64,000 nt of DNA from Laspinema olomoucense D3b. Lineage in GTDB: Bacteria; Cyanobacteriota; Cyanobacteriia; Cyanobacteriales; Laspinemataceae. Position numbers and translations under genes: made by a program. Below are positions 1 through 64,000 of this stretch, in pieces. The notes under the pieces were generated by a model. It had not been told where the DNA came from. It ran no database searches and saw only the letters and a list, made by a program, of their open reading frames with translations. Positions within the stretch are counted from its first letter, which is position 1, and every line of letters begins with the position of its first letter. The stretch covers positions 124,001 to 188,000 of the forward strand of contig NZ_JAMXFA010000007.1 in assembly GCF_025370785.1 (NCBI RefSeq), written 5' to 3'.

Positions 1-158
1 CAGGTCTAGAGTAAATACCCAAAGCCTACACCTCGATTCAACATCGTTTCCTGTTCATGGACAATATCTTCGGGAACCTAAGCCAACCGTCGAACCCGTT
101 TCGATTGAGATCAATTATGGATACTCAAGAGAGCACCGTCCTGACTTAAAGCAATTTA

Positions 159-1019
159 TCATGGACTTGATTTGTAGTTCAGACGGCGATGTTCCGTTAA
201 ATAAGGGAAAAAGTGTCCGACTGGACCAGGACCTTGCCCAATCTCTAAGGCAAATTGTAGAGCTTCGGTGACATAGTTCTTGGCATTTTTGACCGATGTC
301 AGGGGGTCTTGACCTAATGCTAAATTGGCAGCGATCGCTGCTGACAACGTACATCCAGTCCCATGAGTATTGCGTGTTTCTACCGTTACGGTTCTCAAGG
401 TTTCTAGGCAGTCCCCATCAAACCAGACATCTACCCCGCGCAATTCTCCCGCCATGCCGCCTCCTTTGACCAAGACGCCAGAAACTCCACATTTATGGAT
501 TCTCTGAGCAGCAGCGCGCATATCATCCAAGGTATTAATTTGTAACCCGCTCAGAATTTGGGCCTCATAACGATTGGGGGTGACGATCGCCCCTAACGGC
601 ACTAAAACATCCCGCAATAATGTCACCGCTTCATCATCAATCAGTTGTGCCCCCGTCCGAGACACCATCACCGGATCCACAACTAAATTCCGGAGGTTGA
701 GGGACTGCACCCGTTCCACCACCGCTGCAATAATCTCGCGATTGAGCAGCATCCCAGTTTTGACCGCCTGCACCCTCATATCCTGGACCACGGCATCAAT
801 CTGAGCGGCGATCGCCTCCACCGGCAACCCATCCACCCGCGTTACCCCCATCGTACTTTGAGCCGTAATGCAGGTGAGGGCGCTGGTGCCATGCACCCCA
901 TGAAACGCAAACGTTTTCAAATCCGCTTGAATCCCGGCCCCCCCACCACTATCGGAACCGGCGATCGTCAAGGCGACTGGGACTATCGGCGAGAGGGAAA
1001 TTGCTTGTAGATCAGACAT
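159..1019 (-). CDS. thiD: Hydroxymethylpyrimidine/phosphomethylpyrimidine kinase ThiD
   Basis: Cytosolic enzyme of thiamine biosynthesis that phosphorylates HMP to HMP-P and then HMP-PP. The 286-residue product has the ribokinase-fold start LTIAGSDSGGGAGIQADLKT (about residues 17-36) and the C-terminal anion-hole/catalytic motif NTHGTGCTLSAA (about 217-228), with the conserved Cys in GTGC. Length is normal for a single-domain ThiD, with no fused ThiE. The first ~16 residues precede the conserved core and may be a slightly long N-terminus. ftsZ lies 98 bp upstream on the same strand. I see no TPP riboswitch in that gap. Confidence 0.96.
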   Translation of the reverse strand: MSDLQAISLSPIVPVALTIAGSDSGGGAGIQADLKTFAFHGVHGTSALTCITAQSTMGVTRVDGLPVEAIAAQIDAVVQDMRVQAVKTGMLLNREIIAAVVERVQSLNLRNLVVDPVMVSRTGAQLIDDEAVTLLRDVLVPLGAIVTPNRYEAQILSGLQINTLDDMRAAAQRIHKCGVSGVLVKGGGMAGELRGVDVWFDGDCLETLRTVTVETRNTHGTGCTLSAAIAANLALGQDPLTSVKNAKNYVTEALQFALEIGQGPGPVGHFFPYLTEHRRLNYKSSP

Positions 1020-1117
1020 CGTTCAACCCTAAACCCTTAACATTGCTCAAAAAAATCAACTGCTCACCCAGTCGAAGGGTCAGCAGTGATCAATCCCAAT
1101 TCATTAATCCTGGCTAT

Positions 1118-2404
1118 TTATCGCGGAGGGCGACGCTTTTGCAGGAAATCAGGAATATCTAATCCCGGTGGTTTACCACCACGGGAAGGATCCGGAGTCG
1201 GAGGCGGTGGGGGGGATGCGGCGGGAGGCTTAGGAATGAACCGTTGGGGTTGCACTTGAGGAACCACCCGGGCAACCTGGGTTCCAGGTTGGGGGGGGTC
1301 TGAGGAAAAGCCAGTGGCAATCACGGTGATGCGAATTTCTCCTTGGAGGCGTTCGTCAATCACGGCACCAAAAATAATATTGGCATTGGGATCAACCACT
1401 TCGTAGACCGTTTCCGCTGCTGCATTCACCTCATGCAACGTCAAATCCGTGCCGCCGGTAATATTCAAGACAACGCCCTTGGCCCCTTCAATCGAGGATT
1501 CGAGTAAAGGAGAAGAAATAGCACTCAAGGCCGCTTCTCTGGCCCGGGATTTACCTGAACCGACACCAATTCCCATTAACGCCGACCCGGCATCGGCCAT
1601 CACCGCTCGCACATCGGCAAAGTCCACATTCACCAGACCTGGAATCGTAATAATATCTGAAATCCCCTGAACCCCTTGGCGGAGGATATCATCAGCCACT
1701 CGAAACGCTTCCTGTACCGGAGTTTGTTCCGAAATCACCGAGAGCAACTTATCGTTGGGGATCACGATTAGGGTATCGACCCGACTTTGGAGGGCAGCGA
1801 TGCCTTCTTCCGCTTGGTTCGTGCGCCGACGGCCCTCGAATATAAACGGACGGGTGACAACCCCTACAGTCAGCGCCCCAACTTCCTTGGCCGCTTCGGC
1901 GACGATGGGGGCAGCCCCGGTGCCGGTCCCACCCCCCATACCTGCGGTAATGAACACGAGGTCAGAATGTTCTAAGGCATGAGCAATCTCATCGCGAGAC
2001 TCCTCTGCGGCCTTTTGACCGATGGCGGGATTGCCACCTGCGCCGAGACCTCTGGTCAGTTTTTGTCCGACTTGTAGGCGTTTGGTTGCCGTGGATAGGA
2101 CTAGAGCTTGGGCATCGGTATTCACCGCCCAAAATTCTACTCCCGAAACTTCACTTGCAATCATGCGGTTGACAGCATTGCATCCACCGCCGCCTACGCC
2201 AATGACTTTAATTTTGGCTATGCTACTCGGCACAATATCGTTACTCCTGGTTTCTTCCCCGGGGAGCCGGTTATCGCGATTTTGACCCAATATTAACCCT
2301 GTGTTGTTAAAAGGATTGGAGTTATCTACTGCCACGGGAAAACCTGTCGGTTCTTCAGAATGAGGGCTTTCATTTCCAACCCCTAGTTTACTATTAAGTG
2401 TCAT
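1118..2404 (-). CDS. ftsZ: Cell division GTPase FtsZ
   Basis: Tubulin-like GTPase that polymerises into the Z ring at midcell. The 428-residue product has the nucleotide loop [13 protein letters not shown] (about residues 69-81), the tubulin signature [10 protein letters not shown] (about 157-166) and the T7 catalytic-loop segment [12 protein letters not shown] Pro-rich linker ([14 protein letters not shown]) leads to a conserved C-terminal tail, [15 protein letters not shown], of the kind that docks FtsA/ZipN-type partners. A ~60-residue N-terminal extension before the GTPase core is common in cyanobacterial FtsZ. ftsQ lies 189 bp upstream on the same strand, the usual order in this phylum. 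Confidence 0.98.
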
Positions 2405-2593
2405 TGGTATTGGGAACGGTAGAGATACAACTTCTGAAATGAGGGCAGATCAAAGTCAACTATAGGCTATGTTGCCCAAGATTACCAACTTTAGCACTGA
2501 TTAGTTTTGCCAATCTGTCAAGGGTAATCATACTGACCCTCTAGTGAACCCAAACTTGAACCGGACTTGTCTTGGGTTTGAGTTTGGGTTTTT

Positions 2594-3487
2594 TCAAGGA
2601 ATTTCAGGGGTGGGGACGGTTTGAGGGGCAGTTACACCTACGCGTTGAAGGGACGGGCGATCGGGATTGGTCAGGTCAATATAAGCAATTTGAGCTAAAT
2701 CAATCTGGTTCGGTAAATCTCCCATCTGACCCAACCGGGTCACCTGTTCAGCAAAGTGAGGGCTGTAAGGGCCACAATGAACCACTCCTAGTTCGGTTTT
2801 TAAAATCAAATTCGCCGGGTCCTGCCAGTTGATTTCTTGAATTTTTATGGGACTGCGACGAATGGCTTGATAGACAGATTTCCACTCGGAACGGTACTGC
2901 TCCAAAGGGCCGACTGCCCGGAGTTGGGGCAGTTGAGCGGTGGGATCTAGGGCGGTATAGCTTTCCAAGGGCATCCACATTCCCTGTTCATCGAGCAAAC
3001 CCACTGATGGCATCCCGGGGGACTCTACTGCTGGAGTCGCGCTCAGTCCGGGGGGGGTATCGGTGGGGAGCCCTGGGGCGATCGCCACACTACTGGCGAT
3101 TGCCACGGGATAGCGTTCGTGGACCGTCACCTTTAGTCCCAGGGGAAAAAGCTGCCGAGAAACGGTTGCTTTGGCGATCGGGCCTTGGGATTCTAACTCC
3201 CGGGCTAGTTCTTGCGGTCGAACTTGCAGCATAGAGAGGGGGTAAGTCAGTGGCAGCAGGGAGCGAATCGCCCGGTCGGACAAAAATTCATTCCCGTCGA
3301 TTTCGACTTGTTCAGGGGCGTCAATCACTAAAGCTGGTGAGGTGGTCGTCCATAATAAAAATCCCGCCAGGGAACTGACCGCTAACAGTTGCCAACCGGC
3401 TTGGAAAACTTTCTGACTTCGCGATCGCCTCAGTTGACGACGGCGACGCGCTAACTCGGACTGAGAGACCGTTCCGATGGTATCCAT
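2594..3487 (-). CDS. ftsQ: Cell division protein FtsQ/DivIB
   Basis: Bitopic divisome protein linking early and late division proteins. The 297-residue product has a basic cytoplasmic head (ARRRRQLRRSRSQK, about residues 12-25) and one transmembrane helix at about 32-50. An FtsQ-type POTRA domain follows (VEIDGNEFLSDRAI onwards), then a beta domain with the segment SPIKIQEINWQDPANLILKT. The tail is Pro/Thr-rich. It is upstream of ftsZ on the same strand. The identification rests on domain order and on the ftsQ-ftsZ linkage, because FtsQ sequences diverge strongly. Confidence 0.9.
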   Translation of the reverse strand: MDTIGTVSQSELARRRRQLRRSRSQKVFQAGWQLLAVSSLAGFLLWTTTSPALVIDAPEQVEIDGNEFLSDRAIRSLLPLTYPLSMLQVRPQELARELESQGPIAKATVSRQLFPLGLKVTVHERYPVAIASSVAIAPGLPTDTPPGLSATPAVESPGMPSVGLLDEQGMWMPLESYTALDPTAQLPQLRAVGPLEQYRSEWKSVYQAIRRSPIKIQEINWQDPANLILKTELGVVHCGPYSPHFAEQVTRLGQMGDLPNQIDLAQIAYIDLTNPDRPSLQRVGVTAPQTVPTPEIP

Positions 3488-4051
3488 CCTAACCGTTTAA
3501 GCTAACTGGGACACAACTAGATACACCCAAACTTTACCTCTTGTCAAGGAATAACCTTGACCCTTTTGCACTGACAACCCTCACAATTCCGACTCCCTAA
3601 ACCCACTGGGGAATCCTTTGGTGATGAAATCCAGACTTACTATTCCGCCTCGGGCTCTAAAATTAGCAGGTTTCGGGATGGAGAGGGCTGCTCCACCCTG
3701 TTTTTATTCACTTATTTTAACCTCGCGATTTGGGCTTTTAATCCAGGCTATGCCCGGTCGCGCGTCTGTACCCTCCCCCACTTACCTCCGGTGCTGGGAT
3801 TCAATTGGATTCCAGGCCCCCAACTTGACGCCCCCGCTTCTTCCGCCGGAGTAGGACTTGCTGGAGGGATCCAGCATTTCTATTGCAGCGGAGGGACAAT
3901 TCATAGACTGCCCCCTGCGATCGGGTTACCTCCGACTCAACCCTGTAAGTCCTCTGTTATAGGGGCGATTTTCTAGGATACTACTTCCGGCCTGTTCAAG
4001 TTGGGACCCTTGCCAGGGGGTGATAAACTCCTAACTTCTAAAGACAACCAA

Positions 4052-4107
4052 CAGGATTGCAGCCCTGTTGTCTAAAGTCTCCCCTAAACACAAGGGCCGC
4101 AATCCTG
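4052..4107. repeat. Imperfect long inverted repeat with a competing hairpin
   Basis: The left arm starting CAGGATTGCAGCCCT is mirrored by the right arm AAGGGCCGCAATCCTG; about 16 of 19 positions pair around a ~17 nt spacer. The left arm can instead form a local hairpin, CAACAGG (4049-4055) with CCTGTTG (4064-4070). It could be a degenerate small mobile element or an RNA switch. The function is unknown. Confidence 0.5.
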
Positions 4108-4197
4108 CAAAGATTCTAATGGCGGGGGTAGTGAAAACTCAATTATTAATCCGCAATCAGCCCTCCTTTGGGTCCTCAGTGGGGGGATGGTCAGTCG

Positions 4198-4275
4198 AGC
4201 TCTTGCCAACTTCTCTTAAGCCGATTGGCGTTAATTAGGGGGTACAGGGGAAGCAATCCGTTTTTTTGCAAGAGG
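4198..4275. repeat. TIR-bounded ~80 bp element, copy B
   Basis: Its ends read AGCTCTTGCCAAC and TTTTTGCAAGAGGT as imperfect terminal inverted repeats. The interior contains AAGCCGATTGGCGTTA, a G-rich run, and a CAATC-x-GTT segment. All of these recur in the same order in the element at 41794-41873. It is too short to encode a protein, so it looks like a non-autonomous (MITE-like) element. Confidence 0.65.
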
Positions 4276-4410
4276 TCAGTAAAGATCACTCGGGCAATTC
4301 TAGGTTCATCATCATAAGTAACTCTAAGTCATGCAAATTGTTACGGAACGAGAACCTATACTACAGAAATATTTGAAGAAGGGATCAACAGTTGGGGAGA
4401 GTTAATTAAC

Positions 4411-5793
4411 ATGAAACTAGATTTGCCGAGATTTTATAAAGCTTGTAATCCGAGTAAAGTATTGGATATGGCGAATGAGGAGGATCGAGAATACTATATT
4501 GATTTTTCTCCAGTTCGCGGCGGTAATATTATCCGAGAACTGGGGAGAACTATTAGTTTGCTCTCGGGAGATGAACCTACCTGTCAGCTCTTTACGGGAC
4601 ATATTGGCTGTGGGAAATCCACTGAATTATTTCGGCTCAAAAAAGACTTGGAAGAGGAAGGATATCATGTAGTGTATTTCGAGTCTTCTCATGATTTGGA
4701 TATGGCTGACGTAGATATTACTGAAATTCTATTGAGTATTGCCCGTCAAGTTTCAGAAAGTTTAGAGAAGATTAACCTCTGCGTTGAACCCCAACGGGGG
4801 TTTCGAGATTTACTGAAAGGCGCTGCAGATCTGTTGCAAACTCCTATAGAACTGAGCGGGGAAGCCTCCCTTCCCGGGATTGGAACGTTTAGTGCCAGCA
4901 CTGAGGGAGAGGTGGGCTTTTCCTTGCCTGGGGGCATTGGTTCAATTACGGCTAAAGCTCGACATAGCCCCCGTTTAAGGCAACAGTTGCGGCAATATTT
5001 AGAGCCACGTACTAATAATATTTTGGAAGCGATTAATAGTGAATTGCTGAATCCCGCGACGGAGATTCTCAATCAGCGCGGCAAAAAAGGATTGGTGGCG
5101 ATCGTGGATAATTTAGACCGGGTGGATAGTGTTAGAAAACCCTCGGGACGCACCCAACCGGAATATCTCTTTGTCGATCGCGGGGAGCAATTGCGGAAGC
5201 TGAATTGTCATGTGGTTTATACCATTCCCTTGTCTTTAATTTTTTCCAATGACTTGGGCCGCTTGAGTTCTCGATTTGGGGTTAAACCGAAGGTTTTACC
5301 AATGGTTCCCATACGAGAACGGGATGGGAGTGTCTATGCTGAGGGGATGAAGTTACTCAGAAATATGGTCCTTGCCCGGGCATTTCCCCATATTCCCGTA
5401 TTGGAACGAGAAGAGATGATTACCTCGGTGTTTGATTGTTCGGAAACCTTAAATCGCTTGTGCAGTGTGAGTGGGGGTCATGTTCGGAATTTACTGGGGC
5501 TGCTTTATAGTTGTCTACAGTTACAAGACCCTCCATTTTCCCGCCACTGTCTTGAAAATGTGATTAAAGAATATCGGGACGATCTGATTGCGGCGATTAC
5601 GGATGAGGAGTGGGAGTTATTATTTCAAGCGTTGGAACAGAAGCACGTCCAAGGGGATGAGGATTATCAACTGTTGTTGAGAAGTATGTTTCTGTTTGAG
5701 TATCGCGATCGCGATGGACGGTGGTATTGGATTAATCCAGCTTTGGCTGAAGCCCCTAAATTTAAGGAATGGATGTCAGAATATCCAGCCTAA
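4411..5793 (+). CDS. P-loop ATPase of the STAND/AAA type, partner candidate of the WD40 protein
   Basis: The 460-residue soluble NTPase has Walker A GHIGCGKST (about residues 63-71), a Walker B-like strand GLVAIVDNLDRV (about 230-241), a segment EPRTNNILEAIN before it, and a C-terminal helical region with SGGHVRNLLGLLYS (about 360-373) resembling the arginine-sensor/winged-helix part of AAA/STAND ATPases. No transmembrane segment or effector domain is seen. The next gene on the same strand (6946) is a TPR-STAND-WD40 giant. From memory, genes of this kind are frequent in filamentous cyanobacteria and have no assigned function. The ATP-binding call is sure; the role is unknown. Confidence 0.85.
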   Translation: MKLDLPRFYKACNPSKVLDMANEEDREYYIDFSPVRGGNIIRELGRTISLLSGDEPTCQLFTGHIGCGKSTELFRLKKDLEEEGYHVVYFESSHDLDMADVDITEILLSIARQVSESLEKINLCVEPQRGFRDLLKGAADLLQTPIELSGEASLPGIGTFSASTEGEVGFSLPGGIGSITAKARHSPRLRQQLRQYLEPRTNNILEAINSELLNPATEILNQRGKKGLVAIVDNLDRVDSVRKPSGRTQPEYLFVDRGEQLRKLNCHVVYTIPLSLIFSNDLGRLSSRFGVKPKVLPMVPIRERDGSVYAEGMKLLRNMVLARAFPHIPVLEREEMITSVFDCSETLNRLCSVSGGHVRNLLGLLYSCLQLQDPPFSRHCLENVIKEYRDDLIAAITDEEWELLFQALEQKHVQGDEDYQLLLRSMFLFEYRDRDGRWYWINPALAEAPKFKEWMSEYPA

Positions 5794-6945
5794 ATCCAGG
5801 TGCTCTACCTTTGTCCCGATCTTTTTTATCTTCATCTGAACACTGTTAGGGCTTAGGTGGAAGTCTCACCGGGCAATTGAAAAAAATTCCCCAACTGCAG
5901 GCGATCGCCCCTCTACTATCCCACCCCGAGTTGGGCGATCTCTTGAGTCCTATAAAATGGTGCGAATTTTACCCCAATTTTAGCTCCAGATCGTCGCGAC
6001 AAACTGCTATCCCCCGGGCAATACAGATGGAACCCTATTTGTCAAGAGAGGAGTGAATCTTTCACTCTCTCTCCCATCTGAAAAATGACTTAAAAAAGCA
6101 GGATGAACACTAGCAAACTTTATCCCCATTGGTTTAGCGCTCTATTTTATCCGCTTGAGTGGTATCCCCTTTAAAGGGAATCGGTTTACGATATTTTTCT
6201 GGGATTTTTTGGCCTTGGGGTTCCCGTCGAGTTTTTGAATTTGACAGAAGCTAAGAAACGTTTATGATTAAGACCCAAGTCCTGTTAAAACAGTGACTCA
6301 TTTCCCCGAAAGCACCAACTCCAGTAACCCTTCTTAGGATGGAAACGGAGCTAAAAGGTAGTTAGGATCATAGAAGCGATCGGGATTTTTTATCCCCAAC
6401 CAAACTGATAGAGCAAATCTCCCCGGTTCGCTCAGGGGTGTAGGGTCTATCCCCCCAAGGGGTTACTCCCTCCCCCCTTGATCTAAATGATTTGGAAGGA
6501 CTATATCATAGAAAGAGCAAACCAATCGGAAGGGAATGATCATGAAAAACCAAAATTAGGATTAAGTTATCTCGTCTGGGCATTCCTCCTGACCCAAATC
6601 GGGAGATTATTATCCAACCCGAGAAAATTATCGGTCTGTTGAGCGCAGTTCGCCAGTAGTGGAATCCAGGGGAGGAGGTGCAGGGGAACAATCCTAAGTT
6701 ACCAAGAAAGATAGGGTCTTTTATCTGTACAATAAGAACCGGATCGTTGAGGCGAAGTTGCCCCAGATAAAATTAGGAGATCGGGGGTGGATCGTTACTG
6801 CATCTGGGCAAAAAGTAGGTAACAAGGAGATTAGGCTCCCCACCCAAACTGATTACTCAGGGGATAAAAAAATAAGCATAAGATAGTTTGGGGTGGTGAC
6901 TATGGTATTGATTTGGCTTTTGAATAGAGCAGAACGACAGAAGTT
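5794..6945. other. Gene-free 1.15 kb gap between the two NTPase genes
   Basis: No coding sequence of family quality is seen. The only notable items are a 15-codon reading frame whose stop overlaps the start of the 6946 gene (see 6902-6949) and a 23-codon ATG frame near 6103 without a good ribosome site. The gap may carry a long 5' leader or decayed DNA. Confidence 0.5.
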
Positions 6946-6949
6946 ATGA
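6902..6949 (+). CDS. Possible 15-codon leader ORF overlapping the STAND-WD40 start
   Basis: ATG at 6902 opens a frame encoding MVLIWLLNRAERQKL. It ends in TGA (6947-6949), which overlaps the ATG (6946) of the large gene as ATGA, the classic geometry for translational coupling. A purine-rich stretch (GGGGTGGTG) precedes it. It may be chance: the frame is short and the only support is spacing and overlap. Confidence 0.3.
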   Translation: MVLIWLLNRAERQKL

Positions 6950-9900
6950 CTGACCTAGACCCACCCATTGAATTTTCCCTCTATAACGATCGCTCCTTAC
7001 AGAAGTTGGTCAGAGCCATTGCTCTGTCTGAGGGAAATTTTTCTTTAATTTTAGTCCGGTGCAATTATGTGACATTGCAGCGGAGTATGCTCCAACGTCT
7101 TGAATCTCTGTGTCAGGAAATTTCCGAGGAAGGACGTTCTGTACATTCTATGGTTCTCCCCAAAACGGTCAGCACCCTTTACAGCACGGTGAGGGACTCT
7201 CTGGATCAGAAGCAACCCCTGGCGGTGATGATTTTTGGGTTGGATAGCACCAACGGTTTGGAACAGTTGCTGGTATCGGCCAATCAGGTGCGAGATGAGT
7301 TTCGCAACAGTTTTTCTTTTCCCCTGATTTGGTGGGTGACGGAGGAGGTACTCGCTTCTTTGATTCGGTTTGCACCGGATTTTAAAAGTTGGGCGGCCAC
7401 CTCGATTAAATTTGAGATGGAAACGAATAGCTTGCTGGATTTGCTGCACCAAGAGGCGGGGAGTCTGATTCCGCAGCTCTTACAACCCGGACCGAAAGAA
7501 GGCGGATATGAAAGGTTTATCCCCAGTCCCCTGGAGTCCAACCGGCGCAAGGAACTGGAGTCGGCGGTTAAAGATTTACACAGTCGCGGGGTGACTTTGG
7601 ATGGGGAACTCTGTGCCAGTGTCCAGTTTGTCCTGGGTCGTGATGAGTTTTGCCGCGATCGCCTGGATCTAGCTGAAGTGCATTATCACGAAAGTTTGAC
7701 ATGGTGGCAGCATATCGGTCCGGGTTCACCTCTCACGGACCCGGAACAGCAGGCCCCAGAAATCTGCCTCCAGGAGGTTTCCTCCCCGGACCTCGAACGC
7801 CTGGGTCTGTTGTGGTTTCATTTAGGATTGTTGTATTGCCGCAAAGCCGAACTCTACCAGGCTCAAAGTCAGCAACACCTGATGGAAGCGGAATCCTATC
7901 TCGATCGCGCCTTGAATCTGTTTGAGTCCGGGGGGCGATTAGATTGTGTGGCGCAACTGAGCCCCCTCTTAGGAGAGGTCCTCGCAAGGCTACAGCGCTG
8001 GGATCGCTTGCAGGTGCAGGTGGAAAAAACGGTGGATCTCCATGAAAAACACCCGGTTCAACTGGCCCGGGATTATGGATTTATGGCCGAAGTCGCCCTG
8101 GCGCGGTTGGAGTGGGAAAAGTCGAAAGAGTATGCCCAAAAGGCGATCGCTGCTTTAGCCTTGGCCCCTGTCACCCAGCGCCAAGAACAAGGATTGTATT
8201 TGTACTTACTCGCCCGGGCCACGGTCCCTGAGTTGAGCCTTCAGGAGCCAAAAGAGGCGAACTGCAAGTTAAAGGATTCGGCCCCCTCGTGGTATCAACA
8301 GTCCCAAGCGGCGATCGAAATTCTCAATTTAGCCCAACAAGTCAGTAAACCCGAACGGGACCCTCAACTTTATATTTCAATTTTAAAGCTGCTGCGATCG
8401 CTTTATTTTGAGCATCAGGAGTATGTAGAAGCTTTTCGCCTCAAACAAGAACAACGCTCGATTGAAACCCTCTATGGGTTCCGGGCTTTTGTCGGGGCCG
8501 GATTGCTGCAACCCCAAACCAAGGCGCATCTGCAACTCTTAAATCAGACGGACGATCGCCTCAATAATCCTCCTCATTCCGAATTTTTAGGTCTTCCCCA
8601 AGAAATCGCGGCGGCGGGTCGTCGTGCCCATATTGAATGCTTGCTCGAACGCATGACTCGCGCCGATAAAAAACTTACCATTTTGTATGGAGACTCTGGG
8701 GTGGGCAAATCCTCCTTGGTGAATGCCGGATTTGTTCCAGCATTAGTGGGACGGGCCATCGGCGATCGCCTTGCTTTGCCCGTGGTCCTGCGGTCCTATA
8801 CCGATTGGGTTGCCACTCTCTCCAAACGCCTCCATGAAACCATCTGCCAAACTCTGGGAATTCCCCTAGAACCCGCTATGGAGTGGGCCGAACTCGATGG
8901 GAACCTAGAGCCCGCTAAAAGCCTGAACCCACAGAACTCCGCTGACCTTGGAGAACCCGAATCGGCTTTATCCATGCTGCGGGCCAACGTTAATCGCAAT
9001 CTGTTAACGGTGATTGTTTTTGACCAGTTTGAAGAGTTTTTCTTTGTTCATAAAACTCAGGAAAGTCGGCAAGAATTCTATCGCTTCTTACAAATCTGCC
9101 TCGATATTCCCTTTGTTAAAGTCATCCTGTCCCTGAGAACAGATTTCTTACATTATTTATTAGACTGCGAACGCTTATGCTATCTCGATGCGATTAATAA
9201 CGATATTCTCAGTAAAGAAATTCGCTATCAACTCAGTGATTTTTCCGCAGTCCAGGCGGTTGAGGTGATTCAGCGCTTAACAGAACGGTCCCAATTTTAC
9301 TTGGAAACTGAACTGATTGAGGCATTAGTTCGGGATTTGGCGAATGAAACAGGTCAGGTGCGCCCCATTGAATTGCAACTCGTCGGCGCTCAACTGCAAG
9401 ATGATGAAGAAAAAATCACCACCCTAGAACAGTACCAAAAGCTGGGCGATCGCCCCAAGGAAATCCTGATTGCGCGATCGCTCGTCCAAGTCATTCGCGA
9501 CTGTGGACCGGATAATGAAAAACCGGCTTGGGAAGTCCTGTACCGTCTCACCAATCAAAACAATACCCGACCCCTGCGCACCCAAGAAGAACTAGCCGCA
9601 TCCGCACAGATCACCCCGGCACAACTGGACTTAATTTTAAAAATTCTCGAAGGAGCCGGTTTAGTCTTTATTCACCGAGAAGAATCCGGCGATCGCTATC
9701 AACTCGTCCATGACTATCTCGTTCACCCCGTCCGCCAAAAATACGAAACCGATTTTGGTCCCGAAGCCCGGTTAGTCAAGGCCGAAGAAGCAAAAAAAAT
9801 GACCCAAGTGCAACTGGAAAAAAGCAATAAAACCCTCAAACGTCAGCGGGGATTTTTAGGCTTTTTCGTCGGGTTACTAGCGGCTGCCAGTGTGTTCGCC

Positions 9901-12129
9901 ATCGCTCAAAAAGAACAAGCCTCCATCGGCGTGGAAAATGCTCAAATTACTGCGATTAGTGCCTCCAGTGAAGCCCTCTATGTGGCCGATCGCGAATTTG
10001 ATGCCTTGGTCGAAAGTTTAAGAGCATGGCGAAAACTTTCAAGCGCTAAAAACCCGGACTCGGAAACTAAACTGCGGGTGGCAACCGCCTTACAACAAGC
10101 CGTCTATGGGGTCCGAGAACGCAACCGCCTGGAAGAACATGGTGCAGAAGTCTGGAGTGTCGCCTTTTCTCCTGATGGTCAGTTGTTGGCCTCCGGAAGC
10201 AATGACACTCAGGTGTTGCTGTGGAATCGCAACGGCAGTCTCCATAAAAAATTGGTGGATTATAGTCTGGATGCCACGGGGGTCAGTCATGCTTCCGAAG
10301 TAACGAGCGTCGCCTTCTCGAACGATGGTCATTTTATTGCTTCAACTTCTAAGGACCGCACCGTTAAACTCTGGAAGCGCGACGGCAGTCTGTATAAAAC
10401 TCTCAACGGCCATACCGATAGCATTTATAGCGCCAGTTTTTCCCCAGATAGCCAATTTTTAGCCACGGCAAGTCATGATCACACCGTCAAGCTCTGGCGG
10501 GTATCCGATGGCAGTTTGGTCAGAACCTTTAAAGGTCATACGGATTCCGTGAACTGGGTTATGTTCAGTCCCGATGGTCAAACCCTCGCCTCCGCTTCCG
10601 ATGATAAAACCGTTAAACTTTGGACCCGGGATGGTACAGTCCGGAAAACTTTAAGGGTCCATACGGATTGGGTGACGGCATTGGCGTTTAGTCCCGATGG
10701 TCGTTATCTGGTTTCATCCGGTGTGGACCATACCATTTCGGTGACGGACCTGGAGGAGGACAGGACCCAAACCTGGAAGGCTCATGATGATATTGTGTTT
10801 AGCCTAAGTTTTAGTCCCGATGGTCGCTGGTTTGCATCGGCGGGGGATGATAATGCGATTAAAATTTGGAAGTTAGATGGGACGCCGATTAAAACCCTGA
10901 AAGGTCATAGTGGTCGAGTGACGAGTGTGAATTTTAGTCCCGATGGTATGAGTTTAGCTTCTGCCAGTTGGGACAAAACGATTCGCCTTTGGACTCTGAA
11001 AGATACGTTCTTGAAAGTGTTAGCTGGAGAGGTGGGTCACAAGGGGAGAGTGTCGAGTATTAGTTTGTCTCCCACGGGAAAACAGTTGGCGTCGGCGAGT
11101 TGGGACAAAACCGTGAAAATTTGGAGTCTGGACCCGGGTCGCACGACGGAAGCGGTGACGACGTTACAGGGCCCGGATGGACATGGCGATCGCGTGTTTG
11201 GGGTGAGTTTTTCTCCCGATGGTCGGGCGATCGCCTCGGTCTCTCAAGATTGTACGGTCAAAATTTGGAATGCCACCAATGGCACCCTGCTCAAAACTTT
11301 AGTAGATCCCAAGTTAACCGGCGACCCGTCCAAACATTCCGATTGTCCCGTGGAAAGTAGTCACAGCGATCGCGCTTATTCCGTCAGTTTCTCCCCGGAT
11401 GGTCAATTAATTGCCTCGGGTTCTCGCGATAAAACTGTCAAAATTTGGCGGATCGATGGCACTTTATTGAAAGTTTTAGAGGGTCATACCGAACGGGTTA
11501 ATAGTGTGGCTTTTTCCCCCAATGGTCGTCTGATTGTCTCCGGTTCCGATGATAAAATGGTCAAACTCTGGAACAAGGAAGGTGAACTACTCCAAACCCT
11601 CTGGGGTCGCTATCCTCATCAGTCTTACGTTACCAGTGTGACCTTCTCTCCCGATGGTCAACGGATTGCCTCGGCTAGTTGGGATAATACGGTGAAAATT
11701 TGGAATCTGGATGGAACCCTCGAAAAAACCCTGTTGCAAGGGTATAGCGATAGTGTGGAAAGTGTTCGCTTCTCTCCTGATGGTCGCCTGCTGGTTTCGG
11801 CCAGTTGGGATGGCACGGTTAAGCTTTGGAGTCTCAAAGATGGCACGTTATTAAAAACTCTCCAAGGTCATACTTCCGGGGTTTTAGATGTGGAGTTTAG
11901 TCCCGATGGAGAAATTATTGCCTCGGCGGGAGATGATAATACGGTAATTTTGTGGAATTTGGATTTGGATGATTTAACTCGGCGCGCTTGCACTTGGCTG
12001 CATGACTATTTCCAGTATTCCCAAAATATCAGCGAGAGCGATCGGGCGCTTTGCGAGGAAGCAATTAAGGAACAACGATTCCCTAAATCTAGCGTTCTTT
12101 CTTTACAACGGTTGAGCCGTTCTCGATAA
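6946..12129 (+). CDS. TPR-STAND NTPase-WD40 giant protein
   Basis: The 1727-residue multidomain protein has these parts in order. Residues 1-165 are an alpha/beta domain that looks NTPase-like (FSLILVRCNY where a P-loop would be, then AVMIFGLDS and FPLIWWVTEEVL) but has no Walker A. A helical TPR-like region spans about 200-500. A STAND ATPase core follows, with Walker A YGDSGVGKSSL (about 578-588) and Walker B VIVFDQFEEFF (about 690). A likely transmembrane helix FLGFFVGLLAAASVFAIA lies at about 968-985. Fourteen WD40 repeats (about 1062-1672) make two seven-blade propellers, followed by a short C-terminal helix region. STAND/WD40 proteins act as ligand-triggered oligomerising switches; the trigger and output here are unknown. 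The transmembrane helix would separate the NTPase from the propellers unless it is buried. The 460-residue ATPase gene lies upstream. Confidence 0.9.
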   Translation: MTDLDPPIEFSLYNDRSLQKLVRAIALSEGNFSLILVRCNYVTLQRSMLQRLESLCQEISEEGRSVHSMVLPKTVSTLYSTVRDSLDQKQPLAVMIFGLDSTNGLEQLLVSANQVRDEFRNSFSFPLIWWVTEEVLASLIRFAPDFKSWAATSIKFEMETNSLLDLLHQEAGSLIPQLLQPGPKEGGYERFIPSPLESNRRKELESAVKDLHSRGVTLDGELCASVQFVLGRDEFCRDRLDLAEVHYHESLTWWQHIGPGSPLTDPEQQAPEICLQEVSSPDLERLGLLWFHLGLLYCRKAELYQAQSQQHLMEAESYLDRALNLFESGGRLDCVAQLSPLLGEVLARLQRWDRLQVQVEKTVDLHEKHPVQLARDYGFMAEVALARLEWEKSKEYAQKAIAALALAPVTQRQEQGLYLYLLARATVPELSLQEPKEANCKLKDSAPSWYQQSQAAIEILNLAQQVSKPERDPQLYISILKLLRSLYFEHQEYVEAFRLKQEQRSIETLYGFRAFVGAGLLQPQTKAHLQLLNQTDDRLNNPPHSEFLGLPQEIAAAGRRAHIECLLERMTRADKKLTILYGDSGVGKSSLVNAGFVPALVGRAIGDRLALPVVLRSYTDWVATLSKRLHETICQTLGIPLEPAMEWAELDGNLEPAKSLNPQNSADLGEPESALSMLRANVNRNLLTVIVFDQFEEFFFVHKTQESRQEFYRFLQICLDIPFVKVILSLRTDFLHYLLDCERLCYLDAINNDILSKEIRYQLSDFSAVQAVEVIQRLTERSQFYLETELIEALVRDLANETGQVRPIELQLVGAQLQDDEEKITTLEQYQKLGDRPKEILIARSLVQVIRDCGPDNEKPAWEVLYRLTNQNNTRPLRTQEELAASAQITPAQLDLILKILEGAGLVFIHREESGDRYQLVHDYLVHPVRQKYETDFGPEARLVKAEEAKKMTQVQLEKSNKTLKRQRGFLGFFVGLLAAASVFAIAQKEQASIGVENAQITAISASSEALYVADREFDALVESLRAWRKLSSAKNPDSETKLRVATALQQAVYGVRERNRLEEHGAEVWSVAFSPDGQLLASGSNDTQVLLWNRNGSLHKKLVDYSLDATGVSHASEVTSVAFSNDGHFIASTSKDRTVKLWKRDGSLYKTLNGHTDSIYSASFSPDSQFLATASHDHTVKLWRVSDGSLVRTFKGHTDSVNWVMFSPDGQTLASASDDKTVKLWTRDGTVRKTLRVHTDWVTALAFSPDGRYLVSSGVDHTISVTDLEEDRTQTWKAHDDIVFSLSFSPDGRWFASAGDDNAIKIWKLDGTPIKTLKGHSGRVTSVNFSPDGMSLASASWDKTIRLWTLKDTFLKVLAGEVGHKGRVSSISLSPTGKQLASASWDKTVKIWSLDPGRTTEAVTTLQGPDGHGDRVFGVSFSPDGRAIASVSQDCTVKIWNATNGTLLKTLVDPKLTGDPSKHSDCPVESSHSDRAYSVSFSPDGQLIASGSRDKTVKIWRIDGTLLKVLEGHTERVNSVAFSPNGRLIVSGSDDKMVKLWNKEGELLQTLWGRYPHQSYVTSVTFSPDGQRIASASWDNTVKIWNLDGTLEKTLLQGYSDSVESVRFSPDGRLLVSASWDGTVKLWSLKDGTLLKTLQGHTSGVLDVEFSPDGEIIASAGDDNTVILWNLDLDDLTRRACTWLHDYFQYSQNISESDRALCEEAIKEQRFPKSSVLSLQRLSRSR

Positions 12130-12235
12130 GGATGAGGGCTGAACCACGGATTGCACTGATTGTCACGGATGGGGGAGGATTATGATATGATTTTTTGAAG
12201 TAATCTGATGATTTATTTTCGTTCTCTCAAGGCTT

Positions 12236-12601
12236 ATGTCTGAATTACCTCCCCTCAACTCGGAGACGATTTGGGATATTCTCAATGACAAAATTGATGA
12301 TTTGACGGCTAATCGCTTGGTTTGGCATTCTTTAGGGTATCGCTATGAGGAAACGACCCAAATTTGGAATACTGATGGGGTTGAGCCTCTCTGGCGGGAA
12401 GAGTATCCCGAACCTCCTGATTTTATCGCCAGCCGACCGGCAACGGTGAAATTGACTCGTTCTATTCCTAAAGAAAACAAGCAACTGCTAAAGGAAAAGT
12501 TGGGATTTTCGGGTTACAAGGTGGGTGAGTTGGTTCCCCGTTTAACCCGTCGCGCTACGATGGCGAATTGGTTATTAAGTTATTTAGAATCTCAACCTTA
12601 G
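12236..12601 (+). CDS. DUF1823 family protein
   Basis: The 121-residue soluble protein belongs to a family found almost only in cyanobacteria and plastids. Recognisable parts are the start LPPLNSETIWDILNDKIDD, the centre LVWHSLGYRYEE, and the block ASRPATVKLTRSIPKENKQL followed by LLKEKLGFSGYKV. The family's function is not known. Length is typical. The ATG at 12236 immediately precedes the conserved N-terminus. It lies 106 bp after the giant WD40 gene on the same strand. Confidence 0.88.
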   Translation: MSELPPLNSETIWDILNDKIDDLTANRLVWHSLGYRYEETTQIWNTDGVEPLWREEYPEPPDFIASRPATVKLTRSIPKENKQLLKEKLGFSGYKVGELVPRLTRRATMANWLLSYLESQP

Positions 12602-12935
12602 ATTGGGGGGAATCCAGTCTTTCTTTGGCTATTTTAGTTAACCCGTTGATTCATCATTGATGATTAGTAACGGGCCATCCGTCCATTAAGCCAGCCGCAT
12701 TGAGATTGGATAAGTGTACTCTATAAGTTGCAAGTTGTCAACCTGTTAATTTTTAAAGGTAAACCGGGGCTAAATCTGCCGGAATTTTGATTGACGGCAT
12801 TGGGGGTATAGGGCTTAATATTAAGGGAAGGTCAAAACTGTAAACAAATATTAAGATTATGAATGGCTTGGGGGTGGAGCCTTCCGTCATGCCACCCTGG
12901 TTGGATGAATCGTGAAAACTCCTATAGAGACTGCA
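12602..12935. other. Intergenic region before the TPM gene
   Basis: No gene is seen. It should hold the promoter of the 12936 gene. No clear operator was recognised. Confidence 0.5.
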
Positions 12936-13742
12936 ATGCAATCAACATTTCCCAAAAAACTTCTAATATCCGTGGCGGCCTTTTTCCTGGTGGTATCAGC
13001 TTGGGCGATCGCCCCGATTTCTGCTCAAGCTTATGACAATCCAGAGTTACTGCCGGAGATCCAAACCCCGATTATTGACCTCGCCAACTCCCTGACGAGC
13101 GTCCAGGAAGAGAACTTAATCCAAGAGTTAGAGAATTTTGAAGCGGAAACCGGCTGGAAACTGAGGGTCCTGACCCAATACGATCGCACCCCAGGTCGTG
13201 CAGTTAAGGACTATTGGGACCTCAATGATAAGAGCGTCCTGCTGATTGCTGACCCTCGCGGAGGCAATCTCTTGGGATTCAATGTGGGGGATGAGCTATA
13301 CCCCTTACTGCCGAGAACCTTCTGGATCGAATTACAAACCCGCTTCGGCAATCAATTTTTTGTTCGGGAGAATGGAGAAGATCAAGCGATTCTGAGCGCA
13401 TTAAATAGTGTGGAAAATTGTCTGCGCCAGGGGGGATGCCTGGTGGTCCCCGGGTTGCCGAGGGAGCAATGGATCCTGACCCTGATTACTTCAACTTTGG
13501 GTGGCATCATCTTTGGATTTGCTGCACATCCCAGAAAAGATCGACAAGCGTTTTCCTGGCAATGGGCCTTAATGTTTTCACCTCTGTGGGGAATTTTATT
13601 TATTGCCTTTGGTCTGGGACCTGTGATTTCGCGAACCAGCGATTTTTTACCCTTACTGCGGAATATCCTGGGGTTTCTCCTGGGTGCGCTGGTTGCTTAT
13701 TTAACGCCGATTTTAAATGGGTCCTCAACTTCTGAAACCTAG
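12936..13742 (+). CDS. TPM-domain membrane protein (Psb32/TLP18.3-like)
   Basis: The product starts with a cleavable-looking signal peptide (KKLLISVAAFFLVVSAW, ending AQA before YDNPE). A TPM domain follows (IIDLANSLTSVQEENLIQEL; GWKLRVLTQYDRTPG; SVLLIADPRGGN), then three C-terminal hydrophobic segments. The family includes Psb32/TLP18.3, which supports photosystem II repair, so a thylakoid or periplasmic location is likely. I prefer ATG 12936 over the in-frame GTG at 12912 because it gives a normal short, basic signal-peptide n-region. The family call is good; the specific Psb32 role is inference. Confidence 0.8.
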   Translation: MQSTFPKKLLISVAAFFLVVSAWAIAPISAQAYDNPELLPEIQTPIIDLANSLTSVQEENLIQELENFEAETGWKLRVLTQYDRTPGRAVKDYWDLNDKSVLLIADPRGGNLLGFNVGDELYPLLPRTFWIELQTRFGNQFFVRENGEDQAILSALNSVENCLRQGGCLVVPGLPREQWILTLITSTLGGIIFGFAAHPRKDRQAFSWQWALMFSPLWGILFIAFGLGPVISRTSDFLPLLRNILGFLLGALVAYLTPILNGSSTSET

Positions 13743-13751
13743 GAATTCAGA

Positions 13752-13828
13752 GGACAAGAAACCGGGTTTCTGGCGCTTTTTGGTGCGAATTGCTACAGAT
13801 TTTCTCAAGAAACCCGGTTTGTCTTCCC
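13752..13828. repeat. Palindromic doublet element, copy 1
   Basis: Two copies of the palindrome AGAAACC(C/G)GGTTTCT in inverted orientation, about 45 bp apart. The outer flanks are GACAAG and TTTGTCTTCC, and AGATTTTCTCAAG lies next to the second palindrome. The reverse complement matches the element at 20089-20166 over its whole length. It starts about ten bases after the TPM stop codon and may act as a transcript-end structure as well as a repeat. Confidence 0.75.
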
Positions 13829-13878
13829 CATCCTGTATTCCCGGAAGAGAGTGGCATTGGGCTGATTTGTCGGTTAAT

Positions 13879-15390
13879 TTACTGCCATTGTCTGGGTTCT
13901 TCCCAACCGGGCTGATAGTGACGCAATAAGCTGGCATCAAGGGTGGGTCCCTCGGAGTCGATCGCGAAGGTAATGGTGGGGTCTGGATGACCTGTCAAAG
14001 TTCGTAAGAGGTCGCCCGTATCCACACTCCAGAGTTTAATCGTCTTTTCCAGACTGCCACTGGCGAGGGTTTTGCCATCGTGACTCAGGGTAACGCCGCG
14101 AACGATCCCGGAATGCGCGGCGATCGCCCGAATCAAACCACCGGATTCTAAATCCCAAATTTTAATCGTCCCATCCTGAGAACCACTGACTAATAATTGA
14201 CCATTAGGACTAATTGCCAGAGAAATCGCTACATCGGTATCAATATTAAACGATCGAATTAATGCCCCGGTTTGAAGATTCCAGAGATTGAGCTTTTTAT
14301 CAATGCCTCCGGTGGCGAGGATGGTCCCATCGGGACTGAGGGAAATCGGGCGAACCGTTCCAGAATGCCCACTGAGGGTCCGCATCCGTTGCCCTTGGAC
14401 GAGATCCCAAATCTCAATGGTGCCATCGTAGCCGCCACTGACTAAAATTTTGCTATCTTCACTAATGGCAATGGCACTGACTCCGCTGGTATGTCCGGCT
14501 AGGGTGCGAATAAAATCCCCGCGACCCCGTTGCCAAAGATTCAATTTTTTTTCCGTACTGCCACTGGCGAGAGATTGTCCCCCCTGACCCCCAGCGATGG
14601 GATAAAAGGACCAAGAATGTCCGCAGAGGGCTTGAGTAATTTCGCGATCGCGCAGTTTCCAGAGTTTAATCGTGCCATCGTAACTGCTACTGGCAACTAG
14701 ACCCCCATCGGCACTGATGGCTACGGGATAGACATAGTTCGAGGATCCCGTGAGGATGCGTAACCATTCTGTAGAAACGGGGATAGAACTTAGGGATTCC
14801 AGATAGAGATTCAGTCCGCCCATATAAAAGAGGTCATCGAGGCAGAGGCGGGCGCGACCCTCGCTCATGGCGATTAAATGGGTGGGTAAAAATCCCGCTA
14901 AAATCGGGTGATATTCTGACTGGGAGGGGTGAATCTGTTCGGGAATCAGGACAAAAATGATGGCAGATTGGTGCTTAATTTGGGAGAGGTCCAGATCCCA
15001 GACTAAGGGGGAAGTGGACTGACAAATAGCCTGAACGGAAAGGGCGATCGCCGGATTCGCTTTGAGGGTAAAATCTCCAGGGCTTTGGGATGGTGGTTGA
15101 TGATCGGAGCCAATTTGAGTGACCCGGTGATCTAAATAGGTGGCGACGGCTTCTACCCCAAGCTGATGGCGCAGGCGATCGCGAAACCGTTCCGAGATGA
15201 GGGGCTCGGATTGAGCGGCGGAAAGTCTCTGTTCACAGGCGGCGTGAATTGCCCGGAAGTGTTCACCGGCGATCGTCACCTGTTCGCCATGCAAACCCGG
15301 CGACTGGCAATGCAGCAGTTGGGTACTCTTGTGATTGAGCCGTTTAATAAAATCCGCTTGTTGAAATGTTAGGGGTGTCGTCCAGTCCAT
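13879..15390 (-). CDS. WD40 repeat protein with an uncharacterised N-terminal domain
   Basis: The 503-residue protein has no signal peptide. Residues 1-240 form a mixed helical domain (QADFIKRLNHKSTQLLH, AIHAACEQRL, VEAVATYLDHRV) that I cannot assign. Residues about 215-500 hold seven WD40-type repeats; the first is VYPVAISADGGLVASSSYDG and the last (HPDPTITFAIDSEG) is degenerate, giving a single propeller. The second blade is also atypical (YPIAGGQGGQSLASG). It is one of three WD40 genes within 15 kb. It is probably a cytosolic scaffold; the partner is unknown. Confidence 0.85.
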   Translation of the reverse strand: MDWTTPLTFQQADFIKRLNHKSTQLLHCQSPGLHGEQVTIAGEHFRAIHAACEQRLSAAQSEPLISERFRDRLRHQLGVEAVATYLDHRVTQIGSDHQPPSQSPGDFTLKANPAIALSVQAICQSTSPLVWDLDLSQIKHQSAIIFVLIPEQIHPSQSEYHPILAGFLPTHLIAMSEGRARLCLDDLFYMGGLNLYLESLSSIPVSTEWLRILTGSSNYVYPVAISADGGLVASSSYDGTIKLWKLRDREITQALCGHSWSFYPIAGGQGGQSLASGSTEKKLNLWQRGRGDFIRTLAGHTSGVSAIAISEDSKILVSGGYDGTIEIWDLVQGQRMRTLSGHSGTVRPISLSPDGTILATGGIDKKLNLWNLQTGALIRSFNIDTDVAISLAISPNGQLLVSGSQDGTIKIWDLESGGLIRAIAAHSGIVRGVTLSHDGKTLASGSLEKTIKLWSVDTGDLLRTLTGHPDPTITFAIDSEGPTLDASLLRHYQPGWEEPRQWQ

Positions 15391-15573
15391 TGGTTGCTTT
15401 TATCGTTCTTCCCAAAATTGTACATAGATTTTCTGAGTGGACCTTTGGCAATTGCCCTGATCGGCGATCGCCTCGGAAACAAAGCACCCTAAAAATATGA
15501 ACCCACAATCACCCACTGTCGATCGGTAACTGATAACTTTCTGGCTTAAATCCAATCTAAACTATAAAATCTG

Positions 15574-15642
15574 TGCCAAAAAACCCGGTTTCTGGCTTCA
15601 ATCTTGGATTTTAACCGAGATGAGTGTCAAGAAACCCAATTT
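15574..15642. repeat. Palindromic doublet element, copy 2 (degraded)
   Basis: One good half (AAAAACCCGGTTTCTGG) and one decayed half (CAAGAAACCCAATTTC) have the same spacing and orientation as copies at 13752 and 20089. Confidence 0.55.
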
Positions 15643-15802
15643 CGTGAAACGCTGTTTCCTAAAACCAAACGCCGCTGAATTTCTAGAGGCGGGGTCAGGG
15701 GAGACACAATTAAGGTCACTGTAAAATTAATCATCATGCCAACGGTCCCGATACCTTCAGCGGAAATGCGAACTCACCAGGTCCATCCCCTAAGCTAACT
15801 GG

Positions 15803-15867
15803 ATCCGTCATACCCGAGGACGGAGCTCAGTCCCGCCATTGAGATCCAGTGGGTAGCCGTGACGGAT
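15803..15867. ncRNA. Structured element: 65 nt nested stem-loop
   Basis: ATCCGTCA (15803-15810) pairs with TGACGGAT (15860-15867). TACCC (15811-15815) pairs with GGGTA (15851-15855). GGA-CTCA (15822-15829) pairs with TGAG-TCC (15840-15847), closing on a ~10 nt loop. It lies just 3' of the minus-strand 35-codon ORF, so it could be that transcript's 3' structure, an independent small RNA, or a palindromic DNA element. No U-run follows on either strand, so it is not a standard terminator. Confidence 0.4.
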
Positions 15868-15931
15868 ATGAGCTGTACAGGATAAAGGAGAGAATGACCC
15901 GTATGGTTGTCCATGCTTCTAGCGACATCAG

Positions 15932-16039
15932 TTAGTCTCTTTGATTGCTGTTGTGGTATTGGCGATCAAGTTTAGCCAGTGGAATGGCATAGATAAAAAT
16001 AAAACCCACGAAGATTAAGATGGATCCTGGCTCGGCCAT
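15932..16039 (-). CDS. Small single-span membrane protein, 35 residues
   Basis: ATG at 16037-16039 opens a 36-codon frame ending in TAA at 15932. The product begins MAEPGSILIFVGFIFIYAIP and ends LAKLDRQYHNSNQRD. It has one hydrophobic span (about residues 7-21) followed by a polar, basic tail, like many small subunits of photosynthetic or NDH complexes. I do not recognise the family. A GGAGG lies about 14 bases upstream, somewhat far but strong. Codon use looks normal. No other evidence for expression is visible. Confidence 0.5.
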   Translation of the reverse strand: MAEPGSILIFVGFIFIYAIPLAKLDRQYHNSNQRD

Positions 16040-16641
16040 AAGCCGAAGGGTAAACCTCCAATCCGAATCAAGTTGAGGGGTTGACTGAATAAAAGGCTGT
16101 ACCGAATTGAGGCTACTGCCTAAACAATGACCAGGTTGCTGATTAAAGTTGCTGATTTTGTATTAAGGGGAGTTTTGCCAAAGAAGTTTACGGTGGATAC
16201 AGGAGGATGCTTTGGCTAGGGGAGATGGAGAGATATTTTTCCTGGGGAAAATATCCACAGGGTTTTGCGATCGCCAGGTGAGTAAAAGTGTGAGATATTA
16301 TGGCTACAGATACGGATACAGTTTTTTGGTGGGGATCGCTGATCCAGAGTGAGGGAAAATCCTGGCGATCTCCTTCGTCTGAATCATTTTCGGCTGGGGC
16401 GTTACAAGGGCTGATTCTTGATCCCCCGGCTTAAATAACGATCGTAATTTCTTTTTTAGGGTTCTACATCCGGCAGTGGGTTGGCAACTTTTCTGCTCCT
16501 GTTCTCGTCTGGTGAGATTCACCCTAAGAGAGAATTTTTATCGGCTTTTTGTGGGTGAGTCCCGTGCATCTGTGCCGCGTGAGGTAGAGTGGGAGGAGTC
16601 GGTGGTTAATCCGCTATTCCTATCAGGGGAGATTGTCTTAT

Positions 16642-16657
16642 TGTGATTTGTATCACA
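16642..16657. promoter_or_regulatory. Exact CRP-type dyad TGTGA-N6-TCACA
   Basis: TGTGATTTGTATCACA matches the cAMP-receptor-protein consensus perfectly. Cyanobacterial SyCRP1 binds the same dyad. It lies 170 bp before a short ORF with a strong ribosome site and about 580 bp before the SDR gene at 17236. The regulated transcript is not certain. Confidence 0.55.
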
Positions 16658-16827
16658 CCTATGCTCAGAACTCAAACGCTATAACCCTTAGAGGACAGTC
16701 ATTTAAAAATTTATTACGGAAGCCGTCCAAAAGTTTATGAAGAAATATTGCAGTTGCTTGATTTAACTGTTAAAGTATGCTCAAGGGCGACTTAAGTCCA
16801 TACTCGTATCTAGGAGGCCAGCCCACC

Positions 16828-16863
16828 ATGTACAAGAACCCAGTGGATACAGTTCGGGACTAA
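16828..16863 (+). CDS. Possible 11-residue peptide ORF with a strong ribosome site
   Basis: AGGAGG (16812-16817) precedes an ATG (16828) by ten bases, and the frame encodes MYKNPVDTVRD before TAA. It is downstream of the CRP-type dyad. It could be a leader peptide of a long transcript. It may be chance; only the ribosome site supports it. Confidence 0.3.
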   Translation: MYKNPVDTVRD

Positions 16864-17235
16864 GAATAGGACCGAGGGGGAAATGGAAGCGTGCTACCGC
16901 GTAACATTCAACATCAAAATGCGCGAGGGCAGATTGTCAATTTCAATAATACTTGTGGATTGGGTTTCCTCAGAAGAATTGGCATCTGCGGCGTTGCATC
17001 CATCATCCTGATTAGGCTTTGGAGTATTTTCAACGGGCATTTTGTTGAAGGGGTCAGCAATTGTATAATGTACCAATTCTGAACCCCATTCATCAAAGTC
17101 TCTGCTGCTACTGATTGCATTTAACTTATCTTTCTAATCGCCCACAGGGGTGACTCTGTGAAGTGCCAAAAAATATCAACAGACTTGGCATGGAAGGAGT
17201 GGAGGGATAAGACCTCAAATATGGAGGCTTCATTT

Positions 17236-18084
17236 ATGAACATTCAAGACAAGACGGCACTCATTACTGGCGCGTCCCGGGGAATTGGGCGGGCGATCGC
17301 CCTGGAGTTGGCACATCAAGGCATGAAACGGATCATTATCGTGGCCCGCGATCGCGACAAATTAGCGGAAGTGGAAGCCGAGATTGCTGCGGTGGGGGTA
17401 GAGGTGGTGAGTCTACCTTTAGATCTCACGCGACCTGTGGAAGTGGACATTGCGATCGCCAAAGCGTGGAAGCATCATGGGCCCATTCACCTCTTGGTCA
17501 ATTGTGCGGGCGTCGCACATCAAACCCCATTTTTGCAGTCGAAATTTCCGAAAATTCAGGAAGAACTTTCCCTGAACATTATGGGAATGTACGAGATCAC
17601 TCGTATGGTTGCCAAGCGCATGGCGGCAAGGCAGGAAGGCACAATTGTCAACGTTTCCAGCTTAATGGGGAAAGTAGCTGCACCCACTATGTCTACCTAT
17701 TCTGCAACTAAGTTTGCTATCCTCGGCTTCACCCAAGCCTTGCGGGGGGAACTGGCGGAACATAATATCAAAGTAGTCGCACTTCTGCCCACTTTGACCG
17801 ATACCGACATGGCGAAAAACTTACAATTGTTTCGCTGGGTTGTGCCGATGACACCGCAGCAGGTGGCAAAGGCATTGGTATCAGGACTCAACAAAGACTC
17901 TTCAGAGATCTTAGTGGGATGGCAAAGTCATTTAGCTGTTTTGTGCCAACGAATTGCGCCGTGGCTATTGGATAAAATGCTCTTGATGGCTTCTCCTTTA
18001 TCTGGGGAGCTAGTGAAGCGCAATTATCGCCGAAATCAAGCCAGCGATCGCCTACTCACGGAGGCTGCTGCCGCATCCCGTTAG
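17236..18084 (+). CDS. Short-chain dehydrogenase/reductase
   Basis: NAD(P)-dependent oxidoreductase with the classical SDR fold. The ATG at 17236 gives 282 residues that start directly at MNIQDKTALITGASRGIGRA. The cofactor motif is TGASRGIG, followed by the NCAG motif and the catalytic Ser (VSSLMGK) and Tyr/Lys (YSATK). In-frame starts at 17158 and 17221 would add a tail unlike the family. The C-terminal ~60 residues (PWLLDKMLLMASPLSGELVKRN) resemble the membrane-associated tail seen in some long-chain SDRs. Substrate is unknown. A strong terminator follows at 18116. Confidence 0.9.
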   Translation: MNIQDKTALITGASRGIGRAIALELAHQGMKRIIIVARDRDKLAEVEAEIAAVGVEVVSLPLDLTRPVEVDIAIAKAWKHHGPIHLLVNCAGVAHQTPFLQSKFPKIQEELSLNIMGMYEITRMVAKRMAARQEGTIVNVSSLMGKVAAPTMSTYSATKFAILGFTQALRGELAEHNIKVVALLPTLTDTDMAKNLQLFRWVVPMTPQQVAKALVSGLNKDSSEILVGWQSHLAVLCQRIAPWLLDKMLLMASPLSGELVKRNYRRNQASDRLLTEAAAASR

Positions 18085-18115
18085 GGGGTTCCTAAAAAAT
18101 TAGGTTGGCACTATT

Positions 18116-18149
18116 GAGGAGGGGCGATTCACGAATCGCCCCTCCTTTT
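18116..18149 (+). terminator. Rho-independent terminator of the SDR gene
   Basis: A perfect 13 bp GC-rich stem (AGGAGGGGCGATT / AATCGCCCCTCCT) with a four-base loop, followed by TTTT. Confidence 0.8.
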
Positions 18150-18471
18150 GGCGTGAATTCTCAAAATGCTTCAGTCCTGTTCGGTAAACAGGGGGTGAGT
18201 TATCTTACCATAACCGCTGCCATCCGACCCATCTTGCCAAAGGCATAAAACACAGAGTTGGGCCGACCCGTTGGACCCTATCCCCTCCCCCAAATGCCTC
18301 CCCGTCTGGATTCCGTGGCTTGTTGACCCGGGACACTCGGGAATCATGTCCGTAAATTTATAAAAAATGAATTCATTGATACAATAATCCCACCACTCAT
18401 GCTAGACTCATACCAATTGGAGAATAAATTCGGCGGGTAACCGAGTCAAAAGCATCAGCCAACTGTTTCGG

Positions 18472-18516
18472 CTGCCCCGGGATCCAAATGCTCTACGCTT
18501 GGGCAGTTATTTTTTT
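18472..18516 (+). terminator. Orphan terminator-like hairpin upstream of the 18642 gene
   Basis: CTGCCC (18472-18477) pairs with GGGCAG (18501-18506) and is followed at once by TTATTTTTTT. There is no gene just upstream. A TGnTAnnnT promoter motif lies about 70 bases before the stem. It could be the end of a ~100 nt RNA or an attenuator in the leader of the next gene. Confidence 0.45.
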
Positions 18517-18641
18517 GACCTTTCCAAAATCTTCATTCCAGAAGAATTTAATTTTTTTGGGATGATTGTAATGACCGCTCATCATCTGTAAAATACAAAC
18601 CCAATAAACATTATTCGTCTAGCGGCGAGGAGGTTGATCCC

Positions 18642-18971
18642 ATGTTAAATGCACAACACAATTCCAAGGGAAACTTCATGGTGGTTGATTTGGCTGAGGG
18701 AGTTTTAGTCGGTTCTCTCATGCCTAAAGATAACCTCCCCGCACTGCGATCAGGTTTTGCCGGATATCCAGCCAACCCCCGATGGAATGTTATCAAATAT
18801 CGGGCCTGGAAAATGGGACGGCAGTTGCGGCAGTCTCTGGATGAAGGGAATTTGGTGGTCCGTTCTACGGATTTGATGTTAGTTCCGGCGCAAGAAAGTT
18901 CCGCAACTCAGATTGGGAAGGTGAAGGCACAGAGCGATCGCTTTCTAACAACTCCAATGGTCCTGGCTTAA
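18642..18971 (+). CDS. Small conserved-looking hypothetical protein
   Basis: The 109-residue soluble protein is preceded by a strong ribosome site (GAGGAGG, 8 bases before ATG). It contains FMVVDLAEGVLVGSLMPK, a PALRSGFAGYPANPRWN block and a basic helix KYRAWKMGRQLRQSL. No family was recognised. Its leader carries two terminator-like hairpins. It converges on the DHH gene, sharing a bidirectional terminator (19002-19043). Confidence 0.7.
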   Translation: MLNAQHNSKGNFMVVDLAEGVLVGSLMPKDNLPALRSGFAGYPANPRWNVIKYRAWKMGRQLRQSLDEGNLVVRSTDLMLVPAQESSATQIGKVKAQSDRFLTTPMVLA

Positions 18972-19001
18972 CTCAAATTCATGAATTCAGAATCTTTCCC
19001 T

Positions 19002-19043
19002 AGAAGGAGCGATCGCAGTTAAAGCGATCGCTCCTTCTCATTT
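19002..19043. terminator. Bidirectional terminator containing two HIP1 octamers
   Basis: AGAAGGAGCGATCGC and GCGATCGCTCCTTCT form a perfect 15 bp stem around a seven-base loop, followed by a T-rich run on the plus strand. It sits between the convergent 18642 and 19054 genes. Confidence 0.8.
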
Positions 19044-19053
19044 TATCTGGGCT

Positions 19054-19992
19054 TTAACCCGGAGCCGTAATGCGATCAATTAAAGCTTGCTTCACCTGTT
19101 CCGCATTGTCATTTTCAACTTGGCAAGTGCCTGCATTGGCATGACCCCCACCGCCATATTCCAGCATCAATGCTCCAATATTGAGATTTGAGGTGCGGTT
19201 TAAAATGGACTTACCCACGGCAAACACCGTATTTTGTTGTTTGAGTCCCCACAGAACGTGCATGGAAATATTGCAGGCGGGATACAGCGCGTAGATGGTA
19301 AACCGATTCCCCGCATAAATTGTCTCTTCATCCCGCAAATCCAGGACCACTAGGCTGTTATAAACCGTGGCACAGTCTTTAAGTTGCTGATTAAATTTAT
19401 CTTGGTGTTCAAAATACAGTTCAGACCGTTCTTTGACATCAGGAAGCTGCAAAATTTCATGAATGCTATGATTTCTACAGTAATCAATTAATTCCATCAT
19501 TAATTGATAGTTAGAAATGCGGAACTCTTTAAATCTCCCTAAGCCGGTTCGAGCATCCATCAGAAAGCTCAAAAGCACCCATCCTTGAGGATCTAAAATC
19601 TCAGACCGTTCAAATTGAGCCGAGTCTGACTTATCTACCGCTTCCATCATTTCGGTGGAGATGGTGGTAAATTTTTCCGGTCCGCCAAAGTAGTTGTAGA
19701 CTACTCGGGCAGCAGAGGGAGCCTTTGCATCGATAATATAGTTATCTTGAGCGTCTTGGTTGCGGATGGTTTCGCTTTCGTGGTGATCGAAGACTAAATG
19801 AGCAGTTTTGACGTAAGGTAAATTGGTGGTAATATCGCGATCGCTGATTTCAATTTTGCCATCCTGCATATCTTTGGGATGGACGAATTTAATCTCATCG
19901 ATGAGATTCAGTTCCTTTAACAGAACAGCACAGACTAACCCATCAAAATCACTACGGGTTACTAATCGGTACTTGTGGTCGTCACTTGTCAT
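19054..19992 (-). CDS. DHH-family phosphoesterase (exopolyphosphatase-like)
   Basis: The 312-residue cytosolic protein has the DHH-superfamily arrangement: an N-terminal TRSDFDGLVCAVLL with metal-ligand Asp residues, the DHH motif in LVFDHHESET (about residues 69-78), and a DHHA1-type glycine-rich motif GGGGHANAG near the C-terminus. The family includes oligoribonucleases/pAp phosphatases and exopolyphosphatases. Cyanobacterial members are usually annotated as exopolyphosphatase-like, but the substrate cannot be decided here. Confidence 0.85.
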   Translation of the reverse strand: MTSDDHKYRLVTRSDFDGLVCAVLLKELNLIDEIKFVHPKDMQDGKIEISDRDITTNLPYVKTAHLVFDHHESETIRNQDAQDNYIIDAKAPSAARVVYNYFGGPEKFTTISTEMMEAVDKSDSAQFERSEILDPQGWVLLSFLMDARTGLGRFKEFRISNYQLMMELIDYCRNHSIHEILQLPDVKERSELYFEHQDKFNQQLKDCATVYNSLVVLDLRDEETIYAGNRFTIYALYPACNISMHVLWGLKQQNTVFAVGKSILNRTSNLNIGALMLEYGGGGHANAGTCQVENDNAEQVKQALIDRITAPG

Positions 19993-20088
19993 ATTTCCCC
20001 CAGTTGGATCAGTATCGGTTTATTTTCGCGATGTTTCTCTATTGAAACCGATCTGTTCTCTACTGTCTAGGACGTCCGTACAGAATGA

Positions 20089-20166
20089 GGAAGACAAACC
20101 GGGTTTCTTGACAAAATCTTTGCCAATTTGTAACAAATTAGGGTCAGAAACCCGGTTTTTTGTCTC
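20089..20166. repeat. Palindromic doublet element, copy 3
   Basis: GAAGACAAACCGGGTTTCTTGACAAAATCT at the left and GTCAGAAACCCGGTTTTTTGTCTCC at the right match the reverse complement of the element at 13752-13828 along its whole length. It lies between the divergent-to-tandem minus-strand genes 19054 and 20177, next to the WD40 stop codon. Confidence 0.75.
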
Positions 20167-20176
20167 CTGGATTGAG

Positions 20177-21361
20177 TTAGGGACTGTCTGAGGCGATCGC
20201 ATCTTCATTGGGCCCTATGCCACCCCGCCACAAGTTGACGATTCGGTCTAATCCCCCGGTGGCGAGGGTTAGTCCATCGGGATACCAGGCGATCGCCTGT
20301 GCCCAATCAGACTCGGCTGAAATAAACCCGACTGCCTCTCCCGTATCAAGATTCCAGAAGCGAATACCATCCTCAGAGGCACTGGCAAATAGTTGACCAT
20401 TCGGGTTAATTTTCAGCGACTTAATCCAAGTGGGATGATCCACCAAGCTGTAAAGCAGTTCTCGGTTCACTAAATCCCAACATTTAATCGTGGCATCAAA
20501 ACTCCCGGCAATTAAGCGATTGCCATCGGGGGTAAAATCTAAGGTGGTAATTCCGCGATCGTGTTGAAAGGAAGTCGTGAGGGGATTGCCGACAATGGCG
20601 GTTCCTTCACTGGGAATTACGGGCCATAAAATAATATTACCCTGATGAGTTCCGGCGGCGATCAGTTGTCCATCCCCGCGAAAAGCTACGGAATAAATCG
20701 GTTGTAAATTTAATAAGACTCGGATGAGTTGGCGATCGCCCAAATCCCAAAAGCGAATTCCATCTAAACCGCCACTGACTAAATTACGTCCATCGGGGGA
20801 AATTGCCAAGGAAACGACGTTACTTCGATGTTCTAAAAATCGATGTAATAATTTACCTTCTTGGACATCCCACACTTCGATCGCCCCGCCATCTGCGGAA
20901 CTGACGAGGGTATTTCCATCGGGAGAAAAAGTCAGGGCAAGGACGCGATTTTGAGAGGTTTTCCAGTGGCGAATTCGTTTTTCTTGTTGTAAATCCCAGA
21001 TTTCAATTCTCGGATCATTTCTACCACCGCCCAAGGCAATAAATCGGCCATCGGGACTAAAGGCTAAAGATTGAATTGTAGCGGATTCTCCTTCGATCGC
21101 CAGCAATAATTCTGGGTTGTCCCAACTCAGGGGAATGGGGCGATCGCCTTGCCCTTGGAATTGGGGATTAGCGGCTGTACCTCGGGATAATGGGGACTGC
21201 ACAGAAGAGTTAGGCATCTGGGGTTGAGGAGTCGCCAGAGTTCTGTCCCCCAGGGAAAACAAGGCAGTTCCCAGCAGCAAAGGGAAGGCCGGAATATAGG
21301 CAAGTAACCCAGCAATTAAACCCTGAGTTAGGACAGGGTTTTTTAATCTGAATCTCTCCAT
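20177..21361 (-). CDS. Membrane-anchored WD40 repeat protein
   Basis: The 394-residue protein has one N-terminal hydrophobic segment (GLIAGLLAYIPAFPLLLGTA, about residues 14-33), a Pro/Ser/Gln-rich linker, and seven WD40 repeats from about residue 90 (SLAFSPDGRFIALGGG) to the C-terminus (AIAWYPDGLTLATGGLDR). This predicts a single propeller, probably on the outer side of the membrane or exported. It is the third WD40 gene in this part of the window. Function unknown. Confidence 0.83.
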   Translation of the reverse strand: MERFRLKNPVLTQGLIAGLLAYIPAFPLLLGTALFSLGDRTLATPQPQMPNSSVQSPLSRGTAANPQFQGQGDRPIPLSWDNPELLLAIEGESATIQSLAFSPDGRFIALGGGRNDPRIEIWDLQQEKRIRHWKTSQNRVLALTFSPDGNTLVSSADGGAIEVWDVQEGKLLHRFLEHRSNVVSLAISPDGRNLVSGGLDGIRFWDLGDRQLIRVLLNLQPIYSVAFRGDGQLIAAGTHQGNIILWPVIPSEGTAIVGNPLTTSFQHDRGITTLDFTPDGNRLIAGSFDATIKCWDLVNRELLYSLVDHPTWIKSLKINPNGQLFASASEDGIRFWNLDTGEAVGFISAESDWAQAIAWYPDGLTLATGGLDRIVNLWRGGIGPNEDAIASDSP

Positions 21362-21452
21362 TCAGGTCACCACTAATCGATTCAGAACTTATGACTTAAC
21401 AGTATTAATTCAAACTCTCCCTCAGTCATCGGATCGAGATTTTGGTTAGAAA

Positions 21453-21902
21453 TCAGTCTTGATGATGATGACAGTCTGGCTGAATATTCGGGCATATCGT
21501 ATGAGCAATTTGGTCATCGGGGGGGTGTTCTTGCCAGCCCTTGAGGATGCCTTGCAATTCCGAACGGAGGGTTTCTAAAGACCGAATTTGTTCATCAATT
21601 GCAGCAACTTTGGCCTCTAAGTGATGGCGAACTTCTCCACAAGGCAACTCGCCGCGATCGTGAACCTGCAAAATATCTTTGATTTCCGTTAGAGTTAAGC
21701 CCAAAGATTGCGATCGCTTAATAAAAGCCAACCGATTCAGAACCGTAGAATCGAAGATTCGATAACCCGAGTCTGCCCGTTCTACGGTGGGTTCCAACAG
21801 ACCAATTTCTTCATAGTAGCGAATCGTCTTCACCGGCAATCCTGAAGTGGCAGACACTTCGCCAATTTTTAGGGATTTTTCACCCACCAGAGTTTCCATC
21901 AT
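21453..21902 (-). CDS. MerR-family metal-responsive regulator
   Basis: The product is about 149 residues from ATG 21902. It has a winged HTH (LKIGEVSATSGLPVKTIRYYEEIGLL), then the MerR coiled coil. Candidate metal ligands are a Cys in GELPCGEV and a C-terminal CPNIQPDCHHHQD tail with two Cys and three His. This layout is like ZntR/PbrR/CueR-type sensors that activate metal-efflux genes by untwisting the promoter. A frame extension to TTG 21938 is possible but has no ribosome site. It follows a small membrane protein gene, possibly in one transcript. The metal is unknown. Confidence 0.85.
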   Translation of the reverse strand: MMETLVGEKSLKIGEVSATSGLPVKTIRYYEEIGLLEPTVERADSGYRIFDSTVLNRLAFIKRSQSLGLTLTEIKDILQVHDRGELPCGEVRHHLEAKVAAIDEQIRSLETLRSELQGILKGWQEHPPDDQIAHTICPNIQPDCHHHQD

Positions 21903-21941
21903 CTTGCGGTTGAGGTGAACGGTATTACGACCCCCCAACAG

Positions 21942-22238
21942 TTATTGCGGGGGATATTTTTTAGCCGTCATTAATAAGGGGAGGGGTTGACGAGAAGAAG
22001 CCGGGGGGAGATAATGTTCCGGCACTCGTTCCAGATCTAAAGGCTGACTGCGCTGGAGTTGCCACCATCGTAAAGCCAAAGCCACGCTGACCAAAACAAT
22101 ACCAAAACTAAATAGAGAAACGCTTTGGTCAATTCCTCCGAGGGCTGCATCTACGGCACCGACAATCACGATAAAGCTAGTAATAGGTTCTTGACGGTAG
22201 GCCGACTTTAGAAATCTAATCAATCCAGGATTCATCAT
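21942..22238 (-). CDS. Small membrane protein upstream of the MerR regulator
   Basis: The 98-residue protein has two hydrophobic segments (SFIVIVGAVDAALGGI and SLFSFGIVLVSVALAL) and a Pro-rich polar tail. No family was recognised. Its stop codon is 39 bp before the preferred MerR start, and only 3 bp before the alternative start, so the two are probably co-transcribed. It may be a metal-stress or accessory membrane protein, which is inference from context only. Confidence 0.65.
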   Translation of the reverse strand: MMNPGLIRFLKSAYRQEPITSFIVIVGAVDAALGGIDQSVSLFSFGIVLVSVALALRWWQLQRSQPLDLERVPEHYLPPASSRQPLPLLMTAKKYPPQ

Positions 22239-22590
22239 AGTTACTGTTTTTTCTGCGCGGGTAATTTTTCTCTATGGTTAAGATTTAAAGTTGACCCCCA
22301 AGTTTAGGCCGAGGGCAATACCGCTTCCCCTTGTCATTGTAACCTTTCAAGGGCTGATTGTACTGTACGGTTTGGGGGGTTTAGCTCAAAAGGGCGATCG
22401 CCTCCCCCGACAATCGGTGGGTGAAACGCCGAGTCCAATGGGGTCAACCTACTGATGGTTTCTGCCCCTGGCGATCGCATTCCGGAGTTCTTTCAATTCC
22501 CCCGGGAGGTTTTAAACCCTAGCGGATTAGCGATCACCGACTCCAGGGGTCGGATGGGGATTGCCCATCCGAACTGTTTCAGGAGATGAC
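22239..22590. other. Intergenic region upstream of the MerR operon
   Basis: It includes a dyad CCCTTG-N14-CAAGGG (22328-22353) overlapping a minus-strand TACAAT box, and a palindrome GTACTGTAC (about 22359-22367). These are candidate operators for the MerR regulator, by position only. HIP1 sites are also present. No gene is seen. Confidence 0.3.
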
Positions 22591-22770
22591 CTAATTGAGG
22601 CCCAACCAGGACAGCAGTCCTTGTCCCGTGAGGTATTCGATCAGCAGAGTCAGGGCAAAACCAATCATCGCCGCCCGACCATTCAAGCGTTCAGCATACT
22701 GATTAAAGCCAAATTTTGGTTCTTCCAGCTTCGGGGTAACGGTAGGTCCGATAGGTTGGGGTTCTGTCAT
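22591..22770 (-). CDS. High-light-inducible protein (Hlip)
   Basis: The 59-residue one-helix protein of the LHC superfamily binds chlorophyll and carotenoid and protects photosystem assembly under excess light. It starts MTEPQPIGPTV. The pigment-binding motif FGFNQYAERLNGRAAMIGF (residues 20-38) contains the conserved E-x-x-N-x-R-x-A-M pattern, followed by the rest of the helix (ALTLLIEYLTGQG). It lies in the thylakoid membrane. It is a monocistronic-looking minus-strand gene. Confidence 0.93.
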   Translation of the reverse strand: MTEPQPIGPTVTPKLEEPKFGFNQYAERLNGRAAMIGFALTLLIEYLTGQGLLSWLGLN

Positions 22771-22903
22771 GGTGAGTCGGTTAATTTACAATTCTTAACG
22801 ATTTATCATCTTCTATTGTAGGGAGGCGGACTCATTCGTCAACAACAATCCTTCTAAAATTTCCTAAATTAAGGTATTACAACGGAACCACAAGAGGTGA
22901 TTC

Positions 22904-23992
22904 ATGGAAATCGGTGTCCCAAAAGAAACAAAAGATCGGGAATATCGGGTAGGGTTGAGTCCGAGTAGCGTCAGAGTGCTCACGGAACATGGACATTCCG
23001 TATTTATCGAAACCCATGCGGGAGTGGGTTCGGGATTCAGTGATCAAGAGTATGTGCATAGTGGGGGGAAAATTGTCTCCACGGCGAAAGAGGTATGGAG
23101 TCGGGAATTGGTGGTGAAGGTGAAAGAACCCTTACCGCCGGAATATGGGTATTTGCACAAAGACCAACTGCTGTTTACTTATCTCCATTTAGCTGCCGAT
23201 CGCCAATTAACCGAGACCCTGATGGAATCTGGTGTCTGTGCGATCGCCTATGAAACCGTCGAACTACCAGATAGACGACTCCCTCTACTCACCCCCATGA
23301 GCATTATCGCCGGTCGTCTCTCCGTGCAGTTTGGCGCGAGATACCTCGAACGGCAACAAGGGGGACGGGGAGTCTTGTTGGGAGGCGTTCCCGGCGTCAA
23401 ACCGGGCCATGTGGTGATTTTAGGCGGCGGAATTGTTGGGACAGAAGCGGCAAGGATGGCAGTCGGCATGGGGGCACGAGTGCAAATTTTGGATGTCAAC
23501 ATCGATCGCCTCGCCTATCTCGAAACATTATTTGGGTCCCGGGTCGAACTGCTGTATAGTGAGTCCTTACAAATCGAGGCAACCGTTCCCGATGCCGACT
23601 TACTCATTGGTGCAGTCCTCGTTCCCGGACGTCGTGCTCCGATTTTAGTCCCGCGTCACTTGGTGGAAACCATGCGTCCCGGGTCAGTAATTATTGATGT
23701 CGCAGTGGATCAAGGCGGTTGTGTGGAAACCTTGCGTCCAACTTCCCATACAAATCCTACTTATATTGAAGCCGGAGTTGTGCATTATGGCGTACCTAAT
23801 ATGCCCGGTGCCGTCCCTTGGACAGCAACCCAAGCCCTTAATAATAGTACCTTACCTTATGTGGTGAAATTAGCAAATCAGGGTATCAAAGCTTTAGAAC
23901 TTGATGAGGCTTTAGCCAAGGGTTTGAATGTCAAAAACCATCAACTGTTGCATCCTGATGTCCAGCATGGTTTCCCTGATTTAGTTCCTTAG
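22904..23992 (+). CDS. ald: Alanine dehydrogenase
   Basis: NAD-dependent enzyme that interconverts L-alanine and pyruvate plus ammonium. The 362-residue product begins MEIGVPKETKDREYRVGLSP, the hallmark N-terminus. The Rossmann motif VVILGGGIVGTEAARMA lies at about 169-185, and the family segments NMPGAVPWTATQALNN and LPYVVKLANQG are near the C-terminus. Length matches the family. A ribosome site (AAGAGGTG) precedes the ATG. A stem-loop follows at 24005. Confidence 0.96.
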   Translation: MEIGVPKETKDREYRVGLSPSSVRVLTEHGHSVFIETHAGVGSGFSDQEYVHSGGKIVSTAKEVWSRELVVKVKEPLPPEYGYLHKDQLLFTYLHLAADRQLTETLMESGVCAIAYETVELPDRRLPLLTPMSIIAGRLSVQFGARYLERQQGGRGVLLGGVPGVKPGHVVILGGGIVGTEAARMAVGMGARVQILDVNIDRLAYLETLFGSRVELLYSESLQIEATVPDADLLIGAVLVPGRRAPILVPRHLVETMRPGSVIIDVAVDQGGCVETLRPTSHTNPTYIEAGVVHYGVPNMPGAVPWTATQALNNSTLPYVVKLANQGIKALELDEALAKGLNVKNHQLLHPDVQHGFPDLVP

Positions 23993-24004
23993 AAATCAGA
24001 AAAA

Positions 24005-24033
24005 GCTAGAGGATTTTGAGAAACTCCTCTAGC
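24005..24033 (+). terminator. Stem-loop after ald
   Basis: A perfect 9 bp stem GCTAGAGGA / TCCTCTAGC. No U-run follows, so it may stabilise the mRNA end rather than terminate. Confidence 0.5.
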
Positions 24034-24070
24034 CGAAGGTGTGGGAAACTGAGACAGAAAAGGGAAAAAA

Positions 24071-24664
24071 ATGACAATTTTTTTGGAAACTGAGCGTTTA
24101 ATCCTGCGGTATTTTAACAAAACTGATGCTCATCACCTTTTAGAATTAGATAGTGACCCAGCGGTGATGCGCTACATTAATGGCGGGATTCCCAGTAATT
24201 TAGCCGATGTTGAAGCATTGCTAGACAGAATTTTAGACTATTATGAAAAGTATGAAAATTTTGGGTTTTGGGCCACTCATGAAAAAGTCAGCGGAGAGTT
24301 TATCGGCTGGTTTCACTTTTACCCCGTCACCACCAATCCCTTTGGGATACCCGAGAATCTCTTCCGAGAGGGGGAGACTTCTCTAGGATATCGATTCCGG
24401 CAGTCCAGTTGGGGGAAAGGATATGGCACAGAAGGAGCGCGATCGCTTCGCAATAAAGGGTTTAATGAGTGGGAGGTAGAGAGAATCATCGCTTGGGCAT
24501 TACCAGCCAATCAAGCCTCTATTCGAGTAATGGAAAAAGTCGGCTTAAAATTTGAAGGTAGTTATCAATTGAAGCTTGAGCATTTACCGGCCTTAAAACA
24601 CCCCGAGGAACGGCTGCTTTTCAAGTATGGGTGTGATAACACTAAACTTTTATCCAGAGAATAA
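24071..24664 (+). CDS. GNAT-family acetyltransferase (RimJ-like)
   Basis: The 197-residue protein starts FLETERLILRYFNKTDAHHL, typical of RimJ/RimL-type N-acetyltransferases. It contains the acetyl-CoA site region GYRFRQSSWGKGYGTEG (about 113-129) and the NQASIRVMEKVGLKFEG block near the C-terminus. The substrate may be an amine or a protein N-terminus and cannot be told. Its 3' end overlaps the remains of the zinc-ribbon pseudogene. Confidence 0.9.
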   Translation: MTIFLETERLILRYFNKTDAHHLLELDSDPAVMRYINGGIPSNLADVEALLDRILDYYEKYENFGFWATHEKVSGEFIGWFHFYPVTTNPFGIPENLFREGETSLGYRFRQSSWGKGYGTEGARSLRNKGFNEWEVERIIAWALPANQASIRVMEKVGLKFEGSYQLKLEHLPALKHPEERLLFKYGCDNTKLLSRE

Positions 24665-25413
24665 TCCAAATTTTCTCCTATTCTGCCGCCAAGAAACCGT
24701 TTTGTGAAGCCTGTGATGTGTGGTATAGTCAACCGGAACGAGTCGGGAATGTTAAGGGTCGATTTTATCGGCATTTTTTGATATTAATTTAGGATGAAAA
24801 CTATTTCAAAGCAGCAGAACTGGTGAAGGCAAACACCCGCCTTTACAGTCCCAGTATAGAAGTAGAATTTCAGCGTTGTCCCTATTGTCAAACCAGCGAG
24901 GTGGTCATGAAATTGAGCCGAGTTGGGTTAGATTCTCAGGGGGGATTGACCTTCAAACCAATTCAAATCGGCATGATAACTCAGCGTCAAGCTCAACAGT
25001 TTATAGAATGGTCTCATCTTCAATCATGGCAAAAACCACCAGATTCGGCGGCAATTTTAGCAGAGGAAAACCCAGCGATCGTCCAAGAGAGTGAGCAGTT
25101 TTTGTTCCACGGATTGCGAGATAATCAAATCCAAGATATCATCGAACAACTGGCACAGTATCGGGCGATTAAAACCGCCTATTTTTTGCAAAAAGAGGCG
25201 CAAACTTTGCCAAAAAAGCCTTTGTATATTTTAGGAGTCGTTCGTCGTCGCCCTCTGGGGTATGAGTCAGAGATAGCGGATATCATGATAGTCCATCAAC
25301 TTTATGGTGAGATGGAATTACCGGAAGAAACCATGATTGTGGCGTTGAATAAAGATAAAAAACTTGAAAAAAAGATGAAACAAATACCAGGGTCTATCAT
25401 TTACAAATCTTAG
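24649..25413 (+). pseudogene. Zinc-ribbon protein remnant with an in-frame TAG
   Basis: One continuous frame reads, before a TAG at 24790, KKPFCEACDVWYSQPERVG (with FCEAC as the first half of a CxxC pair). After it come DENYFKAAELVKANTRLYSP and FQRCPYCQTSE (the second half). Both sides read as one protein. The surviving 196-residue 3' part can start only at a GTG (24823) with no ribosome site. No upstream start exists before the GNAT gene, so the 5' end is also missing. A 5'-truncated, nonsense-interrupted gene is the simplest reading. The C-terminal part (EADIM to IIYKS) was not assigned to a family. Confidence 0.65.
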
Positions 25414-25464
25414 CCAGTGAGCCTCGATTGAACCCTTATTGATGAGGGAAGGACGAGGAATCAC

Positions 25465-27393
25465 TTAAGTTGGGTCGGAGGTATGGCGCAGGGGCAGGGT
25501 AATTTCAAAAGTAGTGCTAACTCCTGGTTCTGAACGACAACTGAGCGTGCCGTGATGCTTTTGGACAATCATCTCATAACTGATATACAACCCTAATCCG
25601 GTCCCATGCCCTACAGGTTTTGTTGTAAAAAATGGGTCAAAAATTTTATTTTGAACTGCCGGAGGAATACCGCCACCATTATCGGTAATAGTAATCTGAA
25701 TTTGCTCGCCTTCTAGTTCCCTTGTCTGGATGTGAATCCTTCCCAAATTATCGGGTGTATTGGCTTCGATCGCATCAATCGCATTGCTGAGAAGATTCAT
25801 AAACACTTGATTGAGTTCCCCCGCCAAACATTCAACTGGAGGGAGTTTACTGTAGTCTTTGATTACTTCAATATGGGGAGGTAGAGACTCGGAACCCTGG
25901 ATTCGATGTTGTAAAATCAGCAGGGTACTTTCCAATCCTTCGTGAACATCTACCGCTTTCAACTGAGCTTCATCTAACCGGGAAAAATTCCGGAGACTCA
26001 TGACAATCCGCTGGATGCGATCGGCCCCGGATTTCATAGAATTTAGGAGTTTAAATAAATCTTTTTTAACAAAGGGTAAATCAATCTGAGCTTCCATCTC
26101 TACAATTTCAGGGTCAGGTTCGGGATGTTTTTCCTGATACAGGGACAACAGATCCAGGATATCGCGGAAGTAGTCTGTAGCGGGAGAAAGGTTGCTATAA
26201 ATAAAACTCACTGGATTATTGATCTCATGGGCAATGCCCGCGACTAACTGCCCCAAACTGATCATTTTTTCATTGTGAATCAATTGACCTTGGGTTTGCT
26301 GGACTTGGCGTAAAGCAGTGGCGAGAGACTCGGCTTTTTCTTTTAAATGAACTTCTTGCCTTGTGAGTTGTTCGTTCGCTTGGGAGAGTTGCTGGGTGCG
26401 TTGGATGACCCTATATTCTAGTTCTGCTTTGGCTTGTTGTAAGCCTTCTAAAGCATGACGGCGTTCTTGGAGTACGGCAATTAGAACCAGGGTGGTGACT
26501 GAGATGACGCCAATAAAGGATTCTAAGAAGAGGAGAGAGGCGTTGAGATTGTCGCGGACAAAGGAACTGCGATTGAGAATGGTTCCGGCGATCGCCATTA
26601 ATCCCGTCAAGGCGATCGCTAATGTGGTCCAGCGTTCCGAAAACCGAAATGCCGCCCAACCTAACAAGGGAATCATTAAATATTCCACGGGATATCCATA
26701 CCAAAAGGCTAAACTCACCACTCCATCAAAAAGCAAAAACCAAGTCAAACTTTCCAGACGTAGAGACTGCAATTCCTGCCCCACAATTTTCCCCAAGTGA
26801 GAGAAAATTCGAGTCCCGTTGTTCTGTGGGCAAGTCTGGCTTAAAAAGTGGTGCCAAGTCAACAAAACCGGCGTAAAAATTAGCACACCGGCCACATTAG
26901 ACACCCACCAAGTCACCCAAGCCTGTGCAAAATTTGACCACTCTACCCATTGCGCCACACAAAGGGCCAAAATGCCCACGGTGGCACTAATAATTTGAGC
27001 GGCGATCGCCCCACAACCCACAAAAATAAACACCTCATTCGCCCGATGAAACGGATACCGCGTGTGAGTCAAGCGGCGAATCAAAGCGCCCCCCCACAGT
27101 GGAGTGAGGGTATTTCCCACCGCTGTGACTCCGGCGATCGCCAGACTAACCGGGGAGGGATCCACCAGTACCGAAATGCCAAAAGAACCCAAAGTAATAC
27201 TGGGCCAAATCCGGTTTCCCCAGACCAGAACTGCCCCCAAACCCACCCCGGCGGGAATCCAAACTGCGGTGACACCCCCGGGGAGAACGGCTAACTTGAG
27301 TCCAAGGATGCCTAAAACACAGTAAACAAAGGCGATCGCAGCAATTAATATGAGATTTTGCCGCAACTGAAGCGGGCCTAGTCTTCTCTTCAT
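25465..27393 (-). CDS. MASE1-domain sensor histidine kinase
   Basis: The 642-residue membrane sensor has eight or more predicted hydrophobic helices in residues 1-305 and a MASE1 N-terminus (LGLKLAVLPGGVTAVWIPAGVG). A coiled coil with QERRHALEGLQQAKAELEYR leads to the phosphoacceptor His in GIAHEINNP (about residue 388) and a HATPase_c domain (LNQVFMNLLSNAIDA; DNGGGIPP; GTGLGLYIS). The kinase core closely resembles the C-terminus of the 28914 protein. No response regulator is nearby. The signal is unknown. Confidence 0.93.
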   Translation of the reverse strand: MKRRLGPLQLRQNLILIAAIAFVYCVLGILGLKLAVLPGGVTAVWIPAGVGLGAVLVWGNRIWPSITLGSFGISVLVDPSPVSLAIAGVTAVGNTLTPLWGGALIRRLTHTRYPFHRANEVFIFVGCGAIAAQIISATVGILALCVAQWVEWSNFAQAWVTWWVSNVAGVLIFTPVLLTWHHFLSQTCPQNNGTRIFSHLGKIVGQELQSLRLESLTWFLLFDGVVSLAFWYGYPVEYLMIPLLGWAAFRFSERWTTLAIALTGLMAIAGTILNRSSFVRDNLNASLLFLESFIGVISVTTLVLIAVLQERRHALEGLQQAKAELEYRVIQRTQQLSQANEQLTRQEVHLKEKAESLATALRQVQQTQGQLIHNEKMISLGQLVAGIAHEINNPVSFIYSNLSPATDYFRDILDLLSLYQEKHPEPDPEIVEMEAQIDLPFVKKDLFKLLNSMKSGADRIQRIVMSLRNFSRLDEAQLKAVDVHEGLESTLLILQHRIQGSESLPPHIEVIKDYSKLPPVECLAGELNQVFMNLLSNAIDAIEANTPDNLGRIHIQTRELEGEQIQITITDNGGGIPPAVQNKIFDPFFTTKPVGHGTGLGLYISYEMIVQKHHGTLSCRSEPGVSTTFEITLPLRHTSDPT

Positions 27394-27474
27394 CTGACAC
27401 TCCGTGGAGGAACTCTCATTATCAAAGACTCATTAATTTTTGAAATCGCAAATTCTGAATAGGCCCAAATTTTT

Positions 27475-28071
27475 CTAGTTTTCTGGCCTAGTTTTTGAGG
27501 CTAGTTCAAGGGTGACATTTTCATAAACTTCAGCCCAAGAGACGGTTAACTTTAAATTTTTCAAAATAAATATTTCTTCCGTAAGAGTATAAGGTAAAAA
27601 AAGCCATCCCCCTTCTTCAATCTTCCCAAAAAGTTCAAATCGCTGGTGCTTGATATTGACTAAAACATATTCTTGCCGACTGTCTAAGGTTTGGTGATCG
27701 TTGAATTTATCCCCTCGTTCAAAAGCTTCACTACTCGGAAAAAGCACTTCAATCATCAATTTAGGAAAGCGCTGATAGGTATAGTTTTCTCTGTCTTTAA
27801 GGTCACAACTAAGCAGGAAATCAGGATAATAAAAGTAGTTTCCTTGTTGCAAATAAGCGGTAACGTCAGCAATATACAAGCGGCAGTCTGTCCCCCGCAA
27901 GTGGTTACGAATCAGGGCAAACAAATTTCCCGCGATCGTTCTAGGGGTGTCTGTCGTCCCAGCAATCGTCAGAATTTCGCAATTTATATATTCATGTTTG
28001 ATGGGGCTTTTAATTTCTCCTTCCAGATATTGTTCTGTGGTTAAAAAATGAGGGTCCGAAAGAGTTCTCAT
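27475..28071 (-). CDS. Uma2-family (DUF820) putative endonuclease
   Basis: The 198-residue protein has a PD-(D/E)XK-type fold. Family features are the N-terminal FLTTEQYLEGEIKSP, the NLFALIRNHLRG region, the YYYPDFLLSC strand with a conserved Asp, and a K-x-M-I-E-V-L segment (PKLMIEVLFPSSEAFERGDK). These proteins are very common in cyanobacteria and mostly unstudied. A role is not established. A second copy is at 34406. Confidence 0.9.
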   Translation of the reverse strand: MRTLSDPHFLTTEQYLEGEIKSPIKHEYINCEILTIAGTTDTPRTIAGNLFALIRNHLRGTDCRLYIADVTAYLQQGNYFYYPDFLLSCDLKDRENYTYQRFPKLMIEVLFPSSEAFERGDKFNDHQTLDSRQEYVLVNIKHQRFELFGKIEEGGWLFLPYTLTEEIFILKNLKLTVSWAEVYENVTLELASKTRPEN

Positions 28072-28913
28072 ATTTAGGGTTCCTCAAAGTCACCTTATGG
28101 TCAAAGCGGATTAGGAACGAACCCCGGTAAAACGGGCAAGAGTCCAATCTGCCGCTAAGTGACTATCTGGATCATAACAGGGGATTGGCAGTAATCAAAC
28201 GGGGGATTCATCAAACTGATCGGTCCTTAGCGACTGCTATAATTTATGACAAATCCCGGCTTTGGTTGGAATGGTGCAATTACCGGGGCTAATTGAGGAG
28301 TGACCCCCGCCTTTTCTGCCCACCCGGCTAATTAGAAACCCTAGGGTTTTATACCCGTTCAGATTGAGTAAACTGTGGTCAGCGCTGGGTGGTTTTTATC
28401 CCCTGTTAAGACTTTCGGGAAACAGTCTAGGGAATTAAATTCCCACCGGGGAAAAGTTTCCTCCCCAAAATTCTCATTTACCCCAGTGGGTGCGATCGCC
28501 TCATTTTCCTTCCTGTGAAAATGTTAAGTTTTGGTAATTTTAAGCCCCCTTGCGGTGAGTTAGCCTCGATCAGCTTGTATCATTAGAGTTAGACCACTTA
28601 AGTCTGCTTTTGTCCTTTAAACTTATAAACATCAATCCCAATCCAACGGGGTTCACCGGCTTTTATAGTTCACCCTAAAACTTCCCCAGGAGAGTAACAC
28701 TAGATTTCATAGGAAAAAATGGGATAAACCTCCCTTCTTTCGGTTGTGCAAATCACTAATAAAAAGGCGTTGCCCGTGGGCGATTTATAATCACTTGTGG
28801 AACGGGTAAAGTAGGGTGGTATAGAGCAATTCTTAAATTTTTTTCTTTATTTATCAATTGTTTAGTCAGTGAATGTAGCCCTCTAAATCTTATAAATGGA
28901 GCAAAGTTAAATC
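28072..28913. other. Intergenic region upstream of the giant kinase
   Basis: No gene was recognised on either strand in 840 bases. It should contain the promoter of the 28914 gene. Confidence 0.5.
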
Positions 28914-31900
28914 ATGAATATATTCGCTAATTTGCCCGGTTATCAGATTATTGAAACTTTGTACAACGGGAGTCGGACGGTAGTTTATCGAGGGATCCGG
29001 ACCTGTGATCACCAATCCGTTGTCATCAAAACTTTACAAAATGAGTACCCAAATTTTAATGAAATAATTCAGTTTCGTAATCAATATGTTATAGCAAAAA
29101 ATCTCACTTGTTCGGGTATTATAAAAATTATTTCCCTAGAAATATATCGGAATGGCTATGCTTTAGTTATGGAAGATTTTGGGGGAGTTTCTTTAGCTCA
29201 TTATGTACGAGCTACTACGAAAAAAAATCCCAATTCTCCATCCTTTAGTTTATTAAAGTTTTTAAAAATTGCTATTCAAATCACAGAAATTATTCACGAA
29301 TTACACCAGAATCGAGTGATTCATAAAGATATTAAGCCCGCCAATATTTTAATTAACCCAGAAACTGACCAAATTAAATTAATTGATTTTAGCATTTCTT
29401 CTTTGTTACCCAGAGAAGTCCAAGAAATTGAAAATACCAATGCGTTAGAAGGGACTTTAGCCTATCTCTCTCCGGAACAAACCGGCAGAATGAATCGCGG
29501 GATAGACTATCGGAGTGACTTTTATTCATTCGGAGTAACTTGTTATGAACTCTTGACGGGAAAATTACCTTTTATTTCAGAAGATGCAATGGAGTTGGTG
29601 CATTTTCATTTAGCTAAACCCCCAATTCCCATCCATGAGGTCAATCCCAGCATTCCCCTGGCTTTATCTAAAATCGTCATGAAAATGATGGCCAAAAATG
29701 CCGAAGACCGTTATCAAAGCGCATTAGGAATTAAGCAAGATTTAGAAAATTGTTTAGCGCAATTAGAACAAAGGGGGCAGATTCAGAATTTTGAAATCGG
29801 TCAGAAAGATATTAGCGATCGCTTCATTATTCCCGAAAAGCTCTACGGCAGAGAAGCGGAAGTTACTCAACTCCTAAATGCCTTTGAAAGAGTCAGCGAG
29901 GGTGCCAGTCAAATGATGCTCGTCGCTGGATTTTCCGGCATCGGCAAAACGGCAGTGATTAATGAAGTTCATAAACCCATTGTTCGGAAACGGGGTTATT
30001 TTATCAAAGGTAAATATGACCAATTTAACCGCAACATTCCGTTTTGTGCTTTTGTGCAAGCCTTTCAAGACTTAATTGAGCAGTTGCTATCTGAATCTGA
30101 TACTCAACTGCAAACTTGGAAAACAAAACTGCTTGAAGCCCTGGGCGAAAATGGACAAGTTTTAATTGACGTGATTCCCGAATTGGAAAATATCATCGGA
30201 AAACAGCCATCCTCCCCAGAATTATTAGGAACTGCGGCCCAAAATCGGTTTAATCTACTGTTTCAAAAATTTGTGCAAGTTTTCACGAGCAAAGACCATC
30301 CGTTAGTGATATTTTTAGATGACTTGCAATGGGCCGATTCCGCTTCCCTTGATTTGCTAAAATTATTGATGGATGAGACCGAATATTTATTAGTCTTAGG
30401 GGCTTACCGGGATAATGAAATTTCTGCGCTCCATCCTTTTATATTAGCCCTCAATGAAATGCTCAAAAATGGAGCGACTATCGATACCATTACCTTGTCG
30501 GCCTTAAGTTCAAACAATCTCAATCAATTGGTTTCAGAAACATTAAATTCTGCGCCCTCTCTAACCGAATCTTTAACAGAATTAATTTATCAAAAAACCC
30601 AGGGTAATCCTTTTTTTGCCACTCAGTTCCTGCACGCCTTGTATGAGGATAAGCTGATTACTTTTAACCGCCATCAGTCCCCCCGGACTTCAGGACAAAT
30701 TCAAGGGGGCTGGCAATGCGATATTGCCCAAGTCAAAGCCCTTGCTATTACGGATGACGTGGTAGAGTTTATGGCATTGCAATTACAAAAATTGCCGATA
30801 GAGACTCAGGATATTCTCAAACTAGCGGCTTGTATTGGGGCAGAGTTTGATTTGAATACCTTAGTCATTGTCAGCGAAAAATCCCAGGGAACGACAGCAA
30901 CCGCTTTATGGCAAGCCTTGCAAAAAGGGTTAGTGATTCCCACCACCAAAATTTATAAGTTCTTTACTGAATCGGAGAGTGAGGAACTCTTCACGATTTC
31001 AGCGAATCCGACTTATCGATTTTTACATGATCGGGTTCAACAAGCGAGCTATTCTCTAATTCCTGAACCGCAAAAAAAGCAGACCCATTATCATATTGGC
31101 AAACTCCTTCAACAAAACTTGTCCCAGATAGAACAAGAGGAGAAACTATTTGATATTGTCGGACATCTGAATTTAGGACAAGAGTTAATCACTCAACCTG
31201 GAGAACGGGAAGCCTTAGCTCGGATTAACTTAGCCGCTGCGCAAAAAGCCAGGAATTCCACAGCCTATTCTGCCGCTAGAATTTTTGTGGAGATGGGACT
31301 AAATTTGCTGGATGCAGACTGCTGGCAAAGCCAATATGAATTAGCCCTGAATTGTTATGTAACTGCAACGGAACTGGCCTACTTAAATGCTGATTTTGAA
31401 GGCATGGAAGTTTTAGCAAACCGTGTTTTAGAATCGGCTAAAACCGTACTTGACCAGGTGAAGATTTATCAAATTAAAATCAGTGCTAGAACCACCCAGA
31501 ATCGGATGTTAGAGGCGATCGCGATCGGTCAAAAAGCCCTCAAACAATTGGGGGTAGAGTTCTCTGCTGAACCCGATCAAGCCTTGACGGACGAAGTATT
31601 AAACAGCTTAGCGGTTCAACTTCAGGATACCCAGATTGAGGAGTTGGTTAATCTGCCGGTGATGAAGGAGCCTCAGACGATCGCCGCCGTAGAACTGTTA
31701 GCCTTATTATTTCCGCCGGTTTATCAAGCCAGTCCAGGGTTACAACCGCTGTTATGTTCCACCCTCGTGAGTCTATCCCTAAAATTTGGAAATGCACCGG
31801 CATCAACCATTGGCTATGCCAGTTATGGCATGGTGCTCTGTGCTTTTTTGGGCGAGGTAGAAAAAGGCTATCGTTTCGGACGCCTCGCACTAAGTTTACT

Positions 31901-34340
31901 GAATCGGTTAAATGTAAGAGAATTCAAGCCTCTCACCTTGCTCTGGTTTGGGTTTTTTCTCCAACATCGTCAAGAAGCCTTAAGAGCAACACTCCCCCAT
32001 GTAAAAGAAGGTTATTTAGTGGGAATGGAAATCGGAGATTTTTTGACCGCTGGTTATAATATTGCGGTTTATTTTTATAATAATTTCTTCGCTGGTTTAG
32101 GACTAGAAGATTTGGAGGCGGAAATAGAGAGTTCCTGCGTTGTTTTAACTAAAGCCAAGCAAAATTCTCCCGTGCTTTACCTAAAAATGACCCAACAAAT
32201 GCTTCAAAATTTGCTGGGAATCGCTCCAAAGCCTGAACTTTTAACGGGGACATCTTATAATGAAACTGTGATGATTTCTCAGTACCAAAAAGATAATGAA
32301 ATTTCAGGGCTGGCTTATCTTTATACCTATAAGCTAATTCTGGACTATCTATTTCATCAGCCGGAAAATGCCCTCAGCTACATGGTCGAAGCTAACCAAG
32401 CTTTACAGGCCGTTTTTGGCTCCATTCACACCCCGATTTTTCATTTTTATGGGGCGCTAACTTATTTAGCGGTTTACGGTAATCAGTCAGAAACGGAGCA
32501 AGCTAATACGCTCAAAATCATAGAAAATCATCAAAATATTATTGAGCAATGGTCGCAGTATGCACCGATGAATTACCATCATAAGCTTTGTTTGATTGAA
32601 GCAGAAAAACACCGAATTTTAGGGCAGAAGTCCGAAGCTATCAACCTTTATGACCAGGCAATTACTGGCGCTAAACAAAACCAATATCTCCAAGAAGAAG
32701 CTTTAGCAAACGAACTGGCTGCTCAATTTTATTTAGATTGGGGTAAAGAAAAAGTGGCGGCAGGTTATATCCAAGAAGCATACTATTGTTATATCCAATG
32801 GAGAGCTAAAGCCAAGGTTACCGATTTAGAACAACGTTATCCCCAACTCCTCTCGCCTATCCTAGAACCACCTCACTCGACTGGCTTCTTGCCTCAAAAT
32901 ATCACGGGAGAAGTCATTGCAGCTCACCACACCTCTAACCGGATCTCGGAGGCGTTAGATTTGGCAAGCTTACTTAAAGCCTCTCAAGCCATTTCCAGCG
33001 AAATTCAACTCGACAAACTTTTAACAACCGTATTAGAAATCGTTATTGCCAATGCTGGGGCAAATAAGTGTGTTTTTCTCTTAAAAGAAGAGGATACTTT
33101 AAAAGTCAGAGCTTTGATAGAATTCGGCAAATCCCCTCAAATTGTGTCTTCAATTCCCCTGGAATCCAGCTTAGATGTTCCCATTACTTTAGTGAATACG
33201 GTCAAGCGGACTTTAAAACCTCTGGTCCTGACAGATGCGCGCATTAATCCTCGGTTTATGACGGATAGTTATATTCAAACATCCCAACCCAAAAGTGTGC
33301 TTTGTAGTCCGCTTCTCTATCAAGGGCAGTTGTTTGGAGTTTTATATCTGGAAAATCATCTGACGGTCGGTGCGTTTACGAGCGATCGCGTGGAAGTCCT
33401 CAGTCTCATTTGCGCTCAAGCTGCTATTTCTTTAGAAAATGCCCGCCTTTACCAAACCGCACAGCAAGCCTTAACTGAACTTAAAGAAGCACAACTCCAA
33501 ATTGTGCAAAGTGAAAAAATGTCAGCCTTGGGAAACCTAGTTTCGGGAATCGCCCACGAAATCAATAATCCCGTTAACTTCTTAAGTGGAAATATTAATC
33601 CAGCCTTGGATTATATTAATGATTTGTTTGATTTACTTACTTTGTTTCAAGAAAAACATCCCAATTTAGATCCGGAAGTTCAAGAAAAAATAGAAGCCAT
33701 TGAGCTGGATTATATTCAAGAAGACCTGCCCAAATTAATTGATTCTATGCGGGAAGGGGTCAAACGGATTAATGATATTAGTAATAGCCTGAGAACCTTC
33801 TCTCGCGCTGATACAGAGCATCCTGTTGCCTGCAATATTCACCAGGGGCTCGATAGCACCATGATGCTACTCAAACACCGCCTTAAATCCAATGAAAACC
33901 GCCCGGAGATTCAAGTAATTAAGGACTATAGTGATTTACCCCTCATCGAATGTTATGCCGGACAATTAAATCAGGTATTTATGAATCTTTTGAGTAATGC
34001 GATCGATGCCCTAGAAGAATCCAATCAAGGACGTAACTATGGTGAAATTGATAATCAAATTATTATCAAAACTGAACTTTCCCGGGACCAGCAACAGGTA
34101 ATTATTCGGATTCAAGACAATGGGGTGGGGATGAGTGAAGCGTTGCAATCCAAAATTTTTGAGCATTTATTTACCACCAAAGCGGTGGGAAAAGGGACCG
34201 GACTAGGATTGGCGATCGCCCGTCAGATTGTCGTAGAAAAACACTCAGGGACCATAGAAGTCAATTCAACGTTAGGCCAAGGAACAGAATTTACAATTTC
34301 CCTTCCCTACTGTCCGAAATCTAAATCAGAGCAAGGCTGA
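28914..34340 (+). CDS. Ser/Thr kinase-AAA ATPase-GAF-histidine kinase fusion
   Basis: This is a 1808-residue signalling giant. Residues ~10-280 are a Hanks-type kinase with VVIK, the catalytic HKDIKPANIL and YLSPEQTGRMNR; the metal motif reads DFS instead of DFG. An AAA/STAND ATPase follows with Walker A GFSGIGKTAV (about 340) and Walker B IFLDDLQWAD. A long helical TPR-like region spans ~800-1340. A GAF domain lies at about 1350-1510. A HisKA with GIAHEINNP is at about 1545 and a HATPase_c at about 1680-1800. The layout matches trifunctional cyanobacterial kinases whose inputs are unknown. It is adjacent to a MASE1 kinase with the same core and is flanked by Uma2 genes. Confidence 0.95.
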   Translation: MNIFANLPGYQIIETLYNGSRTVVYRGIRTCDHQSVVIKTLQNEYPNFNEIIQFRNQYVIAKNLTCSGIIKIISLEIYRNGYALVMEDFGGVSLAHYVRATTKKNPNSPSFSLLKFLKIAIQITEIIHELHQNRVIHKDIKPANILINPETDQIKLIDFSISSLLPREVQEIENTNALEGTLAYLSPEQTGRMNRGIDYRSDFYSFGVTCYELLTGKLPFISEDAMELVHFHLAKPPIPIHEVNPSIPLALSKIVMKMMAKNAEDRYQSALGIKQDLENCLAQLEQRGQIQNFEIGQKDISDRFIIPEKLYGREAEVTQLLNAFERVSEGASQMMLVAGFSGIGKTAVINEVHKPIVRKRGYFIKGKYDQFNRNIPFCAFVQAFQDLIEQLLSESDTQLQTWKTKLLEALGENGQVLIDVIPELENIIGKQPSSPELLGTAAQNRFNLLFQKFVQVFTSKDHPLVIFLDDLQWADSASLDLLKLLMDETEYLLVLGAYRDNEISALHPFILALNEMLKNGATIDTITLSALSSNNLNQLVSETLNSAPSLTESLTELIYQKTQGNPFFATQFLHALYEDKLITFNRHQSPRTSGQIQGGWQCDIAQVKALAITDDVVEFMALQLQKLPIETQDILKLAACIGAEFDLNTLVIVSEKSQGTTATALWQALQKGLVIPTTKIYKFFTESESEELFTISANPTYRFLHDRVQQASYSLIPEPQKKQTHYHIGKLLQQNLSQIEQEEKLFDIVGHLNLGQELITQPGEREALARINLAAAQKARNSTAYSAARIFVEMGLNLLDADCWQSQYELALNCYVTATELAYLNADFEGMEVLANRVLESAKTVLDQVKIYQIKISARTTQNRMLEAIAIGQKALKQLGVEFSAEPDQALTDEVLNSLAVQLQDTQIEELVNLPVMKEPQTIAAVELLALLFPPVYQASPGLQPLLCSTLVSLSLKFGNAPASTIGYASYGMVLCAFLGEVEKGYRFGRLALSLLNRLNVREFKPLTLLWFGFFLQHRQEALRATLPHVKEGYLVGMEIGDFLTAGYNIAVYFYNNFFAGLGLEDLEAEIESSCVVLTKAKQNSPVLYLKMTQQMLQNLLGIAPKPELLTGTSYNETVMISQYQKDNEISGLAYLYTYKLILDYLFHQPENALSYMVEANQALQAVFGSIHTPIFHFYGALTYLAVYGNQSETEQANTLKIIENHQNIIEQWSQYAPMNYHHKLCLIEAEKHRILGQKSEAINLYDQAITGAKQNQYLQEEALANELAAQFYLDWGKEKVAAGYIQEAYYCYIQWRAKAKVTDLEQRYPQLLSPILEPPHSTGFLPQNITGEVIAAHHTSNRISEALDLASLLKASQAISSEIQLDKLLTTVLEIVIANAGANKCVFLLKEEDTLKVRALIEFGKSPQIVSSIPLESSLDVPITLVNTVKRTLKPLVLTDARINPRFMTDSYIQTSQPKSVLCSPLLYQGQLFGVLYLENHLTVGAFTSDRVEVLSLICAQAAISLENARLYQTAQQALTELKEAQLQIVQSEKMSALGNLVSGIAHEINNPVNFLSGNINPALDYINDLFDLLTLFQEKHPNLDPEVQEKIEAIELDYIQEDLPKLIDSMREGVKRINDISNSLRTFSRADTEHPVACNIHQGLDSTMMLLKHRLKSNENRPEIQVIKDYSDLPLIECYAGQLNQVFMNLLSNAIDALEESNQGRNYGEIDNQIIIKTELSRDQQQVIIRIQDNGVGMSEALQSKIFEHLFTTKAVGKGTGLGLAIARQIVVEKHSGTIEVNSTLGQGTEFTISLPYCPKSKSEQG

Positions 34341-34405
34341 ATTCAACAAATAACGGCTCCTAAACCCTTAAAGAACAGCAAGCTTATTCACGATAAAACC
34401 CTAAC

Positions 34406-35059
34406 CTAACTCGGTTCTAAATCAGGCTCCGCATTCACTTCTTCGGCTACCAAATCGACTTTATCATACAAATCAACCAATGATAGGGAGAATTCAAAGG
34501 ATTGAAAGGAGACCGTTGATTCTAGGCTATCATACTCACGAAATAGCCAAGCCTGGTCCTCAGTTTTGGTGTAATGTTCAATATGGGCCGTGTATTGGTC
34601 AATCAACAAATACTCCCGAAAACTGGAAAGACTCCGATAAGCTGCAAATTTTTCATCTTTATCGTAACTGCGAGTAGACTGGGATAACACTTCCGCAATA
34701 ACAATCGGATTGGTAATGGTATCTTTGCGTCCTTCCTGCAATTCTACCGGCTGACCCACAACCATCACATCAGGATAAGTATAAATTCTCCGGTCCGGAA
34801 TCCAAAGGCGTTGATCGGCGATAAAGACCTGATAAGGTTGGCGTCGCAACACCAAATTTAAGGAACCAGCCAAATTCAAGGTAATTTGATTATGATTGGG
34901 AGTACCACCGGGCATCAGAACAAGGGCTCCATTACGATATTCATGACGATCCTGAGAGGCAATTTCTTGGGCTAAATATTCATCAACCGTATAGGTGCGT
35001 TGGCTGAGGGTAGAAGTCATAGCAACTCGCAGGTTAGGTTTGGTTTGATTATACCCCAA
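34406..35059 (-). CDS. Uma2-family (DUF820) putative endonuclease
   Basis: The 217-residue paralogue of the 27475 gene has the family core YTVDEYLAQEIASQDRHEYR, NHNQITLNLAGSLNL, the YTYPDVMVV strand, VIAEVLSQSTRSYDKDEKF and YLLIDQY. It is converging on the 28914 gene. Function unknown. Confidence 0.93.
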   Translation of the reverse strand: MGYNQTKPNLRVAMTSTLSQRTYTVDEYLAQEIASQDRHEYRNGALVLMPGGTPNHNQITLNLAGSLNLVLRRQPYQVFIADQRLWIPDRRIYTYPDVMVVGQPVELQEGRKDTITNPIVIAEVLSQSTRSYDKDEKFAAYRSLSSFREYLLIDQYTAHIEHYTKTEDQAWLFREYDSLESTVSFQSFEFSLSLVDLYDKVDLVAEEVNAEPDLEPS

Positions 35060-35101
35060 ATTTAGAGGGGTATGGTCCTATTAACCCCATAAGCTATCAA
35101 A

Positions 35102-35136
35102 AAAGGGTGCGTTATTTTCCTCTTCACGCACCCTTA
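35102..35136 (-). terminator. Rho-independent terminator of topA
   Basis: On the minus strand AAGGGTGCGT and ACGCACCCTT form a 10 bp stem, followed by a run of six T residues, ten bases after the topA stop codon. Confidence 0.8.
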
Positions 35137-35145
35137 ATTCAGGGG

Positions 35146-37806
35146 TTAACTCTTTTTCTTCGCCGTAGAAGTTGTGGATTTCTTCTTAGTTGTCCCCGTT
35201 TTTGACTTGGTGCTACTGGTTTTGGATTTGCTACTACTCTTACTCTTAGAAGTAGAGGCTTTGGCCGCCAGCAGTTCGATCGCTTGTGCCAGGGTGACAT
35301 CTTCTACAGTGGTGCCTTCGGGTACAGAGGCATTGGTTTTCCCATGTTTGACATAAGGTCCGTAAGGACCGTCGTAAACGTTTACGGGTTCGTCATCTGC
35401 CGGATGTTTGCCGAGTTCCCGCAGGGGTTCTTTGGCTTTGCTGGTTTTGCTGCTACTGCGGCTTTTTTTCGGTTCGGCGAGTAACTCTAAAGCCCGCGAT
35501 AGGGTGATGCTGAGGACATCATCTGCGGCTTTTAAGGATCGATATTCTTTGCCCTCTTCTTTCCCCCGATCGCACACCACATAAGGTCCAAATCGCCCTA
35601 AACTCGCTTGGATTTTCCCGCCATTTTCGGGATGAACTCCCAAGGTTCGCGGTAAGGAGAGGAGTCCCACTGCTTGTTCTACGGTCAAGTTTTCTGCGGT
35701 GACGCCTTTGGGGAAAGAAGCCCGTTTCGGTTTTTTATTCTCTTCCGTAGCTTCTCCGAGTTGGACATAAGGGCCATATTTGCCAATCAGGATATAAATC
35801 GGCAAGCCGGTATTGGGGTCGGTACCGAGTTGGTCCGGTCCCTCGGTTTTTTGCTTGAGAATCAGTTGGACTTGTTCGGGGTCCAGGTCGGAAGGGGTGA
35901 GGTCCTTGGGAATGGAGGCGGTGACGACCCCACTACCATTGTCGGCTTCAATATAGGGACCATAGCGCCCGATGCGAACTTTGGCGTCTAGGTTCTCCAA
36001 TTCGACGCTACGGGCTTGGTTGGGGTCGATCGCACTTTCCTGTTGCTTGACTTGGGTTTCCAGGCCATTTTCCCCGAGATAAAACTTCTGGAGATAGGGC
36101 AACCAAGCGGCTTCTCCGGTGGAAATATCATCCAGAGTTCGTTCCATTTTCGCCGTAAAGCCCGGATCTACCAATTCAGGGAAGTATTTTTCCAACAAAT
36201 CGGTGACGGCAAAGGCGGTAAAGGTGGGGACCAAGGCATTCCCTTTAAGAATGGAATAGCCGCGATCGATGATGGTACTGATGATGCTGGCGTAGGTACT
36301 GGGACGTCCGATGCCTTCGCTTTCTAGGGTTTTGACCAGGGAAGCTTCGGTATAGCGGGCCGGGGGTTGGGTTTCATGGCCGACTGCTTCGATGTTTTGG
36401 CAGTTGGGGCGATCGCCCACTTTTAACGCCGGTAAAATCACCTCTTGGTCCTCTAACGCCGCATCGGGATCGTCCGACCCTTCCACATAAGCGCGCAAAA
36501 ATCCTGGGAAATCAATCCGTTTACCACTGGACCGAAATCCGGCATTCTCCACCTGCAAATCCACCACAACGATGGTTTGACGGGCATCGGCCATTTGGCT
36601 GGCGACAGTGCGTTTCCAAATCAAATCATACAGTTGTAATTCCCGTCCCGAGAGGGGAGTTTGTTGCGGGGTGCGGAAGCTGCTTCCCGCCGGACGAATC
36701 GCTTCGTGGGCTTCCTGGGCCCCTTTGCTCTTGGTGGCATATTGCCTGGGTTTGGGGCTGAGATACTCTTTCCCGTACATTTCTGCCACACAGGTCCGCG
36801 CTGCAGTGAGGGCCTGTTCTGACAGATGCACCGAGTCAGTTCTCATGTAGGTGATGTACCCATTTTCGTAGAGACTTTGGGCAATTTTCATCGTATCCCT
36901 TGCCGATAACCGCAGTTTGCGGTTGGCCTCCTGTTGGAGGGTGGAGGTGGTAAAGGGAGGGGAAGGTTTCCGGGTGGTGGGACGTTCCTCAACTTTAGCG
37001 ACTTGCCAAGGTTTGCCCGTGAGTTGGGTAACCAGGGCCCTGGCTTGTGCTTCGTTGAGGAGGACGACATTGCGACCGGCGATAATTTGGCCAGTGGATT
37101 CATCAAAATCGCTACCCGTGGCAACTTTGCGATCGCCTAGAGTGACCAGTTTGGTTTCAAAGGGGGTTTTGGCCTGAACTAAGCGGGCTTTTAAATCCCA
37201 ATAGGACCCTTGACGGAAGGCGCGCCGTTGCCGTTCTCGTTGTACCAACAGGCGCACCGCCACGGACTGCACCCGACCAGCAGAGAGTCCCGAGGCGATT
37301 TTTTTCCACAACAGGGGCGAGAGGGTATAACCGACCAATCGGTCTAAGATCCGCCGCGTTTCTTGGGCGTGGACCAGTTGGTGATCAATCGTGCGGCAAT
37401 TGTTGAGGGCATCACGGATCGCCTCCCGGGTGATTTCGTGAAACACCATGCGCTTAATCGGCACCTTGGGCTTGAGCACTTGTTGCAGATGCCAACTAAT
37501 ACTTTCTCCTTCCCGGTCTTCGTCCGTTGCCAGAATCAGCTCATCGGCGTCTTTGAGAGCATCTTTGAGGGTTTTGACGACTTTTTGCTTCGTTTTGGGG
37601 ATGACGTAGAGGGGCTCAAAATCGGCTTCTACATTGACCCCAAGCTGCGCCCATTTTTCCCCTTTGACTTGTTCGGGAATTTCATCGGCAGAGGAGGGCA
37701 GATCGCGCACGTGACCCATCGATGCCTCTACGCGATAGTCGTTCGGCAGGAAGTTCCGAATCGTGCGGGCTTTGGTTGGAGATTCGACGATAACGAGGGT
37801 TGACAT
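35146..37806 (-). CDS. topA: DNA topoisomerase I (type IA)
   Basis: It relaxes negatively supercoiled DNA by a covalent Tyr intermediate. The 886-residue protein has an N-terminal Toprim ([18 protein letters not shown]) with DEDREGE, and the catalytic segment [13 protein letters not shown] with the active Tyr near residue 318. Four C-terminal repeats follow ([54 protein letters not shown]), then a Lys/Ser/Thr-rich tail that may aid DNA binding. No Cys4 zinc ribbons are seen, as in other cyanobacterial enzymes of this architecture. Confidence 0.97.
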
Positions 37807-38562
37807 GGCACCTTTTGGGGATAGCAGCTTTGTAGAACGTCAGCTTTAGAGCTTTTTGGGGGAGATGTCAAGGGGCATCGGGAAAGGGGGCATCAGTCTC
37901 GCTGGCATCTAGCTGGAGTCTGGCTGCCTCTGATTCAAGAGGAGGGATGCCCGGTCTTTGCAGTGGATGGCTGCCGGGGAATCCGTGCCGATCGCGATTG
38001 ATATCCGATTTCGCCACCCTGATCGAGTTGCGGTATCGGGAGATGGGCCGTTCGGTCCTGGGGACTTGAGGCAGGAGGCTGAGAGTGACTTCTACCCGGA
38101 CGGAGGACTTGAACGAGGCGATCGCCTCGGTTCTGGATCGCCCGGGTTCCCGATCTCCTCTATATCTATGATGGGGTTGATCAAGGGCGACTTAACATCC
38201 CACTCGGATTAGAGTTTTTTCCATCGCCGGTCCATAGCTTTGGGGAGAAGCTCCCTAAATTGACCCTAGCACAAGCGGAGAAAACCGGAGGCAAAAATGA
38301 GGAAGGGGGTGAACAAGTCGCCCATAGGACTTCGGCTTTATCCCAGGTTGCAAGGGGTTTTAGGCGTTGCTCTCAACGGAAACCCGTCCGCTCAAATGAA
38401 TCAATGCCCTCAGGGATCACCGGGCTTGAGCTAGAGGAGTTGGGGCAATTCGAGGGGTTGGGGCGGATATCAAGGTAAGATGCAAGAGGTAAAGAATTCC
38501 TAATGCACGAACTGCACCAACTTGATGCTGAGTGATTGTATTGTATCTGCCCATAACTTCCT
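37807..38562. other. Divergent intergenic region between topA and ndhB
   Basis: No convincing gene is seen. It should contain the promoters of both genes. HIP1 sites are present. Confidence 0.5.
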
Positions 38563-40137
38563 ATGAACTTTGCTAATCTTGCCGCCCAGTTAAATGCTGG
38601 AATAATTTTGCCAGAGGGAATTGTGATCGTGACCCTGCTGGTGGTCCTGGTTTATGACCTGATCGTGGGGCGGGAATCACTGAAGGTGACCCCCTACATG
38701 GCGATCGCTGGTCTATTGGCGTCCCTGGTGGCGCTGGTTTATCAATGGGATGCCACGGACCCGATTTCGTTCCTCGGTGGGTTCAATGGGGACGCCATGA
38801 GCGTGATCTTTCGCGGGATTATCGCCCTGTCTGCGGTGGTTACCGTTTTGATGTCGATCCGCTATGTGGAAAACTCTGGCACCGCAATGGGCGAGTTTCT
38901 GATGATTTTGCTCACCGCAACCCTTGGAGGAATGTTCCTCTCCGGGGCAGATGAGTTGGTGATGATTTTTGTGTCTTTAGAAACCCTGAGTATTTCATCA
39001 TATCTGCTCACGGGTTACATGAAGCTGGATCCCCGTTCTAATGAGGCGGCTTTAAAATATCTGCTGATTGGCGCTGCCTCTTCGGCAGTGTTTCTCTATG
39101 GGATGTCTCTGTTGTATGGACTTTCGGGAGGAGAAACTCGCTTAAGTGCGATCGCGGCTGGGATGGCGGCTTCTGGAACCGGCCCCTCCATCGGACTGGT
39201 GATTGCCCTTGTCTTTGTGATTGCCGGGATTTCTTTCAAAATCTCTGCGGTTCCCTTCCACCAATGGACCCCCGACGTTTACGAAGGCTCTCCCACCCCG
39301 GTTGTGGCGTTCTTGTCTGTGGGTTCTAAAGCAGCAGGGTTTGCCTTGGCGATTCGTCTGCTAACGACAGCCTTCCCCCTCGTCCAAGAAGAGTGGCATT
39401 TTGTATTTACCGCCCTCGCCATCCTCAGTATGGTCCTGGGTAATGTGGTGGCCCTGGCTCAAACCAGTCTCAAACGGATGCTTGCCTATTCCTCCATTGG
39501 ACAAGCAGGTTTTGTGATGATTGGTTTAATTGCCAATACCGATGCCGGATATGCCAGCATGATTTTTTATCTGCTGGTTTATCTATTCATGAACTTGGGT
39601 GCCTTCACCTGTTTGATTCTCTTCACCCTCCGCACGGGAACGGATCAAATTAGCGAATATGCGGGGCTGTATCAAAAAGACCCATTGTTAACCTTGGGGT
39701 TAAGTATTTGTTTACTTTCCCTCGGTGGAATTCCTCCCCTGGCGGGATTCTTCGGAAAGATTTATCTGTTCTGGGCCGGTTGGCAAGCGGGTCTTTATGG
39801 CTTAGTGTTGCTGGGCTTATTAACCAGTGTGGTTTCGATTTACTACTACATCCGTGTTGTCAAGATGATGGTGGTTAAGGAACCGCAAGAAATGTCCGAG
39901 GCGGTCAGAAATTATCCCGAAATTAGCTGGAATTTCCGGGGAATGCGATCGCTCCAAGTGGGTTTAATCCTCACGGTGATTGCTACTTCCCTCGCTGGGA
40001 TTCTGTCCAATCCCCTGTTTACGTTGGCGAATAATTCCGTTTCTAGGACTTTCATGTTGCAAGCCTCTATGGGGAAAACCGTCCCCGCTGCCACCTTAAC
40101 CAGTCCGGCGGACTTGACTGCTTCCAACACCCCTTAA
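38563..40137 (+). CDS. ndhB: NAD(P)H-quinone oxidoreductase subunit 2 (NdhB)
   Basis: Proton-pumping membrane subunit of the NDH-1 complex, used in respiration and cyclic electron flow around photosystem I. The 524-residue product has about 14 transmembrane helices and recognisable segments [39 protein letters not shown] and [19 protein letters not shown]. Length is right for cyanobacterial NdhB. A terminator follows at 40172. Confidence 0.97.
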
Positions 40138-40171
40138 TAAAAGCCCGTTCAATCATCAACGGTCATATTTT

Positions 40172-40212
40172 GTAGAGGCAATCCCGGTGGGGTTGCCTCT
40201 CTCCTATTTTTA
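40172..40212 (+). terminator. Rho-independent terminator of ndhB
   Basis: TAGAGGCAA and TTGCCTCT form the stem around CCCGGTGGGG, followed by CTCCTATTTTT. Confidence 0.75.
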
Positions 40213-40249
40213 GGGGGTTTGCTCCCACCCCACTGGGAATCAATTGGGG

Positions 40250-40891
40250 TTAAGTCCAAATTAATTGCAGTAACCGAATCACCAGCCAAGTCAGTAATCC
40301 ATAAATTGCGATCGCAATTAAAGCGTTAATTTCAAAAGCAGAATTTCCAAAGGTTGGGGTTATAAATAGCGTTTCAAAGGGCGTGACAAAGGGAGAGGAT
40401 AAGGCATAAATAAATCCGGCAAACTGGTTGTCTGGGTTAGCACCTAATAGTCGCAATACGACCCGCAAAACTAATAAAACTCCCAGTGCTCCCATGAGAT
40501 AGTAAATCACTTGATTGGTCTTGCTTAAAGCCAGTCGGTGTCTAATGTCAGCAATGCGCCGTTCCTCTTCTTCTAATTGGATTCCTTCAATTCGTCGGTT
40601 GATATATTCTTCTTGTTGTCGTAAGTCCTGAAGCTGTCGGCTTAATCGCGCCTCTTCTTGTCGCAGTTCCCCCAGGTTTTGAAGGTGCCGTTCCTGTTCC
40701 CGTCGCAGTTCATCAATGGCAGGGTTCCGGGATTGTTCAGAGGGACTATACGCGCGATCGCCTCTGGGAATGCCAGGATTAGGGGGTGTTAACGGTTGTT
40801 CTGGGATTCGAGTGGGGTATTCTTCATCGGCAAGCCCGGATGGGGGTTGGGTCGCATTTTCGCGATCGGGTCGGTTATAATCTGGGTTCAT
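40250..40891 (-). CDS. YggT-family membrane protein with a coiled-coil N-terminus
   Basis: The 213-residue protein has a Pro/Arg-rich polar N-terminus, a long coiled coil (REEQERHL to IRHRLALSK, about residues 65-125), then a YggT domain with two hydrophobic segments (QVIYYLMGALGVLLVLRVVL and INALIAIAIYGLLTWLVIR). YggT proteins affect cell-envelope or chloroplast nucleoid organisation and, in cyanobacteria, division-related processes. The long coiled coil is not part of the core family. Localisation is plasma or thylakoid membrane by inference. Confidence 0.85.
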   Translation of the reverse strand: MNPDYNRPDRENATQPPSGLADEEYPTRIPEQPLTPPNPGIPRGDRAYSPSEQSRNPAIDELRREQERHLQNLGELRQEEARLSRQLQDLRQQEEYINRRIEGIQLEEEERRIADIRHRLALSKTNQVIYYLMGALGVLLVLRVVLRLLGANPDNQFAGFIYALSSPFVTPFETLFITPTFGNSAFEINALIAIAIYGLLTWLVIRLLQLIWT

Positions 40892-42665
40892 CTTTTCCCT
40901 CCCTACAAAATAGTCTTAATTCCTTATGCTATCAATCTGTTTATCCCGTGAGGGCGATCGCCCCTAAAATCTCCGCCGATTTCGGCGTTGGGAAATCACG
41001 GGCTATTCGTCAGTAATGCCGCTATTGTTTCTCACATTGTGTTAAAATCGGAGATTGGCGCTATTTTGAGTTGATTGAGGGCGGGCGATATTTAGGGCGA
41101 TCGTCCCAGGAATTATCCTGAATTTTATCCTCCTGCACCCACTTCAATTAGAGTCAGGTAGTCTGATCTCATGTTTGCTCGCTCTCCCACACTACCCTAA
41201 CCGCCTTTCCCCCCGAACCACCCCTCCTCAGACCCTCCTCTAAGAGGAGAGGGAGAAGTGGGTATTTTAAGTATAAAAAATATAATTAAGCGAACTCTAA
41301 AAAATAAAATCTTCTCTCAGAGATCCCCCCAACCCCCCTTTCCAAGGGGGGCTTTTCCAATTCTGCCAAACCTATAATGCAAAACTTTTTTTAGGAAAAT
41401 TCCTAATTAAATCCAAACCAGACTTCGTTTTATGTAAAGATAGAAAAGATTTTGCAATTTTTAGACTGGCCGCGCCAACTTGAATGAGTATTTTAGGTAA
41501 AGGTTTCGTCCAACCGGATTAACTCAATATTTTTGCAGAACAGATAATGCCTTTTGAGGTATTCAGAAATTGTTTGAGCCTGATTGATATTTGTAAAGGG
41601 AATTTCTCAGGCTAACCGGGCAAAACGAGCTAAGTCGGAAAGGTTTAAAAGGGCGAATCCTTGAGGGACCGAATCCGGTAAATAAATCCTTGTAAACGAA
41701 AGTCGTAAACCCCCGAACAAGTTTGGCGAAGTTCGTTAAATCAATAGATCCCAGGGGTTGACATTTCATCTCAATGGCAATCCTTTACAATAGACTTCTT
41801 GCAAAATTATAAAAAGCCGATTGGCGTTACCAAGGGGGGGAAAGGGGGAACAATCGGTTATTTTGCAAGAGGTTTAATAAATCCCTTTGAATGGGTAGCC
41901 CAAAAGTGAGCCCAGAGCAAAATTTTAGTCATCGCTGTTGTCTTCGGGAAGGAACTCTAAAGGACTGTGATCACCGGAGTGGGGATTCGGTATCCCTCGC
42001 GGTGACCCGGGTTGGGTTGGGTTGGGTCCCTTCAGGGCGGAAATATTCCGAGTTTTAAGGATTGAAGTTATTGAGGAATAAGGGATTAAGGTTTGTTTAC
42101 CCCGGGAAAAAAGGGGGCCCACATCTGATGCATCCCTTTGGCAAGGGGAGGGGACTGGAAGTGGACAACCCGGTTTGGGAGTACATAGCCCTAATCCGGG
42201 ACGCGAGCGATCGCCGGACCATCCCAGAACACCAAAACTTTGCCCAGTCCAAAAGCGGTAGCACGAAAACGAAGAGTTTTGCTATGCTTAAGGTCAAAGT
42301 ACCAAAGGGATGGCGGGATATTGACTCAAAGCCAACGGGCTTCGGCCTTCAAATCCTCCTTCCGATCCCCTTCCGAATCCCCTGCTTTTCTCAAGAGTCG
42401 AGAGTTAACGATTGCGATACCCAAACGCACAGTATAACTCAAAACTCGTAACTAGGGCAACTCCTCTAGGACAGAGAGATTAAAGGGTTCAGAGATGGTG
42501 GAATGCTTCTGAAGGTGCTATTCAAACCATAACGGTGAGGAAATTACCAGGGACTTGAGCTACTCAAAAGAATACTCTTGAGGGGCGATGTGCTTGTAGT
42601 TTTATCTCAGTTAGGGTAGAAAGCAGGTTCTTACGCGCCAAATGTGTCGGTAAAGGGATTAAGCC
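40892..42665. other. 1.8 kb gene-poor region upstream of clpC
   Basis: No gene of family quality is seen. It contains hairpin-forming repeats (CCTCCTCT/AGAGGAG at 41233-41252; CCCCCC/GGGGGG around TTTCCAA at 41333-41351), the ~80 bp TIR element at 41794-41873 and, near the end, the clpC leader with a CTCAA/TTGAG hairpin. Confidence 0.55.
41794..41873. repeat. TIR-bounded ~80 bp element, copy A
   Basis: ACTTCTTGCAAAAT at the left and ATTTTGCAAGAGGT at the right are 13/14 matched inverted repeats. The inner AAGCCGATTGGCGTTA and G-rich run are shared with the element at 4198-4275. There is no coding capacity. It is MITE-like; the parent transposase is not in the window. Confidence 0.7.
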
Positions 42666-45137
42666 ATGTTTGAACGCTTCACAGAAAAAGCTATTAAAGT
42701 GATTATGCTGGCCCAGGAGGAAGCACGCCGCCTGGGACATAACTTCGTCGGTACCGAACAGATCCTCCTGGGTCTCATCGGAGAAGGTACCGGGGTTGCA
42801 GCAAAAGTGCTCAAGTCAATGGGGGTTAATCTCAAAGATGCCCGCATTGAAGTCGAAAAAATTATTGGTCGCGGTTCCGGTTTCGTGGCAGTGGAAATTC
42901 CGTTTACGCCTAGAGCCAAGCGGGTTCTGGAGCTTTCACTAGAAGAAGCGCGTCAACTGGGCCATAACTACATCGGCACTGAACACCTGCTACTGGGATT
43001 GATTCGCGAAGGCGAAGGAGTGGCAGCTAGGGTCCTAGAAAACCTGGGGGTTGACCTCTCGAAAGTCCGCACGCAAGTGATTAGGATGCTGGGAGAAACC
43101 GCTGAGGTGACCTCTGGAGCCAGCAACGCCCGGACCAAGACTCCCACCCTGGATGAGTTTGGGGCGAATTTGACCCAAATGGCTGCCGAAGGCAAGCTGG
43201 ATCCGGTTGTGGGGCGTCAGAAAGAAATTGAACGGGTGATCCAGATTCTGGGTCGTCGGACTAAGAATAACCCGGTGCTGATTGGGGAACCGGGGGTGGG
43301 TAAAACGGCGATCGCCGAAGGATTGGCCCAACGGATTGCCAACAACGACGTGCCGGATATCCTGGAAGATAAGCGGGTCGTCACCTTAGATATCGGGTTA
43401 CTGGTCGCCGGAACCAAATATCGAGGCGAATTTGAAGAACGCCTGAAGAAAATTATGGATGAAATCCGCTCGGCGCGGAATGTCATCCTGGTCATTGATG
43501 AAGTGCATACCCTGATTGGGGCCGGTGCAGCCGAAGGGGCGATCGATGCGGCAAACATCCTCAAACCGGCCTTAGCCCGGGGTGAATTGCAATGTATCGG
43601 GGCGACCACTTTAGATGAGTATCGCAAACATATCGAGCGGGATGCGGCCTTAGAACGCCGATTCCAGCCGGTGATGGTGGGCGAACCGACGGTGGATGAA
43701 ACTATTGAGATTCTGTTTGGTTTGCGCGATCGCTACGAGCAACACCACAAACTGAAAATCTCCGATGAAGCCCTGGAGGCTGCCGCCAAACTGTCCGATC
43801 GCTACATTAGCGATCGCTTCTTACCCGATAAGGCGATCGACTTGGTAGATGAAGCCGGTTCCCGGGTGCGGTTGATTAACTCCCAACTGCCTCCAGCAGC
43901 GAAAGAACTGGATAAAGAACTGCGGCAAGTGCTCAAAGAAAAAGACGATGCCGTGCGTTCTCAGGACTTTGACCGCGCTGGAGAACTGCGCGATCGCGAA
44001 ATGGAGATTAAAGCCGAAATCCGCTCGATCGCCAGTAACAAAAAAACCGGCGTCAGCGACAGCAGCGAACTCTCCCCCGTCGTCACCGAAGAAGACATCG
44101 CCCAAATCGTCGCCAGTTGGACCGGCGTTCCGGTGAACAAACTCACCGAATCCGAATCCGAGAAACTGATGCACATGGAAGACACCCTGCATCAGCGTCT
44201 CATCGGTCAAGAAGAAGCCGTAAAAGCCGTCTCCCGCGCCATTCGTCGCGCCCGGGTCGGCCTGAAAAACCCCAACCGCCCGATCGCCAGCTTTATCTTC
44301 TCCGGTCCTACCGGCGTCGGTAAAACCGAACTGACCAAAGCCCTCGCGTCTTACTTCTTCGGTTCAGAAGAAGCCATGATTCGCTTGGATATGTCCGAGT
44401 ACATGGAACGCCACACGGTGTCCAAACTCATCGGGTCACCTCCGGGTTATGTCGGGTATAACGAAGGCGGACAACTGACCGAAGCTGTTCGGCGTCGTCC
44501 CTACACCGTGGTGCTGTTCGATGAAATCGAAAAAGCTCACCCCGACGTCTTCAATATGCTCCTGCAAATCCTCGAAGACGGACGCCTCACCGATGCCAAA
44601 GGTCGCACGGTAGACTTCAAAAATACCTTGCTGATTATGACCTCGAACATTGGGTCTAAAGTCATTGAAAAAGGTGGCGGTGGACTCGGATTTGAATTCT
44701 CGGAAAACCAAGCTGATGCACAGTACAACCGCATTCGCAGCTTAGTCAATGAAGAACTCAAAAACTACTTCCGTCCGGAATTCCTCAACCGTCTGGATGA
44801 AATTATCGTCTTCCGTCAGTTGGTCAAGGACGAAGTGAAGTTAATCTCGGAAATTATGCTGAAAGAAGTCTTCAGCCGCTTAACCGAGAAAGGAATTACC
44901 TTACAAGTCACCGATCGCTTTAAAGAACGGTTGATTGAAGAAGGTTACAACCCAGCTTATGGTGCGCGTCCTCTGCGTCGTGCCATTATGCGTCTGTTAG
45001 AGGACGTTTTAGCCGAGGAAATCCTCTCGGGTCGGGTTAAAGATGGGGAGACGGCGATCGTAGACATCGGCGAAGAAGGTCAAGTGATTGTCCGACCCGG
45101 TGAACAGCGTGAACTCCTGCCTCAAGCGGCGGAATAG
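42666..45137 (+). CDS. clpC: ATP-dependent Clp protease ATPase ClpC
   Basis: Class-1 Hsp100 unfoldase that feeds substrates to ClpP. The 823-residue protein has two N-terminal repeats ([38 protein letters not shown]), AAA1 with [13 protein letters not shown], a UVR-type middle segment ([19 protein letters not shown]), AAA2 with [13 protein letters not shown], and the sensor block [15 protein letters not shown]. Length is typical. ATG 42666 begins exactly at the conserved [10 protein letters not shown] palindromic element follows five bases after the stop. Confidence 0.98.
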
Positions 45138-45141
45138 GTTT

Positions 45142-45199
45142 GTAAAAACCCGCACCCTGAAGGGTGGGGCTACAGGAACAAAGCCCGCCTGCGCGGGCT
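45142..45199. repeat. ~58 bp palindromic element, copy 1 (intergenic)
   Basis: GTAAAAACCCGCACCC, a GGGTGGGGCTA segment, GGAACAAAGCCCGCC and GCGCGGGCT appear in the same order, reverse-complemented, at 56842-56899. It contains two hairpins (CACCC/GGGTG and AGCCCGC/GCGGGCT). It lies just after the clpC stop codon. Confidence 0.7.
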
Positions 45200-45277
45200 A
45201 AGATCGAACCAACTTGAGACAACTGCATGGAGTATTAAGGGTTAAACGACTGCTCCTGATACCCATTTCAAAGCCTC

Positions 45278-45318
45278 ACAAAAAAGGTAGAGAATTCCAT
45301 TATTCTCTACCTTTTTTA
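45278..45318. terminator. Bidirectional terminator between clpC and the CPP1-like gene
   Basis: AAAAAAGGTAGAGAAT and ATTCTCTACCTTTTTT form a perfect stem around a six-base loop, with A and T runs on both sides so it works on both strands. Confidence 0.88.
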
Positions 45319-45341
45319 TTTGAGTATTCAGGGTGAGCAGA

Positions 45342-45950
45342 TTACCGTAAAAAACTACTAACCAACCACAATACAAAAAAGGTAAAACTCGCGGCTAAAC
45401 CATCGGCAGGGAACAGCACACCCAAACTGGTTAACCAACTGCCTAGGGGCGCACCAATCAGTAATCCCCCCAGCAAGGCAATCACGGTGATCGCCAAAGC
45501 ACGACCGAATTTCTTTTCTTTACGATTGAGAAAATAAAGACCTACACCAACGCCCAGTGCTAATGCTAAAGGTGCGGAAGCGGGTTGCAATAAACTCAAA
45601 AGACTCAAGGCAAAAAAACCTCCCGCAGGCCAGATAATATCAGACCGGGAGGGGGTATCTAACAGTCCTTGTAACCAAGCTGGACCCTCTTTTGTCGGCG
45701 TTGGGGGTGCAGCAGGCATGGTGCGGACTTCCCGTTCAGCAAAGCGAATCCGTTCCGGGACTTTAATTTTGCCCTCTTGACGCTGCCGCAGACGCTGCAT
45801 CAGAATTTCATCATAAGCTGCTTCAATGAGATCAATTTGTTTGCGATCGCCACTATGCAGTTCGCTCATGCGAGTGCGGGCTTCTTGGATTTCCTCAAAC
45901 GAAGCGTTTTCTGAGACTCCTAACTGTTCGTAGCAACTTAATTCGCTCAT
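45342..45950 (-). CDS. CPP1-like DnaJ-related membrane protein
   Basis: The 202-residue protein has a J-like N-terminus without HPD (CYEQLGVSENASFEEIQEARTR) and an EAAYDEILMQRLRQRQEGKIKV motif, followed by three to four hydrophobic helices. This matches the CPP1/DUF3353 family, whose plant member holdases protochlorophyllide oxidoreductase. In cyanobacteria it is a thylakoid-associated chaperone-like protein; a POR role here is inference. Confidence 0.88.
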   Translation of the reverse strand: MSELSCYEQLGVSENASFEEIQEARTRMSELHSGDRKQIDLIEAAYDEILMQRLRQRQEGKIKVPERIRFAEREVRTMPAAPPTPTKEGPAWLQGLLDTPSRSDIIWPAGGFFALSLLSLLQPASAPLALALGVGVGLYFLNRKEKKFGRALAITVIALLGGLLIGAPLGSWLTSLGVLFPADGLAASFTFFVLWLVSSFLR

Positions 45951-46644
45951 CTGATTTTTTTCTACCTCTTATTTAAACTACCATTAACGGTCACCTGTCC
46001 ACAAGTCCCTAGCTTTAATCACCCGGACCCGAGTCAAGCGACTTAAAATAAAGACTTGTAGACCCAATCATGATTATATTTTTTCCGAGATTGCGTGGCA
46101 AAATCGGGGATGAACTGGGGCGTTGCAAAGAGTCCCTCTGTCAAATCGAGCCACCATCGAAAAATGGGTGTTCCCTGGGAGTAATTACTAGAATAACGTG
46201 ACTGCTTTCGCCTCTTTAACTGGGGCGATCGCAGACATTCCCTAGACAATCTGCCCAATGGTGTCTCAACTGTAACCTAACCCCCCAGATATTGGGCATT
46301 CCTCTTTAGTGTATCTTGCCCATCTGTGCCTCAGAGATATCCCCTCCTCTGCGCCAGTTGCACAGGGGATCACCCAGAGGGCGATCGCGAATTCAGCAGG
46401 GGTCAGGGGTCATGCCGTCTCAACGCGAGCTCCGAGTTCACACCCTTTGTCAAGACATACGCATATATTCCCCTATCCGCCTTCCCAGGGCCAGTCTAGG
46501 TCCTGAATGCCTGAATCAATCACTCTCCATCAAGACAATGAGCTTTTTGGGTGAAAACTAGCGGCTATCAAACCCCCATTTTGTCCCAAAGCTAGAACAA
46601 ATTTCTCCTACGAGTTGCGCTTCAATATTAATAATACCCATCCG
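45951..46644. other. Intergenic region before the second SDR gene
   Basis: No supported gene is seen. A 71-codon minus-strand frame at 46043-46258 reads plausibly (GTPIFRWWLDLTEG) but starts at TTG with no family match. It may be a remnant. Confidence 0.45.
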
Positions 46645-47412
46645 ATGAACTCAACTATGAATCAATCCCAGAATGCTTTGATTATTGGTGCCAGTCAAGG
46701 AATCGGACTGGGGTTTGTGAAGAAATGCTTAGAAACCCCGAGTATTTCTACCGTTTTTGCCAGCTATCGCCATCCCGACACTGCCGCCGAATTATTAACC
46801 CTGAGTCACCAACATTGCGATCGGCTAATTTGCATACCAATGGACATCACTGACGAAATACAAATTCAAGAGGCAACGGCTCAAATTCAGCAACATACCG
46901 ATTCCCTCCATTTCGTCATTAATTGCGTCGGATTGTTACATGATTCCACCTTGCAACCGGAAAAAAGTTTGAGGCAAATCAACTCAGAAAACTTAATGCG
47001 GTACTTTCAAGTCAATAGCATCGGGGCCGTCTTATTAGCTAAACACTTACTCCCCCTATTGCAACATAATCAGCGCAGTATTTTCGCCACCATTTCCGCC
47101 AAAGTTGGCAGCATCGGCGACAATAAACTCGGGGGTTGGTATGGATATCGCGCCTCAAAAGCTGCTTTAAATATGCTCATGAAAACTGTGGCGATCGAAT
47201 ACCCCCGCAAAGGTGCAAATGCGATCGTCATCACCCTCCATCCCGGCACCACCGACACCCGCTTATCCAAACCCTTCCAGCGCAACGTCCCCCCAGAAAA
47301 ATTATTCTCCATAGAAAAAACCGTCTCTCAACTCTGGAGTGTTTTAGAGAACCTAGAACAAACCGATACAGGGGAGTTTTTCTCCTGGGATGGAACTCGT
47401 TTACCTTGGTGA
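46645..47412 (+). CDS. Short-chain dehydrogenase (C-factor-like)
   Basis: The 255-residue NAD(P)-dependent SDR has the cofactor motif IIGASQGIGLGF, the NCVG motif, catalytic Ser in FATISAKVGSIGD, and the active YRASK (as YGYRASKAAL). The segment HPGTTDTRLSKPFQ is typical of the C-factor/CsgA-like SDR group. ATG 46645 or 46657 is chosen over a TTG at 46615. Substrate unknown. It faces the convergent Septu genes. Confidence 0.88.
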   Translation: MNSTMNQSQNALIIGASQGIGLGFVKKCLETPSISTVFASYRHPDTAAELLTLSHQHCDRLICIPMDITDEIQIQEATAQIQQHTDSLHFVINCVGLLHDSTLQPEKSLRQINSENLMRYFQVNSIGAVLLAKHLLPLLQHNQRSIFATISAKVGSIGDNKLGGWYGYRASKAALNMLMKTVAIEYPRKGANAIVITLHPGTTDTRLSKPFQRNVPPEKLFSIEKTVSQLWSVLENLEQTDTGEFFSWDGTRLPW

Positions 47413-47457
47413 ATTTATAACCTCTTAATTTTACGGCACAGCACAAGTGATAATTTT

Positions 47458-48138
47458 TTACTGGATATATCGAGGCAAAAGTTGCTCAAAAACAAAGCAA
47501 AATTCTTGAAGTTTCCCCCCTGAATTAGGCTTGTCAATAATTGTCAATAGCGCTTTAGCCTCTCGCTGACTTAGTTCCTTCGTTTTGCGTTTACTGCTAA
47601 AGCCAAAGAAACCCACAATTGCTCTGTAACGCCTTTTTTGTAACGGGTTAGCATTTAATTCTAGGATATCAATCGTTGTATTAGCAGCCGTGTCATTCTC
47701 CTGAGAGGGAGAAACTTTACCACCCCATCCATAGATAAATCTTCTTTCACAATCTTCTTGACAGGGTGAAACAAATTGTTCCTCATTCCACCATCCTCCT
47801 TTGATTGGCGCACCATAACCATGAGAGACATCGCCGCCATCTTTTGGGAAGCAAGCGACCATATTGCGATATTCAACATCCTCTAAATAGGTCTTTCCTG
47901 GATTGGGGACTGTTCTACATACGGATTGAGGCTTAATATGTTCAATATGAGAATCTTCCTCAGATATGCTTACCCCGGTATAAGCACAAAGAAATCCCTG
48001 TTCTTTTAACAGATGATTTTTTAAAACTGTATGTGCTTCTTTTCCTTGGAGTGCTGCATAACTACAGTCTAGCCCTTCATTTTCCTTGAGCCACTCTAAA
48101 AATTCTCTAGGGGGATGGGTTTTTCTAATCCGTTTCAT
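47458..48138 (-). CDS. ptuB: PtuB-like HNH endonuclease (Septu)
   Basis: The 226-residue predicted nuclease of the TIGR02646 type starts MKRIRKTHPPREFLEW. It has the HNH core with CAYTGVSISEEDSHIEHIKPQS and YRNMVACF, and a Cys pair CQEDCERRF that may bind zinc. It overlaps the ATPase gene upstream by 14 bp (ATG within the PtuA end), so the two are translated together. In the Septu anti-phage system PtuA recruits PtuB, which cuts nucleic acid. No reverse transcriptase or retron RNA is near, so this is a stand-alone Septu. Confidence 0.88.
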   Translation of the reverse strand: MKRIRKTHPPREFLEWLKENEGLDCSYAALQGKEAHTVLKNHLLKEQGFLCAYTGVSISEEDSHIEHIKPQSVCRTVPNPGKTYLEDVEYRNMVACFPKDGGDVSHGYGAPIKGGWWNEEQFVSPCQEDCERRFIYGWGGKVSPSQENDTAANTTIDILELNANPLQKRRYRAIVGFFGFSSKRKTKELSQREAKALLTIIDKPNSGGKLQEFCFVFEQLLPRYIQ

Positions 48139-49459
48139 AGTCTTTTAAGAGTTCAAGTCTATCTAAAAATGAAGTAGCTTCTTGCAGTTCAGGAAAGTCC
48201 CCCACTTTTTGGTTGAGGGTTTGAATCAGTTCTCTAGCTTGGGAATAGTTCTCGGCATCAATTGTATCAAATATTTGCTCTAAATCCTCTTCGATTTTAA
48301 TATCTCTGGCTGAGGCTCCCATGAGATTTTGTAAAATCCATGAGCTATCCATTCCTAATCCTTGCTTAGGGGTAATGGTACAGATTTTACCTGTATTGTC
48401 TTCATAGAGAATCCGTAGACATTCCGGTTCAATTTGACCAATAACTTGGGGGGAATGGGTGGTGCAAACAAATTGAATAGAAGGAAAGGTGGTTTTCAGG
48501 TCATTAACAACCCGCCGCTGCCATTTAGGGTGGAGATGCACATCAATCTCATCAATCAGGACTAACCCCGGTGTTTGTTGCAGAATAGGGGGAATTATTT
48601 CGGGATTAGGGTCCACGACTTCGGACAAAAATTTAGTATTTTGGTTGACGACTTTGATGGCAATATCAGCAATTAGAGCAACCATCATTTTTTGTCCTGC
48701 ACTGAGGTTGCTGAAGGGGATGGGTTCATTTTCCAAAGAAACGACGATTTCAGCCCGATCGCCATCAAACCAAAGGTCATCCGCTCCAGGAATGCAGCGT
48801 AAAATGGCCCATTTAACAACATCATAGCTAGGGCGCATTTTTCCACGCTGTAAAGCTGCGATCGCCTCTTTCTGGAACCAAGTTTGCAAGTCAGCCAGTC
48901 TAATTCGTTCTTCAAAGCACTCATAAAAAGCATCCCATCTGCGAGAAATCTCTTGCTCCAATTTTGCGGTTTTGCGCTTCGTGTTAGAAGGTAGCCAAGT
49001 TCGACCCGCTCCATAATAACCAATCACCGGGAACCAAATCATTTCGCCTAATTGATCTCTTTTAAAAAGGCTGCTAATAAAATCTATAACTTGTTTGGCT
49101 TCTGCATTTGATGTTCGAGAACCGTTTGAGTAAATTTTTCTACACCATTCATAGGAACAATCATTAATATATCCTAGGGCTTTAACTTCAACGGGTTTAT
49201 ATTCAATAAATAGGGTAACTCCCGCTGCTTTTATAGCTTGCAAGCGAATCTCATTCCGCAATATATTCCTTTTGCTATGAGAAAGAGTGCTATCCGGTGG
49301 ATTGACCAGCCATACGCCAGCCGCAATTGCCAATGCATCTAATAGGCTGGTTTTACCCGTCCCATTGTCGCCTATGAGTAGGGTGAATTGGGGATGAAGT
49401 TTTAACTTATAATAGGAAAACTTTTTAAAATTATAGATAATTAATTCATCAATTCTCAT
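48125..49459 (-). CDS. ptuA: PtuA-like ATPase (Septu)
   Basis: The 444-residue SMC/ABC-type ATPase starts MRIDELIIYNFKKFSYYKL. It has Walker A GDNGTGKTSL (about residues 29-38), signature NLSAGQKMM (about 255), Walker B LVLIDEIDVHLHPKWQ and the H-loop TTHSPQVIG. This is the AAA_21-like architecture of PtuA. Together with PtuB at 47458-48138 it makes a Septu operon. The promoter is probably at 49460-49500. The defence role is assigned by homology and gene pairing and was not tested. Confidence 0.86.
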   Translation of the reverse strand: MRIDELIIYNFKKFSYYKLKLHPQFTLLIGDNGTGKTSLLDALAIAAGVWLVNPPDSTLSHSKRNILRNEIRLQAIKAAGVTLFIEYKPVEVKALGYINDCSYEWCRKIYSNGSRTSNAEAKQVIDFISSLFKRDQLGEMIWFPVIGYYGAGRTWLPSNTKRKTAKLEQEISRRWDAFYECFEERIRLADLQTWFQKEAIAALQRGKMRPSYDVVKWAILRCIPGADDLWFDGDRAEIVVSLENEPIPFSNLSAGQKMMVALIADIAIKVVNQNTKFLSEVVDPNPEIIPPILQQTPGLVLIDEIDVHLHPKWQRRVVNDLKTTFPSIQFVCTTHSPQVIGQIEPECLRILYEDNTGKICTITPKQGLGMDSSWILQNLMGASARDIKIEEDLEQIFDTIDAENYSQARELIQTLNQKVGDFPELQEATSFLDRLELLKDYETD

Positions 49460-49773
49460 GGTTTTGCAATTTTAGGTTGAAAAATCAAAATTATAGCATA
49501 GATTACCGATATTATTCTCTAACCTCTAAGAGTAAAACCCTGTGGATTAATTCGAGTCAGTCGAATCGGGGGGAGAGGCTAACACGACTGAGAAAAATTA
49601 TTCCATGTATTGAGGTTCAAAGTTGATGCAGAACCTCTATCGCTGGAGGGGCAATTCACAAAATATGCCCCTCCATTTCAGATTACCTATCCCAAGAAAG
49701 CGTCAGTTCGGGGACAGTTTTTTGTAGGCTTTGGTGGAGTACAATCCTAGGTCACAAGTCAAAAAAAACTGAA
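49460..49773. other. Intergenic region between the Septu operon and pgeF
   Basis: No gene, reverse transcriptase or retron-like structured RNA is seen. It should hold the Septu promoter. Confidence 0.5.
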
Positions 49774-50562
49774 TTACTGTGAAATAATTCCTGACCATTG
49801 GACTTTTTTGAGTCCGTCTCGACGGTAGGAAAAGAAGTTTTCGGGGTCTTGATAGGTGCAATGGGGGGAAATGGCAACTTGTTCGGAAGTTATCCCCAAT
49901 TGCTCTAACTGTAACTCAATGGTTCTTCGGACATCTAGCCGTGCTTTTCCGGGTTCGGAATCAGGTAAGATGGGGGAATTATCGAAGTCTTGAATAGTTT
50001 TTAAAATGTCTTCAGGATTGTCTAAATCAACGAGACTGGCACAGGTTTGGATGGCAACTTCGGTGTTGACTTGATACACTGGGCCGGAAATGGCGGGCCC
50101 GATCGCCACTCGTAATTGCTCTAACTGACTCCCTTGGTTCACCATTTGGGCGATCGCCACCGCCACGATATTTGTCGCAGTTCCTCGCCATCCCGAATGC
50201 AACGCCGCCACCTGTCCCGTTTGCATATCCCCAATCAATACCGGCGAACAATCTGCACTACAAACCCAGATTGCCTCCTTGGACCCTGCACTCATCAACC
50301 CATCCGCCTCTGGTTTCTGTGGTGTATCCTCTTCTAACCCTTCTTCCCGAACCTGGGGGGTCAAAGTCTGGGTACTTAACACCACATTCCCATGCACCTG
50401 TTTGACGCGATACACCGAGGCGGTGGGTTGCAACACCTCCACCAACTCCTCGGGCGATCGCGGCCAAAATTGCTGAGTAAAAAACCCGTGAGCCCAAGGT
50501 TCCAGTAAACTACAAGTCAAATAGGGCAGTCCGTTCCAATTCCGCCAGCGCCAAGTATGCAT
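49774..50562 (-). CDS. pgeF: Peptidoglycan editing factor PgeF / YfiH multicopper-like
   Basis: The 262-residue cytosolic protein belongs to the DUF152 (laccase-like/purine nucleoside hydrolase) family that clears mis-made peptidoglycan precursors. Metal/active-site motifs are visible: CSADCSPVLIGD, ALHSGWRGTATNIV and SPHCTYQDPENFFSYRRDG. The N-terminal VHGNVV (of the KQVHGN motif) is present. Length is typical. It is transcribed away from birA. Confidence 0.9.
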   Translation of the reverse strand: MHTWRWRNWNGLPYLTCSLLEPWAHGFFTQQFWPRSPEELVEVLQPTASVYRVKQVHGNVVLSTQTLTPQVREEGLEEDTPQKPEADGLMSAGSKEAIWVCSADCSPVLIGDMQTGQVAALHSGWRGTATNIVAVAIAQMVNQGSQLEQLRVAIGPAISGPVYQVNTEVAIQTCASLVDLDNPEDILKTIQDFDNSPILPDSEPGKARLDVRRTIELQLEQLGITSEQVAISPHCTYQDPENFFSYRRDGLKKVQWSGIISQ

Positions 50563-50704
50563 CTTTGGTTTGAAGATAAATAATTAATCAAGGAGTGATT
50601 CAGGGGAGGAGCGACCGCCTCAGACTACAATCCCAACTGGAAAAAATCCCAAAAATTTTCAGCCTGTATTCGCATTTTATGCTACCTTAGACCACGGACT
50701 CTTT

Positions 50705-51616
50705 ATGCGAACCGCTCCTGTGGGCCTGAATCAAGACTGCATAGAAAATATTCTGCGGTGTCTGCGATCGCAGCACCCGGTTAATCCTGGAATGAGTGAC
50801 GGAGGTTTCGCCTCATTACCGTCCTTGTCTCCCTCATCCCTTGACTTTTCTATCCACATCTTGGAGCAAGTCTCCTCCACCAATGAAACCCTTTGGACCC
50901 TCCTAGCTGCCGGTGCACCCCCTGGAACGGTAGTCATCGCCACCCGTCAAACTGCGGGAAAAGGACAGCGCGGACGCCAGTGGGACTCATCACCGGGGGG
51001 TCTTTATCTCTCCCTAGCCCTAACCCCGAACCTCAATGCTCGGGATGCACTACTGCTGACCCTTTGTAGCGCTTGGGGACTGGCAACCACGTTGCGCGCC
51101 TACAATATCCCAGTCAGCCTAAAATGGCCTAACGACTTGATTCTGGAGGGCTACAAATTGGGGGGCATCCTCACCGAAACCAAAATCCATCAGGGACAAA
51201 TTACTAAAGCAGTCGTCGGAGTGGGCATTAATTGGTCCAACCCAGTCCCCGAAACCGGGATTAATCTCCAAACCTTCCTTGGCGATCGCCCTGATCCTGG
51301 GATCACCTCTCTGGAAATGTTGGCCGCCCTAACCCTGTGGGCCGTCGCCTCCGGATATCAAACGTTTAATGAGAAAGGAGTAGGGACTTTACTGCCATCC
51401 TACCAAAACCTGATGGTGGGCATCGGTCAACCCCTTGCCGTAGAAGGTTCGGCAGGGATTGTCCTAGGCGTCAGCAATACCGGAGAACTGCGCGTTCGTC
51501 TGAACCGATCGCCGGTACCCGATCCTAACTGTACTTTTACAAGTGCTTCTACTACCGAAGAAATTGAGTTGATGCCCGGTACAATTAACCAGGGGTATCC
51601 CATTCTCAGGGCCTAA
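50705..51616 (+). CDS. birA: Biotin-[acetyl-CoA-carboxylase] ligase BirA
   Basis: It activates biotin and attaches it to the biotin carboxyl carrier protein of acetyl-CoA carboxylase. The 303-residue product lacks the N-terminal DNA-binding HTH of E. coli BirA. The ligase core has AGKGQRGRQWDSSPGGLYLS (about 88-107), the KWPNDLILEGYKLGGILTE block (about 138-156) and a C-terminal SH3-like domain. The first ~50 residues are poorly conserved, and an internal start could be used. Confidence 0.93.
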   Translation: MRTAPVGLNQDCIENILRCLRSQHPVNPGMSDGGFASLPSLSPSSLDFSIHILEQVSSTNETLWTLLAAGAPPGTVVIATRQTAGKGQRGRQWDSSPGGLYLSLALTPNLNARDALLLTLCSAWGLATTLRAYNIPVSLKWPNDLILEGYKLGGILTETKIHQGQITKAVVGVGINWSNPVPETGINLQTFLGDRPDPGITSLEMLAALTLWAVASGYQTFNEKGVGTLLPSYQNLMVGIGQPLAVEGSAGIVLGVSNTGELRVRLNRSPVPDPNCTFTSASTTEEIELMPGTINQGYPILRA

Positions 51617-51695
51617 CTGCGCGGTGTTTGCTGTGTAGAACCCTGCTTTGAAACCGTTAATCCTTCTAGGAATCTATAGCGAAGAGCGAATTAAA

Positions 51696-53384
51696 ATGAG
51701 CCAGCGAAATCAATTTTCCCGCACTCCTTTAAGTATTATTTGTCAGGTTTCTCTCCTGGTGCAGGGACTCGCGTTGATTCCCTCCCTCAGCGTGATCGGT
51801 GGAGACACAGATGCTAATGCGCAGACTCCATCGGATGCAGCAGACCCTTTTGGTCAAGCTGAAATGGCCCCCCCGCCCATTGAATCACGGCCCTCGGAAC
51901 CGGAAGTCTCCACGGGCGCGAAACTCTTACAACCCTTACAAGGTGCTGATTATCCAGCTTCGGAACGGGTTGAGAAAACCCCTGCTGACCCTGAGTTTGC
52001 CGAGGATGCCTCTCCAGACCCCTTAGATAGTGCCGGGGTGAGCCCTTGGTCTCCTGAATCGGACTCAGCCGAGCAGACCCTGATGGCGCAACCGGACCCG
52101 ATTGGAGGATACAGACGAGAGGCGATCGCCCCACCGGAAGATTACCCGACCCCGGAAACAGCCAACGGGGAACCAACCCTCCAAAACATCCACCAAAGCA
52201 ATCTTTACGTCGATCCCACGGAGTATAGTCTCCCCTCCCCCAATAATGCCCCCGCTGCTGAAGCGAGTGCCGTAGCGACACAGACACCGGAAGAGTCGGA
52301 CTCCTCCAGTGCGATCGCACCCCCTCCACCGGAAGTCGTAGAAGAGGGGGCCTGGGTTGAAAAACCCCTCCCCCAAGCATCTCAGGAGATGGAAGAGCAT
52401 CGTTACGCCGAGGATCAGCTACCGGTTCCGGCATCCATTCAGCAAGCCCAACAGGCGAACCTTTACAGTCCCGCCTTACAACCCCTGGAACCCCCGGCGA
52501 TCGCTGCTCCAGTGGGCGCTTCCTCTGCACAACCTGAACCCGTTTACTATCCAGAACCCGAAGCCTCCTACGCCACACTGTCCCAAGTCCCAGTTAGGAC
52601 TAGCCCTGTCTACCCGGACGCCTCCGTTCAAGCTGACATTGACGGCATCCACTATCGCACCAAAGCCGCTGCCCGTAACTTTGACTGGAAACGCCTGGGA
52701 CGGTCCTCGGGTCGTCAGGGGAACGGCAACACTAACATGATCTTCCCCCTGGCAATTCCGGCGGAAATTACCTCCTTATTTGGCTGGCGGAACCATCCAA
52801 TTTTTGGAGATAGCCGTTTCCACTCCGGTATGGACTTCGGTGCACCGACTGGAACTCCCGTTGTCGCTGCCTATAGCGGGACCGTCTCCATTGCCGATTG
52901 GATGGGAGGGTATGGTCAAACTGTGGTCCTGCAACACCAGAATTCCACCCTGGAAACTCTGTATGCTCACCTCTCCAATATCTTTGTCCAACCCGGAGAA
53001 GTTGTGGAACAGGGTCAAGTCATTGGAGAAGTCGGCAGTACCGGAAACTCCACGGGCCCTCACCTCCATTTTGAACTGCGCGAGTTAACTCCTGAAGGGT
53101 GGAGGGCAATGGATCCAGGCACTCAAATGGAATATGCTCTAGCACAATTCATTCGCTCTTTAGAGACGGCCCCCCAAATAGCCACTCCTGCTTCGGAGAA
53201 CTCCATGCTCACGACTCTACCGTCTTTAGAGATGCCTGCACCCCCGCCCCCCCTGGCCTTGTTGAACTCTCCCATCAATCTGGAAACGGCTTCAACAACC
53301 TTACTGGATGTTCCTAGCGCCCCCCCAGTCCCCCTCCCTCCGGTTCCAGTCACCTTAGAGGTGACTATTCCCGCTGCGGAGTAA
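51696..53384 (+). CDS. M23-family metallopeptidase (LytM domain)
   Basis: The ~562-residue exported protein has a signal peptide (residues 1-45), a long low-complexity Pro/Glu/Ser-rich linker (about 60-330), and a C-terminal M23 domain. The zinc and catalytic residues are in the segment HSGMDFGAPTGTPV and in HLHFEL; the LYAHLSN His is also present. Cell-wall hydrolase role is likely. ATG 51696 follows a good ribosome site; a TTG at 51648 would extend the N-terminus without reason. A hairpin follows at 53394. Confidence 0.9.
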   Translation: MSQRNQFSRTPLSIICQVSLLVQGLALIPSLSVIGGDTDANAQTPSDAADPFGQAEMAPPPIESRPSEPEVSTGAKLLQPLQGADYPASERVEKTPADPEFAEDASPDPLDSAGVSPWSPESDSAEQTLMAQPDPIGGYRREAIAPPEDYPTPETANGEPTLQNIHQSNLYVDPTEYSLPSPNNAPAAEASAVATQTPEESDSSSAIAPPPPEVVEEGAWVEKPLPQASQEMEEHRYAEDQLPVPASIQQAQQANLYSPALQPLEPPAIAAPVGASSAQPEPVYYPEPEASYATLSQVPVRTSPVYPDASVQADIDGIHYRTKAAARNFDWKRLGRSSGRQGNGNTNMIFPLAIPAEITSLFGWRNHPIFGDSRFHSGMDFGAPTGTPVVAAYSGTVSIADWMGGYGQTVVLQHQNSTLETLYAHLSNIFVQPGEVVEQGQVIGEVGSTGNSTGPHLHFELRELTPEGWRAMDPGTQMEYALAQFIRSLETAPQIATPASENSMLTTLPSLEMPAPPPPLALLNSPINLETASTTLLDVPSAPPVPLPPVPVTLEVTIPAAE

Positions 53385-53393
53385 CCCTCTTTT

Positions 53394-53428
53394 GTTTGGA
53401 GTAACGACAGCCGGTGGTTACTCCAAAC
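53394..53428 (+). terminator. Terminator-like stem-loop after the M23 gene
   Basis: GTTTGGAGTAAC and GTTACTCCAAAC form a perfect 12 bp stem around an 11-base loop. No U-run follows, so termination is likely but not certain. Confidence 0.5.
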
Positions 53429-53715
53429 TGGGGTTTGCGATCGCTGTTTTTTTAGGCGATCGCCCCATTGGGAACTGGGTTTATTTTCCCTAAAACTCCC
53501 GAGAACAACTGAGGTTATTCGTTACTACAAACTGGGGAACGACTCGTTTTGGCTTAAGAATTCTTTACAGCGTCGGCTAAAAAAAAATAGGCATCAGGGC
53601 TTGTATTGTTGCACCCGATGCTCTATTATGTAATAATGGGAACTTTGACTGAAATAAAATTTTTGAGTATATTTCCATTATAACATAATATATCAAACTC
53701 CCGAAACAAATGCAA

Positions 53716-53744
53716 CCCCGCAATGAAAAAAAAATGCGCCGGGG
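53716..53744 (-). terminator. Possible ribE terminator
   Basis: A CCCCG/CGGGG stem with an A-rich loop lies about 25 bases beyond the ribE stop codon. On the minus strand the loop has a run of nine T residues. The hairpin is weak because the loop is large. Confidence 0.35.
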
Positions 53745-53766
53745 TGATATTGAACTTTAAAATTAA

Positions 53767-54486
53767 TTAAAGATAGCCATGTTCTGCCAGAAAAGAGGGG
53801 GAAATCTGCTCCAAACTGGAAAGGGAGGGAGTGACATCATCAAAGGGGATGTCAGACACAGCAGAACCGAAACTTGAACGGATGAATTTACCGACATATT
53901 TACCTAAAATATCGGCTTCTAAATTAACCCAGTGACCGAGTTGGAGATAGCGGAGGTTAGTTTCGGCATAGCTGTGGGGGATGACGGCAGCGGTAAAGTA
54001 AGTGCCTTGTTCATCACAGTGGGCGATGGTGAGACTGATGCCATTGACAGCAATGCTCCCTTTGGGAACGATATAAGGGGCAATTTGGCGCTGCCATAGC
54101 TGTTGGGAAGAGGGGGGTGCAGTAAAAGTCATTTCCCAGGAACTAGCGGTTTGGATGGACTGTTGCAGACAGCCGATCGCATCCACATGACCTGTGACAA
54201 AATGGCCGCCTAATTTGCTGCCAACGCGCAAAGAGGTTTCGAGATTGACGTAGGTATGGGAGACAGTCCCGAGGGTGGTGCGATCGAGGGTTTCCGGGGA
54301 GGCGATCGCCACAAAACCTCGGGGTAAAATCTCGACGACGGTTAAACATACCCCATCGACGGCGACGCTATCCCCTAATTCTAAATCCGAAAGCACCACC
54401 TCAGCGCCCGAATGACAGGAAATTTTGAGATTTTCTGTCCCGATCGCCTCAATGGTGCCTAACCCCTGAATTAATCCGGTAAACAT
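53767..54486 (-). CDS. ribE: Riboflavin synthase alpha chain
   Basis: It dismutates two 6,7-dimethyl-8-ribityllumazine molecules to riboflavin. The 239-residue protein starts MFTGLIQGLGTIEA, the standard N-terminus, and has two lumazine-binding domains (SVAVDGVCLTVV; GGHFVTGHVD, then SIAVNGISLTIA). The C-terminus is about 20-30 residues longer than most homologues (IPFDDVTPSLSSLEQISPSF). ATG 54486 sits at the conserved start. Monocistronic. Confidence 0.96.
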   Translation of the reverse strand: MFTGLIQGLGTIEAIGTENLKISCHSGAEVVLSDLELGDSVAVDGVCLTVVEILPRGFVAIASPETLDRTTLGTVSHTYVNLETSLRVGSKLGGHFVTGHVDAIGCLQQSIQTASSWEMTFTAPPSSQQLWQRQIAPYIVPKGSIAVNGISLTIAHCDEQGTYFTAAVIPHSYAETNLRYLQLGHWVNLEADILGKYVGKFIRSSFGSAVSDIPFDDVTPSLSSLEQISPSFLAEHGYL

Positions 54487-54806
54487 GGCTTTTTCCTTGA
54501 AATTGCATAAATTATCGACAGGTCCTTACCATTTTTGCCAGTGTCCTGTCAAATTTTTTATTAAATTCCTGGCATAAGAGGGAGCTAAGGAAGCAAAGAA
54601 GGAGGCATACTGGAATTTATAAAGGTAAAAAAGCACCGTGGCTGATCTGAAGGGAGGTACCATGAGACTGCACTTCTGGTTGAACCTAAAGGTTTTGCCT
54701 TAACGTTATAGTGAAGCATGGACCTGCCTGAAACCGGAGAAAGAGACTTACAAAAGAGGTGCCGAGTTCATTATCCCCCATAGCGTGTTCTAAAGAGGCC
54801 GAGCCG
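54487..54806. other. Intergenic region between ribE and the BFN nuclease gene
   Basis: It holds a 13-codon ORF (54662-54703) with a good ribosome site (GGGAGGT) and a promoter-like region. No FMN riboswitch was recognised. Confidence 0.45.
54662..54703 (+). CDS. Possible 13-residue leader ORF of the BFN gene
   Basis: GGGAGGT sits about four to ten bases before ATG 54662; the frame encodes MRLHFWLNLKVLP and ends in TAA at 54703. It lies about 100 bases before the BFN start. It is supported only by the ribosome site. Confidence 0.3.
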   Translation: MRLHFWLNLKVLP

Positions 54807-55325
54807 ATGATTGAGATGAAAGTCGCTGGAATTGCATTGGATGCAGCAACAAGGAGTCCCATAGTGCTGCTCAGAGACGCCGGAGATCGACGAGCTCTGC
54901 CGATCTATATAGGCCAAGACCAAGCTAGGTCAATTATTAGCGCCCTCGAAAGCCAAAAACCGCCTAGGCCCTTGACCCACGATCTCATGGTGAATATCCT
55001 AGAAGAATATGAGATCAGTTTAGACCGGATTATTATTCATACTTTACAAGACAATACGTTCTATGCAGTCCTGAAGCTTCGTCATGGAGAAGCGCTTAAG
55101 GAGATTGACGCCCGTCCTTCGGATGCGATCGCCTTAGCACTGCGGACCAATAGCCCGATTTGGGTGATGGAAGAAGTGGTGGCGGATGCCTCGATTCCCG
55201 TGGATCGAGAAGCAGATGAAGCAGAACGACAAGCATTCCGTGATTTTGTTTCTAACATTAGCCCGGAAGATTTCATACAACGTAAGGAATTTGGTTCGGG
55301 TAGTGGAGAAGTTCAAGAGTCGTAG
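54807..55325 (+). CDS. BFN-family bifunctional nuclease-like protein
   Basis: The 172-residue protein starts MIEMKVAGIALDAATRSPIV, the family's fixed N-terminus, so ATG 54807 is preferred over an in-frame GTG at 54759. Family features are DRRALPIYIGQDQARSI, PPRPLTHDLMVNI and ARPSDAIALALRTNSPIWV. An acidic Glu/Asp helix tail follows. Bifunctional nucleases are also seen in plants, where they are RNase/DNase active. The cyanobacterial role is not established. Confidence 0.92.
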   Translation: MIEMKVAGIALDAATRSPIVLLRDAGDRRALPIYIGQDQARSIISALESQKPPRPLTHDLMVNILEEYEISLDRIIIHTLQDNTFYAVLKLRHGEALKEIDARPSDAIALALRTNSPIWVMEEVVADASIPVDREADEAERQAFRDFVSNISPEDFIQRKEFGSGSGEVQES

Positions 55326-55458
55326 AGCGTTCCTGGGGAGTTGGAAGCAAGGGAAATCAAGAATTAAGAATCAAGAGAAACTTGGTGATCTGTGCATTCT
55401 AATCTCTCAACTCCCGGCCTCCCTCTCAGGAACGAAATATGAGGAGAAAATGTAAATC

Positions 55459-56622
55459 GTGTACTACCGCCGATTTGGAAAAACCAATTTACATCTCTCG
55501 GTTTTTTCCCTGGGAACGATGCGATATTTGGCTTCCCCGGAAAATGCGATCGCCACGGTGCAAGCAGCGGTAAAACGGGGAATCAACCATCTCGAAACCG
55601 CCCGAGGATATGGCAACAGTGAAGAATATCTCGGACTAGCCCTGAGGGAACTGTTACACCCGAACTCCCCCCAGTGCCGAGAACAGTTGTACATCACAAC
55701 TAAACTCCCTCCTTCAGGGAATGCGGATGAAGTTGAACGGTGCATTGATGAATCGTTAGACCGGCTGAATGTTAATTATCTGGATGGGTTGACCATTCAT
55801 GGCATCAATACTCACGAACATTTAGAGTGGGTGTTAAATGCTCAGGGCGGAATGCAGGGGATTAACCAAGCACTGCGCGATCGCCGAGTTCGACATCTCG
55901 GATTTTCGACTCATGGCAGCTTAGACTTAATTTTAGCAACCCTTAACACCGATTTATTTGAATTTATCAATCTGCATTATTACTATTTCTTCCAGCGCAA
56001 TGCTGCGGCTCTTGCCCTAGCCCATCAAAAAGATTTAGGCATTTTTATTATTTCCCCCGCCGACAAAGGGGGAAAACTACATACCCCACCCGAGCAACTT
56101 TCCCAACTCTGTCATCCCTTAACCCCCCTAGAATTTAACTATCAGTTCTTGTTAAGCGACCCGCGCATCACCACCTTAAGTTTTGGTGCCGCCAACCCCC
56201 AAGAACTCACCCTGCTCGATCGCCTGTCCCTTCTGAACAATCCCCTAGACCCGGATGAGAGCCAACTTATACCCATCCCCCAAGACACCATCAACCGCCT
56301 AGAAACCCATTCCAACGAAGTTTTAGGTTCAGATCAATGCAGTCAATGTTATGCCTGTTTGCCTTGTCCGGAAACCATTAATATTCCCGAAATCTTACGA
56401 TTAAGAAATCTCGCCGTTGCCTACTCCATGACCGATTATAGTCAGTACCGATATTCCATGTTTGAAAATGCCGGACATTGGTTTCCCGGCATGAAAGGAA
56501 ATCGATGTACCGACTGTGGAGATTGTTTACCCCGCTGTCCAGAACAACTGAATATCCCCGCACTTTTAGCAGATACTCACGATCGCCTCAAAGGCAAATC
56601 CGGTCGGCGATTATGGGGGTAA
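55459..56622 (+). CDS. Aldo/keto reductase with a C-terminal iron-sulphur module
   Basis: The 387-residue protein has the AKR TIM-barrel start RRFGKTNLHLSVFSLGTMRY, the DGLTIHGIN region and YFFQRNAAAL. The C-terminal part has a Cys-rich CSQCYACLPCPETINIPE and CTDCGDCLPRCPEQLNIP, 4Fe-4S ferredoxin-type motifs. This matches the iron-sulphur-containing AKR group common in cyanobacteria. The physiological substrate is unknown; an electron-transfer role linked to ferredoxin is inferred. Confidence 0.92.
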   Translation: MYYRRFGKTNLHLSVFSLGTMRYLASPENAIATVQAAVKRGINHLETARGYGNSEEYLGLALRELLHPNSPQCREQLYITTKLPPSGNADEVERCIDESLDRLNVNYLDGLTIHGINTHEHLEWVLNAQGGMQGINQALRDRRVRHLGFSTHGSLDLILATLNTDLFEFINLHYYYFFQRNAAALALAHQKDLGIFIISPADKGGKLHTPPEQLSQLCHPLTPLEFNYQFLLSDPRITTLSFGAANPQELTLLDRLSLLNNPLDPDESQLIPIPQDTINRLETHSNEVLGSDQCSQCYACLPCPETINIPEILRLRNLAVAYSMTDYSQYRYSMFENAGHWFPGMKGNRCTDCGDCLPRCPEQLNIPALLADTHDRLKGKSGRRLWG

Positions 56623-56660
56623 TCTAGGGTACTTTTGTTAAACCTATTGAACCGAAGGAC

Positions 56661-56728
56661 CAGGAACCCGGTTTCTTGCCCAAATTAGCTGAAAAGATCC
56701 AAAATTTTGTTAAGAAACCCGGTTTCTA
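56661..56728. repeat. Palindromic doublet element, copy 4
   Basis: Two AGGAACCCGGTTTCTTG / AAGAAACCCGGTTTCTAA halves in the same arrangement as at 13752, 15574 and 20089, with CCAAATTAGCTGAAAAGATCCAAAATT between. It lies after the AKR stop codon. Confidence 0.7.
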
Positions 56729-56773
56729 ACCGTTACGGTGTCCTCAGACTAGCAGCTACTTAAAATTAAAATT

Positions 56774-57457
56774 ATGACTTCGGAACGCGCTAAAAATCAC
56801 CTAATACCAAATTCGGTTATTAAAAGTCGTTTTCATGGAGTAGCTGGCGTCGGCAGGCTTTGTCCGTATAGCCCAACCCCATCGGGTGCGGGTTTTTACC
56901 TCTTTTTGCTCCTAGTTGCTTTAATTCCCCTGTGGACGAGAGTTGGGTTAACTCAAACTCCCGCGCCAGCATTAGAAGCAGTAGAGGACATGGTACCACC
57001 GGACGAGCGCGAACAACCGCCTTTAGAACTGCAGCAAATGCCTCCGGAAAAACCCCCCTTACAGTTCCTAACCATCCCACCGGAAATCGATCCTGCCCAA
57101 TTTAATATCACCACGAATTACACCATTTCCCAAAGTGGGGTAACGGTTCCTTCCTTATGGTGGGTTAACGAACAGTTTGGTTATAGACTGGTCGAGAACT
57201 GGTTAGCTTACCCCCGGAATGGAGGGGATACAGGCACGGTGGATGTGATTGTTAACCGTCAAAGCTGGGGTTTGCTGGATTACCTGCAACGCTATGAGTT
57301 TCTGAATCATTTCGGGCAAGTGGGGAGGGATTACGGGTACAACATCCGGGTGTTTACTCGTCAGCAAAAACTTTTGGGCAGTTATACCTGTACCTCCGAA
57401 CCGATCGCCTGCAACTTGTGGTTGGATTCCGAGGAATTAGACAGCCAAGCGCCGTAA
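56774..57457 (+). CDS. Hypothetical exported protein with an embedded repeat
   Basis: The 227-residue protein is not recognised. Its N-terminal region (residues about 21-42, GVAGVGRLCPYSPTPSGAGF) is encoded by a ~58 bp palindromic element (see 56842-56899). It is followed by a hydrophobic segment LFLLLVALIPLW and TQTPAPA, which look like a signal-peptide core. The mature part (about 70-227) has LWWVNEQFGYRLVENWLAYP and QSWGLLDYLQRYEFLNHFG. The true start may be later; a TTG at 56907 is in frame. Confidence concerns the reading frame rather than a function. Confidence 0.7.
   Translation: MTSERAKNHLIPNSVIKSRFHGVAGVGRLCPYSPTPSGAGFYLFLLLVALIPLWTRVGLTQTPAPALEAVEDMVPPDEREQPPLELQQMPPEKPPLQFLTIPPEIDPAQFNITTNYTISQSGVTVPSLWWVNEQFGYRLVENWLAYPRNGGDTGTVDVIVNRQSWGLLDYLQRYEFLNHFGQVGRDYGYNIRVFTRQQKLLGSYTCTSEPIACNLWLDSEELDSQAP
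56842..56899. repeat. ~58 bp palindromic element, copy 2 (inside a coding region)
   Basis: Read on the minus strand it begins GTAAAAACCCGCACCC and continues GGGCTATACGGACAAAGCCTGCC, matching the element at 45142-45199 at about 80%. It lies in frame inside the 56774 gene. Confidence 0.75.
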
Positions 57458-57477
57458 ACCTGGGGCCATTCCAACCT

Positions 57478-58725
57478 TTAACTCAGACGGATTTCCCGCC
57501 AGAGGGCCTGATATGTTTCCGCAATCTCTGGGGTGAGGGGTTCAATAAATTCGCTCTTGGCGATCGCCTCGGCAGTGGGTAAGAGTATCCCATCAGTTTG
57601 TAAGGCGGGGGGTAATTCTTCTCGGTCCCGGTTCAACAACATCGGAGAAACAGCTTTACCCAATTGAGAAAGCTGAACCGCCATTTCCGGGTTCCAGCAA
57701 AAATTAATCCATTGTTTTGCCAAAGATGAGGCGGGGGGTGGTGTTTCTGTGTTCACCGGATTGGGTCCTGCCGGTCGGACCCACAATTCTGACCATAACG
57801 CCGTTCCCGAGGGAGGAACCACGGCGCGAATTTTAGGATTGCGCTGCATGGTTGCCAGGATATCCGTGGACCATCCTACCGCGACCCAAGTATCCCCCAG
57901 GAGTAAGGGTTGGAGATAGGCATCGTTACTATAAAGTCTAGCTTGGCGATGGAGTGCGAGAAGTTTTTCCTTGAGTTCGGGGAGATCCGCAAGGCGATCG
58001 CGATTGTAGGAGTGACCGAGGGTTTTGAGGGTTAAACCAATCACTTCCCGGGGACTATCGAGTAAGGAGAGGCGATCGCGCAGTTCCGGACGCCATAAAT
58101 CACTCCAATCTTGGGGAGTCCAACCTAAATTTTTGACTTTATCTGCCCGATAGGCAATCACCGTAGTTCCCCACCGATACGGTGCGCCCCACACTTGACC
58201 CTTGGGGTCCAATTTTCCCGCAGCATTTCGTCGGACCAGGGTTTGCCATTGGGAGGGGAGGTTGTCCCATTGCTCTAGGGTGGTGGGGTCCAGGGGGAGA
58301 ATCAGTTTTTGGGCGATCGCGCGTTCTAACCAGTAATTTCCTAACGTCACCAAATCAGCCAAGTTTGAAGGTCCCGCATCCCCATTACTCCCAGGCAGAT
58401 TCCATCGGCGATCCGAGTTGTTGGATGGGGGTTTTTTCCACTGTTGCAGGAGTCGAAACAACTCGTCTAAATGCTCCGCCGGGGAAAAGTTTAAAACCGC
58501 CCCCTTGTCCAGTTGCTTGCGGAATGCCCCCATTGCTTGGGCAGGAATGGAACTTTTCAACAGCCTAATTTTGAGAGTTTGGCGATCAACAGTCCCACAT
58601 CCGCTCAACAACTGGGCAACGGCTAGGGTACTGAGGCTCACTAAAAAAGATCTTCGATTCACACGCTTAATAATAGGATTTTGTTCAATCACACCCGTCC
58701 CTAGGGGAAACTGGACGACTTTCAT
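57478..58725 (-). CDS. Extracellular solute-binding lipoprotein
   Basis: The 415-residue family-1-type periplasmic binding protein has a twin-arginine-like N-terminus (VNRRSFLVSLSTLAVAQL) ending in a lipobox LSGC, so it is a membrane-anchored lipoprotein. The body has GAPYRWGTTVIAYRAD and WVAVGWSTDILATMQRNP, resembling PotD/spermidine or iron-transport binding proteins. No permease genes are nearby. Ligand unknown. Confidence 0.85.
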   Translation of the reverse strand: MKVVQFPLGTGVIEQNPIIKRVNRRSFLVSLSTLAVAQLLSGCGTVDRQTLKIRLLKSSIPAQAMGAFRKQLDKGAVLNFSPAEHLDELFRLLQQWKKPPSNNSDRRWNLPGSNGDAGPSNLADLVTLGNYWLERAIAQKLILPLDPTTLEQWDNLPSQWQTLVRRNAAGKLDPKGQVWGAPYRWGTTVIAYRADKVKNLGWTPQDWSDLWRPELRDRLSLLDSPREVIGLTLKTLGHSYNRDRLADLPELKEKLLALHRQARLYSNDAYLQPLLLGDTWVAVGWSTDILATMQRNPKIRAVVPPSGTALWSELWVRPAGPNPVNTETPPPASSLAKQWINFCWNPEMAVQLSQLGKAVSPMLLNRDREELPPALQTDGILLPTAEAIAKSEFIEPLTPEIAETYQALWREIRLS

Positions 58726-58792
58726 CAGGTCTAAGGGTTAGAAATTAACCGCTTCCCGTTTCCCGCTTCTCTCTTATTTTAGCGGTCAAATC

Positions 58793-59332
58793 CTATTCCT
58801 CGATGCGTTTTTCTAAATACTGACCGATGGTTTGTTGTTCTCCAGCCCGAGAGATGATGGTTTGTCGGGTCCGGTAGCGATCGCCAATCAGTTTTAATTC
58901 TTCCTCGAAGACCGAGCCATTATATTCAGTTTTCAGGCACAAAGTTTGAGGATTGGCAAAGTAAAAGGTAGCTTGTACCGGGTCTTGAGTTAAAAAGCCC
59001 AGATCGCGATAGAGGATATTTTCTCTCGCGCCAAACAGGGTACTGCCCGCAGATTTCTTTTTGCCGGAAACCGAGTCGCTACTTTCCCAAGAGACTTCAC
59101 TGCCGCAGGTAAGAGCATTCTGTTCCGGGAGTTGGTGTAGCTTTGCCAGTTCTATAAGTTCTGGACTCCCCGGTTCTAAAAACCGTACTGTAATTAAGCT
59201 CACCATTTCCAGGGTTTTCCCCTCGGGTAAGGTGTAGTACCGGCGATCGGAATGCCATCGGCCCTGGGATTTTTGGAAAAAATCCGCAATCAGGGATTCC
59301 TGGGTCGATTGGGCTAGGTTTATGGAAGTCAT
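58793..59332 (-). CDS. Phycobiliprotein lyase CpcS/CpeS family
   Basis: The 179-residue lipocalin-fold chromophore lyase attaches phycobilins to Cys-84-type sites. Features are FFQKSQGRWHSDRRYYTLP (about residues 18-36), SLITVRF, QATFYFANPQTLCLKTEYNG and RTRQTIISRAGEQQTIGQYL. ATG 59332 is preceded by GGAGGTAAAAACGCTG. It may form a dimer; which phycobiliprotein it serves is not clear. The organism must make phycobilisomes. Confidence 0.93.
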   Translation of the reverse strand: MTSINLAQSTQESLIADFFQKSQGRWHSDRRYYTLPEGKTLEMVSLITVRFLEPGSPELIELAKLHQLPEQNALTCGSEVSWESSDSVSGKKKSAGSTLFGARENILYRDLGFLTQDPVQATFYFANPQTLCLKTEYNGSVFEEELKLIGDRYRTRQTIISRAGEQQTIGQYLEKRIEE

Positions 59333-59711
59333 CAGCGTTTTTACCTCCTCCGGTGATGGATTGATAGCCTATCAATCGGACCCGGAAAGTTGTTGTCAAT
59401 TTTGTTACTTTTCTTAATATATCTGGACAACTTGGGAGAGCCATCAAACCTGGGATGGATTTTCCATCGGGGAGAGATTAAACATAAAACTGCCTTTAGT
59501 CCCTTAGCGACCCGCTAACCGGATTGGCGGTTTTCAAGGGGCAAGGGTGAAATCAGAGGTCGTTACAGCAAGGGAACAAAACCTAAATTTTACTGGGGTT
59601 TGGAGGGAAATAGCTTTAAACATTAAATAATCTAAAAAGAATTCCTATTTTGGGCAAAACTATATCTAAGATTGAGGAGAAAAATACAGCCCTAAAAATA
59701 GGGGTCTAAAT
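59333..59711. other. Intergenic region between the lyase and the 59712 gene
   Basis: No gene was seen. It should hold two divergent promoters. Confidence 0.5.
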
Positions 59712-60113
59712 ATGGAATCCTTACAAAACCAGGTGTATGTCTTAAACCATAAAGTAGATGAGTTATATCAAACCATCGAACAGCTTAATAGAAAAATCTC
59801 TCTGTGTTTGGGACAGCAGAGTTTGAACGTACCACCCCCATCCAGTGAGTCCCCCGAAGCCCTGCTGCGAAAGCGGTATGCTTACGCGATCGGGAATTTA
59901 GTCTCAACCACCTTAGAAGAGTCGGAAGAGTTAGAGCATAAAGACGTACTCAAGGAGAAAAATGGCCGAAATGAACGTGAGAAAACGGTGCAAAATAATA
60001 TTGACTCAGAATTAAGCCCAGAGATTCAAATCCGGCGATTAACTGCACAATTAACCGCTGCCTACCACCGGATAGCGGAGTTAGAAGAACAGCTCATGGC
60101 TAAAAGAGTATGA
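59712..60113 (+). CDS. Hypothetical coiled-coil protein
   Basis: The 133-residue protein is hydrophilic with no signal or membrane segment. Heptads are visible at residues ~1-35 (VYVLNHKVDELYQTIEQLNR) and ~105-130 (LTAQLTAAYHRIAELEEQL), with a middle of Glu/Lys/Asp-rich sequence. It could be a small scaffold. No family was recognised. It lies immediately upstream of the IS607-type element and was perhaps separated from former neighbours by the insertion. Confidence 0.7.
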   Translation: MESLQNQVYVLNHKVDELYQTIEQLNRKISLCLGQQSLNVPPPSSESPEALLRKRYAYAIGNLVSTTLEESEELEHKDVLKEKNGRNEREKTVQNNIDSELSPEIQIRRLTAQLTAAYHRIAELEEQLMAKRV

Positions 60114-60184
60114 TTTAATCTAGGATTAGTTGAATATCTTAGGGCAATGCGGTATAATAACCCAGAAGAGTTGAGGATAAACCT

Positions 60185-60778
60185 ATTGCCAGATATGTCA
60201 AGCCCAAGGAAGCGGCCCAAATCCTTGGCGTCCATGAAAGAACACTCCGCAGATGGGACGAAAATGGCTCAATCGAGACCATCAGAACTCCTGCTGGGCA
60301 ACGACGATATAACGTTGAGTCTTATGCTGCCAAATCAGGCAGTGACAAGCGTAAAGTCGTTATCTATGCCAGAGTCAGCAGTCGCGCCCAGCAGTCCGAC
60401 CTCAACCGACAGGTTGCTGCCTTGTCTAACCTGTACCCCGAAGCCGAAATCATCTCAGAAATCGGAGGGGGACTCAACTTCAAACGAAAAAAAATGCTGG
60501 CCTTACTGGGACAGGTCTTGTCAGGAGATGTCCGCATGGTTGTCATTGCCCACAAAGACCGATTGGCAAGATTTGGATTTGACTTGTTTCGATGGCTCTG
60601 TGAGCAGAACAGGTGTGAACTCATGGTTCTCAACGAGACAAGTCTCAGTCCAGAACGAGAAATGGTTGAGGACATCCTCGCCATTCTCCACTGCTTCAGT
60701 TCCCGACTCTACGGACTGCGTAAATACAAAACTCAGGTCAAAGAAGATCCGGATTTACCCCAGTCCCGAGCTAAATAA
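60185..60778 (+). CDS. tnpA: IS607-family serine recombinase TnpA, apparent AUU start
   Basis: The product is a 197-residue site-specific recombinase with an N-terminal MerR-type HTH (RYVKPKEAAQILGVHERTLR) and a resolvase domain carrying the catalytic serine in VVIYARVSSRAQQ (about residue 65). Family members start (M)ARYVKP, and here the codon at that place is ATT (60185), preceded by GAGG eight bases upstream. No ATG, GTG or TTG exists in frame before position 60422. The downstream tnpB overlaps it in another frame. Functionality depends on whether ATT is used; alternatively the start was lost by mutation. Confidence 0.8.
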   Translation: MARYVKPKEAAQILGVHERTLRRWDENGSIETIRTPAGQRRYNVESYAAKSGSDKRKVVIYARVSSRAQQSDLNRQVAALSNLYPEAEIISEIGGGLNFKRKKMLALLGQVLSGDVRMVVIAHKDRLARFGFDLFRWLCEQNRCELMVLNETSLSPEREMVEDILAILHCFSSRLYGLRKYKTQVKEDPDLPQSRAK

Positions 60779-61814
60779 AGTCTGGCGCAAATGGCTGGCA
60801 GCTTGTCGGTACTGCTACAACCAGGCAATTGCAATGTCTAGGAGTGGCAAACGACTAAGCAAGTTGAAATTACGCAACGAAGTGATGCAGGGTGAATTAC
60901 CCGCATGGGTTAAGGAAACACCCTGCCATATTCGGCAAAATGCTATCTTTGATGCCCATCTGGCTCTTACTGCCAGTCCTGATGCCCGGTTTAGAAGTTG
61001 CAGGGATAGTTCTCAAACGATTAAGTTTAATGATGCCAATTTCTCTTCAGGAAGTTGGTATCCAAAACTGACCAAAGGATTAACTTTCACGGCGAGCGAA
61101 CCCATAGACAATGCTTGTGACCAAGGAACTCAATTAGTCTTTACCAAAGGGCGATGGTTTGCGGTATTTCCTGAACCTGTTGCCATGAACCCAACTAAAT
61201 CCACCGGAGTAATTGCATTAGATCCGGGTGTCCGAACTTTTATGACCGGGTTTGATGGCTCACGATTCTTAGAATTTGGCTCCGGGGATATTGGACGCAT
61301 TACTCGGCTATGCCAACATTTGGATGATTTGATGAGCCGAATTGCCTCATATTCCAGCCGTTCAAAGCGACGACGGATGAGACAAGCGGCTCAACGAATG
61401 AGAACCAAAATCCGGAATTTGGTGGATGAAGCCCATAAGCAAATTGCTCATTACCTAACTCGCAACTACAGCCTAATTTTTCTGCCCGCCTTCGAGACTT
61501 CCCAAATGGTTGCCAAGGCCAAGCGGAAAATCAGGTCCAAGACTGCCCGAGCAATGCTAACTTGGGCGCACTATCGATTTAAACTAACCCTGAGACATCA
61601 AGCCGAGATAACTGGAACCACAGTTGTGGATGTGACTGAAGAATACACCAGCAAAACCTGTACCCACTGTGGTCATGTTCACTCTAAGTTGGGCGGCTCA
61701 AAAGTGTTCCGATGTCCTGAGTGCGGGTTCACTCTACCACGGGACTGGAACGGTGATGCATGGAATCTTTCTAAAAGCTTTGCGGGATACCGCCTCTGTT
61801 ACCTTAACGGGTGA
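60666..61814 (+). CDS. tnpB: TnpB (IS607 accessory RNA-guided nuclease)
   Basis: The product is about 382 residues if TTG 60666 is used. The conserved body starts at KIRIYPSPELNKVWRKWLAA, so the true start lies in 60666-60735. RuvC motifs are complete: the Asp in GVIALDPGVRTF, the Glu in LPAFETSQM and the Asp in LPRDWNGDAWN. A Cys4 zinc finger CTHCGHVHSK...CPECG is present. TnpB proteins are RNA-guided DNA nucleases that use a guide from the element's right end. It overlaps the tnpA 3' part. The element appears intact; its ends are not resolved. Confidence 0.85.
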   Translation: MRTSSPFSTASVPDSTDCVNTKLRSKKIRIYPSPELNKVWRKWLAACRYCYNQAIAMSRSGKRLSKLKLRNEVMQGELPAWVKETPCHIRQNAIFDAHLALTASPDARFRSCRDSSQTIKFNDANFSSGSWYPKLTKGLTFTASEPIDNACDQGTQLVFTKGRWFAVFPEPVAMNPTKSTGVIALDPGVRTFMTGFDGSRFLEFGSGDIGRITRLCQHLDDLMSRIASYSSRSKRRRMRQAAQRMRTKIRNLVDEAHKQIAHYLTRNYSLIFLPAFETSQMVAKAKRKIRSKTARAMLTWAHYRFKLTLRHQAEITGTTVVDVTEEYTSKTCTHCGHVHSKLGGSKVFRCPECGFTLPRDWNGDAWNLSKSFAGYRLCYLNG

Positions 61815-61904
61815 TAGTGCTATCGTCGCATTGTCCGGCAATAGCCGGATAAATGTCGCGTAAATGTATCAGTGCATTCTTAGAGCGCAACCAGAGGCGA
61901 ACGG
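61815..61904 (+). ncRNA. Possible guide-RNA (reRNA/omega RNA) 3' region of the IS607 element
   Basis: Just after tnpB a stem-loop TCCGGC-AATA-GCCGGA (61834-61849), extended by CATT/AATG (61829-61832 with 61852-61855), is followed by sequence up to the end of the CobT-like gene. TnpB elements encode such structured guide RNAs here by known biology. The exact RNA boundaries and guide are not determined. Confidence 0.4.
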
Positions 61905-63053
61905 TTAAAGACTCAGGCGAGCATACCGCATTGTGAGCGCTTCAATGGCCTGTAAGAGTTGAGATTGATTCCAGTTTTTGTAAAGATGTGCAGCGATCGC
62001 GCAACCTCCGGCACCCACCCCTTCCTTGACGAATCCGCGCTCATAAGCACTCAGTTGAGGATAACGAGAATCGGCAAAACTGAGTTGAGTGGCCAATAAG
62101 GGGACAGGGCCGACCGCTTGAGCGAGTCCTACCGTGTCTCCAGTCGGGTCTTCAGCAACCCAGCGGGTAGTCCCGACCACAATGCGATCGCCATTCCAGG
62201 GGAGGGCATGATAAGAAGCCACAGCCTGAATTAAAGCATAGACCGCCAGCATTTGCGTCCCACCGGCCAACAGCACACCACAGAGACGACTGGCGGCGAT
62301 CGCCATGCCTGCGGCTACCGCTTGCATGGGGTCTCCCACTGCCGCGATCGTCATTAAAGGGTCTAAATTATAGCCCGTGATTCCCCCCGCCATCTGCCTC
62401 AAAGGGGAGCGATTCCGGTTAGCCTCTGCCAAACCCGCCTGTACCAAGGCCAACTTTTGCTGATGATTGCACAGGGGATGAGAACTATTCACCTTACCAT
62501 CGGCATCAATGCCTAAATCCATCAACACCGACAAAGCCGTTGTCGTGCCACCGACGACACATTCCCCCACAATCACATAGCCCTCTGGATGCGCCTGGGC
62601 GAGTTTCTGACCCCAATGGAGTCCCGCTTCAAATAACCGTTGCACCGTTGCCGCCTCCAAAGCCTTCCCGGTACTCAGACAGCGTGCGGGAGTTCCCTCC
62701 AATTCCACCGCAGGGACTGCGGGGGGGTGGGGTAAACCGGCATTAAAGACAGTCAGGGGAATGCCTTGAGCTTCTAAGACAGCCCGAGAAATTAGGACCG
62801 GCGAGGCTCCCGCTTGCAGAGGAGGGAGGGGATATTGGGGATGGGGACGGGGACCGGAGTAGAGAAATTCTGCATCCGCGATCGCTGTATATTGGCGATC
62901 GCGTGGGGTCGCACCAGCAGCGGAAATTCCGGGAATTAAACCCGTTTCAGTAAAGCCGAGAATGCAGGCAAAGTGGGGTTGCTGTGCGCGATAGCGATCG
63001 AGCCACTGTTGTCCCTGTTCAAGCTGTGTGTAAATTCGGATCACGAGAGGCAA
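61905..63053 (-). CDS. CobT-like nicotinate-nucleotide phosphoribosyltransferase (TIGR00303)
   Basis: The 382-residue protein resembles the archaeal/cyanobacterial CobT branch that acts in lower-ligand activation for cobamides. Segments include GETTTALSV-type GGTTTALSVLMDLGID, GYVIVGECVVGG, LAGGTQMLAVYALIQAV and VGTTRWVAEDPTGD. The start is unambiguous. It is probably transcribed with the DUF2232 gene upstream (97 bp gap). Substrate assignment is by family only. Confidence 0.85.
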   Translation of the reverse strand: MPLVIRIYTQLEQGQQWLDRYRAQQPHFACILGFTETGLIPGISAAGATPRDRQYTAIADAEFLYSGPRPHPQYPLPPLQAGASPVLISRAVLEAQGIPLTVFNAGLPHPPAVPAVELEGTPARCLSTGKALEAATVQRLFEAGLHWGQKLAQAHPEGYVIVGECVVGGTTTALSVLMDLGIDADGKVNSSHPLCNHQQKLALVQAGLAEANRNRSPLRQMAGGITGYNLDPLMTIAAVGDPMQAVAAGMAIAASRLCGVLLAGGTQMLAVYALIQAVASYHALPWNGDRIVVGTTRWVAEDPTGDTVGLAQAVGPVPLLATQLSFADSRYPQLSAYERGFVKEGVGAGGCAIAAHLYKNWNQSQLLQAIEALTMRYARLSL

Positions 63054-63150
63054 AAGAGGGGAAGACTTTAGGGATGGGGGTGGGGTGGAATATTAATCTA
63101 GGGGAGTAGTATAGCCTCACCCTGGCGGGACTCTGTAGGGTGGGGTCGGC

Positions 63151-63951
63151 TTATTCTTCATCCAGTAAAACTTGTACCCAAGGGGGTGGGGGTGGAATGG
63201 GATTTCCGACTTTTTCCAGGAGGAGAGAGGCGGCTAAATGCACCGCAAAGAGGTAGATGAGATTCTGAACCCACACCAAAATTGCAGCTAAGGCTTGAAT
63301 TACATACAGACTCGGCTGAACCAGCAATCCCATCTTCAGAAATAGCCAGTCTGCAATCTCGGTAATTTGAATCGTCAGGTAAACCCACAGATCTTCCCCG
63401 ACGAGAATTCCTAACAGCCACAGGCGAAAGAAGAAGCCAAAAGCACCGAGGAGAGAACCCAGAAGGATGGCAACTTCCCAACTGGCGCGACGCTTCCAGA
63501 GACATCCGAGCAAGACCCCCAGAAGACCAAACGGGACCACAAAGAGAATGCTGCGCGTGGGTCCCATGAGAACAGAGAGCAACAAACCTGAGACGACAGC
63601 ACCCATCCAAGCGGCGCGATTCCCCCAGCGCAGGTAAACCAGGGCGATCGGGACTGGAAAAAAAATCCGCAGAACGGGACCGAGAGGAAAGTAATAATTG
63701 ATTAGCCAAATCAAGCTGGCGGTACTCGCAAAAAAGGCGGTTTCGACCAGGATTAAGGCATTATTAGGGAGTCGGCTGGGGGCAACGGAGGGAGCAGAGG
63801 CACGCACAGGGGCTGGGGTTTCCCAAAGCTCCTCATTGAGGGAGTCCGGTAGCCCCGAGGAATCGGGAGGACCTAGGGGTTCTGAATTGCGACTGGGATT
63901 AGGAGAATTGGAAGAGGAATTCGGGTTACTGTCTGCAAAATCAACCATCAA
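63151..63951 (-). CDS. DUF2232 multi-pass membrane protein
   Basis: The 266-residue protein has a polar Ser/Pro/Asn-rich N-terminus (~70 residues) and about six to seven hydrophobic helices (ALILVETAFFASTASLIWLI; FFPVPIALVYLRWGNRAAW; LLGVLLGCLW; LLGSLLGAFGFFFRLWLLGI). This fits DUF2232, whose members are related to ECF-transporter substrate-binding-like membrane proteins in some bacteria. It is cotranscribed with the CobT-like gene by position, which hints at a cobalamin or cofactor link; that is inference. Confidence 0.85.
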   Translation of the reverse strand: MMVDFADSNPNSSSNSPNPSRNSEPLGPPDSSGLPDSLNEELWETPAPVRASAPSVAPSRLPNNALILVETAFFASTASLIWLINYYFPLGPVLRIFFPVPIALVYLRWGNRAAWMGAVVSGLLLSVLMGPTRSILFVVPFGLLGVLLGCLWKRRASWEVAILLGSLLGAFGFFFRLWLLGILVGEDLWVYLTIQITEIADWLFLKMGLLVQPSLYVIQALAAILVWVQNLIYLFAVHLAASLLLEKVGNPIPPPPPWVQVLLDEE

Positions 63952-64000
63952 ATTGTGTCCAATCAGTTAACCGTTAACGATTTAGGGTGAAGCGTTAACG

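Follow-up and report, generated by a model that had tools for sequence, protein, structure and literature searches.

The window, the whole 64,000-nucleotide stretch of DNA that was analysed, lies on contig C86 of the Laspinema genome G000 (7.02 Mb in 104 contigs). It contains a gene whose 5' end includes a piece of a dispersed palindromic repeat, along with a second copy of the same repeat after clpC, a gene name taken over from the earlier note. The features are as follows:

56774 to 57457, + strand: host gene (open reading frame call) for 227 aa, with a basic start, the insert, a hydrophobic stretch and a C-terminal part found across related cyanobacteria.
56774 to 56803, + strand: codons 1-10 (MTSERAKNHL) ahead of the insert, with an ATG common to all eight Laspinema genomes.
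56804 to 56899, + strand: whole captured piece, left arm plus core, 96 bp or codons 11-42 (32 codons), the phase counted from the ATG.
56804 to 56825, + strand: left terminal-repeat-like arm, ATACCAAATTCGGTTATTAAAA, with one mismatch to the left terminal motif in the alignment of copies.
56841 to 56899, + strand: core, a weakened two-hairpin unit, codons 23-42, VAGVGRLCPYSPTPSGAGFY.
56900 to 56959, + strand: hydrophobic stretch, LFLLLVALIPLWTRVGLTQT, a putative signal-peptide core or anchor.
45141 to 45201, - strand: intergenic core copy after clpC, hairpins intact.

The host protein matched no Pfam or NCBIfam family, and its AlphaFold model has a mean pLDDT of 47. Matches to the gene occur in 52 of 59 genomes (G000 counted), and all seven congeners (G001-G007) have an orthologue. 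Judging by the sequence, the ATG at 56774 is the probable start, and a signal peptide is likewise probable. No right terminal arm was seen beside the core at this gene, nor was a terminator-like site on the gene's strand between 56600 and 57000.

The earlier note had reported the same repeat at 56842-56899 and after clpC (45142-45199), and this was borne out. The two copies, on opposite strands, are 78% identical across 59 bp (E 8e-8 in the set searched), and both are placed, at 56840-56900 and 45141-45201, by a covariance model whose 49 underlying copies include them. The genome-wide search that the note proposed recovered with this model at least 150 core copies in G000, both window copies among them and most lying between genes. 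Aligning the 49 copies gives a two-hairpin core with the consensus TTAGCCTGCGnAGGCAGGCTTTGTCCGTATAGCCCCACCCTTnAGGGTGCGGGTTTTT, in which one of seven predicted pairs changed on both sides (U-A in 29/49, C-G in 15/49). The note's extent of about 58 bp and 20 residues describes the core well (codons 23-42) but not the whole piece, as repeat-related DNA starts at 56804 and spans 96 bp or 32 codons. Likewise, the core does belong to a palindromic, two-hairpin family, but the window gene's copy is itself the poorer palindrome (RNA fold z of -1.24 vs -4.02 for the 45142 copy). Its second-hairpin loop, CATC at 56880-56883, resembles the rare GATC type more than the common TTNA type of the orthologues, hinting at conversion; of 150 copies whose loop could be read, just two others, L044 and L047, have the GATC type.

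Many copies carry arms beside the core. Allowing up to two mismatches, the left-arm motif matches 87 sites across the genome, while a reversed-pattern control gave 0. Among 169 copies of at least 45 bp in the fetched stretches, 25 have both arms, 43 only the left, 19 only the right and 82 neither; 87/169 thus have an arm beside the core vs 3/167 at control positions 500 bp off. In the two-armed layout, imperfect inverted arms, ATACCAAATCCGGTT.../...AACCGGATTCCGTAT, flank the two-hairpin core, and the length is 117-123 bp in 22 of 23 measured copies and 112 bp in the remaining one (L074 and L107 were left out of the 25). By eye, TA stands at both ends in 21 of the 25, an observation on filled sites alone. 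The repeat is therefore short, is present in high copy number (at least 150), has no gene of its own and ends in imperfect terminal inverted repeats, as MITEs do; it is probably a mobile, MITE-like element of about 120 bp. None of eight DDE_3 places had both arms at up to 3 mismatches of 15, and no transposase was recognised in a by-eye look at the open reading frames of at least 110 aa in seven arm pairs 0.8-1.9 kb apart in the fetched stretches. A dedicated open frame within the element was considered and rejected, the two-armed copies being open in the window gene's frame in 5/23 vs 16% for shuffles.

The family is abundant throughout the genus, with 84, at least 150, 97, at least 150, at least 151, 115 and 106 scored matches to the covariance model in G001-G007, respectively. 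Six genomes of four sister genera had 1, 1, 2, 0, 0 and 0 matches. Among ten genomes from other families, G023 had 45, G014 16, G016 5 and G015 3, these being weaker matches (best E 1.6e-7 to 1.2e-14), and the remaining six had none. In total, 15 of the 24 genomes searched, G000 counted, had a match at 1e-5; the family is not strictly limited to the genus.

Within G000, nhmmer gave 181 matches in 115 fetched stretches plus the window, and placement was scored for the 171 of at least 40 bp (a few stretches overlap, and duplicates were kept). With a simple hexamer gene caller, 164 of them lie between genes (112 co-directional, 37 convergent, 14 divergent and 1 without both neighbours), an upper bound since any gene that a copy interrupts would be called as two, and 7 lie inside six predicted genes. 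To the same caller, 75% of the window is coding, so the copies avoid genes. The window gene's own copy was scored as intergenic because the caller chose TTG 56906 as the start. A six-frame look found 14 open or gene-ending cases, including those inside predicted genes. In two genes, at L044 and L142, the frame stops at the element's first codon, and four further cases are open at the N-terminus (L123, two in L116, and L155).

The same leader is in different states in the eight strains. G000, G001, G004 and G005 have a full core, G002 has the core start with a second repeat after it, G007 retains just the core end (GAGFY), and the element is absent in G003 and G006, two of the seven congeners. 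The second repeat, a palindrome of the GGCGATTCGCGAATCGCC type, stands in phase behind the element in G001, G002 and G005, though diverged in G001; its 18-mer has six exact copies in the fetched G000 sequence. A near-exact copy of this type, with one mismatch, lies in the window at 18123-18140. From the ATG to VGLTQT there are 56, 85, 65, 40, 58, 82, 40 and 45 codons in G000-G007, and the spacer 5' of the ATG measures 154, 239, 234, 148, 154, 144, 147 and 145 nt, giving all three remainders modulo 3.

In G003 and G006, 16 other residues occupy the insert position; they are unlike the element by alignment, and neither genome offers a clean empty site. A decayed element in these two leaders was considered and rejected, since 754-892 of 1000 shuffles score as well (246-728 against the second repeat). 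The earlier note expected that removal would leave a normal n-region. The 96-bp piece is in phase (the 58-bp core alone could not leave in phase because it is not a multiple of three), but the element-free congeners hold those 16 residues there instead, and an ancestral n-region of the kind expected is not what they show. A four-gene tree, with supports of 38-43 at key nodes and outgroups of one gene each on very long branches, does not decide whether they lost the element or never had one: the best tree has an AU p of 0.6, and a tree with G003 and G006 as sister to the rest has 0.4. Outside the genus, the insert motifs were not found in the leaders of any of the 22 fetched homologues (L017-L038), so the finding that the note named as fatal to an insertion, the same peptide in distant homologues, did not appear among them. 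Local scores to the 32-residue insert are 15-31 for other genera, 93-106 for the three full-core congeners and 175 for the insert itself, the top other-genus score (31, L026) being about that of the G007 remnant (30).

Taken together, it is quite likely that a MITE-like element inserted at this gene and that a piece of it was kept in frame as a translated leader extension. The element would have entered the 5' end by transposition, in the ancestor of the genus or early within it. As the left arm plus core is divisible by three and open in the gene's frame, 32 extra residues would be translated; a short basic start precedes them, and the hydrophobic stretch of what is probably a signal peptide or anchor follows. 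The insert may persist because this position tolerates changes in length and sequence. It would have drifted, with weaker hairpins in G000, been trimmed in some strains and, in others, been joined by a further palindromic repeat, with the phase kept throughout; in-frame copies may survive as a relaxed spacer in tolerant sites such as the n-region of a signal peptide. The suggestion in the earlier note that an insertion lengthened the n-region without breaking the frame is supported, with an open frame in eight of eight genomes and no element in two of seven congeners. A bolder version, which we regard as possible but doubtful, is that the n-region is a recurrent landing and turnover zone, where two repeat families entered in phase within the genus and their remains were trimmed and replaced, which would make repeat capture the way in which leader length evolves.

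The codon positions speak to how the insert has been kept. Between G000 and G004, 22 of 96 insert sites differ, at codon positions 8/5/9, while the 498 nt from VGLTQT on differ at 14/8/30. The other five full-core pairs give 10/5/9, 8/6/7, 2/0/2, 4/3/5 and 3/3/3 in the insert, and none of the six pairs has a marked third-position excess there. Given this lack of bias, in counts that are small, the insert appears to be free of amino-acid constraint beyond the frame, and the captured stretch reads less as a constrained peptide than as a tolerated, near-neutral spacer. The hexamer coding score per codon is -0.67 over codons 8-44 and +0.18 beyond them. Like the insert, the first 10 codons have no third-position bias (68/53/50 summed pairwise differences), as in noncoding DNA, so this test cannot split a translated but unconstrained stretch from an untranslated one.

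An untranslated stretch is what the strongest alternative proposes: the element would sit in the 5' untranslated region, the protein would start at TTG 56906 or a later codon, and the open frame upstream would be incidental. Besides the missing bias in the insert and first 10 codons, this would agree with the gene caller's start at TTG 56906, after the insert. An internal ATG (MRKSCLL...) is well placed in G002 and G005, whose start may lie after the repeats. However, frame 0 is free of stops from the shared ATG in eight of eight genomes, and in every one of them each of the other two forward frames is broken by 2-7 stops; as the strains share ancestry, these are not eight independent events. 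In G004 and G007, no ATG, GTG or TTG follows the element before the hydrophobic stretch is over, and a start at TTG 56906 would leave no basic residue ahead of that stretch. This open-frame evidence, by our reading of the eight sequences, does separate the two possibilities, and we consider an untranslated element improbable.

It is very unlikely that the captured peptide has been domesticated, for targeting, for regulation by leader length or for translational regulation via its hairpins. The frame has been kept, several lineages retain the insert, and an oxidoreductase-like gene retains a captured peptide at one site in four congeners, but at the leader the insert lacks codon-position bias, the hairpins of the window copy are weakened, and G003 and G006 manage without it. 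That the stretch is ancestral protein sequence, resembling the repeat by chance or having given birth to it, is hardly credible: some form of it is present in six of the eight genus genomes, but the peptide is missing in all 22 other-genus homologues, and across the rest of the genome at least 150 copies, mostly at predicted intergenic positions, share the core and often the arms.

In support of capture, in-frame copies are also present in five unrelated genes of G000, and several of them are missing from orthologues:

L058, Suc_Fer-like gene (PF06999): 30-residue insert, with three of three close orthologues lacking it.
L052, gene of no family: insert in G000, related insert in G002, none in the other six.
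L110, DnaB, inside a LAGLIDADG intein: variable region, where G003 has no insert and G001 and G004 have different sequence.
L124, SLH/OprB porin, after the leader: shared by G000 and five orthologues, changed in G004 by an additional insertion, none in G001.
L148, TPR protein: two tandem copies.

Orthologues were compared for the first four, and in all five the element is read antisense, unlike in the window gene. The L110 peptide (L110:397-3039, contig C33) lies in the endonuclease region of the DnaB intein, and DnaB of G002 and G005 has no intein at that site. In the oxidoreductase-like gene (L208-L211; named by eye), an element-derived peptide occupies one site in G002, G004, G005 and G006, apparently an old capture. 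In one G002 gene, a two-armed element lies ahead of a hydrophobic leader, and the gene's own start could lie just 3' of the element. The 16 congener stretches give no capture rate, as most were picked for open-looking frames. At L106:2793-3383, an element just 5' of a conserved start lengthens the open frame; in-frame capture was rejected there, as the orthologues share the downstream Met (MERGLMWLPL) and in six of seven the 45 codons before it contain a stop, and this element is probably not translated.

Capture of palindromic repeats in frame is already on record in Rickettsia and, with MITEs, in several other bacteria. The Rickettsia palindromic elements (RPEs) are mobile, 105-146 bp long and found both in frame in unrelated conserved genes and between genes (PMC2229807, PMC10969869), and nearly half of those in R. 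conorii are inside genes (PMC10969869). The Laspinema repeat resembles them in behaviour, being a palindromic repeat in frame in unrelated genes (the window gene, L058, L052, L110, L124 and L148), and we do not file it as an RPE. It differs in host, in having only 7/171 copies in predicted genes, set against the R. conorii share, and in its lack of a dedicated open frame (5/23 two-armed copies open in the window gene's frame). In enterobacteria, fusions with the MITEs YPAL/RU-2 and ERIC are read in frame, and the copy in YPO1552 is part of a predicted signal peptide (PMC2229807). For these, a novel exported protein has been suggested, whereas in Laspinema the leader of a protein family present across related cyanobacteria would have been lengthened. 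RUP of Streptococcus pneumoniae, 107 bp long and intergenic, has TA ends and terminal inverted repeats, and its movement is attributed to an IS630-type transposase (PMC2229807). The Laspinema repeat shares the TA ends, the terminal inverted repeats and the intergenic sites; RUP has stops in all six frames. No partner transposase of the Laspinema repeat emerged among the DDE_3 places and arm pairs checked. REP classes, cyanobacterial ones among them, are also on record (PMC3733652).

Among the open-licence titles listed, none concerned in-frame captures in Laspinema's genus. Small dispersed repeats of cyanobacteria described by Elhai in 2008 are reportedly mobile, and the Nezha MITE is said to be another small mobile repeat of cyanobacteria; both would resemble the Laspinema repeat in these respects. 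Set against the Rickettsia, enterobacterial and pneumococcal elements, the Laspinema case adds an instance of an evolutionary process that is already known, with a different repeat family and a different host. What it offers is a free-living cyanobacterial genus with one site in different states in eight genomes, which allows a direct comparison of insertion, drift, trimming and second capture and a test of whether such an insert is neutral. In homologues of the window gene from another genus of the family, the leader carries GKLDPRLCGDIHGKK (L021 and L022 at about 1363, + strand; L023 at 1984-2058, - strand), possibly derived from a further repeat.
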